A stretch of DNA of 64,000 nucleotides. It comes from Phascolomyces articulosus. Taxonomy: Eukaryota; Mucoromycota; Mucoromycetes; Mucorales; Lichtheimiaceae. The position numbers and the translations under genes were made by a program. The notes beneath the pieces are model-generated. The model saw only the letters and a list, made by a program, of their open reading frames with translations. It did no database searches and was not told the origin of the DNA. Positions 1-64,000 of the stretch are shown here, piece by piece. Location: positions 806,001 through 870,000 of the forward strand of contig JAIXMP010000006.1 of the NCBI GenBank assembly GCA_025677815.1, given 5' to 3'. The first letter of the stretch is position 1; every line of letters begins with the position of its first letter.

Positions 1-519
1 CCCGCCCATTCCACTCCCGTCGTGTGCAGATTCCACGTTAATGCAGCACTTTTTTTGGAATTATCACAAAAACATAAAAAAAACTGCAGTTTTCAATTGC
101 GCGTCATTGATCTCGACGAGTTTAATAAACGGCTTCCCACTCTGGTAATGTGCTGTGATATGGCATGAGTCTGTTATATTTATATTATTTGGGAAGGTGT
201 TGCGTTTTTGATCCTGCTGAGTGAAATTCATAACGTGAGAATCTTCATTATTGATTTATGGAGTGTGTAAAAGTAGCACACTGTTGTTTATAATAAAAGC
301 ACCACTGTTAATCTCCTATTTGAAGTCTGTTTCATTGAAAGAGTGTGAATTATTGGTCCTAAAAATGCAATGATAAATAACTGTCTTTCCTTGTTTTCTG
401 TTATACTTCTTCTTTGTTAGAACAAATTAATATTTTTAGTATACTATTTGTGAAATCATATATATTCTCATCACGTTGTATTTTTCATGCTTGTATTGTT
501 TTTAAATATGCAATAATCT
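1..519. other. Left-edge spacer, no gene seen
   Basis: AT-rich sequence to the left of the retrotransposon. I see no open frame with coding character, no splice-delimited exons and no RNA gene. It may be the flank of a gene that lies off the left edge. It contains the pre-insertion target of the retrotransposon at its right end. Confidence 0.5.
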
Positions 520-534
520 ATGGCATATATAATT
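520..534. repeat. Target-site duplication, 3' copy
   Basis: The 15-mer ATGGCATATATAATT lies directly beside the T12 run (533-544) that is the A tail of the minus-strand retrotransposon. The same 15-mer is at 6057-6071 at the other end. On the minus strand the duplication begins AATT, so its first A residues merge with the A tail, as expected for target-primed reverse transcription. Confidence 0.9.
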
Positions 535-549
535 TTTTTTTTTTGTATG

Positions 550-568
550 GGAGTTTGGTTGGAACTCC
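550..568 (-). other. 3'-terminal stem-loop of the LINE
   Basis: GGAGTT (550-555) and AACTCC (563-568) form a perfect 6-bp stem around a 7-base loop, five bases inside the A tail. In several LINE families a 3' hairpin is what the element's own reverse transcriptase recognises. Whether that applies here is inference. Confidence 0.55.
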
Positions 569-689
569 GTTTTATTAAATTACAATAACATGTTCAATGG
601 AAGTGATGTTATTGCTGCTTCAAGTGACAATATTACAAAGAGATAAGAGATGTATGACTAGACTAATAGGGGGAGGGTCTTGTAATGTG

Positions 690-727
<38 letters not shown>

Positions 728-740
728 TATAGTTTATACT

Positions 741-3700
741 TTATAATTTAATATGGGTTGTGATGGCGTTTATTGCTGTTGTAGCAATTTGTTGAGGGAT
801 AAAGTGTTTTTCGTCAAAAACAGTTGCCCAGTGAGCTCGCCAAATATGAAGTAATATATATGAACATATGCGTAGAAATTTTTCATTTGGTATTTGCTGT
901 TGTACTCTAGCATTTTTGGTTATTGACTGAAGTATCGCGTATAGCGGTGGATGTGTATGGAAGAGGTGGTACCAAGCTAGGAACCAAACTTGTTTCTTTT
1001 TTGGACACCAGATCAGAAAGTGGTTGAGCGATTCTGTAGGATGTTGGCATATACGGCAGTGAGGAGATGTTACAAATGATGGACTGATTCTGTGTAGTAG
1101 ATTTCCATAAGGAATTGTTGAATGAAAGATTCGGAATAAGATGTTGCGTGTTATGTGGTCCATTTTAGTATACCAAAAGTTATTCCATCTGATGTGATTG
1201 TGTTGAGTATAGTTCGTCTGTTGCGTTTGTATGTGGAGGCGGTATCTTTTTGGTTTGGGAGATGATAATGCATTATGCTGCAGTAGTATATCAGCGAAAA
1301 GTGTATAGTCAACGTTACCGATTTCTCCACTATGACCCCCACCTGGATGATTTTTCGGGAGCAGGAGTGTGGCGAAGAAACGGCGAATAAAGATACGGAA
1401 TTCCTTTGTGTCTGTGAGAAACCGTTTGAGCAGTGTAGGATGCGGAGGGTGGTCGGAAACTTGTAGTGGACGTAAATGTTGTAAATTATGATCAAATGTA
1501 AAGAGGTCTTTTACTTGTAGTGTGTGATAACCCGGTCTAGGAGGAGGTCGGTTGTCAGGGTTCACATCAAATATACTGGTAGCTGGTAGTTGTAGTGACG
1601 TAGCAATTGCCATTGGTGGTGCTACAGGATAGGTGATCGATAGCTGGTCCATAGTACAATAGATAATATTAACTGGTGATGCTGTTGAAATTGCCTTTTG
1701 TTTTCGTGCGTTGGGATCCAAAAGTAATAGACGATGATCAGATATAAATTTACTTGTGCTAGCCATGTGATGAATCAAACATAATATGTGTTCTGGCAAC
1801 GTATCTAGTTCTTCTAGCATTGGAACAATCCATCGTAACTGAAGTGCATTTTGTTGTGTTATTGAATCTAAAAGACCCACCCCTCCTTGAGCTCTTGGTA
1901 AACACATTTTTTTGTAGGAGACCCTTGGGAACATTCGACTTGACAAGAAATTGGATATGATACTTTGAAGCTTTGAGTGAAATTTGTGTACTGGTGCACC
2001 GATCACTCGTAAAATATGCCAAAGTTTTGACAAAATCAGCACATTAAGGATTGTTGCTCGTCCACGAATAGAGAGACCTCGGTGTTCGTGCATTTGACAG
2101 TGGCGTTTGATGTTCTCTAATATGTTTGACATAAATCGGTCCAATTGTCCAGAGGAAGATGACAAAGGAAACCCAAGATATATCAAAGCATCGGTGGAAG
2201 TTCTATCATGACATCCGGGAAGCCCATGTTCCTGCAGGGCTGAACTCCAATCTTCTGATGATGGTTGACCAGACAAAGAGATGGCCTGGGTTTTGGTCTT
2301 GTTGAATTTTGCATTGGAGGCATTCTGGTACGTATTAAGATGCTGGAAAGGAACCTCTAAATCTGTTATATCATGAATGAAAACTAGAATACCGTCTGCA
2401 TATGCCAATGTTTTAATAGGCCGTGGTGCTGGAATTGTTGGAGGTGCTTGATTATGTGTTGTAAATGTATATCCTTGGAAACTGACATCATTTTGAATTG
2501 AACGGAGAAATGGTTCAATGGCTAAGTTGAACAGAATCGGGGACAAGGGATCCCCTTGCCGTAAACCCCTTTGTTGGTGTAGTGTGTTGCTAAGATGACC
2601 ATTGATGTTGATTCGAATATATGTGTTGAAAAATAAAGTAGTAATCGAGTTGATGATGGCTTCAGGAAAACCAAACTTTTTCAAAGTGCTAGTGAGATAG
2701 GCAGGGTGTATGGGGTCATATGCTTTTTCCTGATCTAATAAAAGGCCAATGTCCTTGTTATTGTGTTGTTGAGCGTTTTCCATAATAATACGAGCCGTAA
2801 GTCCATTAGTAGCAATAAAGCGATTTGGCATAAAGCCTGTTTGTTGAGGGTTGATCAGATCCTGTGCATTTTGGACAATCCGCGCATTCAGTAGACGAGT
2901 AAAAATTTTGGCGTCAACATTGATTAAACTAATGGGTCTCCAGTTTCGTAGCTGAGAAAGATCCCCTTTTTTTGGAAGCAGTCGAATTACTGTTTCTGTC
3001 CATGATGTGGGAAATATACCGCGATTTAGAGCATCATTATATACTTTACATACAATATTTTCTGCAGACGGATGTTTGAATACCAACTTCCATATTCCAT
3101 ATGGTAACCCATCTAGTCCAGGGCTGCTTCTTTTTGGTGTTCTTGAAGCACCTGTTATCAAATCGTCCAAAGTAAATTCCTCCATTAAAATTTCTCGATC
3201 AGTATCATTTAGCTGACATTCTGGTGGTATATGTTGATGGAGTTGTTGAATAGCATTATCATCGACTGGTGTAGGAGTATATAGATCCTGGTAGAAAGTG
3301 GTTGCAGCCTCTTGCATAGAGGTTATATTATCGCAGAGTTCGCCAGTTGAGGGATTAATCAATGGTGGAATGTTAATTTGTGTTTGGTTATGTACTGCAA
3401 GTTTCTTGAGATAGCCGGCTGAGGTTTCACCTAGTTCCCTCCAACGAACACCAGCTTTTAGTGCAAGCGTATCGCATGCTTCTTTTTGTGCTATGGATAT
3501 TTGTTTTTCGATGATCGGGAGGAACCACGCTTTAGTTGCTGCAGATGGTTTTTGTCGTAGGAATTTGTTCCGCTTAGATTGTAGTTTGGCAAGATATTGG
3601 GTGGTTTTATTAATACGTTCCCGGCTGTATTTTTGCATAATCTTTTTAAGTGTGGATTTTAATTTTTCCCATTGGTGTTGTGGTGTTTGATTAGGGTCAA

Positions 3701-4526
3701 TACGCTCGAAGAATTGACTTAGCTGAGAAGCCAGTTCTCTTCGGAAGTCCTTGTAGTCAAGAATTAGTGGGTTACCTCTCCAATAGCCTTTACCCGTTTT
3801 CGTTGGCCCCAAGTCGAAGGTGGTTAATAATAAGGCATGATCTGTCCAACTAGTAGCGAGGAAGGATACCTCTTTGTTTTTAATACAATTTTTAAACTGG
3901 GTTGATGCAAACATATAATCAATTGTAGATATTATGCAATTGCCCCTACGAAAAGTTGGTAAATTGTCTTCAGCATTATCGGGGTTGATGCAATTGATGA
4001 ATTCTTGTGTTAACATATTGAACCACTCTGGTGTAGCATTTCTATGGTAGTTTGTTCTTTGGTAGCTGTAGTTGAAATCTCCAGTTATAATTAAACGTTG
4101 ACGATAAGGTTGATTGTTGTCAAAAATTATCGAATTGTACAGATTGGAGTAGAAATTTTGACGGTGTTTGGGTGATGTTGCTGGTGCATACAGTGTAAGT
4201 AAGAAAAAAGGTTGAAAGTCATTGCGTGTATGTTCGACTCTGACAAGGATATGTCGGTGGTCGTTATAGATTTTTAGTTGTGTAAGATTAATATCAGATG
4301 AGAGTGCTACAATTCCACAATGAGCTGTCCAAAAGGATTGTGTTGCACAGAAAGTATTATGTCGTCTTTGTTCTTTTTTAATGTTGTTGACATGTGATTC
4401 TTGAATGGTGATGATGTGTGCTTGTTGAGTACGGAGGTGTCGAATAAGTTGATTTTTGTTTTGGTGTAGGAGTCCATTACAATTGATGGACGCGATTGAT
4501 ATATTATTATTGTTTAATATCATCAT
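741..4526 (-). CDS. LINE ORF2: endonuclease-reverse transcriptase, YADG active site
   Basis: This 1261-residue frame is open from end to end. The N-terminal 240 residues form an AP-type endonuclease: the Glu of IQESH, the LYAPA strand, GDFN, STIDY, and a C-terminal WTDH where SDH is usual. The reverse transcriptase lies near residues 440-760: PISL in the fingers, LLLDQEKAYD with the first catalytic Asp, the RQGDPLSP block, and AYADG at 708-712. The normal motif is YxDD, so the second Asp is Gly712 (GGT, one base from GAT). A C-terminal zinc finger (CRIC...NHFLIWC) matches the zf-RVT type. Function by family: nick the target and copy the element RNA onto it. The endonuclease looks intact; the polymerase is probably impaired. 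The start ATG was chosen as the first Met upstream of the endonuclease strand. Confidence 0.93.
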   Translation of the reverse strand: MMILNNNNISIASINCNGLLHQNKNQLIRHLRTQQAHIITIQESHVNNIKKEQRRHNTFCATQSFWTAHCGIVALSSDINLTQLKIYNDHRHILVRVEHTRNDFQPFFLLTLYAPATSPKHRQNFYSNLYNSIIFDNNQPYRQRLIITGDFNYSYQRTNYHRNATPEWFNMLTQEFINCINPDNAEDNLPTFRRGNCIISTIDYMFASTQFKNCIKNKEVSFLATSWTDHALLLTTFDLGPTKTGKGYWRGNPLILDYKDFRRELASQLSQFFERIDPNQTPQHQWEKLKSTLKKIMQKYSRERINKTTQYLAKLQSKRNKFLRQKPSAATKAWFLPIIEKQISIAQKEACDTLALKAGVRWRELGETSAGYLKKLAVHNQTQINIPPLINPSTGELCDNITSMQEAATTFYQDLYTPTPVDDNAIQQLHQHIPPECQLNDTDREILMEEFTLDDLITGASRTPKRSSPGLDGLPYGIWKLVFKHPSAENIVCKVYNDALNRGIFPTSWTETVIRLLPKKGDLSQLRNWRPISLINVDAKIFTRLLNARIVQNAQDLINPQQTGFMPNRFIATNGLTARIIMENAQQHNNKDIGLLLDQEKAYDPIHPAYLTSTLKKFGFPEAIINSITTLFFNTYIRININGHLSNTLHQQRGLRQGDPLSPILFNLAIEPFLRSIQNDVSFQGYTFTTHNQAPPTIPAPRPIKTLAYADGILVFIHDITDLEVPFQHLNTYQNASNAKFNKTKTQAISLSGQPSSEDWSSALQEHGLPGCHDRTSTDALIYLGFPLSSSSGQLDRFMSNILENIKRHCQMHEHRGLSIRGRATILNVLILSKLWHILRVIGAPVHKFHSKLQSIISNFLSSRMFPRVSYKKMCLPRAQGGVGLLDSITQQNALQLRWIVPMLEELDTLPEHILCLIHHMASTSKFISDHRLLLLDPNARKQKAISTASPVNIIYCTMDQLSITYPVAPPMAIATSLQLPATSIFDVNPDNRPPPRPGYHTLQVKDLFTFDHNLQHLRPLQVSDHPPHPTLLKRFLTDTKEFRIFIRRFFATLLLPKNHPGGGHSGEIGNVDYTLFADILLQHNALSSPKPKRYRLHIQTQQTNYTQHNHIRWNNFWYTKMDHITRNILFRIFHSTIPYGNLLHRISPSFVTSPHCRICQHPTESLNHFLIWCPKKKQVWFLAWYHLFHTHPPLYAILQSITKNARVQQQIPNEKFLRICSYILLHIWRAHWATVFDEKHFIPQQIATTAINAITTHIKL

Positions 4527-4647
4527 TACTAATAGAGATTATAAGTTTATTGTAATCCAGCTGATTTGCCGAATTCTTGTTCCTTTTGTTGCTGCTCTTT
4601 TCGTTGGCTGTTGGATCGTGTGGTGACACCAACATGATTATTTTCTT

Positions 4648-6055
4648 TCATACTGTATTGGGCTTCATATTCTTGTACAAATTGTGCGATTTTTGCTGTA
4701 AAATGATATACAGAATGGCTTGCCATTCTTGGTTAAGATTGGTTTCATGGATTAAACTTTGTCCAACATCAGATATATGCAATTGGTCCATCCAGTCTTG
4801 TTCCAGGTTGAGATTGCTTGCATGCTCCTTGATGTTTTCATTGACTTGTTTGTGATCGGATTCGATAAAAGACAAAATGGCATCGTCCATTTTTTGTTCG
4901 ATAAATCCAAGCTTGTGGTACTCCTCGCTATTATCCATTTCATCAACGACCATATCGCCAGAGTCATTTATGGTAGATTCTGGTTTCTTTGGTTCCAAAA
5001 TAGGAGAAGATTTTGGTTCGGTTTCTTGATCATGTTCATTTCTCAGTAAAGAGAAGGTGTTTTTATTTTGAGAGTGTTGCGTTGGTGTTACGTCCACCAC
5101 ATGTTTTGTTCCTTTTGAGGAGGAAGAAGATGTGTTATGGTTCCCACCAGTTTTACGACGATTGCGTTTACCACCTCCCGGTGTCCATTGTTGACTTGCT
5201 TTGGCAAAAGGACAGCTGTCTGCAAAGTGTGTCTTATCACCACATTTATAACATCCTTGATTGTTACGCTGACCTCTAGGGCAAACTTCTCGAGCATGTC
5301 CTGCTTCATGGCAACGAGAGCAATACAAAGGCATCTGATCAAAGTTGGCATAGATCAGATCGTCTGGATCCCCACGCCAAGGAACATGATGATCCAGTTT
5401 TTTATATTTTTTTTTTTTTTGGACGTTCTTGGATATCAAGGACTGCAAATCCATTTCCCATGTAAGCCTTTGTTTGGGGATCACGGTTAATGCCAACATC
5501 CAATATTTCACCGTAGGATCCAAGTGTCTCTCTTAATCCTATTTCTAACTCGTTTTGATCGAGAAGAGGAAGGTTGGAGAGTCGAACCTTTTGAATTTTT
5601 GCGTTTTTGTCGAGAGCGATAGCTGCTCTGATGTTAATTGTAGAGGAAAATTGGATGCCTTGCATTAGAGCATGCTCTCTTTCTTCCTCTGTTTTTAAAT
5701 TGACTTCAAGATGAACTCGTTTTCCTTCTCTATGAATAAGGATACCTCGGTTCTTAGGAAATATTTCCATGGCTTTGGAAACGGCTTCGTTAACGAAACC
5801 GGGACATGGACTGATATCGAAGATAACACTGCCACTGTTACGTCCTACTCTCCACACACGCGAGTAGTAAGTCACTGTCTTTGGGTCTTTTTCATTGTTT
5901 TGTCTATGTGCATGTACCAGAGATACACGTTCTGCTTGGACTACTCGAGCCCAAGTAAGAACTGGAGCAGGAGATACAAAAGTTGTAGATGGTGTTTGTA
6001 TAGCGGTGCCTGTTTCACGCACAGGCGTTTCTAGTTGGTTGTCGGGAAGAGCCAT
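4648..6055 (-). pseudogene. LINE ORF1 (RRM-like, two zinc knuckles), frameshifted at an A14 tract
   Basis: ORF1 is carried by two overlapping frames. The upstream frame (6055-5402, 217 codons) has a low-complexity N-terminus and, near residues 155-210, an RRM-like fold (VRLSNLP and GFAVLDI as RNP-like strands). It runs into a 14-base A tract (5407-5420) and stops just after it. The continuation is open in another frame to 4648. It carries two perfect CX2CX4HX4C zinc knuckles (CSRCHEAGHAREVC and CYKCGDKTHFADSC) and an acidic Ser-rich tail. ORF1 proteins of this type coat the element RNA. One fewer A would join the frames, so this is either a decay mutation, a homopolymer read error, or a slippage site. 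The spacing to ORF2 is about 120 bp. Confidence 0.85.
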
Positions 6056-6056
6056 G

Positions 6057-6071
6057 ATGGCATATATAATT
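6057..6071. repeat. Target-site duplication, 5' copy
   Basis: A perfect copy of the 15-mer at 520-534. It directly abuts the LINE ORF1 start codon and so marks the 5' junction of the insertion. Confidence 0.9.
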
Positions 6072-6143
6072 AATTTTCATAGTGAAGAAAAAACCAAACT
6101 TTAACTCCGAAAGGCACTAGGAGTGGAGACACCTGTCCGGCCT

Positions 6144-6205
6144 TGTGTAACAATGGGACCTCAGGACTCTCCCCTCGGGGACTTTTATCCAATTATTGTT
6201 ACACA
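6144..6205. repeat. Short inverted repeat flanking a GC-rich core
   Basis: TGTGTAACAAT (6144-6154) is repeated in inverse at 6195-6205, an 11-bp perfect stem. The 40 bases between contain a further small stem (CCCC/GGGG, 6170-6180). It lies outside the LINE duplications and is not part of any gene I can see. Its function is unknown. Confidence 0.6.
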
Positions 6206-9200
6206 CAGCTAACCTATGGGATGAAGAAACGCGAAATCGTCTTTTGATCTTTTTTGCCCTCCATTCCTTTTATTTTATGTTTTAATGTACTTCATTCCTT
6301 TTTTTTCCTACACTATTTTTTATTATACTCATTTCGTACTTCTTCTAATCTCATCTTCTCAAAATAGCAAAAGACTTTTTTACTGGATATATAACTACTA
6401 CCGGCCAGCTAACACAATTTTCTGTGTTCCCCTTCGGCAAGCAGTATCATAATCGAATATGATGTGTTCAATAGAGCAAGTAACTTCGAAAAACTGTGAG
6501 GGTTAGATATCACGTTCTAAATCTTTTTTTTTTCCACGGTGCATTTTAGGGAAGATGTTATAACTTTTTTTTGTCACCATTTATTTTCTGAATATATACT
6601 ACTTATAGAAACTTATAAAAAAATAAATAAATCGAGGATAGTTATAATGAGATAATAGTTGTGGACGCAGAGATAAAATCATCAAGGCGCTAAGATCAAA
6701 ATAATATTAGGACGCTAAAATAAATTTAATAAAACGCAAAATTGTGCTGGTGTGGTAACACTGTTTCTAAAGAACTTGACGGATAAATTCATTACTCTTT
6801 TTGTAATGATGACAGCTACGTTTCTCGGCAGCCATTATGTATTATTATCAAAAATCCAATGTGTCACCATTAAATATCAAATGGGGATGGTATATGCATT
6901 TAATAATAAGGTTATCTTATACTGGCTGCGTTTCCTTGATAATAAATTCAGCAGATGATCGAATCAATATATGAACAACCAGAATGTATAGTTTAGCAGT
7001 AGCTTTAAATGACAGCAATATCGGATAGCATCAGTATGTAGATTTTGTCTACTTCATATCTCTCGGATTCTCACATTATTATTTGCATGATTACAAAAAG
7101 AGAGTGTTGGTAGCACCGTTCTCGTATTCTTTTTTCTGTTTCTTTTTCAGCGTCTTTCTTTATAGGAAAGAACCTTTCTTTCGATGACTTCTTTTTTTAT
7201 ATTAGAATTTCATGTAGCACATTATTAAAAAAATATGCATTGGGTCAAGCTAACGATGTTTTCCTATGCTAGTTAGTCTTGACGACTCTACTGTGAATTG
7301 ATACGTATTGATAATTAAGACAAGCTCAGGTGCATCAACATCATTTAATATCTTTTCATATATGTATAAGCATCCTATGGTAGTATGACCGCGTTTATAT
7401 GTTAGTCATCTATTGTTTATTATATATAAAAAATGATCGAACTAATAAAAAAACCTTGGAATGTAACAATACTATTCCTGATGAACTATTAGATTTTGAT
7501 AGTTAAAACATAGCTCATAAAAATACAATACCTAGGCAACAGATGTGCTTCTGAATAGAAACAATAGGTGATATGTATAATAGTATGATTGATAGTTTAA
7601 TACTACAGGAGCTTATATAGAGAAGAATTTCTCCTCACAATTTAGTTTATCATGGATTCTTCTTCCACGTATACTAAAATTATTCTGACAGAGAAGATCC
7701 ATCGTTGTATTTTATTAGACCCATTTAAGAAAAGAAAATCTACATAGAAGAGTGAAGGATGCTAAGCATAATTTATCAATACCTAAAAAAAGACAGATCA
7801 AAACTGACTAACATTACATGGATGTTGCCTGAATTAGTATTAATAAAAAGGCTACCATTTACTGCATAAATACTATATATTTTATTGCTGATAATGTTCT
7901 TTTTGTAATTATATTATTACCCTTGACTATATATCAGATACGCTCTTCTGAAAAAAAAAGACCTTTATATAAAAAGTAACTACAACTAAAGCGTGCTTTC
8001 TATTGAGTTATAAAATAAAATAAATTAATACGTATGGAATATTATGAATGGGAAAGACTGTGGTATAATATACATCCTTAATTAACAAAAATGGTATAAG
8101 GTGAACGTCGCAGGTAATTTAGGACCATTTCTTCTCGTACCTATGCGCCACATAAATATAGATTTATGATATTTCTCATCCTATTTTGCCTACGTATTCT
8201 CCTAATTTCCCTCCTTCTAACCCCCTTTCTAATATATGCCTTGTAATACCGAAAGTGTATCAGCCAAAAACAGTATTATACTATGGATATAATAACGAAC
8301 TTCTGGTTGCTTTTAAATCATGAAACATCGTAAATACCACTGTTTGCTGTTAAGTATTCTAGTACAAAAATATGTGAGAATAAGTATGTCTAGTTTTATT
8401 TATCATTCTTTATGTAAAGCCAAAAAGGAAAGAGATCAGGCCAGAAGGAATAGGACAGGGATATGTCAACATATACCTATTATTATTATTATTATTATAC
8501 CATTGACTTGTTTTCCCTCCTATTGCTACTATTACTCTGTAAATATCCTTGTTCATTATATGCATACATGCGACCAATAGAATACGTGTCATTTACTCAT
8601 CATTACGTATTATAATTAGAATAAAGGATTTAAACTTTTTAATTATTACATATTCAAGAATACATCAATAATCACTCCTTTTTTGGAGTTTCCTCCGTTG
8701 CATGGCAAGCATACCAGAGGAAAATATGCATTTTTTTAAGTGAAATCAAAGGTTATTCATTCCTACTATGCGAAAATATACAGGGATGTATATATATATG
8801 TAGTTGAACTGATCTACGTATCACAATATGATAATAATCTAAATGCACAACCATAAAGAAGTAGAAATGTTGTTAGGAGGTTCAGTGAATGACGTTGGTG
8901 TGCCTCGGGACTTAACTACTAGTGTTTGGTTTTTTCTTGACAATCAGAATTTATGCTAACAGCACAAAGTAAATATAAATCTTTAATTAACAGACATGAG
9001 GAAAATCGACACGTTGTATCCATGGTACTACAACTGTTGTTGTTGACATGTAGAAAATGCTTATTTATTATCCTTACAAAATCAAATTATGTTATAGGAT
9101 GAATGTCAAACTTTATAATTAAGTTCATACTAAACAGTCCATCGATTACGCCATTGTAATAATTTGTACCACCTCACACATCACACATGAACGATAGTTT

Positions 9201-9477
9201 AAACACAAGATATAGCTTTTTTATTAGGAAAAGGATGTTTATGGTTTTTTTTCCTGGTATGTAAATATATATTTAAAAATATAAAAGATGCATGTGATGA
9301 TGGGGGAAAGAGTTGTCGAAATACATGAATTTTATATAAAAAAAAATAGAGTGAGTGATATAGAAAATTCGGAGAAGGGAAGAAGAAGGTTTTATTTTTT
9401 GTTGGCTTTGGCAATAGAAATGATGAATGGGATGGGATAGATGGTTGTGAGATAAAGAGTGAATAGTTAATGTTTAC
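6206..9477. other. Gene-poor spacer
   Basis: About 3.3 kb of AT-rich DNA with only short chance frames, T and A runs, and a small TTA repeat near 8480. I see no splice-linked exons, tRNA or transposon protein. The part next to 9477 is presumably the 3' UTR of mvp1. Confidence 0.6.
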
Positions 9478-12400
9478 TTAGGCAAATTCTTCAGGATCGA
9501 TAGGCATTTCACAAGCTAATGATTGTAAAACTTTCCAATTATCACCCAATTGTCGAGTAAATTGAAGTTGTTCGTGAACATAATTTTGATACATGAGGGA
9601 AATAAATGCTTGTTGTTTGTGGATATATGAAAGTTCTGACGCTACACAGTATTGAATATGGGTATCTCGATTCAATTGGTATGTCAATTTATCTTGGTCC
9701 TGTATAAATTATGACGTATATGTTTGTTTAGTTGATAGTTTAATAGAACCATCCGAAAGAGAAACTTCATTATTATTATTATTATTTACCGATTCAATAG
9801 CAATATCCAATCGTTCCACTTCGGATTCCAATCCCGGAACACCTCGATTTTGATTTACTTTGGCTTTATTCGCTGATATCTTTTTTGAAAGAGAATCTAA
9901 TTGATTCACTTCAAGTCTTTCTTTTCTTTCAATCATTTCCTAAAGAATAAAAAAAAGACAGGTGGGTAAATATAATTTAGTTCCCATGAAAAAGGATAGA
10001 ATCATTATTTGTTGTTGTTTTTTATTATGTGTCAGGTGTGTTGTATGTGTAAGGGACTAAAACGAACGGGATACATACACACACATATGAATGAATGAAT
10101 GATATTTACCTTGAATGAAATAAGGAGATCACGATGTCGTTTTAAATTTTCCAAAACGCCATTGGTAGCTGCTAACGCTTGATCATCCAGAATTGTACCT
10201 GCACGTTGCATATGTTTTGCCACAGCCTCATATCCTCGTACGACCTGCGGACATGATTGACATCCTGGTACGTAGCATTCTTGTTCAACCTCACTCATGG
10301 CACTATGATAACATACAAAAAAAAAGATCAATATATACATGTTTGTAAACCATGGGCTATAGATATACAAACTTACTTTAAAGTAATACTATATCGTACA
10401 AATTCACGACTCTGTACTTCACAAATACGATTCAGTCGTTCTAATACAATGCATTTATTATTATAATGATCGGTAATAGTAGGTAATTTGTTTTTTAAGC
10501 TTTCAAGACGAGCATCCAAGTCTTGGGGTATACAACATTCAAGTTCGGCAGCATTGGGCATTTTCCGTACGAATTCTTCATCCACTACAGGTGGATTGGC
10601 TCTTCGCCAAGCCAAGAGTTCCTAAAATAAAACATAAACCCGTAATATTTTTTTGAGTTTTTTTTTTTTTTTACAATGTGCGGTCAAGGTAACACACATG
10701 GAAAGTTTTTTTTCACTCGCTGTTGTTGAACGTTATTATTATTTTTATATATTTTTGCCATACCGATGGTTCCGTAAGAAAAGTTTCCACGACTTCATCA
10801 CATTTTAATGTGGGATGCCGTACGATGGAGTTAATAAATCGTGATAAACCTTTACGTCGTTTTTCTAAGAATGATTCATCTTCTAAGCATAAACAAAGAG
10901 AAAAGAATAAGTCATATAATATGTATGTAGGTCTGTAGCTGAGTGTTGGATGACACCATCATTTTGCATAGACAGAGAAGGAAATCGGACTTACTTCCTC
11001 CAAGTTTCTTGGGTGGCAAGTTCGGAACGACTCGCATGGGATACCGTCTTAATAATGTTTCCCATAACCAATAAAAATCACTATAACGACGTAATACTTT
11101 GGATGATCGTAATTGACTTTCGATCACATAATTGACATGTTTGAATATAAATCCTTCTTTCTCAGGTGCAATGGCGACTTTGACCATATCCAAATCCAAA
11201 AACCATTGATAACTATCGGTTGGTCCCATGGTCGTATTATCATTCAAGAATTTACCATTGGCATCCGGTCTTAATAATTGATCGTGATGAGTATTATTAT
11301 TATTACCATTATTGTTGTCACTTCCATTTGGTTGTTGTTGTTGTATTTGATGCGTATTATCCATACTCCGTGAACGAGAAGGAGAAGTTGTTCCATTGCC
11401 ATTGAATCCAAGTTTAGGTCTTCTCATACTGGTAGGTGCAGATCGTACTTCATCCAATTTTCCATTATTTCGTCCATTCGGTACAGTTAACCAAGGATCA
11501 TCCATAGATTGGTTTTTATTTAATGATCGTTGTTGTAATTGTTGCTGTTGCTGTTGCTGCTGTTTTAATACAGCTGGAGGTGCTGTTGCTCTTTTTACAT
11601 TTAATTGGTCTAGATTGAGTAGGATAGGACTAGGTAGATCTAAATGGTATATGTATATGTGTTGGTGGTAGATGGTTAATTAATGCACGTGGGTGATGCG
11701 CTCATGTTTCGTGTTCCGACATGATAATAATAATGTAATATAATAAATAATAATAATAAAGAATATAGCGTGGGTGGTTTTTATATATATATATTACCAT
11801 TGCGATGTTGATATACGGTCTGCAGGGAGACATCTGATGTGACAGCAGTGCAATAAAATCCCAAAAAGAAAATAAAAAATTAAAAAAATTAAAAATTGAT
11901 CCTTCAGTTTCAAACATTTTTCTTTGTCATGTTAGAAGTCTGTCGGTATGCTATGTCAAATAAAAAAACAAGCTTTTTTCTTTACCCATATTTTTCTGTT
12001 CACAAGCAACTAATGCTATGGCAGTATTGAATTCATTATGAGTGACATACATGGCTCCTAAAGGTACAACAATGTTCAGGATCTAATCATCGTTTATAAA
12101 TAATAATAACGTTTAGTAACAAAAAAAAGGGAAAGAGTACTATTATATATATATCTAACGCAGGGTTACTTTTTCTTTCTCTTTCAGTCCTTTTATAAGC
12201 CCTGAAACCAAAATAACAACCCATTGCAGATTTGGGGTCGAAATAAATATTAAAAAAATATATTTTTTACCTCCTGTACAGTCCTTGGTGAAAGCTCGGC
12301 AAGTCCAATCACTTTTTCCAAAGAATCTAAGCTCACGCGTTCACCTACAGGTCGAGCTCGAAGATAGGCAGTATCATATATTTCTGGCAGATCCACTCCA

Positions 12401-12818
12401 ACTATATTCAAGGCAAGAGTAAAGCGTTGTTTTCTTATCAGTTACTCAACCAATCCCCATTACAATAAAATAAACCGTTACTACCTATCCTCCCCCCGCT
12501 CCTTCCTCCTCATCTTTTTTTTTCCCGTTGATTTCTATACAGATATATACCTAATACACTCGCTGCTGTAAGTCCTTCACCCAAGATATCATCGTCCACC
12601 GCATTTTGTCCTGCCGCATTATTTTGTCCAATATCAGGTACTGTTTCAAATTGACTATCGGTATTCCATGGGTTGGCATCCACACTTAATTGGGAAGCAT
12701 AAAGTGGAGGCATAGATAATGACCTATTGATGGATGAGGACGTGGTGGTACCTAATAAATATCTTGAAGGATCGGCATCGAGAAATCCTCCCCCGAGTAC
12801 TTCTTCTTCATTCAACAT
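9478..12818 (-). CDS. mvp1: Sorting nexin Mvp1/SNX8 (PX-BAR)
   Basis: Ten exons join without a frame break: 12818-12551, 12401-12271, 12082-11986, 11833-11798, 11639-10995, 10882-10764, 10621-10377, 10302-10110, 9939-9790 and 9699-9478, giving 701 residues. Exons 2-3 encode the conserved N-terminal region (VGVDLPEIYD; ILNIVVPLGAMY). The PX domain starts near residue 325 (GFIFKHVNYVIESQ; RRYSDF; LPPKKLGG) and should bind PI3P. A helical BAR-like region follows to the end (SYIHKQQAFISLMYQNYVHE). In yeast Mvp1 makes endosomal tubules that return cargo, including Vps10, to the Golgi. Low-complexity Gln and Asn tracts lie between the N-terminal region and PX. The gene is divergent from PCNA, with starts 526 bp apart. 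Confidence 0.92.
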
Positions 12819-13139
12819 TTGGTATATAATAAAATAGAGGGTAAAATAATAAAAAGACTTTGAATAGGGGGAAGAGAAAGAAGAAAGAGAGAGAGAGCCG
12901 TTTTTTATAACTAAGGGGAAAGAGAGGGGAAATACAAAAAAAAAAAGAGAGAGCAAAGACTGGAAAATGTCAACTTAAGCAGCATGAGAGCTTGGCGATT
13001 TCGATATCCGCCGAGAGAAATCCAGCTTGTGTGTTTCTTGGTATAGACGCTTAGATTCAATCAGACGCTTCTTTCCTATGATTGAAAAAATAGTCACTCT
13101 TTTTTTTTAGTTACACGCAAACGCACATAACACGTTACA

Positions 13140-13284
13140 ACGCGTTGTCGCTGCGATTTTTTTTTATTTTCTTTCTCAACCCAACTTCGTGTGTGCCTTT
13201 TTCTTCTTTTTTTCTCTTCTTTATTTTTTTTACGCGTTCCTCTCTCTCTAAAAATTTTGTAAGTTATTTTTATTAAAAACGCGT
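13140..13284 (+). promoter_or_regulatory. Three MluI cell-cycle boxes upstream of PCNA
   Basis: ACGCGT occurs at 13140-13145, 13232-13237 and 13279-13284, that is 61 to 205 bp before the PCNA start codon. In yeasts this MCB element binds MBF and drives G1/S transcription of replication genes, including those for PCNA. Three copies in 145 bp of AT-rich DNA are very unlikely by chance. The T/C-rich stretches between them fit a core promoter. Confidence 0.8.
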
Positions 13285-13344
13285 CTTACTTCATTTCATT
13301 AGGGACTCACCTTTCTCTCTTCCTTTTTAGATATATAACTCACC

Positions 13345-14410
13345 ATGCTTGAAGCCCGCCTCCAACAAGCCAAACTTTTGAAGACTCTTCTCGAAGCCGT
13401 CAAGGAACTCGTCACTGAATGTAACTTTGACTGTAACGATAGTGGCATTTCTCTTCAAGCCATGGATAACTCTCATGTCGCCCTTGTTGCTATGTTGTTG
13501 CGATCCGATGGTTTCGATCCTTACCGTTGCGATCGTAACCTTCCTCTTGGTGTGAACTTAACTAGTTTGAACAAGATCTTAAAGTGTGCTAGAAATGACG
13601 ATATCTTGACCGTCAAGGCTGATGATAATGGTGATGTATTGAGCTTGGTGTTTGAAAGCAAAGGTAAGAATTTTTTTTTGTATTTGTTGTTATTTGAAGT
13701 GTTGCGGGTAGCTCTATAAAAAAGGTTATCTATCTATGTATATATAAAGTGTTTGTGTGTGTCGGTTAAGAAGAATAAGAAAAACGTGTATTAACATATT
13801 AAAAATCTTTAATAGATAGCGACAAGATTAGTGAATATGACTTAAAGTTGATGGATATTGATAGTGAACATCTTGGTATTCCCGATACTACCTATGATGC
13901 TGTTGTCACCCTGTCTTCTGATCGTTTCAAGGAAATCGTGACCGATTTGCAAGTGATCAGTGATGCTGTGACTATTGAATGTACAAAGGAAGGCATCAAG
14001 TTTGGTAATGAAGGTGAAATGGGTAAGGGTAGTGTTACCTTGAAGGCCAACAGCATGATTGATAATGTATGTATATATTGTTAAATTGATAATAATAGTG
14101 GTGCAGTAGTGATTTGGGAAAAAAGGAAAATTTATTAACGGGACGGGGTGAATGATAAAATAGGATGGTAATACTAATAAAACACATTTAATACTATTAG
14201 GAGGATGATGCTACTGTCATTGAACTTCAACAAAGTGTCTCTATGGCTTTCTCCATCAAGTACCTTGTTAACTTTACCAAGGCTACTCCTCTTTCTACTC
14301 GTGTCTCTCTCAGCATGTCCAATGATGTTCCTCTTTTGGTTGAATATAAGCTTGATAACCTTGGTTATGTTCGTTACTATTTGGCTCCCAAGATTGGTGA
14401 TGAAAACTAA
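13345..14410 (+). CDS. pcna: Proliferating cell nuclear antigen (PCNA)
   Basis: Three exons (13345-13663, 13816-14066, 14201-14410) give 259 residues, the normal length. The start MLEARL is standard. Visible landmarks are the interdomain connector ([12 protein letters not shown], about 118-129), Lys164 in the TKEGIKF segment, the usual ubiquitin/SUMO site, and the C-terminal LAPKIGD that contacts PIP-box partners. PCNA is the homotrimeric sliding clamp for DNA polymerases delta and epsilon, Fen1, ligase and mismatch repair, and it acts in the nucleus. Codons in this gene are more GC-ending than in its neighbours, which fits high expression. Three MCB boxes precede it. Confidence 0.98.
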
Positions 14411-14796
14411 ATTCTCTTTATTTTTACCTTTCTTTTTTTTTCCTCACACATTTTTATCCCATAATACTTGCAATCATCCCCATTCATCTCACACACAAAT
14501 CACAAAAGGAAAAAAAGGATATTTGGGGCTAGTTTCTTTCTTATTTGTACATTTTTCTCTCTCGCTTCTCTTTACATTAAACCCTCCTTTTTCATAACTT
14601 CATCTACTCACTTGCAATAACGGCAACAACAAAAAAATCCCCTGACCATTTCTTTTACCTTTGTGAATGAAATACACATATATTACATTATATATTATAA
14701 ATATATAAAAGAGTTTATATAAAAAAAGATTTGCACAATATTGATATATACAGATGGTCACTACTATTATATAATCGGTAGGAGGATGCTTTCATA

Positions 14797-15881
14797 TTAA
14801 TAATTACCACAAATCGTCAATTGTCGCATATCTTGTAATAAATCATCTGCCTCCGCCTTTTGTTGTTCTGGTTGGAAACTATCTTGAATATTTTGGAATT
14901 CAGCATAAAACACTTCTGAAAGTTTCAATTGTAATTTTACTAGAGCTTCAAAGGAAGGATCAATATAAGGAACACGCATTTCTACCATCTTCGGTAAATC
15001 TTCTACAAGAATGGTATTCAATCCTTCATAATGTTCTCTTGCTTGATTTGCAATTTCTTCAGCCTTATTTATATATATATTAGTCATTCACAATCTGTCT
15101 ATATCATCCTTCATTCTAAACACAATAGAAAGTACTTACCATAGGTAATCGATTTGGATCTTCTGAAGGCTTATCAATCAATTTCCTTACTTTGGCCCGT
15201 TCATTATCATAATCCAATGCCTTTTTATGACGCCGTTTAATAGCATCCTCTACCGCAGGGAAATAAGAGCATAGGCGTGTCAATGGTTCTAATACGGTAT
15301 CTCTAAACTCTTTATCAAACTCGATTCTAATTTCACCATCCAAGCGTTCTAATAATTTTTGATATTGAACCATCCCGGCTGTCAATTCATGATTGACAAA
15401 TTGACCAATGATTTGAGACATGCTACGTTGAGCAATACACATGGCTCGAATAGCTTCTAAAAAGTGTTTAATTTCTTTGCTTAATTTCTCCACGTTTTTT
15501 TGCATTCTGTAATAGAAAGATTAAAAAGTTAATTAATTTTAATATGCTTAATGTTTGTAGTACTAAAAAAAAATAAGCTTTACGCTTTAAACCGTTCATA
15601 TTCGTCTTCGAATTCTTGGTCTAGCGTATTGTCAACCCATCCAGCTCGTTGCCTTAACTATTATTATTATTTATTCACAAAAAGTTAAAAATCATGAGAA
15701 ATGAAATTATTAAATGACAATTGTGAATTCAGGAATGTTCCGATTTACCGAGGTGCCAGCTCGATTGAGATTCTTTTTTAGACCATGCCTATTTTTGTTA
15801 TTATTGGAACTATATATGAGTAAAAAGTAAAAACTATAATGTGACACATATAAAAGAAACAAAGGGTTACATTAAACTCAT
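14797..15881 (-). CDS. hob3: BAR-domain protein Hob3/Rvs161
   Basis: Exons 15788-15749, 15657-15584, 15506-15140 and 15063-14797 are firm. They read GLKKNLNRAGTS, then QRAGWVDNTLDQEFEDE, then a helical BAR body ending in RVPYIDPSFEALVKLQLKL and a QLTIC tail, as in Rvs161/amphiphysin. The first exon is inferred: ATG at 15881, 11 bases, donor GTAACC, giving MSLMHGLKK and 252 residues in all (the family has about 260). The protein should dimerise into a curved helix bundle on endocytic necks at actin patches, with an Rvs167/Hob1 partner and, in Schizosaccharomyces, Cdc42 control. It has no SH3 domain, as expected. It is convergent with PCNA (stops 387 bp apart). Confidence 0.9.
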
Positions 15882-16289
15882 GATATATATAAAGATGTTT
15901 AGAAAGTTGGAAAGCTATGTGTTAAACCCCAACAAGAGGTTGTCAAAATATATGTGTTATGACAGGGCTACTTGCATAAATAACGGCATTAAATTCATCC
16001 GCATAGACCAATTATTACTAGGGTAAAGGAATATAACAGTTTGGATGACATTATCATAAAACGATTGTCAAGTTTAATGACTTTCGTTATTCAATCCATA
16101 ACGAAATCTATTTTTATATAAGAGGAAGAAGAAGAGAAGAGATAAGGGAAAATATAAAAAAAAAATGAGTGAAAATATACAAAAGGTGTGAGGGTTTTTA
16201 TATAAAAATGAGAGAAGGAGGTTAGAAAGAATATATAAAGAAAAATAAAAAAAGGGCTGTGAGCGTGTGTGTTTGTTTATATGTTATTG

Positions 16290-19200
16290 TTACAATTCAT
16301 CTGCATCTTCATCCATATCATCCAATAATTGACCTTCTGAACCATCATAGTCATCCAATAATACATCCGTCGCATGTTCATCTTGTCCCAAAGGACTATA
16401 ACCACGATTTCTAGATGGCCATGAAGGTAACATGCTCTTCAAGTCTTCCAAGGAATTGGGTATGGGGATTCTTGATAATAGACCAAGAATGGCTACAGGA
16501 ATGACCACGGCTGCAGCAGCTACTTTGGTGACCACTGGATTGGATAATAAACGTGCAGGTCCTCCCCCTTGAGCACCACGCGTGGCACCATCGGGCAAAT
16601 GAATTTGACCAATGCGTCCTCCTTGTTTACGGTATTGAAGACAGCCATAGATTAAGCCTGCACCCGCAATGGGGGTAAGAATATAAACAGCCCACATGCC
16701 ACCGCCAGTGGATTTGCCAGGGCACCAGTATTTTTCGCCTTCGTCTATGGTCAATCCACCTTGGCAGGTTGTGGCTGCAGTCTTGCGATATCTAAGAATG
16801 GGGAGGAAATGGTACGAATATTAGATTATATGTAATAATAGAACGTGAAAGAAAAAAAAAAGACAGATAATAGCTTACCCAGTAGATTCAAAGTAATAGT
16901 CCTTTGTGCCATCACATTCGGGTTTCAAAGGTGATAATCCGGGGACTAGGACACATTTGTTGTTTTCATCACGTACAAAGTTGAAATCACTAAATTATAA
17001 ACAGTTAGGGATGAGATCGTTTGTTTTTCTATGCTGATATCATGGCCACAATTAGAAATCTATATATGTATACTTACCATTCGAAATCTTCTTGTGTACA
17101 TTCACAATTTCGAACTTCTTCACGTGGTTGAAGTAATTTCTCGCCAATGTAACAGTCTCTATCTTGAATACGACGATAGTATTTGGTCTAACGGTCCAAT
17201 AAAAAAATATTATCAGTCTACTTGTATTTCCTTTTTCATATACGATTATAAAAAGTATTTTTTTTTTCATCTTACCTCACGACCAAACAAACATTTTTCA
17301 CCACGGGTGTCTTCAGGAGACCAAAGTTCGAAATCATCATGGTCAGGATTATTCAAATCAAGCTTACACTTGGTAGGATGAATAGCACTGAAATCAATAT
17401 GATAGGCTACTGTCTTGCCAGCCGATCGATCTTGACCAAACAAGACATATTTTTGACTTGTACCGTCCGGTTGTGTAATGATATCTTCAACATGAATCTT
17501 GGCATTCTTGTCTGCAAATTCATATTGATTCCATGAAATGCCTTCATTGGTGGTATATCTGATATTACAAAATACAAGAGGGTATAAGTCATCAAAATTC
17601 GAACACTACTGGGATATCATAGGAATGATAATATTATCAGTTACTACTTACTTGACATAGTTAGTAGGTTCTTTATCATCCACCAAAATCAACAATGCGC
17701 CTTGATCAGCAAATTCCCAAAGATGGGAGCCCTTTTGAATTTCATTCCATGTCTTGCCAGCATCCCGGGTCAAATACATGTTACCATCATGATAAGGCAA
17801 CAGACTGCCACCGACATTACCGACACCCACCATCAAACCGACGGCACTAGACAAACTGAATAAATCACGAGCATTTTTACGTTCAGAATAACAATGCAAA
17901 TGAAGATGACAATCGTGATCGCAATCATATCCTTTGCCTTGACTATCCTTTTCGGGAGCTTTCAATGCATTCCAATGACCACCAGCATCAGCTGTCAACA
18001 TGGTCACCAATTTTTTAGGATTACCGGCATTGGCTTCTTTAGGATTACTGACGGTATTGGCAATGGCAATACCTTCAATGCCTTGCATTTTTTCGAAATC
18101 AACAATACCCATTTCGTTTCGATTGGCGTTTTCCAAAGACATGACATAGTAAGTACCATTGGAATTGGAGGTGAAGATGTTGCCATATTCGCTACCACGA
18201 TGAGTGTTGGTAGATATATGGACCCACATGGAATTGACGGATTCCATAATGGTGAATGCCTAATATCATAATCATCATGCGAGTGATTTTGAGTTTCATT
18301 TTTTTATGCATTAGACACTAATTATAAATAAAAACATTGACGCCAATTTACCTCGGGCGGCAGATCAAATCCTGCAGGGAAAGCTGCAGCTGCAAATGTA
18401 ATACCGTCCATACTGACATGAAGGCGTAAATTAGAGCTACCGCCACTTGCCTATTAAAAAACATGCATATCATTTGCGTTTACGTTTAATTCTGTTCTTT
18501 TTATGAAATAATAATAATAAAGAGCGACGACACTTACCACGGCGACGATAATGTATTTTCCAAATACAGCAACACCCGCAATATCTTCAAAAATAACCTT
18601 TTTATCACTGAAATAATTGGTCGACGTAATATATTCCAATTGATTTCCAAAGAAAGTACGTTGATTACCCGATTTTTCACGGTATTGTTCACACAAGACT
18701 GCATGATGATCGGCTTGTTCCACAGCACCATCACGACCCCAAATACAATTGCGAATGTAATTGCCAATAGGACTCCAGCTTCGACCATTGTCATGTGAAT
18801 AATAGGATTCTGAATGACAGTTCATTGAGAGGGAGGTATCACAATCCTTTTCACCCAAGTATAATAAATAATCGGCATCGCCGTTATGAAAGCTCATGAT
18901 ATTGCCTTGAATGTTCATGACAGGAATCACCGGTACGTTCATTTCTTCGAAGTTGCTTCCCTTGTCTTGGGTTACGAAATGGACTAATCCATTTGTAATA
19001 AAGTATGCCTATAATATGAATAAAAAGCAAAGCATGTTGACGTCTAATTACATTCATCATTCTTAGTGTGTTTTAAATCACTTACACGTTCTTCAAAGTG
19101 AGGGTTTTGATAAATGGCAATAACATTGCTATTGGGGAAAAGTTCATGCCAACTGTAGCCATCATTCTCACTACCCCATACTTTGCCATCGGCTGTACGA

Positions 19201-22200
19201 ACAATAACACGCTAATAGATACATGAAAAAAGAGTTAGTTTCTTTTTCAAATAATACCGAAAAAACCCGAGAAAATACTTACATCTGTATCTGTAAAATA
19301 AATATAATCAAGAATACGATCCGAGAATTCCATCTAGAAAGGGTAAAAAGAGAAATTGGGTTAGGTGGGCATGATAATTTGACTGTGTATCTCTCTCTAT
19401 GGGCCATCTTTCTTATTACTTACTCTGGTACTTTGGATATCACCTCCTCCACCACATGGCCAAGCCTTTTCTTTTTCAAGATTAACACCTCCAGTACAAG
19501 TACTCTTGGGATTCTTTTTATAACCTGATCGACCAGTGAATTCATCCTTTTCAGCACATTTGGCAGGACGATCAGGGTGACGACCATAATATTGGCATTC
19601 TCCCTTTTCATTACGCCAGAATCCAAAATCGCTATATATATATATATATAGAACAAACACAAATAGGGATCAGTGATACCATCTCCTATATCCATCAATA
19701 AAACAAGATTCCTTACCATTCGAAATCAATATCACGACATTCACAATTCTCTTCAATGACGTCGACCTCCTTGAAAGCTTCAGCAACAATACAAACACGA
19801 TCCTTCTTTCGACGCCAATAAGCCGTACGTTTTCCAAGAAGACAAGCATCGTCACCATCATCATCCTTGGCCACCCAGGATTCAAAATCACTCTTTTCTT
19901 GATTGCCCTTGTTCATTTCACATTTACGTTGATTGACTTCACTAAAATCAACAGTAATAATGACTTGGGAACGATGTCCTTCCTTGGCATGTCCCATAAT
20001 GATAAACTTGAGAGTGGTGGACATGGGGTCAGTGGTCAATGCATTCACCTTGACAGATGCTTCAGCAAATTGATAAAAATGCCATGTTTCGCCTTGATCC
20101 CAAGAATACAATAATTCATTGGTAGGTCCTTCATCATTGATAAGAACAAGTAAAGAACCATGATCACCAAATTCATATAAATGTTCACCTTCTTGAATAC
20201 GTTGCCAAGTATGGCCTCCATCGCGTGTCAAGAATGTATCGCTTTGGTCATAGGGAAGTAATTCAGGACCTACATTACCAACACCCATGGCAAGACCAGG
20301 AGCCCCATTGGCAGTAAAAATAGCACCAGGACCATGAATATCCGTTCGACTATGTAAATTCAACGTACACTCCTTGGATGCACAATCAAACTCCTTGGGT
20401 GAAGCCACAGGTTGCCAAATACCGCCATCATCCCAACTAATCATCGTACGCACACGTTTCGCCACGCCACGATTCCCTACAAGTTCATCAGCGTTCATGA
20501 CTTGATTGGCAAGAATAATACCATCGACACCTTGCATTTTTTCAAAATCAACAAAACCCGCCATATCACCATTCGTATTATCCAAGGACATGTGATAAAA
20601 GGTACCATTGTCATTCGATTTGTACAAGGCACCATGCGCACGTCCAGAGCCTACGGCCTTGAAAATATTGAGCAAAATCGAATGGGTGGTGGATTGCAAG
20701 ACCGTAAATGTATTGCGATCAATGTATTGATTGGGAGGGAATTGCGCTTCGGCAAACGTTTGACCATCGACACTGACATGAAGAATCAAATTACCACCAT
20801 CACTCGCTGCTACAGCCATGAAATCTTCAATGACAAAAAATTCTACCACATGATCAAATAGGGTTTCTTTGCTTTGGCCAAAATCAATGGTACGCATCAA
20901 TTTGGGCTCTTCACTGATTTGTTGTGCATCGTATCCGGAGCAATAAATGGTTTCCTTTTGAATGGCGAATTTGGAATCTCGACCAAAGATACATTTTTCC
21001 ACATAGAGGTTGAGGGTGTCCCATCGGCGACCATGGTCTCGACTTATGAAGGCTTCGGCATGGAATGGTGAACTCTCGGCTTCTCCCATAAATAAAAGCC
21101 AATCACGTTCTTGTGGATGATAGTCGAGAATTTGACCTACACGACGACTGGGTGGGCGAGGGAGTTGCATACGTTGCCACGAGCTACCTTGATCATCAGT
21201 GAAATGGATTTCGTTGTCCAATAAGGCATAAGCACGATTGTTGTCAAATTCATGCAAAAGAATCACAATAGCAGGTCCAGCATCTTCCAAGACACGATCC
21301 CATTGGATACCATGCTCAGCTGAACGCCATACTTCACCATTACGAAGTCGTAAGAGAATGGCAGGAGAATCCTTGAAATACATGAACTGATCGATTTCAT
21401 CGGCAAAGGCGGTAGGATACCGTTTAATATTTTCGTCAGAAGGTTCAGCCAATGTATTGGCGGGTCGGTGGGATGTTGGTGGTTGAGGAAGTAAAGGAGA
21501 GGACCCATCTTGATGATTTTCACTACAAGGTCGATCCACTGGTTCATCCAATTTCTTGCCGGATTCTTGATTACAGGTATTACCAGGAATCAATCGATAC
21601 CCACTTGAAGCAGCATACGTCGCATCCTTTGTTTCACATTGCCCATTCACCAATCGATCAGGACCAATACGAACACATTTTCCATCCACGTTGCGAACAA
21701 AATTATAATCACATTCATAATCTATTTCAGTACAAGGACATTCCTTGAGTTCCATCACAGGGTCTTGATAATCACGACCAACATAACAATCACGATCGGC
21801 TTTACGTCGATAAAACATTTGTTCATGTCCCATCAAACAATCAGGTCCTTCGGTCAAATCACGTGCGTACCATTTTTCAAAATCACTCTTGTCGTCATCC
21901 TTTTCATTCATTTCACATTGACGTGATTGTACAGTGGTAAAATCGAGATGGATCGCTTGGACATGTGAATCAGCACCGCGGGAAGAACCAATCAATAAAA
22001 AGTTTCGAGAAGTGGATTCTGGATCGGTTGTCAAAATACGAGCACGGATATTCATGCCTAATTCCAAAGTTTGCCAGGAATGACCACGGTCTTTACTCCA
22101 CCATATATGATCCACTTCTTTTTCATCATCGACAAGGACTAAAAGTCCACCCATGTCACCAAATTCATATTTATGGGCACCTTCGCGCACCATGGTCCAG

Positions 22201-23900
22201 GATAATCCACCATCAGTGGTCAAAAACGTATCACATTCATCGTATTCTAGCAGTGTATGACCATAATGACCTACACCCATGGCCACACCAATAGCGGCAT
22301 CAGAAGAATACACTTCACCATTATTATGCAAGTCTGTCACTGAATGCATATGGAGAGCACAATCATTTTCAGTACATAATAATTCCGTGCCATCTTGGTT
22401 CTTGACATTTTTGATAGCCATCCAAGTTGACCCATCATCAAAGCTGATTCGTGTTTGCAATTCCTTTTTGGCACTACCCGCGGCGACTTGTTCATGATTG
22501 GCCACGACATTGGCCAACATAACACCTTCAACACCCTGCATACGTTCAAAATCTACAATCCCCATACCATTGCGATTGGTATAATTTAAACTGTTGATGA
22601 AAAAGGTACCATTGGAATTACTCTTGTAAAGTGAACCAAATTCGGCCGTGGGGTTGAGAAGGACATCGACTAATAAGGAATGACCTGTGGATTCTACAAT
22701 GGTATAGGCTTTTTCTTGCAAAGATGCACCTTCGGGAAATACGGCTTCGTGCCAATTTTCACCATCTTGCGATACATATAAATCCATATTGGGTTCAGTG
22801 GCAGATGGTTTGGCAGCGGCCACCATGAATCGATTGACAGCACTGACAGCAATCACACCATGCACATCGGATCCAGTACCAAAATTTACAGGTTGTGTGG
22901 TGCGAAAGAAATCTTCAGATTGTACCAATTGGAAATTTTCTGGATTAAATAAACTGGATAATCCAGCCTTTTCAGGGGATTCTACACACATCACTTCTTT
23001 GACAGGTGCATTTTCAAATTCAGGACTTGATAAACTCCATATACAAGAGGATGTATGGGTTCGAAGTAAGGTGACCTCTTCAAAGTTGTTGAGTGTATAG
23101 TACGTCTATTACCATTTTTATAAGTTATTTTCTTTTATGTTTTGTCACACACAAATAGACACGTATACACGCTTTGAGTTTCTTTCTTCTCTCTTCTTCT
23201 ATCCCAAAAAAAAACACTTACTTCATCAGCACAATCTACACCTGTCCAACCACCCAATTTACACTTGAACCCAAGGAATAAAACATAATTGGGACGTTCG
23301 GCATGGAATGATAGCTGATTAAAAACGGCGGGTTCCACGGGCGTTTCAAAGGATTGCCAGGATTTGCCTTTATCGTTCGATTTCCAGTGTGTTTTGCCTT
23401 TACTCAGCACGTAGGCCTAAATATATTTTACCCACACACAGCCCATTATTTTGTTGAGTCTATCTTCATTCCATTTTCTATATCCCATTACGATAATATT
23501 TACCTTATCATTATCATAAGGATGTTCAAAGAGATACGTGGCTTCATCGTTAGGAATTTCAGATACTTGATCCCAATGTTTCCCATGGTTTTCTGATCTC
23601 CATAAAACATGTTCGTTTGCATCAAGCCATAATACAACCTATATACAACGCATATGATATACATATATATATATATAATCAATATATCTTCATCTCTTTT
23701 CCTATGATTTTCCCCTCCTTTTCATTTAATAATAATAAAATCACTTTTGTTATTCTCTTCCTTACGTCTGAATCTTTAAAATAAAAAAACTTGTCTGGAA
23801 TATTATTAAATCCCGTTTTTTCGATCGCTACTTGCTGTGCTGATACTTGACTAATAAAGAACAATGAGGCTGCCAGCGCCACAATGAAAACGCCAAGCAT
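16290..23900 (-). CDS. vps10: Vacuolar sorting receptor Vps10/sortilin with three VPS10 modules
   Basis: Fourteen exons join in frame: 23900-23766, 23638-23504, 23416-23222, 23105-19717, 19631-19424, 19333-19283, 19211-19086, 19008-18538, 18450-18352, 18259-17652, 17558-17276, 17187-17078, 16989-16879 and 16791-16290, giving 2140 residues. Residues 1-22 are a signal peptide (MLGVFIVALAASLFFISQVS). Three sortilin beta-propellers with BNR/Asp-box repeats follow, each closed by a Cys-rich 10CC region (about 550-690, 1230-1350 and 1860-2000). Hydrophobic segments lie at about 2006-2025 and 2062-2080, with an acidic tail containing YSPL (2105-2108) and LL signals. Yeast Vps10 has two modules and 1579 residues. 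The role is to carry carboxypeptidase Y-type hydrolases from the Golgi to the endosome and recycle by retromer. An upstream Met at 23954 is possible but would spoil the signal peptide. Confidence 0.95.
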
Positions 23901-24660
23901 GTTGCTTCTTTTTCTTTTTCGAGTGGTATAAAACCACCCCAATGCGTTCCTCATATTAATAGCTTGACAATGGTGGTGGTAATATAATGTAAATAAGATA
24001 TGATACTTTCTTGTTACTGTTATATAGAAGAAGAGCACGCCAAGAAGGAAGATAATTCCCCGCATTTCATTAGTTTATATAAAAGTTGTTATTTCAAATA
24101 AATAAATAAATAAATAAAAAATCCATCCGTGTTTTTTATATAGAGAGGCATTACCCAAATAAAATATAAAATCGCGCGCGTTTTTATGTAGAAAGAAAGA
24201 AACAAAAAGAAGAAAAGAAAAGGGGAAGGAAGATAAAAAAAAGTGTGGGTTTACTAAAAGCCTGAAGCCAAGCGACTACAGCTTCAAGCTCCTGCAAAAT
24301 CGGTTAAGAAAACACCGATATATAATTCATTGGTATGTAGCGTGTGTGAAACTTTGCCTTGCGTGAGCTGTACCAAACCTTGGTGATTTGAATTTTTTCG
24401 AGCCCAATTTTTTTGGCGGGAAAAAAAAAGGGAGAGAGAGACCTGTACAAATTTTTTTAATGCAAAAAAAATATACTAAAATAGATACAAGAGTGAATCA
24501 AATCGATGGGTAATAATAGACTATATATGAATATAAATGTATGTATGATGTGTGTATATGAAAAAAAAACTAAAGAAAGAAAAGAGGGAATATAAGATGA
24601 TAAAAAGAGGAAGGGGAAGAAATGCCAAAAAAATACATCTAAATAATAATAATCACAGTA

Positions 24661-27228
24661 TTATGGACGAGGTCCAGTGGCTGTTCCTGCTTCAGCTGTC
24701 CCTGAAGTGATGACAATACTACTTTCATCACTACTTGTACTGACACGATAATTATTAAATCGCTCAATGGCTCTTGAGGGAAGAGAGGATGAAGAAGAAG
24801 ATCCTTGACCATTACTACTACTATTATGCTGACTACTATTCCGAGTTCTCATCACCCGTTGATTCAAATGATCTTCCCAGGAATGCAATTCCTGAGTACT
24901 AAGTCGATAGGATTGATGAGCACTATTATTACTGAATCGAAACATGGCACTGCGCGGTGAGGAAGAGGAAGCCAAACTTTCGGCAGCAAAACTGGTAGGT
25001 CGACTACTGCTCACAGACCGTCGTTGTTGATTCGTCACTGCTAGTTGAACGGTAGGATTCCACTGTTGTTCTCGATAGTCCATGGAATCATTAAATCCTA
25101 CCCATTGCACAGACGACACTGAGCGAGCATCCATCGAAATACGTGATAAGGGTTCATTACTAATCGAAGAATTGGCAGTGGATCCTTCATGACTGTTGGC
25201 GATCGTGGTTGTGTTGGGTGTACTCTGATTTACATTGCCAGGAATATGTAATAGACGAGAAGCACGGAATCCAAACATACTGGATCGACGTCGATCAGCA
25301 AGGCCTGCGACGGTATATCGTTTCAGAATTGAAGGAGAAGGCGTTGTTTCATCTCGATTGGCTGATGTAGGTGTCTCATTCAACCCTCCTAATCCACTGC
25401 CATTTCCACCAATAGTAGTGGTCCGTAAAGCAGATGGAATATTCAATGTAAGTCGTTTAAAACTTTGTGAACTTTCACGTCGTTGACGTCGTTGTTGAGC
25501 TGCTGTCATGGCAATTGGTTCAGGCATTTGAATATCTTTACTTTGGCGATGACTAGAAAGATCATGGTGGTGGTTGTTGCCCATGACTAGTGAGTTGGTG
25601 CGGGCATCAAAACGTGATTGAGGCATGGAGACGGAGGAATAAGAGGCACGTTGTTGATGTTGTTCTTGATGATGAACAGGAAGTCGAAAATCAGAGCCAA
25701 AGGAGAGTCGACTGAGTCGATTTTCATCACCTATGGGTACATGACTCATTTCTGGTAAACTGGCTGTTTTTGCCATACGCATACTAGTAGGACGGGATGG
25801 GGGAGGTGTGGATAAACTGAATCGGGAAGCACGATTATGAAAATAACGTAATCGTAGTTTTTGTTGTTTTCGTCTCCATAAAAAGATACCGATAATGATT
25901 CCAAGGATTGCAAGAATACCAATTACAAGACCAGCTACTCCACCTCCAGATAATCCTCCTGATTGCTGTTGTTGTTGATCTTGTTGTTGCTGTTGATCAT
26001 CATTATTGTTGTTACTACCAGTACCTCCAGTAGCTCCTGTTTCTTTTGGATTTTGACTGGATGATTTTGTTTGGCTTGGTTGTTGACTACTATTTGAACT
26101 TTTTCCTGGTGCTGCAGAGGTAGCTTTGGGTGGAGCAGATGTGGCTGTTTGATTTCCTCGGCCAGGTTCATCAGGAGGTGCTCGTTTATGTAATGTGCTT
26201 TGTATTATTGGAAGATGCCAATAGTCGACTGAATCAACAGTATCACTATTATTATTATTTTTATCAAGATGTCCTCCATAAATTAATACAGTAGAGCTGT
26301 TGAAAGGAATCAAACCATGTCCTGCCCAAGGCGGTAAATCCGTTTTCATTCGAGACCAAAATAAATCGGGTACCTGTGATAGATCCAATTGCCATGTATC
26401 ACCAAGAAGTGAATCCTGTTGTCTACCACCATAAACAATCGCTTTATCATCTTTGACAAGAGTGAAACCTGCATCCACACGATCCAATGGTAATTCATTT
26501 CCATGATTCAAACATGCTTGTTCCATCAATGTTTCTGTATCAAAACAAAAAGTACATCCTCGTCTATTTTTATTTTCTACTTTTAGTAGTGTGCTATTGT
26601 CGTCATTGTCCTCGTCGGTCATATCACCAAAACAAGAAATCAACCAGCGCCGATACAGGACAGTGCTATGACCCGCAAAACCCCGATACTGATGTTTGTT
26701 GTAATCAAGTTGAATCCATTTCATGGATGTAAATGAAAGTTTCCAAATATCATTTAATAATTGACCTTGTTCATCTCGACCCCCAATAAGATAAAGTTCT
26801 TTATCATCCTTTGTTATACTGGCTGCAGCATGATACCGCGCTGCTGGTGATTTATCGTACAATGTAGATGAGGATGATGGGGTTGTTGTTTTTATTGTGG
26901 TACCAAATAATAACACAGGCTCATGATTATTTAAAAGTGGGTTTTTGTGTTCCTGAAATATGAATTGTTGTTTTTGAACAGGTGATGGTTGTTGTTTTTC
27001 AAAAGGTATTATTTTATGATTCGCATCGATCTGTAGGGTTGTCGTCGTTATAATGGTTGTTGTTGTTAAGGCAGAAGAATGAATTGTCGGGCGGATGAAA
27101 GGTGCTGTGCCAATAATAGAAATGGTACCATTGGAAGAAGCAAGGACTGCAGCATGCTGTTGCACCTGCTCTGCTGCTGTACATGATGCAGAAAGAATCA
27201 AGGCTAGAGCAAATGAGCAAAGTAACAT
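24661..27228 (-). CDS. Kelch-repeat single-pass membrane protein with long Ser-rich tail
   Basis: A single exon of 855 residues. A signal peptide (LLCSFALALILSASCTA) leads into an extracellular beta-propeller of kelch type: ARYHAAASITKDDKELYLIGG, GFAGHSTVLYRRWLISCFG, DRVDAGFTLVKDDKAIVYGG and WAGHGLIPFNSSTVLIYGG are successive blades. A Ser/Thr/Pro/Gln linker (about 350-425, likely O-glycosylated) precedes one membrane helix (GVAGLVIGILAILGIIIGIF) and a basic WRRKQQK stop. The remaining 400 or so residues are a Ser/Arg-rich, probably disordered and phosphorylated cytoplasmic tail. Kelch membrane proteins of this layout occur in fungi with roles suggested in polarity or the cell wall, but I cannot assign a function. 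The 3' end lies about 760 bp upstream of the vps10 start, in the same orientation. Confidence 0.85.
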   Translation of the reverse strand: MLLCSFALALILSASCTAAEQVQQHAAVLASSNGTISIIGTAPFIRPTIHSSALTTTTIITTTTLQIDANHKIIPFEKQQPSPVQKQQFIFQEHKNPLLNNHEPVLLFGTTIKTTTPSSSSTLYDKSPAARYHAAASITKDDKELYLIGGRDEQGQLLNDIWKLSFTSMKWIQLDYNKHQYRGFAGHSTVLYRRWLISCFGDMTDEDNDDNSTLLKVENKNRRGCTFCFDTETLMEQACLNHGNELPLDRVDAGFTLVKDDKAIVYGGRQQDSLLGDTWQLDLSQVPDLFWSRMKTDLPPWAGHGLIPFNSSTVLIYGGHLDKNNNNSDTVDSVDYWHLPIIQSTLHKRAPPDEPGRGNQTATSAPPKATSAAPGKSSNSSQQPSQTKSSSQNPKETGATGGTGSNNNNDDQQQQQDQQQQQSGGLSGGGVAGLVIGILAILGIIIGIFLWRRKQQKLRLRYFHNRASRFSLSTPPPSRPTSMRMAKTASLPEMSHVPIGDENRLSRLSFGSDFRLPVHHQEQHQQRASYSSVSMPQSRFDARTNSLVMGNNHHHDLSSHRQSKDIQMPEPIAMTAAQQRRQRRESSQSFKRLTLNIPSALRTTTIGGNGSGLGGLNETPTSANRDETTPSPSILKRYTVAGLADRRRSSMFGFRASRLLHIPGNVNQSTPNTTTIANSHEGSTANSSISNEPLSRISMDARSVSSVQWVGFNDSMDYREQQWNPTVQLAVTNQQRRSVSSSRPTSFAAESLASSSSPRSAMFRFSNNSAHQSYRLSTQELHSWEDHLNQRVMRTRNSSQHNSSSNGQGSSSSSSLPSRAIERFNNYRVSTSSDESSIVITSGTAEAGTATGPRP

Positions 27229-28435
27229 ATAAATGAAATAATAATTATGATAACATGAAACGAGTGGAAAGGGGGGAGTTGGACTATTGTATCATTTATC
27301 GTCGTTATAGTCGTTTAGTTGGTGATTATATATAAAGATATTTATACAGAATAACAATGAGTTAATAAGTTAATTTATAGCCTATATACATATACTCGTG
27401 AAAGATAAAGACATACAAAAAGTGTTATTTTTTTTTTCCTTGTTGTTTAAGAATAATAATGAAAAGAAGGAAAACGAGAAAAAGAAGATGAACATTTACC
27501 GGAGTACACAAATAATAATAAAGATTTTCTGTGCGCGGGCTCTTTACCAACCAAGGTTACGTATTAAGACGATGAATTTAAATTAGTTGTGTAACATTCT
27601 AAACCGTTAGGTTGTGTTGCCTTAAAAAAAAACAATCCACCTTAAATGGATTACACAAAGAATCATTTTATTGTTGTAGATCCACGCTATTTTTTTATGA
27701 TGCATTTAATATAATGAGACAATTATATAAGATCTTTTGTGAAAAGAAGTTGGTGATATCATATTTCTAAGTAAAAAAGAAAAACGATTAAGCAATGGAT
27801 GTCGAGGAGAGAAAAGGCCAAGACATATATTCTTTGTGTGTACGTGTGTTATTTTAGGGGTTATGTTTGAATCGATGTATATTTAGTATGATGATGTGAT
27901 GGATACGAGTGAAATTTTTTACACTTATTTCTCCCCAACCCCCCTTTTGGATTTGATCGGGGCTAAATAGCCACGGTGTTATATATATAAAAGTGACTAT
28001 TATCCATCAAAATACATACAACACAAATTATTATAGGGAGATAAAGTGTGTGTGGATCATGGGAGAGAGAGCGAGAAAAAAAAAACTCGAGTGAAGGAGG
28101 GAAAGGGTTCATTTTAATTATTATTAATTATGATAGAAGCATCACTATGTAATGCTAAAACACCCATAGTAGCAAACAACCAGCCAACCAAAAAAAAAAA
28201 AAAAAAAAAAAAAAACTTTAAGTCATCACCATCATTATCATCCACACCAAAGAACGGCTTAACTCGAATTTTATATATAAATTTAAATAAAATTTGCTCA
28301 AATGCATTAAATTATACATGAAAAAAAGACGCATTCCTTTTTTTTCTTTTATTCTATTTAACAACCCTCTTTTTTTTCAATCAACTTGTTTATCACTCTT
28401 CTTTTTCATTCTATTTTATTTTCTAATAATCCTTT
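27229..28435. other. Divergent spacer with an A26 tract
   Basis: This is the shared 5' region of the kelch gene (minus) and the dicarboxylate translocator (plus). It contains pyrimidine-rich stretches before the translocator start, a 26-base A run at 28190-28215, and no convincing gene. Confidence 0.55.
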
Positions 28436-31188
28436 ATGTCTTGTTATCATCAAGCTATTGAAATAGCATCGAGTTCAAGTAGTACGATCACTGCAACCGT
28501 CGATGATCCCGACGAACATACCGCTTTGCTTTCTTCGTCATTGAAGGAACCCTCACCTATATTATTCGGATCGAATCGTCAAAATAGTTGTTGTAAGCTA
28601 TCGTTTTATTATTCATAACGATACAAACAGTTAATACTACCAAACACTTACACTGACGTTATTGTTGTTGTCAATTTATCAACATACAACACTGTTTTAT
28701 TTTACAGTCTCTTGGAAAAAATTATTAAATAATCAATTCGTTAGTCTCTTACCTTCCATCGTATTGGGTCTTGCTATTTGGTTTGGAATTAGTCCAAGTC
28801 CAGAATTGACTACTACAGCTATTCATTTATTAGCTGTTTTCACAAGGTATATTTTTTTTACAAAACATCCTCCCATCAAAAAAGAAAATTCACATGTAAT
28901 AATTTACCAATTGTTTATATTATTAGTTGTATATTTGCATTGATTACCACCAAAGTGGAAATCTCCATGTTGGTCTTGACGGGACTCACCCTCCTTGCCT
29001 TGACTCAGTCATTTGAATGTGAGGATCATGCGACTGGCCAATCGACAGAATGTCGCTTATGTGGTGAAATCAACCCATTAACAGGAGACTTGATTGAATG
29101 CAAAGCTTCCAAGGAGGCATTTAAACATTCGTTGGAAGGATTCTCCAGTTCAGTTGTTTGGTTGATTTTTGCTGCCTTTCATCTTGGCAAAGCCGTCGAA
29201 GTCACTCAATTAGGTCGACGTCTCTCCTTGCTAATGATTAAAGTTTTTGGTAAAAGAATTCTAGGATTGGCTTATGCCATCGTGTTATCAGGTAAAGCGT
29301 CGTTGTCTTATCATTGACCAATAGAAAATGATAGAAAAATAAAATGAGATGAGATCATGAAATATATATAATAATATCTAGAAACGGAAGAGGGAGAAAA
29401 TTGTTGTTTGAGGGAGGGAAGAGGAGAAGTGATTCTCTTCTATTATTGAATATAATATAATATACTATAAATCAATAAATGATGGATGGATGATTCACCA
29501 ACAACCCTTTTAATGATATATATTATAGAATTACTCCTAGGTCCATTTGTCCCATCCAATACAGCTCGTGGCGGTGGTATTGTATTACCAGTAGTGTCTT
29601 CGATCGCCACCACTTTAGGTTCGACGCCTTCCAATAATCCACAAATCGGTGCTTTTTTAATGTTGGTTGGATCTCATTCCAACTTGATTTCAGCATCCAT
29701 GTATCTTACTGGTAAAAATTTTTTTTGAGTCATTGACAAAAAATTAGTACTTGGGGAAGGGGGTGAGGAGAGAAGAGGAGAGAGGAGGAGAGAGGGGGGA
29801 ATGACACCTTATAATAATAATAATAATTACTTTGACTGCAATCAAATGCCAACTTGAATCCCCTTACATTTATATTTTGCAGCTTTTTTCTTCTTCCCCG
29901 TAATTTTTTTTTGGAATATGTAATGAGATTATTAACTTTTTGATATATATTTATATACGATAATGATGCATGCTGTTATTTTTAATTATCATAGGCATGG
30001 CACCAAATCCAATTGTATTAACAAAAGCAACTACCTTATTTCCTAATATTCAATTTGGTTTTCTCAGTTGGTTTGTGGGTGCAGTAGTACCTGGACTTTT
30101 TTGTGCTATCTGCCTACCATTGATTTTACGTTGGGCATGTGGACTTCAATCTAAACCGGGGGAGAATAAAGTGAGTAGTGACAGTATCATTAAACATGCA
30201 CAGACGGAATTGAACCGAATGGGTAATATGTCGATTCGGGAATGGGTAAGTGTTTATATATATTCGTCGTCGTCATCATCCTCTTTCTGTTTTAAGTTGC
30301 ACCATCATTATCAATATCATTCTTCTTGTTAAATATATGGTTGCATATTTTTCATTCTATTTTACTAACATCACGCTCAAATCTATATAGCAATTATGCG
30401 CGGTATTGGTCATGTGTTTATGTCTGTGGATCAGTGCGGGATATACAAATCTAGATGCAACACTCGTTGCATTAATTGGGATTGTTGCTCTTTTACAAAT
30501 GGGAACGATTACATGGAAAGATGTATCGAGTAATACTAGTGCTGTAAGTTGATATTTAATGATAGATGCTGGTAAAAAATAATAATGGAATAATTTACTC
30601 ATCACGCCATGCTTTTTCATAATGAATGACTGTTAGTGGGATACATTATTCTGGCTTGGTGGGTTTGTGACGATTGCACAGCAACTTTCGGAAGCTGGTG
30701 CTTCCACTTTTATAGGCAATAAGATCTCACACGCCATTGATGAGTTGGGGTTACCGCCTGTACCGGCCTTGGCTGTCGCTTACTTTTTAACTACATATAT
30801 GTTTTCTTCCCTAAGTGCGCATACTATTGCTTTTGTTGGGACGTTTTTGGATGCAGGAAGTGCGCTGGGCGCCAATCCAATGATTTTAACTGCTTTATTG
30901 GCTTATTTTAGTGCTTTAGGTGGCAGTATGGTACGGATATAATTCATTTTTTTATATATTATTTAAATTTGAATATCGCAAATATATGTTTGTTATTCAT
31001 TCTTTATTTATCTATTACTACTATTACTATAGACCAATTTTTCAACAGGAATGGCGGCCATGTATTATGCACCCGGTTATGTGCCGCGACTGAAATGGTT
31101 TGCTATTGGTTTTCAACTTGCATTGTTTTATATCATCACTTATCTTACCCTTGGCATGGGCTGGTGGAAACTTTTGGGCTGGCACTAA
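28436..31188 (+). CDS. DASS-family dicarboxylate/2-oxoglutarate-malate translocator
   Basis: Eight exons (28436-28592, 28708-28846, 28927-29291, 29529-29711, 29995-30245, 30391-30543, 30637-30930 and 31033-31188) give 565 residues. About 52 hydrophilic N-terminal residues come first, then some 12 membrane helices. Diagnostic blocks are FVPSNTARGGGIVLPVV, LMLVGSHSNLISASMYLT and the C-terminal ALGGSMTNFSTG. This is the DASS (SLC13/CitT) fold, closest in character to plastid DiT translocators and bacterial relatives, which exchange malate, 2-oxoglutarate or glutamate. In a fungus the membrane is unknown: plasma membrane, vacuole or mitochondrion are all possible. A soluble insertion with four Cys (CEDHATG...CRLCG...C) after the second or third helix could be lumenal and disulfide-bonded. 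The exact substrate is inference. Confidence 0.88.
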
Positions 31189-32560
31189 AGAGATTATTAT
31201 TATTATTATTATTATTACTATATAAGATTCTTTATTATTAGTAGATATTTTAAACGACACCATCATCACTTTAATATATATATGTACACTCTTTTTTATT
31301 TTTACATTTTTAAGTGCTATTACACATATTACACTCGTACATATAAATAATATCAATGAAAACTTGTTTCAACATTAATTTACATATAATAAACCATTTA
31401 TATAAACTCAAGAAAGGCGTTCATACTATGATTCTCATAAACTATTTAATTTTTTGGTCACATTACTATTGTTTGGATAAACATTTAACAATCCAGTAGA
31501 ATATAAATGTGTAGCATCATTAATTATGTAACCTACTGACGGGTGTTGGTTGGTTTTTATGCCGCTGATGAATCGAGTTTCTATTGTTCACTGTATGTGA
31601 GAGGATTTTTTAGATTATGTCCTTTTTGCAGTATTCATCATATCTTAGGTTTCAATGTGTATTACTTTATCCTCAAATGTAATACTTCCCAATAGCCACG
31701 TTAGTAGACTTTGTCAGAGGCATTTACCGACATTTGTTGTGACTCACTCATCTTTTGTAGTTTTCATCAATCTCCAGCTTTTACCAAACATTGTTTCTTT
31801 TTTATAATAATTGGGTTTTTTTTTTTGAGAGTTACCCAACACTTTCGCTTTGTTGCTCTGACGGCAACAGATGATGAACTTGACATATCTAATTTTAACC
31901 AATAAAGAATAATGGACCAACATGAAAATTTTCTGCATGAAATCATAAACTTTGGATATTGGTGAGGATGACCACCATCGGATCATAGAAAGCGAAAGGA
32001 AATACATACGTACTTATTCATTTTCGTATTGACGAATTATATTTTGACAATGCCTATACGTATGATTTTTCTCTTCTTTTGCGTCGAATTCCGGTTTAAT
32101 CATTTATAGTACGTATATAAAAAATAAGCTACTAATTTACTTTTGATAGAGACGAGTCATTCTACTAGTAGCAATGGATGTAGATAGGTACAATGATCTC
32201 AAGTCTTATCAGACTGAAAAAATAAGTCCTTCATACTTTGAAGACAAGCATGAAAACATTATTACACTCAATTAATATATTCCTTAAGCTGACGAAGATA
32301 TCGATAATAGGGGAATATGATCAATTTAAAACACGCATACATATAGAACATCAACGACAAATTGAAAAAACACATTCATGTTTGAGGGAGATCAAGAGAT
32401 TATTATTATTATTATTAGTTAGTTATGAAAAGAGCATGGCACCAAGTAATCTATGTTTTTTTTTTGAAGTATGATTCAGAGGAAACATGCTGTTTCTAAT
32501 ATATATAAAATAGATACAAATGAGATATATCATTCCTTCATACAACAACTACTTTACGTT
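31189..32560. other. Spacer, no gene seen
   Basis: AT-rich sequence after the translocator stop. Only short frames without splice partners are present. I see no RNA gene. Confidence 0.5.
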
Positions 32561-32582
32561 ATGCTCTGGAAAACTTCATCTA

Positions 32583-32975
32583 ACCTTGATCTTTTTTTGA
32601 TTGTTTGCTATTTTGTATTTGTATGTATAAGACTAAGAGGGAAACAAAGTTCCTATTATTTATAATATAAATGAATACCGTTTAATAGACTGATCCATCA
32701 TCTGCTACTTGAGAAATGTTAATCTTATGTATATTTACCTTGTTCTTGTACTTTTTGATTGTGTGTTTTTGTGTATATATAAAAGACTCAGGGAAATCAA
32801 AGTTCTTATTTATATAAATGATATGTGAGTTAGCAAATTCTTTCATATGACTATAATCCATTCATTATCACAGAAATGTTAATTCTATTTACCTTGTTCT
32901 TGTATATTTTTTGTGTGTTTGTTTGTTTTGTATTTTGTATAATATAGTGGAATGTAGTAGCATATACATAAATCT
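32583..32975. repeat. Diverged tandem repeat, period 154 bp
   Basis: The word ACCTTG(A/T)TCTT starts at 32583, 32737 and 32891, exactly 154 bp apart each time. Downstream words recur in the same order: (A)AGACT..GGGAAA.CAAAGTTC, ATAAATGA and GAAATGTTAAT. About two and a half units are visible, with many substitutions. I see no coding function. Confidence 0.75.
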
Positions 32976-33027
32976 ACACAAATGAAACAGGTCAATCTGT
33001 ATCTTTAGAAGTCGATGTTGATCCTCG

Positions 33028-33164
33028 TTACCCATAGTCTTCGAATTTTTCAGGTCGACCTCTCATCATCGGCTCCTAACCATACACACCGGCCCGAGCC
33101 ACTTGTATAGATTCATATAGATACTGTTCGCCCAAAATATTTTTTTGTTTCATTCGCCCATAAT
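33028..33164 (-). pseudogene. Orphan 3'-terminal coding exon with in-frame stop
   Basis: An acceptor (ACATTAG, 33165-33171) opens a frame of strong protein character: DYGRMKQKNILGEQYLYESI, then QVARAGVYG, a TAG at 33076-33078, and further in-frame sequence EPMMRGRPEKFEDYG before TAA. A donor-like CCA/GTAAGT lies about 110 bp upstream near 33270, but I find no upstream exon with similar character. Either TAG is the true end, or this is a decayed exon of a lost gene. I do not recognise the family. Confidence 0.45.
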
Positions 33165-33499
33165 CTAATGTAAATACATGTAAAAACATATAAGAACCTC
33201 GATACATACGTAGTAAGGTGTTGTTGATATATATAGTAAATTATAAATGAATAAATGTTCCATTAAAACTTACTGGACTAAATGCTTTTTTTTTCAATAT
33301 TGCTTGGTGCTATGCTCAAATTTGTGTGTGTGTGTGTGTTTTGTTTTCCCACTTTTTCTCCGTTCTTTTTTGTTTGTTTATTATACCTATACTTTTTTTT
33401 TTGCTCTTAATTGATTGATCCGCAATTACCACTACCACCACCATTACCGCTTCTTGATGATCCCTTTCTTCCATCCCTTTTCCCATAAAAGAGATTGTT

Positions 33500-33905
33500 T
33501 ACTCGGCTAGCCTGCTGGGCCAAGCAGGCAACTTTGGCTTCAGGAGAACAGCTCTCCAGAAATAAAGGCAAGGAAAAAGCTGGAAGCGGACTTGACATGA
33601 TCTGTTCCATACTACGACCAAAGGAACCGGGACAGAGTGAATATAGATTGCACATCTCCAGCCTTTGGATTCTAGCGTGAGGGGCACCAGTGATCCTTGC
33701 AGCATAAGTAGCTGACGTGGGACAAGATGCAAAATGGAGTACACTTGCGGCCATTCCACAGGAATACGTTTTTTTCTTTCCCCACTAGGTAATGCATATG
33801 ACCAGATGATAATAGGAAACAACACCAAAGAACAAGAAGCCAATTGGTATGTATATGGGATACCAAAAAGTTACCGAACTATCTGACAGGATATCAAAGT
33901 CGGTC
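33500..33905 (-). repeat. Lower arm of a 400-bp inverted repeat
   Basis: Read on the minus strand, this arm aligns along its length with the plus strand of 34100-34505. For example, CCTAGTGGGGAAAGAAAAAA at 33789 downward matches CCTAGTGGAGAAAGAAAAAA at 34211 upward. Two overlapping minus frames (33843-33499 and 33754-33407) are open for about 114 codons each, but neither resembles a known protein. The equivalent frame in the other arm has stops. Confidence 0.85.
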
Positions 33906-33921
33906 CATCGTTGTATCTAAA

Positions 33922-33963
33922 ATAACAACTCCATTTTCCCGTTTGGAAAAATGGAATTGTTAT
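33922..33963 (-). repeat. 19-bp stem, 4-base loop hairpin
   Basis: ATAACAACTCCATTTTCCC (33922-33940) and its near-perfect inverse (33945-33963) are separated by GTTT. The two mismatches become G-U pairs in minus-strand RNA and A-C in plus-strand RNA, the same polarity as in the long arms. It lies in the spacer between the long arms. Confidence 0.7.
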
Positions 33964-34099
33964 CACCATTATGACAAATATATATATAACCATTAGTAAT
34001 GATTTTCACAAATAGAAGTTATCATCCATTCACTCATCCACCCATTTTCATTGTCAAAAAAAAGACTACAAAAAACTTACCAGACATATATAGTCCATA

Positions 34100-34505
34100 T
34101 CCACTTGTTTCCGTCGCCAAAATCCATCAATACCTTTTTGATATCCCATATACCTACCAAAAGGCCTTTGCTCCTTGATGTGTCCCTATCACCATCTGGC
34201 AAATACGTTACCTAGTGGAGAAAGAAAAAAATATATTCCCGTGAAACAACCACAAATGCACTCCATTTCACACCTCATCCCACATCAACTACTTATACTA
34301 CAAGAACCACCGGCGCCACACCCCACGCCAGAACCCAAAAACTGAAGATGTACAACCTATATTCTCCCTGCCCCAATCCCTTTGACCATAGCACGGAACA
34401 AACCATGCCAAACCCAACTCCCAGACTTTTCCCTTACCTTTATTCCTGAAGAGCTGCTCCCCATCCACCAAAGCTGTCTACTTGACCCAGAATTTTTCTA
34501 GCCAC
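34100..34505 (+). repeat. Upper arm of a 400-bp inverted repeat
   Basis: Partner of 33500-33905. Similarity is visible from about 34100 (CCATATACCTACC against CCATATACATACC) to 34505 (TTCTAGCC against GGCTAGCC). A plus frame shares LPSGERKK and HSISHLIPHQLLILQ-type sequence with the lower arm but then hits stops. There are a few short indels. Confidence 0.85.
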
Positions 34506-35115
34506 CCCTATAGATTAAATATAAATGATCGAATCAGCTTCATGTTTTATACAATAATAATATTTATTATTTATATAAACCTTATCTGATGGCACCAGGG
34601 CCATTACCTACGCCGAGATATAGATACGGCGGAGCTGCGGCTCTTCTAGCCACGCTATAGATAATACACAAATGAATGATCGATCAGCATGATAATCATA
34701 AAAAAAGCAACATATAATAAATTTACCATATAAGAAAACTTACCTCATGGCACGAGAGCCATGGCTTACGCCATAAGAAAATACGGCGGAGCAAAACTCA
34801 AACAAAGCGGATGCAATCAGGCCGAGCAAACGACACCTATACATTGAAACAAAAAAGAATCATTTAGATACCAACGTTATAAAGTAGCATAATAATAATT
34901 AAGGAATAATTGTAATAATCAACATACCTCTATTGGCAATAACAGCCAAGTCTATCGCGCCAATAAATAAATCAAAGCCTACAAAACTACAAAAAGAAAG
35001 CAAAAAAAAAAAAAAAAAACTATAAAGATACATTAGTAACGTTGCTACAGAAGAATCATGCATTGTACTGAGAAATTAAAAATGGTATTGTTGCTTACCT
35101 CTATGCGCGACAAAT
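34494..35115 (-). repeat. Tandem modules of about 150-170 bp with splice-like borders
   Basis: TTCTAGCCAC..CTATAGAT recurs at 34496 and 34644 (148 bp apart), each followed by AAATGATCGA, an AT-rich stretch, ATGGCAC..G.GCCAT, TACGCC and ATACGGCGGAGC. A second pair, ACCTCTAT..CGCG..AATAAATA, is at 34926 and 35096 (170 bp apart). Each module carries a small hairpin (ATGGC/GCCAT at 34588-34603 and 34747-34762; TTGGC/GCCAA at 34933-34949). Read on the minus strand, the GC-richer blocks look like exons: good donors (GTAAGC at 35097, GTATGT at 34927, GTAAGT at 34743) and CTATAG-type acceptors. No continuous protein frame runs through the blocks. Confidence 0.6.
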
Positions 35116-35118
35116 AAA

Positions 35119-35255
35119 TATGGGTATAATAATGGATATAAAAAAAAAGGGTATAAAAAGAAAGGGTATAAGAAAAGGGTATATATAAAGGTAAAGGCAT
35201 CAAAAAAGGTATAAAAAAGGGTATAAGAAAGAAGGTATCTAGAAAAGGGTATCAT
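35119..35255. repeat. Purine-rich GGGTATAA minisatellite
   Basis: About ten imperfect copies of the unit GGGTATAAnAA(A) lie in a row, all with purines mostly on the plus strand. It sits at the upstream (minus-sense) end of the tandem modules. No gene is seen from here to about 36230. Confidence 0.75.
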
Positions 35256-36235
35256 AATAAATAGAATAAATAGGTGGTTGCTGATCCTAATATTATAAAA
35301 TATAACATGAATTAGTTCCTATGTTACAGTAACTAAAGATAACAATAGATAATAGAATCGTAACTTACCAATAAAATATATATAAAGAGAGATAATACAT
35401 AGAGTTTTTTTGTTAGTTTTTTTTTTACTTTTTTTTGTAAGCTTATCGATAATTTTTATAGAGAGCAGAAGAAAAATATATATGCGTAGTAAGTCACCAC
35501 TTATTCTAGACTCTAGACGATATGAAAACACCTTTGGACTTGTGACGTAATATAGATTTTCTGAAGAAAAATGCGTCGATGAACAATGATATTGCAACAT
35601 TTATATTTTGACAATAACAACAACAATGCGGTTCTACTGCCGGATGTAATGGTCAGTTATAATTAATGGCATTTATTATATTCTAAAGGAGTAGCATGTG
35701 TGATAGTGGTGTTCTCCCTTTTTTACTCGAGAGAGGCATCGCAGCAAAGTTGATTTACATAAGAACAACAGAAAAACAGGTTTGTTGCCATGTAGTAGTA
35801 AAACTTTCATATTTTCTACTGTCACTGTGGGCGACACATACTTTTTAAGCATCAATGTATCGTTTTTTATTCATATTACGTCATAGTACACAGTCCCTTT
35901 TCATTTTGCTTTCTAATAGCTGAATGAATATATCCGCTGTTTTTATCTATGTCTAACATAGAATAACAAAGATTCTTAAAACAAAGGTCATATTCTCATT
36001 ATGCTCTTTATTGAACTGGTTTCGTTATTGGGTTTAAATAATGGACAGGATTATAATGGTCCATTTTCAGTATTTTGGCAACACTGCGTTTAAAAAGTAT
36101 AACAAGCCTCGAGTAGGTACCTACTAGTAACAATATCTTTTGTCTATTGCATAACTGCTGCACAAATGTTTTCTACTTTATTGATCCTCCTCTTTTTCCC
36201 TTATTTACGTTGAAAAAAATAATACAAATATCCAG

Positions 36236-36669
36236 TACAAGCTGTCGCCTTTATATTAACGTTCACAAAAGTTTATTGGATGAATTATGGTATGAACTCT
36301 TAAGAAGTATCAAATCTAGAGTGGTTATGTTAAAGTTTGGGCTTAGAATATTGTTTTGTGTAATAGTGTTACTGTATTGCATAAAGACGTGCAGATGAAA
36401 TGAAGCTGATTTTTTTTTGTTCTACTTTAATCAACTATAAGTTTATGATCTTACTTTATAGTCGTTCAGCAGCAGTGAATCAAACATTCAACGATATGAT
36501 TAAAAAAAATTCATATTATCGAAGTCGATTTGACGAAAAAAAAGTAAAGAACAATAAATACTCTTTTCTTTACTTAATCGTCTACATATAAACAAATATT
36601 ACTCATTATTTTTATTTATAGAGTGCTCTTTCAAGTTTTGGCGGAGCTACTCGTAACATGTCACACTAG
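36236..36669 (+). pseudogene. 3' part of a spliced gene, N-terminus not found
   Basis: Three blocks join in frame with good splice sites: 36236-36289 (acceptor ATATCCAG, donor GTATGA), 36462-36543 (acceptor TTTATAG, donor GTAAAG) and 36622-36669 (acceptor TTTATAG, ending TAG). Together they read about 60 residues, including LYINVHKSLLDELC, RSAAVNQTFNDMI, YYRSRFDEKK and SALSSFGGATRNMSH. The consistent phases argue that this was or is a real gene. Upstream I find no exon or start codon that fits. I do not recognise the protein. It ends about 280 bp before the HET gene and could be a truncated neighbour or a decayed copy. Confidence 0.4.
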
Positions 36670-36863
36670 TTTAGTGAGAAAAAGGTAAATTTATAAGCCT
36701 TACGTACTTCATTTTTTCTTCTTTTCTATTTAGCACTTCCATCACTACCCTTCATTTGACAAAAAATTCTTAAAAGGACACGTATTTACTACCATTAAAA
36801 TCCATCACCACTTTATATTCTCTTGCAATTTTTCTAATAGTACCATCCGTTTCTTCTTTATCG

Positions 36864-36947
36864 GTGAGTAAGCACCTCTCTTTTTAATTTCTATTATCTA
36901 CGATTCTATTAAAACTAACTTGTCAAACTTATTTAATGTAACCATAG
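36864..36947 (+). other. Probable 5' UTR intron of the HET-domain gene
   Basis: A GTGAGT donor at 36864, a branch-like CTAACTT at 36916 and an ATAG acceptor at 36944-36947 lie five bases before the ATG at 36953. Confidence 0.55.
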
Positions 36948-36952
36948 AAATA

Positions 36953-38608
36953 ATGTATATTACCTACGAGACGGTACAATATTCTTTGAATGACGTATAC
37001 AATACCGCCAAACGTGTAAAAAAATATAAAAAAGTTCCCAATGATTTGCCCAAACCAGACTTTATGCCTACCAAACTTGTTCGTATTTCTGATATGAAAG
37101 TAGTCGATGGATCTCAAGTGAACGAAGGTTACTGCGCATTATCGTATTCATGGAATCAATCTGGTGATATAGAACAAGATGACAATGGAAAATACGTACG
37201 AGTCGATGATGGCAAACACGAGATTATTTCTTATGACAATATTTTTCCTGATATGATTATTCCTTTTTACAAAATTGACTATGAATATCATCACTCAATA
37301 CCATTGAGTAAACTGAAAAAAATGTATTTTGTTTTGGAGATCATGGAGGATAAAAATTACTACTTTACAAAAACAGCCAAACAAGTCAAATTTGACGGCA
37401 TCATTCAGCAAATATGTCAACAATTCAACATCAAATATATATGGTACGATCAATTATGCATCAATCAAAACAATAAAGAAGAAAAACACCATGAAATACG
37501 CAACATGCATCACATATACGAAAATGCTTATTGCACCGTTGCACTCGTACCTGAATACTCTGATAATCAATACTTAAACACAAGTAAAAATCAATATTTT
37601 AAACGTTTATGGACTTTAGAAGAAGCAATAAAGTCAAAAAGATTGTTATTCGTCGGAAGAAATGAACATAGTTGGGGAGACTGTACATCTCTTGAAATAG
37701 GTGATTTAGCAAGATCATCTGAACTAAACGTTTCGAAAATTCTATACCACGCACATCAACGAACAAGCACCAAAGACCACGACCGTGTTTTTGCCCTCAT
37801 CCATCTTTTCCCAGAATTCATGGACGAAATCAGCATTGATTACGATCAAAAATTTGAAGACTTGATGATTCAATTTTACATTCTTTTAGCAAAAAAGGAC
37901 ATCAGCATTCTGCTCTTTCGAAACAAATATGATTATAAATCAACAATCGAAAAATACAAGTTTTTGCCATCATGGACCGGTGTTAATGGTCAACACTTTA
38001 CATATCATATAACGACTTCATTTCAAGATCACGATATAATTGGAAATACCATGCATGTTACAACTACTTATGCTACAAACAACCTATCCATCGATGATGA
38101 CAATTTAACTCTACGAGAAGAAGATATACCAACAATTCCTAAAAATATCAAATTTATTCATGAAAAACGAAACTATCATTTGATTATACTTGTTCAACTA
38201 TCTAAAGCAAAAGAAATGAAAAAAATCGATATGGATTATTATGGTCACTATTGGGATTTTGATGGCGACTCATTTTTAGATGAAATATCTGAAAAACTTC
38301 AACAATTATCAAGGTTCATGGAGATAAAAAAGGAAAACTTGTATTGGTGTAACATATATAGCGATGATTATCGAACGGCTGCAAGGATTGATCTTGATTA
38401 TTTAACAGACAGTTTGGATAATCCTTCTGCACAATATGTCATCCTTTCTGAAATTTCGTTTAAAAGTGGAAGTCTTTGCTTCTATCCCGTCATAAAAAAG
38501 GAACAAGGAGAAGAATATTATAAAGCTATTGGATGTTGTAGAATAGATAGTAATAAAGAATTTTTCTCTGACTGTAATTTAAACAAAGAAACATTTTTGA
38601 TTCAATAA
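36953..38608 (+). CDS. HET-domain (heterokaryon incompatibility-like) protein
   Basis: One exon, 551 residues from the first ATG (MYITYETV). The HET hallmark blocks are present in order: YCALSYSWNQSG (about 60-71), KYIWYDQLCINQNN (about 162-175) followed by the HxIRNMHHIYENAYCTVALV helix and strand, and RLWTLEEAI (about 215). DHDRVFALIHLFPE and ISIDYDQKFEDL, typical of the region after HET, follow. The C-terminal 250 residues match nothing I know. In ascomycetes HET domains trigger cell death when incompatible strains fuse, and they are related in fold to TIR domains. Mucorales have no known vegetative incompatibility, so the job here is open. Codon use is AT-rich like the surroundings. The neighbours are repeats and a gene fragment. 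Confidence 0.9.
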   Translation: MYITYETVQYSLNDVYNTAKRVKKYKKVPNDLPKPDFMPTKLVRISDMKVVDGSQVNEGYCALSYSWNQSGDIEQDDNGKYVRVDDGKHEIISYDNIFPDMIIPFYKIDYEYHHSIPLSKLKKMYFVLEIMEDKNYYFTKTAKQVKFDGIIQQICQQFNIKYIWYDQLCINQNNKEEKHHEIRNMHHIYENAYCTVALVPEYSDNQYLNTSKNQYFKRLWTLEEAIKSKRLLFVGRNEHSWGDCTSLEIGDLARSSELNVSKILYHAHQRTSTKDHDRVFALIHLFPEFMDEISIDYDQKFEDLMIQFYILLAKKDISILLFRNKYDYKSTIEKYKFLPSWTGVNGQHFTYHITTSFQDHDIIGNTMHVTTTYATNNLSIDDDNLTLREEDIPTIPKNIKFIHEKRNYHLIILVQLSKAKEMKKIDMDYYGHYWDFDGDSFLDEISEKLQQLSRFMEIKKENLYWCNIYSDDYRTAARIDLDYLTDSLDNPSAQYVILSEISFKSGSLCFYPVIKKEQGEEYYKAIGCCRIDSNKEFFSDCNLNKETFLIQ

Positions 38609-41000
38609 AAATTAACGATTGATATAAATAATTTACGTAATTAATTAGACTTACGCTCAATTTTAACATGTCACAACGCAAAATACAGCAAAAAATATAC
38701 TTTGATTATTCAATAAATTGATAATGAGTGTGCTATGATTAGTAAATAACGTTGTTTGTCAATATCTGGAGGGATGGTCCTTGATATACATCCTGATGAA
38801 GTCAACAACTACAGGTTAGGAATGGTCAAGTTGAGCGAGAATCCAAATGTTTGGTAGTAATTTATTCTTTGAATCATAGATGAACTAATTCAGCAAACAA
38901 CATTAAAGAGCCAAATTTGCAGCACAACTGATTACACAATGACAAATATAATTTCGCAGACAATTTCAAGAATTTCATACTAAGGCTTGTTCATCAAACA
39001 CTGTCACCATGTAAGACGCAATTTCATTAAATAGGAAGAAAGATTATTGAAAATACAATGGCTACTCAAAACAAAGTGGCGTTTCTCAATCATGTAACCT
39101 AAAGTATCTCAGCAGTAGTACGCTTGGGTCTTAAGCTTTTGAGAGTGCTACTATGCACTACTGAGAACAGCAGCAAAAAGGAATTATTATTAGAACGACA
39201 AGACATTTCCACCTTTTTTTCTCATATATTTTAAATTCTGAACCTTCCAATAATAATTCACCAATAAGAACAATATAACCATTAGTATCCAAGCAACATG
39301 CTGATGTTACCAGTATGGCGATGATCCTCACTTGTGAGCAGGCGTGAAAGAAGAAATCATGTTTGAACAATAAAAAAGTTGCTTAAGATGTGTTGTTGGA
39401 AATGGATCGAATAAACAATCTCAAATCTACGTAGTAGCAACAAAGTATAGTAATCCTCCATTTCTGCTACCCAGATAACAAGCAGATGAATATAGGTACG
39501 TATTACTGAAATGTGGGAAAGTAATTGTTGTTGCTGTAGAATTCCAAATTGAAATTCGGTACAAGCTGAATATTTATGATGGTGCCTGCTATTCGATGGT
39601 TTTGAGCCATTATCGCGTGCTGACAAGCCGTTGTTATTTTTTTTCTTCCATAACATTAACTATATGGCTATACTCCCGAATGTAGCAAAACCTTACCTAT
39701 TACAACATATTTCGTGGAATTGTCAAAGTGCAAAAAGCGGGGGTCAACTGTATTCAAACGATTTATTAGAAGAACATATCACTTGTTCCATGATGTGAAA
39801 AAAGGTCCCAGTTATCGTCAAAAAGATGGATATTTCTGACAAAACAAAAAGTGTTATTATCCTCGATGATCCACTTGTCAAAACATGTACATATGAATTA
39901 TAACAATGGTTGACCATATAAAATGCTATATTCTTATCACTACTTAGAACCTCGAAAATAGTTTGGAGAAGCTCGTTTATATAACGTGTTGGTATAAAAT
40001 TCTCGATGAAGGTATAAATATAAGTATGCGGGTTATTTAGGGATTGCAGGTATAGGTTACCGACGGATTATTTATAAGTAAACTACTTTCCACAAAGTAC
40101 AAAGATGATGTGTGTTTTGTACTTTGAATCCTGAGGTTTGGTCAATATACTTCGGTTGTTTTTGTGCACGAGTGGTTCCCTAGGTCGCAACAATCTTTGA
40201 ATTGTTTAATATAGGTATTCTAGCATACTAAACGGTAAATCGACGCGTATTATCTCATTGCATATAATCGATAGGCTTTATTTTTGTATGTGATGATAAT
40301 ACTTCATCTATTGTTGATGAGCATGGATGGGACCATACATGCTTTCGAGAGAAGTGCACAATAATGTGCTTATTTTTGAAAAGTTGATGTCGCAGAACGT
40401 CTTTGCTCATGCTTCCCGATTGCTGGCTGCTTATATGTTTATATTCAGCGTGTTGGTTATACACTGATAATAATAAACTCTTAATTAGAATCTCTAAAAT
40501 GGATAATTAATTGAAGGTTTCTTCTTTTACCATATATGGATGATTAAAATAATGGTCAATGCAATGTGTGCAACACAAAGTTTAGTCGATGGTGGTACAT
40601 TGCACAGTCAGTGGTGTTATAGATAAAGTATGTATACTGAGATAAGCATAGTTCACTATTAATTGAGCATCCTATTTACTACAGTTTTTTTTCCTCATAT
40701 GCAATATGCATCTAAAGATTCTTATCCTCTGTGGATATAATGGGTCGATATGTACGGGATTATTTTAAATAATAGGCATTAACAGCAAATTTTATATATA
40801 ATCCTTTTTTTGGACTTTATGATAAGAACGCATACACATAACGCTGTATAATAAATGCCACACACTTACTGCCAGACTATTCCACCTCCTTTTTTTTTTT
40901 TCAAGGAGTGACAGATGTGTTTTTTTTTTTGACTTGTTTTATACCTTTTCACTCTCCCCTCCCTCTCTCACTTTCTTCCCACTTTCCCTTTTATATCTTT
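38609..41000. other. Gene-poor spacer
   Basis: AT-rich with short frames only. The minus strand near 40464-40255 and 39656-39357 has open stretches without recognisable motifs. A transposon-end-like sequence lies at 39712-39752. The last 150 bp, rich in T and C, is likely the promoter of the next gene. Confidence 0.5.
39712..39752 (-). repeat. Orphan terminal repeat of pogo/Tc1 type
   Basis: On the minus strand this starts TACAGTTGACCCCCGC and continues with a stem-like TTTTTGCACTTTGACAATTCC. A TA followed by CAGTTGACCCCCG resembles the ends of pogo/Fot-type Tc1-mariner elements. I found no matching inverse copy and no transposase nearby. Confidence 0.4.
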
Positions 41001-43118
<2,118 letters not shown>

Positions 43119-45224
43119 AAAAGTAGAAAAACGATAATTATATATTGTGCCTTCATCATATAATATTTTCTGATTATTATTGTTGTTGATGTGGTAATTA
43201 CCAAGGTAATACCAATAAAATAGTGGTCGTTCGGGTCTCTGTATATGTTGTCGATAGTAACACATTTATAGTTATCACTTTAAAATGTTCCTGTGATTAG
43301 CATATTGATGTATTGACTTTTATGTTTAGATCCTTAGCTTTGACGTTGACATATGCTTTTGTTGGGTATATGTAACACACATCTATCTTAAATTATTTGC
43401 CAGTTGTCATCATGTTTCGATGATTAGAAAAAAAAGGGGCAACTGGAATAAGGGTATGAGAATGAGGCTAATGCATGATATATTATTATTATGCTCTACC
43501 AAAGTTAAAGAGGGATGGATATGCCTATTTCATATGTTGTAATATTTGGTATAATATATTAGTTTGAATGATTTATTTTCATAATAGATTATGGCGTATA
43601 GATTAAATTAATAAAGAATAGAATGTTATCTATTGAAGAACAATTGCATTTTATTCAGATGCGAAGAAGATGGTTTCTGATCCCATATCTACGTGTTGAA
43701 TTTTTTTAAATGGAAGGGTCTATGTAAACAGTACTAAAATGAGTGTCATCGGAACATCGTGTTGTGTTCAGAAGTAATCATAGTAACGTTATTTTTATTT
43801 ATTTATTTATTTTGACAGCATAGTTCAAAAAATAACGTACAGGTACTACAGAAAAAGAAAAACAGTTTAGTCTAGGTTCGTTAGCAAATAATGATAAGGA
43901 TAATGCCGTTTGGAATGATCGACATCTACTCTTTTTTTTTTAACGTCAGAAAAAAAAAATTACATCCTTGTGCTCACATAACGATAAACATACGCATTGC
44001 GAAAAGCACAAGGTTCATGAAGGAACACTAACGAATAAAAGGTGTCTGTGTAAAGGTATACAGCATATATCCAATCCCGTTTTCCCTATAATATCCTCGT
44101 CCCTCAGGATGATGATAATGATAACGATGGAATTGATAAAAACGATGACAAAGAAAAACCCAAATGTCATTTTGTTTTTGTCAAAATGGAACGGGATCAA
44201 ATACGAGTATCCCATCTTTCGTTTCTTTTTTTTTTTTTACATAATCAACCAAATTAGATTGATCTGTTTAAAATATATAGGGACAATTTTGCTTGATGTT
44301 CACTTTCGAGTCTAGACTATATCATGGCGTAAAAATGTTTTCCGATAATTATCGTTCAACAAAATGGATTTTGTTATTCGTAGGTGAAATAGTCTTATAT
44401 AAAATAAATGGCTAGTAAAACAGGATCTACTATTTTTAAATCATTACCTTATGTTAAATAAACAATGTAGTGTGATGGAGGGCGTTATCCATGATATCTG
44501 TATTCTAACTTCACCGGTAGTACTAATATATTCTTGAATAGGAGATGGTGGGAAAAAAAAGAAGTGGTTATTTAGCCACTTAATAACAACAATATTAGCA
44601 CTTTTACTAAATAGTACTTACTACAACTGTTTACATTCATTATTATCACCCAGTTGATTCATTGTTGATATGTTTCATCTTTCAAACAAAAATTAATAGT
44701 AGTCAGGATGTTGTATGTTGTGATGACACGTTACTCTACTCAATAAATATAAAATTGAACGACAGATACAGTGATTGCTACACTAAAAAAGCCAAAGGTA
44801 TAAAGAGTTTTTTTTATCAATTTATATATCACTTCCTTGTTTCTAAAGGTAATTCATTATTTCTATTCGGTAACACAAGAACATCATTACGTTAGGTTGT
44901 AAAAATAGTGTATGTAATTTTATTGTAATTTTGAAGAAGAAAAAGAAAACAAAGCTGGGAAAGAAGAAAAACTTTTAATAGGAAATGTATATATGGAATC
45001 AACTTTTAGTGTGAAAAAAAATACATGTTGTAAAATGAAATGAATGTCATGATGATTTTTGGGTAAAGAAAAGATATGAGTGTTCATGATGTAATGAGAT
45101 GTATGAATTGTTGTAGAGTGTATGTTAGGATGAGACATGTTGGCATTATAATATAGGATAATAAGGTGGCAATAAGATGATAATGAAGATACAGCAAAAG
45201 TGAGTTGGCAGTTACAAGGTTTAT
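43119..45224. other. Spacer, no gene seen
   Basis: About 2.1 kb of AT-rich DNA with short frames lacking splice partners. The 200-300 bp beside 45225 is probably the 3' UTR of the small zinc-knuckle gene. Confidence 0.5.
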
Positions 45225-45521
45225 CTATTTCAAGTAAGGACAGGCATATCGTCGATGACCGTACTTTCCACACCATGTACTAAAATAGAATTACAATAAT
45301 AATTAATAGTATTAAAATGTCGGGAATGTTAATAAATTAGTTTTTTTTAACGCCATGTGCTACATTTCGAATCCTATTGAACATCTTTACAATACATACC
45401 ATTGACCACCGCGTAAATCAATATCATTGATAGAATTCACAGGAAGACTAGTCATTGTAGTCATTGAAGGAGAAGAGGATGAAGTATAAGTGGAGAGTGA
45501 AGAGCAGGATGAACAAGCCAT
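45225..45521 (-). CDS. 58-residue zinc-knuckle protein (two exons)
   Basis: Exon 1 runs 45521-45400 (ATG GCT TGT..., donor GTATGT) and exon 2 runs 45279-45225 (acceptor TTTTAG, stop TAG). Phase 2 joins cleanly to give 58 residues. The N-terminal 35 or so are Ser/Thr-rich with two early Cys (MACSSCSS). A short acidic-polar stretch (NSINDIDLRGGQ) leads to a single retroviral-type knuckle, CTWCGKYGHRRYAC, an exact CX2CX4HX4C, then PYLK. The two conserved halves of the knuckle depend on the splice: the first Cys codon is split by the intron, which argues that the intron is real. Such knuckles bind single-stranded RNA or DNA, or proteins. I know no named family with this layout. Descent from a LINE or retrovirus-like gag is possible. 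Confidence 0.6.
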
Positions 45522-48500
45522 GATGGATTATTGATTTAGTAGTTCTAAGTGATAATACAAGAAATTGGGATGTGAGTTGGTTTTTGTTATTATGTAAATG
45601 AAAAAGAATGAGAAAAAAAAACCCAATTGCAAAAAAAGATGATCCTTTTTATATACTCTAAGTTGTTGTCTTTTTTTTATTATACAGAATATCTTGTACA
45701 CAATGTATAAAATAGAGACATTCAAAAGTTGGCGCAAAAACCATCATAAACAAATAAATGAAATGGCACAGACCGGGAAGAGGGAAATTTTGTTATATTG
45801 ATAATGGATCATAGAAGAGAAAGGGATGTGTTCCACAATAACAGCAACTTTCATCAAAATAGATACACCTCCCTCTTCTCCACACTGGAAATACCTAAAA
45901 TGTATTATTTTACACGGAGTAAATAGTATAACACAAAACTGGGTTCAGAAAAAAAAAAGGTTTATTATTGTAAATGACGGGCGAACGGCGACAAACGAAC
46001 GACGGCGCGTTTCATAATATTTAAAATAAAATTATTATTAAATACTCATGAAACATCAAAGGTTCCGCACAGACAATATATTATGAAAGAACACGGGTGA
46101 CGGGAGTAGGAGGAAAAAAGATTAAGTGTAACAAAAAGGGGAAGAGGAGCCAGATGGAATGGCTCATTACACGTTAGAATAAATAACAGTTTCATCGTTT
46201 ATTTTGTCACATAGCTTCAAAAAAAAAAAAGAGTTTGAGATAATGATTCAAGTTTGGTATCATCATGATTGTTGATCAAATGAAAGAGAAAAAAAAAACA
46301 TTGTGGCGTAAAAAATAAAAATAAAAAAGTTGTCGTTGAACTGGAGATTCGATGATTAATAAACATATACACAAGATCCCGGACGACAAAGCAATAAGGG
46401 AACGAAGAGTTATTATTATTGTGTGTGATTGGGGGGGAGGAGTAGGAGAAGAAGAATTACTCTAATTGTAAACTACTTAGGAGGTTTTATTTATCTTCAC
46501 AAATTCTGACAGAACTTTTTTTTTTATTCAATCTGTCAAATGTTTTAGTGTTCACTTATTATTCGATGAATCCAAAAAATGTGGATAAAGATATTAATGA
46601 CCAACGAGACATCACAACAACTAGCACATAACCCACTTGATAAATAGCAGTAATAATGAGCAGCTATATCATCATGAGCTCACAATGACGGATTCATTTA
46701 TTTTTTTATGTGTATTTTCGCCATAATATTTGTATGGCATCGAATTTTAACAAACACAATTTCATCGATCCACAATCATAATTGCCCAAATAGTGGATCG
46801 ATCCGTTTTTCTTCTCTGTTACTTACTCCGCAAAAAACGGATGAACATGGGAGATATTTCCAATTCTTAATTGCGCACGGCCTTTCGCTTACTATTATTT
46901 TTTTTATCTTCTTCGTTCACGACAAATAGTGATGTTCATTCAATTCTTAATTCATCAGTGGCCAATAGAAGAAGAGAAAAGAATAAAAGAGAGAAAATGT
47001 TGACCTTGTTACTGAGCACACCTCGATTTGCGCCAACAAGGACGAAGAAGTTTATTAGTTTATATTAAATTAGTGAAATCTAGAACTCTGCTGTTCAACT
47101 TTATAATTGCCATCCATAATAACAATAATAATTGGGGTTCTTTCCGAGGAGGATGGATTCTCAACAAATATCATAAACTTGACCTGGATTCATTTATTTA
47201 GAATAATATAAAAAACGGTGCATATACAACACAACAACCTTTGTTTTCCTAATGCATGTCAACGCCAAGCAAGTCAAAATATTGATATAATAGATCCAGA
47301 TTTGTAAGAAAAATAAACATCGGGCGGGAACGAATGGGGTCGAGATTTTTTTTTTTTTTTTGCCTTATTGTTTTCTAAATAAATGTATTTTTTTTTGTCG
47401 AAGTAAATTGTTCATCGTTTTTTTTCATATATTATAATAATATATATTATCAGAAAGAGTCTGAACAACTGATCGAATAGAGTAGAACCAGGTTAAAAAA
47501 ATATTCTTATTGAACATACACACTGTTCCATTTTTTTTAGATATATAACCAACAATGAACTTTAATAAGATTTCGCTTAATGAACAAACGTTCTTTATAT
47601 GGATTTATCCGTTTACATAACAGTGACCGCCAAAAAACAAGTTTATCTCAATTGTTTGTTTTTTATTTATATATTATTATGGAAGAGATAAGCCTTGTTC
47701 AAGCATCTCAAAATATTACTTTAGTTTTCTCTTGCAAAGCAGAACACCACAATCATAACAAAAAATAAAACATCAAACTTATAACAGTCAAAACACCGGC
47801 AACATGGTGCGACGTAGGCCAGAATCTCTCCATCGCCGGTTTTGTAGTTTGGTTAGGATTTGATAAGAATCAGATTCATTTATTAGTCCTGAATTATTAC
47901 TTTTTGTGTATACTGGAGGGCAATTTCACATTGAATGTTATGGGGTCGATGGAACACTATCTATTGATTGTAATTAGGGGGATATTTTACTTTGATATTA
48001 TTGAAAATAAGATGATGATAGTTTGAAAAACCATTGACAACCTCATTTCAAAAAAGAATTACTATAATAGATTGGGTGATCATCATAACGAACTCAAAGT
48101 CGATAAAACTTTAAACGAAAAATCATCTTCTCGATTTATGTACTTGGATTTTTTCCAAAGGACTTGAGCCAAAGTAATAATAATAAAGAATTGTTCGTAT
48201 CGGGAATAACTAGATGACAACAAAAGACTACTATTGATCAAAAAACAATGTATATGGAGAAAATAATGAATAAGGATAACAACAGCAAGTGAATGCATAA
48301 AAAATCTCAAAACACGTCTCTTTTCCTCCAATATAAACCAAAATTTTGAAACATTCAAGAGCGGGTGGGATTTGAAGCTGTGGTTGCTGGAGTAGAATAA
48401 AGAGCATGTGCATAATCATCGATAGCTGTTTATTATTTATATTTAAATGTGTGTTTTCAACCCCATTCAACATGACAACTGTATTTTAACATTAAGTATT

Positions 48501-51326
48501 AGAATAACACTGTGTGAAAAAAAGTGTGTATGTATAATATGTATATACATTGGTAATTTTGACATGTGTTCAGTTCAAAGCAAGATTATGTAAATAACAA
48601 GAACGACGCGAGAATAACAAGAAACCAAAAAAGAAAAAAAAACGCAGTGGTCTTCATCTAAAATCAAGCTTAATAAAAAAAAAAGCAGCGGAGGAGCAGC
48701 AGAACAACAATCTTGGTCCATAACAATATTATCAACGCCAACAAATACTCAAAGTTATACAACAATATATTATATAATATGTACAAAAAAACCATCATTG
48801 CTACGTAAATTTGCATATTATACATTGAAGATAATGAATCAAGTCTAATAAATACGCAATTTACAGAAACATACTACGTAGAATTGGCGATGGAACATAC
48901 TTACAAACATCAATGTACAAAAAAATCTTCAACAATATTCAGACTGCGTAGGCTATTAGAAAAGCAGCGATCCAGTAAGTTTATAACAAATGACATAGAA
49001 AAGATTCTAATAGGTCATATATGAGTGTAGAAACGGATCAAATTGAGAAAAAAAGAATCAAAAGTAATATATTTACGTACAGAGATCTTACCCAGAAATC
49101 ATTCGATCCAGTAAGTGAAATATACTTTTTTTATAGTTGCATAAATATTAAAATGAAAATTTAGAAGAGGATATTCTAATATAATAATTGCCGTACATTA
49201 TCTTGTATTATATATATAGAAAATGAACTAGAATATTTCTACTACTCTCACAAAAAAAATGACACTAACTACCCACGTACGTATTAATATGATCTGGACC
49301 ATGAATTAAAACCAGCCTATGTTTTTAGTTATGTATTTATACCCAAACATGTCAAGAATATGTATTATAATTACATGAAGATATATATACGATATATGTT
49401 TCTCTTCCCTCGATTATATCAGTCTCTCTTCTAAAAATAACATACCATAGTTAAAAGAAAAAAAAGAGAACAGTCAGCATGATCATTACATCAGATGCAC
49501 TAACCAAAAGTACTAACTGTTACAGCAATATTTGAATTAGTAGTAAATATCCTTTGCAACAGGTACTGTTTATTAATATTATTAGATAGCAAATAAACAC
49601 CCCATTGTATAATTATTCCCCATATATATAATTTTTTTGTATCTGGTGTCAATAGCCGATCCTCCAAAATAAACTTTTTTTTTGTTACGTAAACTGTGTC
49701 ATTTATAGATTCGAGTACCATGATCTATTAACAATTTAATGAAGCAGTAAGGGATCATAGTACCTTACCTTGAAACTGAAATTATAGAGGTTCTTGAAAA
49801 TTTTCTTATGATATCTGGATAGTGCAAAAAAAAAAAAAGCTTGAAATTAAAGAGGACTGGAACATAAAGAGGTTGGAATTAAAGGTGAGCCACTGTATTT
49901 TTTTATCCGCGTGTCTGTATGTGACGATTTTGCATGATACTTTTTTAGAACGTTTCCTAGGATAGAACGATATTTGCTTCTATCATAAAAAAAGTTTATA
50001 TAGACGAGATTATTTGAATCAACATATGGTAGTATAAAAAACTGAAATTCTATTGATTCAATATAATACTCCTACCGCCTCATCTATAAGGTCTAATAGC
50101 TGTTAGTTATTACTATGCTTTAATAATAAATACGCTGTAAAAATGTTCATATTAAGCGCAGTCGTAATTTTGAGTTTTATATACAGTTTACAGAATTACC
50201 TATTGTTAAAGATGTAGAAGTATATCATTTTTCTATTTATTTATCCCTTAAACTTGTAAGCATGCATAAGCATACAGTTATTCCATTACCACAGGCTTTT
50301 TACATGAAAAAGTAACCTTTGGTGGCACGGCCCTAAAAATTATAAAAAGAAGAAGTATTTGAGGTAGCAACGGTATCAAAAATATTTCTCTTTATTAACT
50401 GCTTTGCTTTGACAGTTATTATTTCTAATTTCTCTCATCATCATAGTATATATATGCCACTATTCAATCATTCTAAATTACTAAGGACGCAATAGCTCTG
50501 GAACTATTTAATATCTTGCTGCGTTTCGTTGCATGTTTTTGGTATTTGTAGTACCCTCATCTGCTTTTGATATACCGTACCGTTTAACAAGGGTTGTATT
50601 TTGATTCGCATCTTTTATGTGCTATTCTCGCTATCTATCAATTATAGCTATTACTTATTAGTTTATTGAGAATATATAAAATGATGCAATAAGAAGTTAC
50701 AAACAAGGTTATAACAATATATATTTTTTAAAATACAAGAAGCATAAAATGCATTGTTCATATCGATCTATGGTGCTAGATCAAGAATCAAGATGAGTTG
50801 AGGAGTTTTAGATAGCTAGACCCACAAAAACATGCTATTTTATAATGGTTCCCTATATTCCAATAAGAAAGGACCCACTATGTTAATATTACGAAAATAA
50901 GGAAGAAAAACTGTTTATAATTTATCATAGTGATTTATATAGATTCAATATTGGGCCATACGCCTACAACAAATTACAATGATGGCTTTGAGAATATTTA
51001 TCTTCAATTTCCATAAACTCGGTAAACCAAGTCATAAAAAGTGTTGATTTTCATATACGAGAGTGGGTATCACAGTAAACAGCATTATTCGAGTAAGGAA
51101 AAGTTGGTGATCCATGGTAATGGTAACAAACAGTTTATTACTATGTATACAGTTCAAACAATCTACTCGATGGTGGATCAATTTCTAGCTTTTTTGACAG
51201 GTTTGAAAATCTCCTGAGCACAGGCAGATAAGTCACGTTTCTTCGTTTTCCGTAACCCAAAGTTCCCCCCAGCTATTTCGAACTTCTTTTTCCTTAATCT
51301 ACTACAAAAAAAAAGGGAATATAATC
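45522..51326. other. Long gene-poor spacer
   Basis: About 5.8 kb, AT-rich, with T and A homopolymers, small TTA repeats and short frames without splice partners. Words such as CGATCCAGTAAGT occur twice (near 48968 and 49106). One transposon-end-like sequence lies at 49840-49897. I see no protein gene, tRNA or rRNA. Confidence 0.5.
49840..49897 (-). repeat. Orphan terminal-repeat-like sequence (TACAGTGGCTCACC)
   Basis: On the minus strand, TACAGTGGCTCACCTTTAAT is followed by TTCCAACCTCTTTA and TCCAGTCCTCTTTA sub-repeats. A TA followed by CAGTGG resembles a Tc1-mariner end. A degraded related stretch is at 49769-49803. No transposase or inverse partner was found. Confidence 0.35.
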
Positions 51327-51983
51327 ATGTACATTAGTAACTGGGATGAATTCCAAAAGGCAGCAGAAGAACTCTATACAGCATCTCCCGAAACAGTAAG
51401 CATCTAGCAATTGTATGAATTTTCAGAACGAGGTGGAAGTAAAGGAGTTAGACAACCCCAGTTTTGATTTTAATGGACTTTTTATTTTTTTTATTTTTGA
51501 TGCTATTGTTTTAATAGACGCGTTACGTTTCAGGTTTCCGTCATACTGATGGTGAATTAATTCTTAAAGTAACTGACGATCGAACGGTAATGAATTATTT
51601 TATACATCCCATCAACTACCACTATGGACTAAATTGTAATGTTATATTATAAAAAAAAATAGATTATAAAATATAAAACAAATCAAGCATCTGACTTAAG
51701 GAAGTTTACAAACTTAAATCTCAGTTTGATGAGTAAAATGCAAAACAAGTCATTGGAAGGTAAGATAGATACACGTAAAAGGAAAGAAAAAGGTATACGT
51801 GATACTCAAAACAAAAAAAAAACGTTTCTCTTTTATTATTCGTAATATTTAACAGTTCCCGAACAAACCGAAGTACCAACTTCAGGACCTCAGATACCCA
51901 AGGTCGTCTCTGCACCTAATTCTGCCAAATCATCACCTGCACCTCAAAGTCGAAAGAAAAAGAATAATAAACGGAAAGCATAG
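51327..51983 (+). CDS. srp9: Signal recognition particle subunit SRP9
   Basis: Four exons (51327-51395, 51518-51586, 51663-51759, 51856-51983) give 120 residues. The fold signature runs MYISNWDEFQKAAEELY, SGFRHTDGELILKVTDDRT, IIKYKTNQASDLRKF, then a helix with LNLSLMSKM. It matches the human SRP9 pattern (WEEF..AAEKLY, RHSDG, KVTDD, YKTDQAQD). A basic Lys/Arg tail (SRKKKNNKRK) ends the protein and may bind RNA. SRP9 pairs with SRP14 on the Alu part of SRP RNA and slows translation until the ribosome docks at the ER. Baker's yeast lacks this type and uses Srp21, so its presence fits an early-diverging fungus. Confidence 0.9.
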
Positions 51984-52075
51984 ATAAATATATTTGTTTG
52001 TTGGATGGCAAAAATGAAATATTATACATATGCGTTTTTTATTATATAATTATTGTTGTTATCGTTGCATTCTTT

Positions 52076-52581
52076 TTACAATTGGTACGAGAAAACGTTC
52101 TTGAGATCTATTATAAAAATAGAAAGATAGGATGAGTTATTACATATAATATAATAATGAAAAACTTTTGTATCATGACATTTTCATGTTGCCTCTTTAT
52201 CAAGCCAAAAAAAAATAATTTAAAAAAATGGAAAAGGGAAAGGGAAAGGGAAACTTACAGCCATCCTCAGTAGCAAGACGGTTAAGCGAATCATCAGATT
52301 CGGCTTCACGGCGAACGAAACCACAGAAAGCATAGGTAGAGTAGCTACCAGTCAAACGACCTTCAGCATTGACATCGCCAACGTTGATTTGGACAGAAGC
52401 ATGGTCCTTGGCCTTAATGAGGCGGTTGGTGGCAGAACTATCATTTTATAAATTGGTATAATCATTATTTAATTTATACCATTCCTTTCATTCTCCTTCA
52501 TTCAACATTTTAATATATAAATTTTACTAACCACTTGCGGGGAATGTAGAGATCGACGAGCTTGCCTTCAGAGTTTTCCAT
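52076..52581 (-). CDS. rps21: 40S ribosomal protein eS21
   Basis: Three exons (52581-52532, 52437-52259, 52107-52076) give 86 residues, the family's length. The sequence runs [33 protein letters not shown], [17 protein letters not shown], [13 protein letters not shown] and [10 protein letters not shown]. eS21 sits on the small ribosomal subunit near the platform and is needed for late 18S rRNA processing in yeast. The first donor is GTTAGT, the others GTAAGT. Codons are C-ending, as expected for a highly expressed gene. It is convergent with srp9, the stops being 93 bp apart. Confidence 0.96.
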
Positions 52582-52911
52582 TGCTAACAGACGTACAAAA
52601 AGAGAGAGAGGGGGAAAAATCACTATGATCAGCTTTCGATGTTGCCAAATTGTTTAAGAAAGCAAGTCACCAACAATTCATTTATAATTTTTAAAGCCAC
52701 CACTACCCATATACACCGCAATTTTATGCTGTTTAATTTTCTATCTGATGAATAAAAACTGGATCATATACAATAGAATGTTATGGTTCAGAGAAAAAGG
52801 GTTATATTAAATATGTAAAAAAATGACATAGGGAAATCGGGTTGTTTGATTAAAAATAAATTATAATATTATACATCAGTAAAACTTTTTTTTAAAAAAA
52901 ATGTACATTTT

Positions 52912-54180
52912 TTATCGACGACGTTTAATCTCATCCACTTGTTTTCTATGTAACATGAATGCAGGTGTAATCCATCGTCCACAAGAACACTGTGCTCCTG
53001 ACCAGTTATATTGACCCAATTTAGACATACAATTAGGACAATCAATACGACCTTCAATCTGACTATCTTGTAAGACATGGATCCATTCCATTGGTTCGAT
53101 AAAGTAGGATGAACAATTATTGTTAGATGTACCAAGTCTTGCAAGTAAAGGGTTTAAAGGTTGTTGATGTATATCTGGTGAAACAGCTGAAGAAGGTGTT
53201 GAGGATTGAATATCCGTGTTTCGTTTGGTATATGCAAATGCTTGTTGTCCTTTTCCGGGTTCATGATCCAGAATATGTTCTTTATTCACCAAAACATATC
53301 TAATGTATCATCCCATGAAACTTGGTATATAAGAAAGCCATATTCTTTTTCTCACACCTTAAGTATTTCCATAATGTAACCACATTACAAACCTGCATTT
53401 TTTACATCGAACAATAAGTTGGGATTGACTACCAGCTTCTGGGTTGGGTGTTAATGCAAGATTGACGATGTAACCAGTATCTAAAAAATACCATAAATAG
53501 GTTTATCAATAAAAAAAATGAACTTAAGAATTGGATAACAATGGTAACATTAATGGAATCTTTTATTTTAATTACCTTGTTGTTCCCGAGCCATTCCTGC
53601 AACTAAAAATCGTCGATACGCTACATGTGATGTATCCACTCTATATTGAAGCAATTGATAAAGGTCCAATTGCTCCATAAATCCAGAATTGGGTTGAGCA
53701 AAGGTTCGTTTCGCTTTCACCATATCTAATGCGGCTTGAGGCGATAATTGTCGTGTACGCATAAGATAAGCTGCCACAACAGCTGTGCTGCGAGACATGC
53801 CCGCTTCGCAGTGAACGAGTATACTGCCACCATTCTCATATGCGTCATGTATAAAGTCAAAAGTGTCGTCCAAATGCTGAATCAAATTTTCTTCTGGTAC
53901 ATCCATTATGCGAATATTCTATTTCCATGTCATGTATTTGTGCGTGTGAGTGTGTGCGCGTAAGAAAAAAAATAATGGGCAAATCAACTAGATCTCATAT
54001 TAAATAAAAAAAAAAGTGACATACCTTAAAGATAATATGATCATGGATCGGCTCAAATATACCAAGTGCTAAAATATGAGTGATTCCATGTTCTTTCAAT
54101 AAATCCTGGATCGATCCTGCTATTTGATTACCAACGAAGAGACGTGGCACGATCTCATTCATATGCTGCTGTTCATACAT
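52912..54180 (-). CDS. yvh1: Dual-specificity phosphatase Yvh1/DUSP12
   Basis: Four exons (54180-54025, 53918-53576, 53480-53393, 53299-52912) give 324 residues. The DSP domain occupies about 1-150: VPRLFVGN at the start, general acid region MDVPEEN, and the P-loop HCEAGMSRS with catalytic Cys89. The C-terminal half holds the Yvh1 zinc region: CKKCR (192-196), SYFIEPMEWI, CPNCMSKLGQYNWSGAQCSC and CGRWITPAF, which make up the zinc-binding cysteines. In yeast and humans Yvh1 releases Mrt4 from pre-60S ribosomes through this zinc region; the phosphatase activity is not needed for that. It acts in nucleus and cytoplasm. Confidence 0.95.
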
Positions 54181-54254
54181 TTTTAAAGATCGTATTATAG
54201 AAAAAAAAAGTCAAGTTCGTGTTTTTTCTACAACGTAAATTTCGGTTTCCTTAT

Positions 54255-54476
54255 ATGGACACATCAAAGATCAAGAACTCCAGTCCGTCTTTATCTTGGT
54301 CAATTCGAAAAGATGGAGCTAAACGAAAACAACGTAAGCTTGCTTATAAGAACCCTATCGCTCAGCAGGTGAATTTCCTTTATCTACCATATGGCAAGGT
54401 TAAGCAGAAGCATTGGATCTTATCTCAAAGTGACTGTGTCAGTAAAATATATCATCAAGAAGATGATGACCTCTGA
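54255..54476 (+). CDS. Possible small basic protein, 73 residues
   Basis: An ATG-started frame with a basic middle (SWSIRKDGAKRKQRKLAYKN) and an acidic end (HQEDDDL). A 39-base internal stretch (GTGAAT...AAGCAG) could be skipped without a frame change but is short for an intron. It is divergent from yvh1, 75 bp from its start, so it could also be promoter-proximal noise. I recognise no family. Confidence 0.3.
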   Translation: MDTSKIKNSSPSLSWSIRKDGAKRKQRKLAYKNPIAQQVNFLYLPYGKVKQKHWILSQSDCVSKIYHQEDDDL

Positions 54477-57231
54477 GAAACACTATGTGAGTGCGCATAT
54501 TCATAATTCACTCTCAAAGAACACGTATAATATTGTACACATAATTGAAGGTATCATGCTTTATATATGGTAATAGAATTGTTCAACAAATCTTCTTCAA
54601 CAACCAAATATAAAATGCTTTAATTAGGGAAGTCTTTGAAGAAAAAGAAACTTGATATAAAAACATCTGATGATAAGGCAACACCATACAACTTTTGGAT
54701 GATGGATGCAATCATCTCTCTTTATATTACTTTTTTTTTTTGCCTCGGTGCCCATGTCCTTTACTATGGCATGCATCTTTAGGATTTATTCCTATAATAG
54801 ATACAATATTTTTTAATGCATTATGCACTTCATAAATTTCTGAAATCATACCGTTTTCAAAATCCAAGGACGAATTGCTTGCCGTAATAGGCGGAATTGG
54901 CTATTCAAAGAACATTCCTGAACCAATTGAAATATATAAATTTTCAAGTTCTTTTGCTCCTCGTCCCATTTACTGTTTATTGTTCAATTCATGAATTACT
55001 TTTACGAGCTTTCTATTCTTTTCTTCTATTACAACGGTTATATTTGTTATTGATGATCTGATAATAGCACAACAACAATTCTTCCTAAATGATAATTTAT
55101 ATATAAGTTTATTGGATTGTTACTTTTTATTAAGTGTCTTTCGATTCGCAGTTTTGTGTCCACAAAGACAATCGTATATATCAATTGATAGAGTATCTTG
55201 GCAATTCTCTTTATATATTTTCCTTTGTTTGTATGCGTATATAACAAAAAAAGTCCTATTGTCTCATTCTCACTCGTCCATCTCTGTCGATGGCGAACTA
55301 TGCAATTAAGTTAAAAATAAACGAGAGTATGTTGCCTTGTTCAACAAATTTAATCAGTTCTATGTCGTAAAAAACATAAAGACACTATTTTAAGTTTCAT
55401 GCAATGTCAGTGGGAAATTTCTCAGCGAGATGCATATATATGAGCCTAATTTTTAGCATAAACCTTCTTCTGTTTCATTAATGATGAAGGTGCATGCATT
55501 CTAAGTTTTTAACAGTTGAAATTTCTATTGCAAGGGAGTTATTTTTTTTTTTTGAAATGATAAGAAAAAAGTACTGGTATTATCCTGTTATTATTTATTC
55601 AATCGTTGTGTTATATAAAATAAAAAGAATACCGTGAATCGGTGTTCTCCAGCGGTTCTCCTAATGAATAATGCTTCTTTTTATATACAGTATAATAAGG
55701 AGGACCATTATTAGCTTTCCAATGGATTCTTGATGAAAAATCAACTGAAAAAGTTATTTCTTATTAACGATCATTGTATGTTTCTTTTACATAAAACATT
55801 CATCGTTCAAGATTCTATCTATTTTTTTTTCATACCGAGTAAAGTTTCAAAAATGTGGAATTCAGGGGTATATCACGTACTAAACTGACAGAACTATTGT
55901 ATAATAAGGATGGGTAAAAGTATACCATCTTGACGACGCACAGTATAACTATGAGTGAAATGGATCAATGAGTTGCACGTTTACTACCTATAAATAAATA
56001 AAGTTAAATATAATGTGATGATAAAATAGCCTTTTTGTTGGGTAAACAGCTTTGTGTTTACATGTTTCTTTTTAACCCACTATTATGGTTTATCCCCTGG
56101 TAACCGAACAACAAACCCTTAATTTTTATCATTATTACAGAAAATTTTCATTGTCCAGACTTAATGACTGGTCATTTAATATTAATAAAAAGAAAGGAGA
56201 GCGGTGTTCTAGTCAACTTCTTGACAAATCGTTGGTTGTTAATAATCCATGACTCTTCTTTTTTTCTGGATAATAAATAGAACCATTGGTACACTTCTTT
56301 GAAGACCCGATACGAAAACATATTGTGGTGTGGTGTGTGTATTTTTATATTTGAAGATCTTCATGTGGAACTAATTGCTCACAACACACTTTATGGTTTT
56401 ACAATGTGTAACAAATATATCCAAGTTTGTAGAAAATAATGATGTCGTTTTTACCAAACTATGGGGAAGAATGCTTATTTCTTGGTATATAAAAAGACAA
56501 GGATAATACGGCTTATTTTATAAGTAAAATCATATTCACTATCGCCGATTTTACTCGGAACAATAGACTCACTCAAGGTGAATTTATTGTCATTTTTCTC
56601 ACACCGAAAAAAGTAGAACAATAAGAAATGGCAGATAGTAATAGATGAGATAGTAGTAATAGCAATAGAATAAAGGTAGAAAATAGATACACCGAAACGA
56701 ATTCTGTATGGTGTTTGACTTTATAATAAGAATAAATATACAATAACTCAAAATTATGTTTAAAAATAATATATACTTAATATTATTATAATTAAAGGCT
56801 ATTCTGCAAAGGGTAGCTCTTGAAGAACGTCAAGAACCAATAAAGAAGTCGTAAAGGTAAAAAGCTGAAAACAGCGGGATTTTTTATTATTATAAATGCC
56901 TTTTTCTCCGTCAAACTTCATGTGTAGCATGTGCACACACACACACACACACACACACAACTTTATATGATACTTTTTAGTGCGTTACCTTAAAAAACCG
57001 TGCGAGTGCTCAAGCCTTTCTGTGAGCCAAGTTGAATAAACGGAAATTTTCTACTCTAACGTTTTTCAGCCACTCCGCAATTTTGATCGGTTTTATATAA
57101 TAACTTGTAACAAAAAAAAAGTCCTGGTTCTCTTTCTTTTTCTTTTCACTTCAATTGTCCATTCAACTTCATTTCAGCCTTTTTGGTTTTTTCACCTCCC
57201 CCCCTTCCATATAAAATAATTAATTTATAGT
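54477..57231. other. Spacer with a CA microsatellite
   Basis: AT-rich, with no gene seen. A (CA)13 run lies at 56934-56959. The last 100 bp (TTCTCTTTC, CACCTCCCCCCC) is pyrimidine-rich and is probably the promoter and leader of the next gene. Confidence 0.5.
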
Positions 57232-60143
57232 ATGTGGAGAAACCTTTCTCGAACACAAAGATTACTTACGACAGCAGCAGCTACAGCTACAGTCGGTTCA
57301 GCCGTTTACCTTTATGACCAACAACAACCTCGTCCTTTCGGTTTATTGACGCGCAACAATATTGTTTATGCTGAAGCCGACCCCACTAAGGATGTCAAAC
57401 CTGAAAAGTTTTGGGAAGCACCTACACGTGCTGAAATGATCAAGAAGCTCAAGAACGAAGATAACGAGGCACCTTTTGATTTACTTATTGTTGGAGGAGG
57501 CGCAACAGGTGCTGGTACAGCCGTTGATGCTGCTACACGTGGTCTTAAGGTAGCTCTTGTTGAACGTGATGATTTTGCTTCAGGTATATATACATATATT
57601 ATCTATTGGACATTGGGAAGATATTGGAATATATCCATCATTGTGTGTGATAAAAGGTTTTATGTGGATGAAAATTGCCAAGAGAAGAATTCCAAAAAAA
57701 AAAACCATTTTCATTTTTGATGGGATCGGATAGACGAACGGAAGTGTTTGAACGAGAAAAAAAAAGATGTGTTTTGGCTTGCTAGCTCCTGACATGTGTC
57801 CGGAGTTTATTTTCTATATTTGCACGTGGATGAAACTTATCTTGTATGTTTTGACATGATGAATAGGTACTTCATCTCGTTCAACCAAATTGGTTCATGG
57901 TGGTGTACGTTATTTACAAAAGGCCATTATGGAATTGGATTATGAACAATACAAATTGGTGGTAGAAGCATTACATGAAAGAAAAATCTTTTTGGATATT
58001 GCCCCCCATCTTGCAGGTCAACTGCCTATCATGCTGCCTGTTTACAAGTAAGTTTTTAATTATATAAACCCTATTATAAAACAACCAACCACCAACCCAA
58101 GTCAGCGCATAAATTCCTTTCTCAAATCCTAAATGGGGAAAGGAGGTGACAAACGGAAATGTGTTATTTTTTGCCTCCGAAAATGGGAGGATCGGCCAGG
58201 GTCGGCTTGTCAAAAAAAACACATATATCCAACCACCTACCAGCCCAAACGACCCTTCCAAGCCAATCAACCACACCATCCCTCATTAGAACAATCATCT
58301 CCCCCCTTCATCTCGATATATATATTTATATATATTATAAGCATGTGATTTTTGATGTTCATGATCTTATCTCATTCTTTATTTATTTATTTATTTTTAA
58401 TTTTAGATGGTGGCAAATCCCTTACTATTGGTTTGGTTGTAAATTGTATGATCTATTTGCTGGTCGAGAAGCTCTTGAAAGCAGTTATTTCTTGACTCGT
58501 TCGAAGGCTTTGGATGCTTTCCCCATGTTAAAGAAAGATGCACTTGTCGGTGCTTTGGTGTATTATGATGGTGAGAATCATATGCCATATTCCGTGTTTT
58601 TTAGTGCTATCTTTTTGTTTATATCGGAGACAAATACAATTATAGCTGACTTTTTTTTTCTGTAACATATCACAATACATTTAGGTCACCATAATGATGC
58701 AAGAATGAATGTTGCCTTATCGATGACAGCTGCTTATCATGGTGCTGCTGTCGTGAATCATTGTGAAGTCACAGATTTGATCAAGAATGAGGATGGTATC
58801 ATTACAGGTGCTAAAGTCAAGGATGTTATGACTGGTGATGAATGGACTGTCAAGGCCAAGGTAAGCAGTTTGAAAAATGAAAAGCGGTAGTGATGGGATC
58901 TATAGATATGTGTGGATATTAAAATGATATTGTGTTATTCAGGGTGTGATCAATGCTACTGGTCCATTCACAGATGGTTTGCGCAAGATGGATGATAACA
59001 AGAATACAGATATTGTTGCTCCTTCTGCTGGTGTTCATATTATTCTTCCCAACTACTACAGTCCTCGTAACATGGGTCTTCTTGATCCTGCTACAAGTGA
59101 TGGTCGTGTTATTTTCTTTTTGCCTTGGGAAGGTAGTACCATTGCTGGTACCACTGGTAGGTTTTTTTTTGTTTTTATATCATATGGGCTATTGTTATTG
59201 TTGTTATTTTTGAAATGGTCATACCAAGTTGCTCATGTGCAAAAAAATAAATCAACAAATAGATTCTCCCACTGAAGTCACCCAAAACCCCATGCCCAAG
59301 GAAGATGAAGTCAAGTGGATTTTGGACGAAGTGTCTCATTATTTGAGCAAAGGTAAATAATGAACATTAGGAGGGTTAAAATAAAAAAAGAAGAGAGAGG
59401 TGTATCTATCTATCTATGGGCCGTTTGTTAACATGGCAAACGATATTTTTTTAGATGTCAAGGTACGTCGTGGTGATGTTCTTGCTGCATGGTCAGGTAT
59501 CCGTCCTCTTGTTCGTGACCCTCATGCCAAAAATACCGAATCCCTTGTACGTAACCACATGATCAATGTGAGTGAAAACAAATTGATCACTATTGCCGGT
59601 GGCAAATGGACCACATACCGAGCCATGGCTGAAGAAACCGTGGATCGTGCCATTGAAGTCTTTAATTTGAAACCTACTGGCCCATGTCATACCGAAAAAG
59701 TCATGTTGATGGGTAGCAAGGGATTCTCCAGTACCATGTTTATTCGTTTGGTCCAAGAATTTGGTATGGATACCGAAGTAGCTGTCCATTTAGCCAACAG
59801 TTATGGTGATCGTGCCTGGGTTGTTGGTTCAATTGATGATCCTACCAACACGCATTTCCCCACCTATGGTAACCGTATTTCCCCCAACTACCCTTACATT
59901 GAAGCCGAAGTTCGTTATGCTGTCCGTGAAGAATATGCTTGTACTGCCGTCGATGTCTTGGCCCGTAGAACTCGATTGGCCTTTTTGAATGCAGAAGCTG
60001 CTTTGCAAGCTTTACCTCGCGTCGTTGAAATCATGGCTGAAGAACTCAAGTGGGATAAGAAACGTCAAGAACAAGAAAAAGAAAATGCTGCCAAGTTTTT
60101 GGTCACCATGGGTCTTCCTGAATCCAAAGCTTCTTCTGCTTAG
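57232..60143 (+). CDS. gut2: Mitochondrial FAD glycerol-3-phosphate dehydrogenase
   Basis: Seven exons (57232-57583, 57867-58047, 58407-58570, 58685-58860, 58943-59156, 59263-59352, 59455-60143) give 621 residues. An Arg/Ser/Thr-rich presequence and a hydrophobic stretch (AAATATVGSAVYLY) precede the FAD-binding GGGATGAG (88-95) and the ERDDFASGTSSRSTKLVHGG block. VINATGPF, AGTTDSPTEV, and GGKWTTYRAMAEETVD in the FAD/substrate region follow, then the C-terminal DAO domain with DxxARRTRLAFL. It oxidises glycerol-3-phosphate to dihydroxyacetone phosphate at the inner mitochondrial membrane and passes electrons to ubiquinone: glycerol use and the NADH shuttle. There is no EF-hand, unlike animal GPD2. 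A length near 620-650 is usual for fungi. Confidence 0.97.
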
Positions 60144-60529
60144 ATTACAAACTATATAACACATTTTTTTATATTACATTAATACTTTACCTCAATCTCT
60201 CACTACACACACATTTTTTTTTACATTTATATACATTCAACCCCACATCCATTTTCATTCCCTCTTTTTTTAAATAATAGAGAAAAATTCATTTTATCAT
60301 AATCCACCTGTCACTTTTTCCTCCTCTTTCTCAATTCACATATCAACCCTTTTTCCCTCTTTTTTGAACGTCTTCTTCTTTTAGAAAATTTTGTATTTGT
60401 ATATTTACTTATGGGATTCACTGTTTTTTTATTATTATGAACATTTTTGGGATTGATAATAAAAAATAATATCTGAGATAACTACTTTTTTGGTTTGTCC
60501 TGTGCCTCCTTATTTCGGTACACATTTTT

Positions 60530-62220
60530 ATGGGTGTTCATAGTTTAACAGCAGTATTACGACGCTATGCTCCCCAATCGTTAAAAACAAAAAGAACCCA
60601 TGCATTCTCGAATCAAGTGATTGCATTTGATGCCAGTTGCCACCTTAACAAATTCATTTATGGCGAAGAAGTTCGCCCGCATCGTCATGTGTATGGATTT
60701 TATTTAATGGCACGTTACTGTCAATTGCATAACATCACACCTATATTTGTATTTGATGGAGCTTATCGAATTGCAGCTAAGCAATTAGAACATTCGCGTC
60801 GAGAAAAAAGTCGTCGAAAAATCCAACCTTCGCTTGACTATGAACGGGCGCGGTCAGTAAGGTTAGCGAGTTGGACAAACGCGTATCGCGACTTGTCGGA
60901 TGATGCTGCGACTCGTATTCTAGAACAGCTCTTGACAACAACACCGCCGACAAGATCAGCTATATCTTATCCCAGTAAAGAAACAACTCCAATGACAAAG
61001 GCAAAAACAACGATGAATGAATCGGATACTGACAGGGCCAAGAAGGTGGATGACGAAGTAATAGAAAAACAACTTGTTCAATTGGCTACAGATCTTAATG
61101 ATGCACTTGAACTTGCAGAAGATACGGAAAAGTATACTCGAACTGTCCGTGGGTTATCAGCTCGTGAACATGCTGTTATGACTTCTATGATTCGAGATCG
61201 AATAGAAGATACGGATACTGCTTTACAAGATTTACAAAATGATAATCAACAAATGATGAGTTCTCTTGGTAAATATTTTGGTTTATGCAAGCTAAACCCA
61301 GAAGCATGTATTTATCTATGTATCAAATTTTAGTTTACTAAATTTTCTCTTTTGGTGCATGTATCGCACCACAACAACAAATCAAAAGAAAAGCGATCAA
61401 TTCGTATCACACAAGCATTACGTCAAGAATGTCTTGAATTTCTTCGCACCTTGGGATTTATTTGTATGACGTGTGAACATCATGAAGCAGAAGCCATGTG
61501 TTCCGAATTAGCAAGACAAAATATAACCACAGCCACCGTCACAGAAGGTAACCCAACAAATGCTCTAATGAATACAGAAAGAATTGGATTCAACCTCTAA
61601 AAAAGTGATGACAGATATGGATGCTTTAGTATTTGGTGATGCTCCCATCTTGAGATACTTTTTTGCACGAAATCGGCCTATTCTTGAAATCGATCCTGTG
61701 ATAGCTCGCGAACAACTCCATTTGACAAGAGATCAGTTTATTGATTTTTGTATATTATCCGGCACCGATTTCTCGGGTACCATTCAAGGAATTGGACCTA
61801 TACGAGCATTAGAATATATACAACGATATGGTTCGATTGAACACATATTAGACGATTTAAGCAATACAAAATATAGCCCATCAGATACTTTTAATTATAA
61901 ATTGGCTCGTGAGGTAAGAAAAACTATACACACAAATATTCATCGTTATTAGCATTATATTATATTTCTTATTAAAAACTATTGTTGTTTGCAAGGTATT
62001 CAATTCACTTCCTCACGTTGACCCTGATCTCTTAATACCTCCCACCATCGATGATGAAAAAGTAAGCCAAATGCTTGATTTTTATGAGATTGATCCCATT
62101 GAGGCAGAAGATAGATTGCAGGCAATCAAACTTCAAGAAACATCTTTTAAAGTTCAAAAAACACAAGAGACGGATACGTTTGGTATTGATCCTTTTGCCC
62201 AAACCACTGTAAAATTTTAA
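60530..62220 (+). CDS. XPG/FEN1-family structure-specific nuclease
   Basis: Four exons (60530-61268, 61389-61547, 61615-61913, 61996-62220) give 473 residues. The XPG-N region has FDASCHLNKF (Asp about 34) and PIFVFDG (Asp about 78). The XPG-I region has HEAEAMCSELA and EDMDALVFG, and a later SGTDF supplies the last acidic metal ligand. The H2TH motif is GIGPIRALEYIQRYGSIE. All catalytic acids are present, so it is probably active on flaps or branched DNA. A linker of about 150 residues between the two halves, charged and partly helical, is longer than the FEN1 gateway and shorter than that of XPG. The C-terminus has no clear PIP box (QxxLxxFF), unlike FEN1. The exact subfamily is uncertain. 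The first intron's acceptor was chosen as the only one keeping frame. Confidence 0.85.
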
Positions 62221-62433
62221 ATAAATGTCACTTTTTTATAAATAATAATATTAAAAGTTTATTACTACTATTATTAGAGCATGATTCAAAATGCTATATA
62301 TATGTATATATCTAATGAAATGGTAACTTTTTTTGTGCCTGTTGTTATGGAATGTATACAGGTGAGGGGGAAATTGTATATTTACGTGTTATCGACAAGA
62401 CCAGCTTGTTATAGTGATTGATATATTATTTTT

Positions 62434-64000
62434 TTACTCATCGTCCTCCTTATCTTCATCCTTTTCTTTTTCGTCTTCCTTGTCGTCTTTTTCCTTCTTA
62501 TCCTCTTCTTTTTCATCGTCCTTATCCTTCTTTTCTTCATTGTCCTCATCCTTCTTTTCTTCCTTGTCCTTCTTATCAGAATGGTCTTCTTCAGAGCCCA
62601 TTTCCCAATAAGGTTTTCCAATAGCGGTACATTCGTGTATAGGCTTGACATTGAACACTTCCTTTAACTTGGGGACCCATTTTTCAGCCATTCCAATGGT
62701 TTCTTCATTCAATTCATGTTGCAAACCAATATGTCCATGGGTATCATTGCCAGCTTGACGTTCATCAATCCATTGTTGGAAATAACCATCGATTGTTTCT
62801 CGTTCCATGACACCTTCATTTGACATGGAAGGCATTTGCCAATCTTGACTGTCCTTGGACCAAAGAACGGTGGTGAGACCCATTTGGTGAGCAATAGCAC
62901 GGACACGGTCATCGACATCACCGAAAGGTGCTATAGAATAATAATGATTGGATTTGTTGTTAGTAAAGAAATATATATCAAATGGTATGGGTCATATAGA
63001 GTATAAATAGGACACTTACGACGCCAGCATCTTGAAGTGGCACCCGTGGCTTCCTTGACAGCACGGAGAGCCCAGTAAAGTTCAGCAACGACTTCTTCAT
63101 TCTTGAGAGTAGTCATGGCAACATGAGACCAGGTATGAAGACACAAATGGTGACCAGCATCAAATGCACGCTTGGCAGCCTCAGGATAAGTGGCAACGTT
63201 GGAACCAACATCTATTCATACATATTAAAAAGTGAGTTGACATGTTTTATGCAAATGATATTATATACTTTTTTTTTTAAAAAAAAAAAAAAAACTTACA
63301 GAAAAGAGTGGATCGGATTTGCTGGTCGGCCAAAAAGTCATAAAGATAAGGTTCAGCATATTCATCGATACCATCTTCGCTTTGATCAATTACCACCTTT
63401 CTAGGGTTCAATGGACCATCATCAAAAGTCTATTTTTTACCAAATAAATAAACAAATCAGTATTTGTTAATGCACACATGTTTGTTGCTATCATACCCTC
63501 CTAAAAAGAAAAACTTACCAATCCCCAATCACCTGGTTCTGAACAAATATGAGCATCTTCGGGAATATATTGAGTTTTTGGCTTGACACATCCGGTAGCA
63601 CTCCACCAACAATATTCATCATCCCCGACATCATAATCCTTCATGATCAAGTCACCCGTGGCTGGGTCAGCGGAACGAATAGGTGCCTTGGGTACATGAT
63701 CCCAATCAATGGCGGCAACTGCAGCTTGGATTTCTTCATGTTCGCCACTGGGGGTCTTCCAAGTATCGGGATAATCTTGAATATTAAACTTGACAGTACC
63801 GCGATCAATGGGACCCTTTGGAATTTCTTGCTTGGGAGTGAAATCAGGTGCATCAAAAGCAGGGAGGTATTGAGGTGATGCCACAGGTAAAATATCACCC
63901 GAAGAAGATGGATCATTGGTAGGGTAAGAGAAAGAAGGAGATGTGGTTGAGCCGGGTTCATCGCTACTATTACTACCACCACTGCCATCATTTGGAGAAG
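62434..64000 (-). CDS. Chitin deacetylase (CE4), 5' end off window, Lys/Asp/Glu tail
   Basis: Four exons are visible: beyond 64000 to 63519, 63429-63300, 63211-63020 and 62930-62434. Before the catalytic domain is a Ser/Gly/Pro-rich stretch and a segment with paired Cys and Trp (YCWWSATGCVKP). The CE4 motifs are complete: TFDDGPL, HTWSHVAMTTL (metal His), RPPFGDVDDRVRAI, LWSKDSQDW and HGHIGLQHEL. This matches Mucor-type chitin deacetylases that convert nascent chitin to chitosan, a main wall polymer of Mucorales. The signal peptide must lie off the right edge. The last 55 or so residues are almost only Lys, Asp and Glu, replacing the usual Ser/Thr-rich or GPI-anchor end. Confidence 0.93.

What the first reader, a model, noticed from the sequence alone, without database searches (positions are those of the whole stretch)
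33500..34505. Long inverted repeat whose differences preserve G-U pairing only in a minus-strand RNA
Arms of about 400 bp face each other around 34000. In the roughly 135 bases outward from 34211/33789 I count about 31 substitutions. All are transitions, and all but one are A (upper, plus) against G (lower, minus) or C against T. In the next 95 bases (34365-34459 against 33638-33546) some 24 more show the same polarity. Each such change turns a Watson-Crick pair into G-U in a minus-strand transcript, and would give A-C in a plus-strand one. Random transitions would split evenly. Two explanations remain: selection to keep a hairpin RNA folded (a natural silencing trigger or structured RNA), or strand-specific C-to-T or A-to-G mutation or editing after duplication. 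Transversions are more frequent toward the loop. Mucorales are known for hairpin-triggered Dicer/Argonaute silencing.
Basis: partly seen in the sequence, partly recalled or inferred. Interest (0 to 1): 0.88.

Follow-up and report, generated by a model that had tools for sequence, protein, structure and literature searches.

The report
Fungal hairpin RNA kept by selection
A mould genome carries a family of about a dozen long RNA hairpins whose letters drift freely while the base pairing of one strand is preserved, which suggests that the double-stranded RNA itself is what the cell needs, probably to feed gene silencing.

Summary
The two arms (33515-33873 and 34131-34490) differ by 67 transitions that give G-U on the minus strand and 3 that do not. 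The genome, identified as Phascolomyces articulosus (Mucorales), has 12 full-length copies among the loci I fetched, and each shows the same polarity.

From Watson-Crick pairs, 80 transitions keep minus-strand pairing and 12 break it. In loop and flanks the same two classes are 58:57, so there is no strand-specific mutation bias. Changes run both ways: A>G 56, G>A 53, C>T 29, T>C 41. This is selection for pairing in a minus-strand RNA; G-U is tolerated close to neutrally. A control with copies that lost an arm points the same way but rests on one copy.

The hairpin has a likely intron in its loop and a second conserved hairpin downstream. Argonaute, RNase III (Dicer-like) and RdRP genes are present. 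I infer, without RNA data, a natural long hairpin that Dicer cuts; a non-RNAi role of the dsRNA is not excluded. Natural hpRNAs are known in flies; the papers I saw describe none of this sort in fungi.

The parts
34131..34490 (-). 5' arm of the long hairpin (in the minus-strand RNA)
33515..33873 (-). 3' arm of the long hairpin
33874..34130 (-). loop of the unspliced hairpin (257 nt)
33917..34080 (-). predicted intron inside the loop (164 nt): GGTAAGT donor in 9 of 11 copies (GGAAAGT in the sister copies L013 and L014), TAG or CAG acceptor in 11 of 11; splicing would leave about 93 nt between the arms
   Evidence: prediction only, coordinates worked out by hand
33922..33963 (.). small palindrome inside the predicted intron (20-bp stem)
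   Evidence: (other copies)
34081..34507 (-). predicted exon holding the 5' arm (acceptor CTATAG at 34508-34513)
   Evidence: prediction only
33480..33916 (-). part of the predicted exon holding the 3' arm; its far end is not determined and 33480 is only where my fold stopped
32960..33124 (-). second conserved hairpin of the same strand (58 predicted pairs; minus -54 to -67, plus -36 to -46 kcal/mol in 8 copies), the most widely kept part of the unit
35363..35369 (-). upstream donor-like GGTAAGT, present in the 8 copies shown
32365..35435 (-). hairpin repeat unit as present in the window; other copies run on to about 4.6 kb and several carry an upstream ORF that is missing here

Best explanation
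This is one of 12 full-length copies (at least 22 loci hold the conserved second hairpin) of a minus-strand RNA gene family in Phascolomyces articulosus, with several predicted introns. Its transcript folds into a stem of about 360 bp, closed by a loop that probably holds a spliced intron. Shown: purifying selection keeps base pairing in the minus-strand RNA. Shown: G-U pairs are accepted close to neutrally, so the sequence drifts while the duplex stays. Inferred: the duplex is a natural long-hairpin (hpRNA) substrate that Dicer cuts into siRNAs loaded into Argonaute. Inferred: because the letters drift and no outside target was found, the substrate acts mainly as a source of dsRNA or siRNAs for its own family and locus rather than for one fixed target.
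For: Each of 12 full-length copies has the polarity: 67:3, 80:0, 88:2, 90:2, 89:3, 88:1, 87:1, 23:0, 23:0, 47:1, 52:1, 47:4 (copies are related). Transitions from Watson-Crick pairs 80 keep: 12 break, against 58:57 for the same classes in loop plus flank. U changes about 0.37 per site when paired with G, 0.04 when paired with A; G changes 0.50 with U, 0.05 with C. Transversions 0.040 per paired site, 0.125 loop, 0.172 flank. Pairs defined by arm homology instead of folding give 136:12, 140:13 and 114:20. Subfamily III alone: of 32 variable pairs, 23 keep pairing by transitions, 4 are broken by transitions, 5 by transversions. Predicted spliced hairpin -577 kcal/mol against 20 mononucleotide shuffles -255, s.d. 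8.5. Four Argonaute loci, one locus with two RNase III domains (Dicer-like; its other domains not checked) and five RdRP loci. An introduced hairpin RNA triggers silencing in Mucor (PMC4395119, passages). Depositors' gene models run on the same strand.
Against: No transcript or small-RNA evidence was available. No target outside the family was found by DNA similarity (capped candidate lists), although a single siRNA-sized match would be missed. Two copies lack the intron donor. Twelve of the 23 fetched loci lack a complete hairpin (8 of 19; 4 of 4, picked for that). The single-arm control depends on one copy. A depositor's gene model reads part of the 3' arm as protein (P0010). Selection on pairing does not by itself imply Dicer.
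Confidence: 0.55

Rival explanations
1. The stem is kept as a structural or regulatory dsRNA element with no siRNA function, for example a 3'-UTR duplex controlling retention, stability or splicing of a transcript that once encoded a small membrane protein.
For: In other copies the hairpin lies downstream of an ORF on the same strand, and a depositor's model ends, by my reading, in a small exon just upstream of the hairpin exon. Selection is seen on pairing. A second, bulged hairpin is even more widely kept.
Against: The ORF is absent from the window copy and broken or lost in several others while the hairpin stays, so regulation of that ORF cannot be the main use.
Confidence: 0.27
2. The unit is a mobile or selfish repeat, and the hairpin serves the element itself (self-silencing, or RNA stability during spread).
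For: At least 22 dispersed loci, near-identical pairs 11-40 kb apart, decaying copies.
Against: No convincing terminal inverted repeats in 4 copies searched and no shared clean ends among the 10 copies printed. No transposase- or RT-sized ORF in the unit in the 3 copies listed (not searched with Pfam). Copies look like segmental duplicates.
Confidence: 0.13
3. Strand-specific mutation, repeat-induced C-to-T mutation or A-to-I editing copied back into DNA made the polarity without selection.
For: Polarity alone would fit, and a baseline of about 3:1 exists when partners are slid.
Against: Both directions occur (A>G 56, G>A 53, C>T 29, T>C 41); loop and flanks are unbiased (58:57); rates depend on the partner base; the A_deamin family matches at one place only, in two stretches.
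Confidence: 0.03
4. A DNA-level process keeps the arms alike: one strand folds during replication and repair corrects A-C but not G-T mismatches, or arms convert each other.
For: Arms of L015, and arms of the L022 group, are closer to each other than to the same arms of other subfamilies, so arm-to-arm conversion is likely.
Against: Conversion restores identity and gives no polarity. Strand-limited repair would need the same fork direction relative to the hairpin at copies in both contig orientations.
Confidence: 0.02

Closest known systems
Drosophila hpRNA / endo-siRNA loci (for example Nmy, Tmy, hp-ODox; PMC10317233 and PMC10292708, passages seen)
   Same: Long inverted repeat in one transcript, at least one spliced, one born in the 3' UTR of a non-coding RNA, multicopy clusters, spread within a lineage.
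   Different: Fly hpRNAs are defined by Dcr-2-dependent siRNAs and typically resemble their targets; Nmy and Tmy have highly complementary arms. Here there are no siRNA data and no target, and the arms differ by 11-30% yet keep G-U pairing.
Fungal milRNA hairpins (PMC9757828, abstract and passages seen)
   Same: RNA foldback in a fungus with Dicer-like and Argonaute genes.
   Different: [quoted passage not shown] this stem is about 360 bp. [quoted passage not shown]
Hairpin transgenes for RNAi (introduced carB hairpin in Mucor, PMC4395119, passages seen; intron-spaced plant vectors, recalled)
   Same: Long stem; the vectors recalled also have a spliced intron in the loop.
   Different: Natural, multicopy, old enough for 30% arm divergence, rich in G-U.
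Repeat-induced point mutation and ADAR hyperediting (recalled)
   Same: Clusters of transitions in repeats or dsRNA.
   Different: One-directional processes; here the changes run both ways and depend on the partner.

Membership tests
natural hpRNA / endo-siRNA locus | long inverted repeat that folds as a single RNA strand | tested here: met
natural hpRNA / endo-siRNA locus | transcribed across both arms on the folding strand | not testable with these tools
   only splice-like signals and depositors' same-strand gene models
natural hpRNA / endo-siRNA locus | Dicer-dependent small RNAs from the stem | not testable with these tools
   no small-RNA data
natural hpRNA / endo-siRNA locus | host has Dicer and Argonaute | tested here: met
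   (two adjacent RNase III domains; helicase and PAZ of the Dicer not checked); RdRP
natural hpRNA / endo-siRNA locus | complementarity to a target gene | tested here: inconclusive
   DNA search of own genome with three hairpins lists only family members; single siRNA-length matches not tested
fungal milRNA | short hairpin with one dominant small RNA | tested here: not met
   stem about 360 bp; the dominant-small-RNA part was not testable; the second hairpin (58 pairs) was not tested for this
foldback / MITE transposon | shared ends with terminal inverted repeats and target-site duplications | tested here: not met
   ends of 10 copies printed and read by eye, TIR search in 4 copies gave only 10-15 nt matches or none; no separate test for target-site duplications
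RIP-mutated repeat | C-to-T on both DNA strands | tested here: not met
A-to-I hyperedited copy | A-to-G only | tested here: not met
known Rfam structured RNA | score at or above a family's gathering cut-off | tested here: not met
   0 matches in the window; only sR41, 18.4 bits against a cut-off of 54

The most novel reading that the evidence does not exclude
A natural long-hairpin RNA family in a fungus in which double-strandedness itself, not the sequence, is the selected trait. Arms are occasionally made identical by conversion and then drift through G-U steps toward the neutral limit of about one third. The loop intron is a built-in device that tightens the hairpin before Dicer cuts it. 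This would be a sequence-free dsRNA signal or siRNA source upstream of the fungus's own silencing system.
Probability: 0.3. Interest if true: 0.86.

Novelty: new variant of a known kind. Interest (0 to 1): 0.7.

Why it matters
PMC9757828 (passages) says that it still needs exploring whether long hairpin RNAs induce RNAi in organisms naturally. This family gives evolutionary evidence without RNA data: a long duplex has been kept by selection in many copies of a fungal genome, and the strand is known. Its G-U pairs can be read as a clock between arm homogenisation (31 of 360 pairs in L015) and near-neutral saturation (91 of 360 in L013). The polarity test (G-U-keeping against G-U-breaking transitions, with loop and flank as the neutral reference) can be applied to inverted repeats of any genome to find transcribed, selected hairpins and their strand.

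Tried and rejected
Protein coding of the arms: the 115-aa ORF at 33407-33754 has no Pfam match, its start is not kept in L009, and the only protein hit is a hypothetical gene model of the same species. Known RNA family: none at cut-off. tRNA: none. Foldback transposon: no TIR in 4 copies. Strand bias, RIP and editing: rejected by direction and by loop and flank. Control inverted repeats: in 244,519 bases (the window and 19 fetched loci, chosen because they hold the family) there was no other inverted repeat of 100 bp or more, so unrelated repeats could not serve as a control; arm-loss relics were used instead. Relic control, told in full: tips of six relics (L017 truncated, the others single-arm) give 39 keep, 22 break, 31 transversions against 56, 9, 12 for eight intact tips (p=0.0066 and 0.008). 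The stem of L018/L019 (9 keep, 0 break) was left out of that sum; with it 48:22, p=0.023. Without L023 it is 29:9, p=0.28, and transversions p=0.08. Relic branches include time before the arm was lost; 11 relic and 8 intact changes with ambiguous partner and 1 already unpaired were dropped; L018 and L019 tips gave none. So this control is suggestive only; the case rests. An earlier script printed nothing (I put it down to an unsupported scoring choice and repeated it as 16), and one tree script counted nothing because of a rooting error (repeated). The copy tree was typed by hand after the FastTree result. Paired columns were chosen from folds, which favours pairing; one search repeats the test with pairs from arm homology. 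In one search the Fisher tests and rates divide change counts by mean site numbers, so they are approximate. Literature: the ten searches showed no paper on this family, but only the listed top rows were seen (12 of 504, 12 of 174 and 15 of 139); 'Phascolomyces' is in 6 papers, seen as a listing only.

Full report
WHAT IS THERE. The arms 33515-33873 and 34131-34490 align over about 360 columns at 75% identity. They differ by 67 transitions that leave G-U on the minus strand, 3 of the opposite polarity and 11 transversions. Predicted energies for 33480-34510 are -624 kcal/mol on the minus strand and -364 on the plus strand. No Rfam family reaches its cut-off and no tRNA is found.

WHERE IT COMES FROM. 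A Kelch-type protein of the window is 59-60% identical to proteins of Circinella. An ORF upstream of another hairpin copy (L011, on C18) is 100% identical to a Phascolomyces articulosus protein whose contig has the length of C18 (1,066,885 bases). The genome is therefore taken to be this mucoralean fungus.

A FAMILY OF HAIRPINS. The own-genome searches find full-length and partial copies (candidate lists are capped, so counts are lower bounds). Of 19 fetched loci, 11 hold a full-length hairpin, making 12 with the window. Keep:break polarity on the minus strand is 67:3 (window), 80:0, 88:2, 90:2, 89:3, 88:1, 87:1, 23:0, 23:0 (L016, near-duplicate of L015), 47:1, 52:1 and 47:4. Copies are related, so these are not independent. 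The other 8 fetched loci are partial: single-arm (L018, L019, L020, L021, L023), truncated (L017), or without most of the hairpin (L024, L025). A search with the flank found four further loci with the flank but no long hairpin.

SELECTION OR MUTATION. I mapped changes by parsimony on a tree of 11 copies, rooted with the L022 group; the counts are for the seven copies of subfamily I plus L015. At 360 pairs, transitions run both ways in the minus sense: A>G 56, G>A 53, C>T 29, T>C 41. Of 199 counted side-changes, 160 keep pairing (148 one-sided, 12 belonging to two-sided changes) and 39 break it. The cleanest test starts from Watson-Crick pairs, where one transition keeps and one breaks: 80 keep, 12 break. 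In loop and flank the same classes are 58 and 57 (Fisher p=2e-8), so there is no strand bias there. Rates per site depend on the partner: U with G 0.37, U with A 0.04; G with U 0.50, G with C 0.05. The transition rate is 0.23 in the loop and 0.33 in the flank, so pair-keeping steps (0.21 to 0.50) are close to neutral and pair-breaking ones are reduced about five- to eight-fold. Transversions are 0.040 per paired site against 0.125 and 0.172. These rates use mean site numbers and are approximate.

CONTROLS. Pairs taken from arm homology rather than folding give 136:12 (L015 frame), 140:13 (window frame) and 114:20 (L022 frame). Sliding partners by 1-3 columns in the L015 frame gives 323:106 pooled, about 3:1; the excess over that has p=6e-6. 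Part of the raw polarity is thus not due to pairing. In subfamily III alone (3 copies, 348 pairs, gapped pairs dropped), 23 variable pairs keep pairing by transitions, 4 are broken by transitions and 5 by transversions. Relics that lost an arm or part of it show 39 keep, 22 break and 31 transversions, against 56, 9 and 12 on intact tips (p=0.0066 and 0.008). This control leans on L023 (10:13): L020 is 14:4, L021 12:4, L017 3:1; without L023 p=0.28, and adding the L018/L019 stem (9:0) gives 48:22, p=0.023. It is suggestive, not decisive.

G-U LOAD. If only pair-keeping transitions occur at equal rates, one third of pairs should be G-U. Observed, of 360 consensus pairs: L015 31, window 72, L009 79, L010 87, L011 89, L012 88, L013 91, L014 90. 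Arms of L015 cluster together in an arm tree (support 0.85), as do arms of the L022 group (0.995). That fits occasional arm-to-arm conversion followed by G-U drift; conversion is inferred.

ANATOMY OF THE TRANSCRIPT. On the minus strand, donor-like GGTAAGT and acceptor-like TAG sites are shared upstream. In the loop, GGTAAGT is present in 9 of 11 copies (GGAAAGT in L013 and L014) and a TAG or CAG acceptor in 11 of 11, predicting an intron at 33917-34080. Splicing would bring the arms closer (-577 kcal/mol for 864 nt; mononucleotide shuffles -255, s.d. 8.5, n=20). Upstream in several other copies lies a small membrane-type ORF (my reading of its hydrophobic stretches) on the same strand, broken or lost in several; L010 against L011 differ by 4 nonsynonymous changes, one a stop, and no synonymous ones. 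A depositor's 228-aa model continues beyond that ORF; by eye, its last residues fit a small exon just upstream of the hairpin exon. In the window this part is missing: a HET-domain repeat unit begins at about 35438.

A SECOND HAIRPIN. Minus-strand 32960-33124 folds at -54 to -67 kcal/mol in 8 copies, -36 to -46 on the plus strand. Of 58 pairs, 37 never vary, 16 vary and stay paired, 5 are broken in at least one copy. It is the most widely kept part: similar DNA in the window and 21 of 23 fetched loci, and a 30-base stretch at 19 places with up to 3 mismatches against 0 for the reversed control. Over 19 sequences the RNAalifold consensus is weak (-9.86 kcal/mol, 37 pairs, 7 with a two-sided kept change), partly because L030 and the L022 group align poorly at the 5' side.

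HOW IT PROBABLY WORKS. Shown: pairing of the minus-strand RNA is selected, while paired sites change by pair-keeping steps about as fast as loop and flank. Shown: Argonaute (4 loci), a locus with two RNase III domains, two further RNase III matches (one weak) and RdRP (5 loci) are encoded. Inferred: the transcript is made, spliced, folds and is cut by Dicer. An introduced hairpin RNA silences its gene in Mucor (PMC4395119, passages). No target outside the family was seen. The main rival is a structural or regulatory dsRNA element unrelated to siRNAs; present data cannot separate the two.

COMPARISON. Fly hpRNAs are the closest working analogue (PMC10317233, PMC10292708, passages), but their defining tests (Dicer-dependent siRNAs, target homology) could not be met here, so membership is not claimed. 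PMC9757828 (abstract and passages) re-assesses fungal hairpin small RNAs and says it still needs exploring whether long hairpins act naturally.

Noticed in passing
35438-38608 +: HET-domain gene (PF06985) of a very large family: 117 matched stretches listed and 422 first-look candidates (79 scored) in this genome. Its repeat unit starts within a few bases of the end of the hairpin unit.
   Followed up: partly
741-6055 -: Non-LTR retrotransposon-like ORFs (long ORF with nuclease- and RT-like sequence by eye, and a zinc-knuckle ORF).
   Followed up: no
34583-35100 -: Upstream small exons tend to end in a short CATGGCC..GGCCAT palindrome just before the 5' splice site, with repeated exon-like units (TGGCTAGAAGAGCC); seen by eye.
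   Followed up: no
32960-33124 -: Second hairpin with a near-invariant stretch of about 30 nt, kept even at loci that lost the long hairpin; function unknown.
   Followed up: partly
G000 C18:480901-482900: An RdRP gene lies between two hairpin copies on C18 (459 kb and 490 kb), about 7 kb from the second.
   Followed up: no
L010/L011, L013/L014, L015/L016: Near-identical hairpin units occur in opposite orientation 18-40 kb apart on C18 and C15 (93-98% over about 4.1-4.6 kb).
   Followed up: partly
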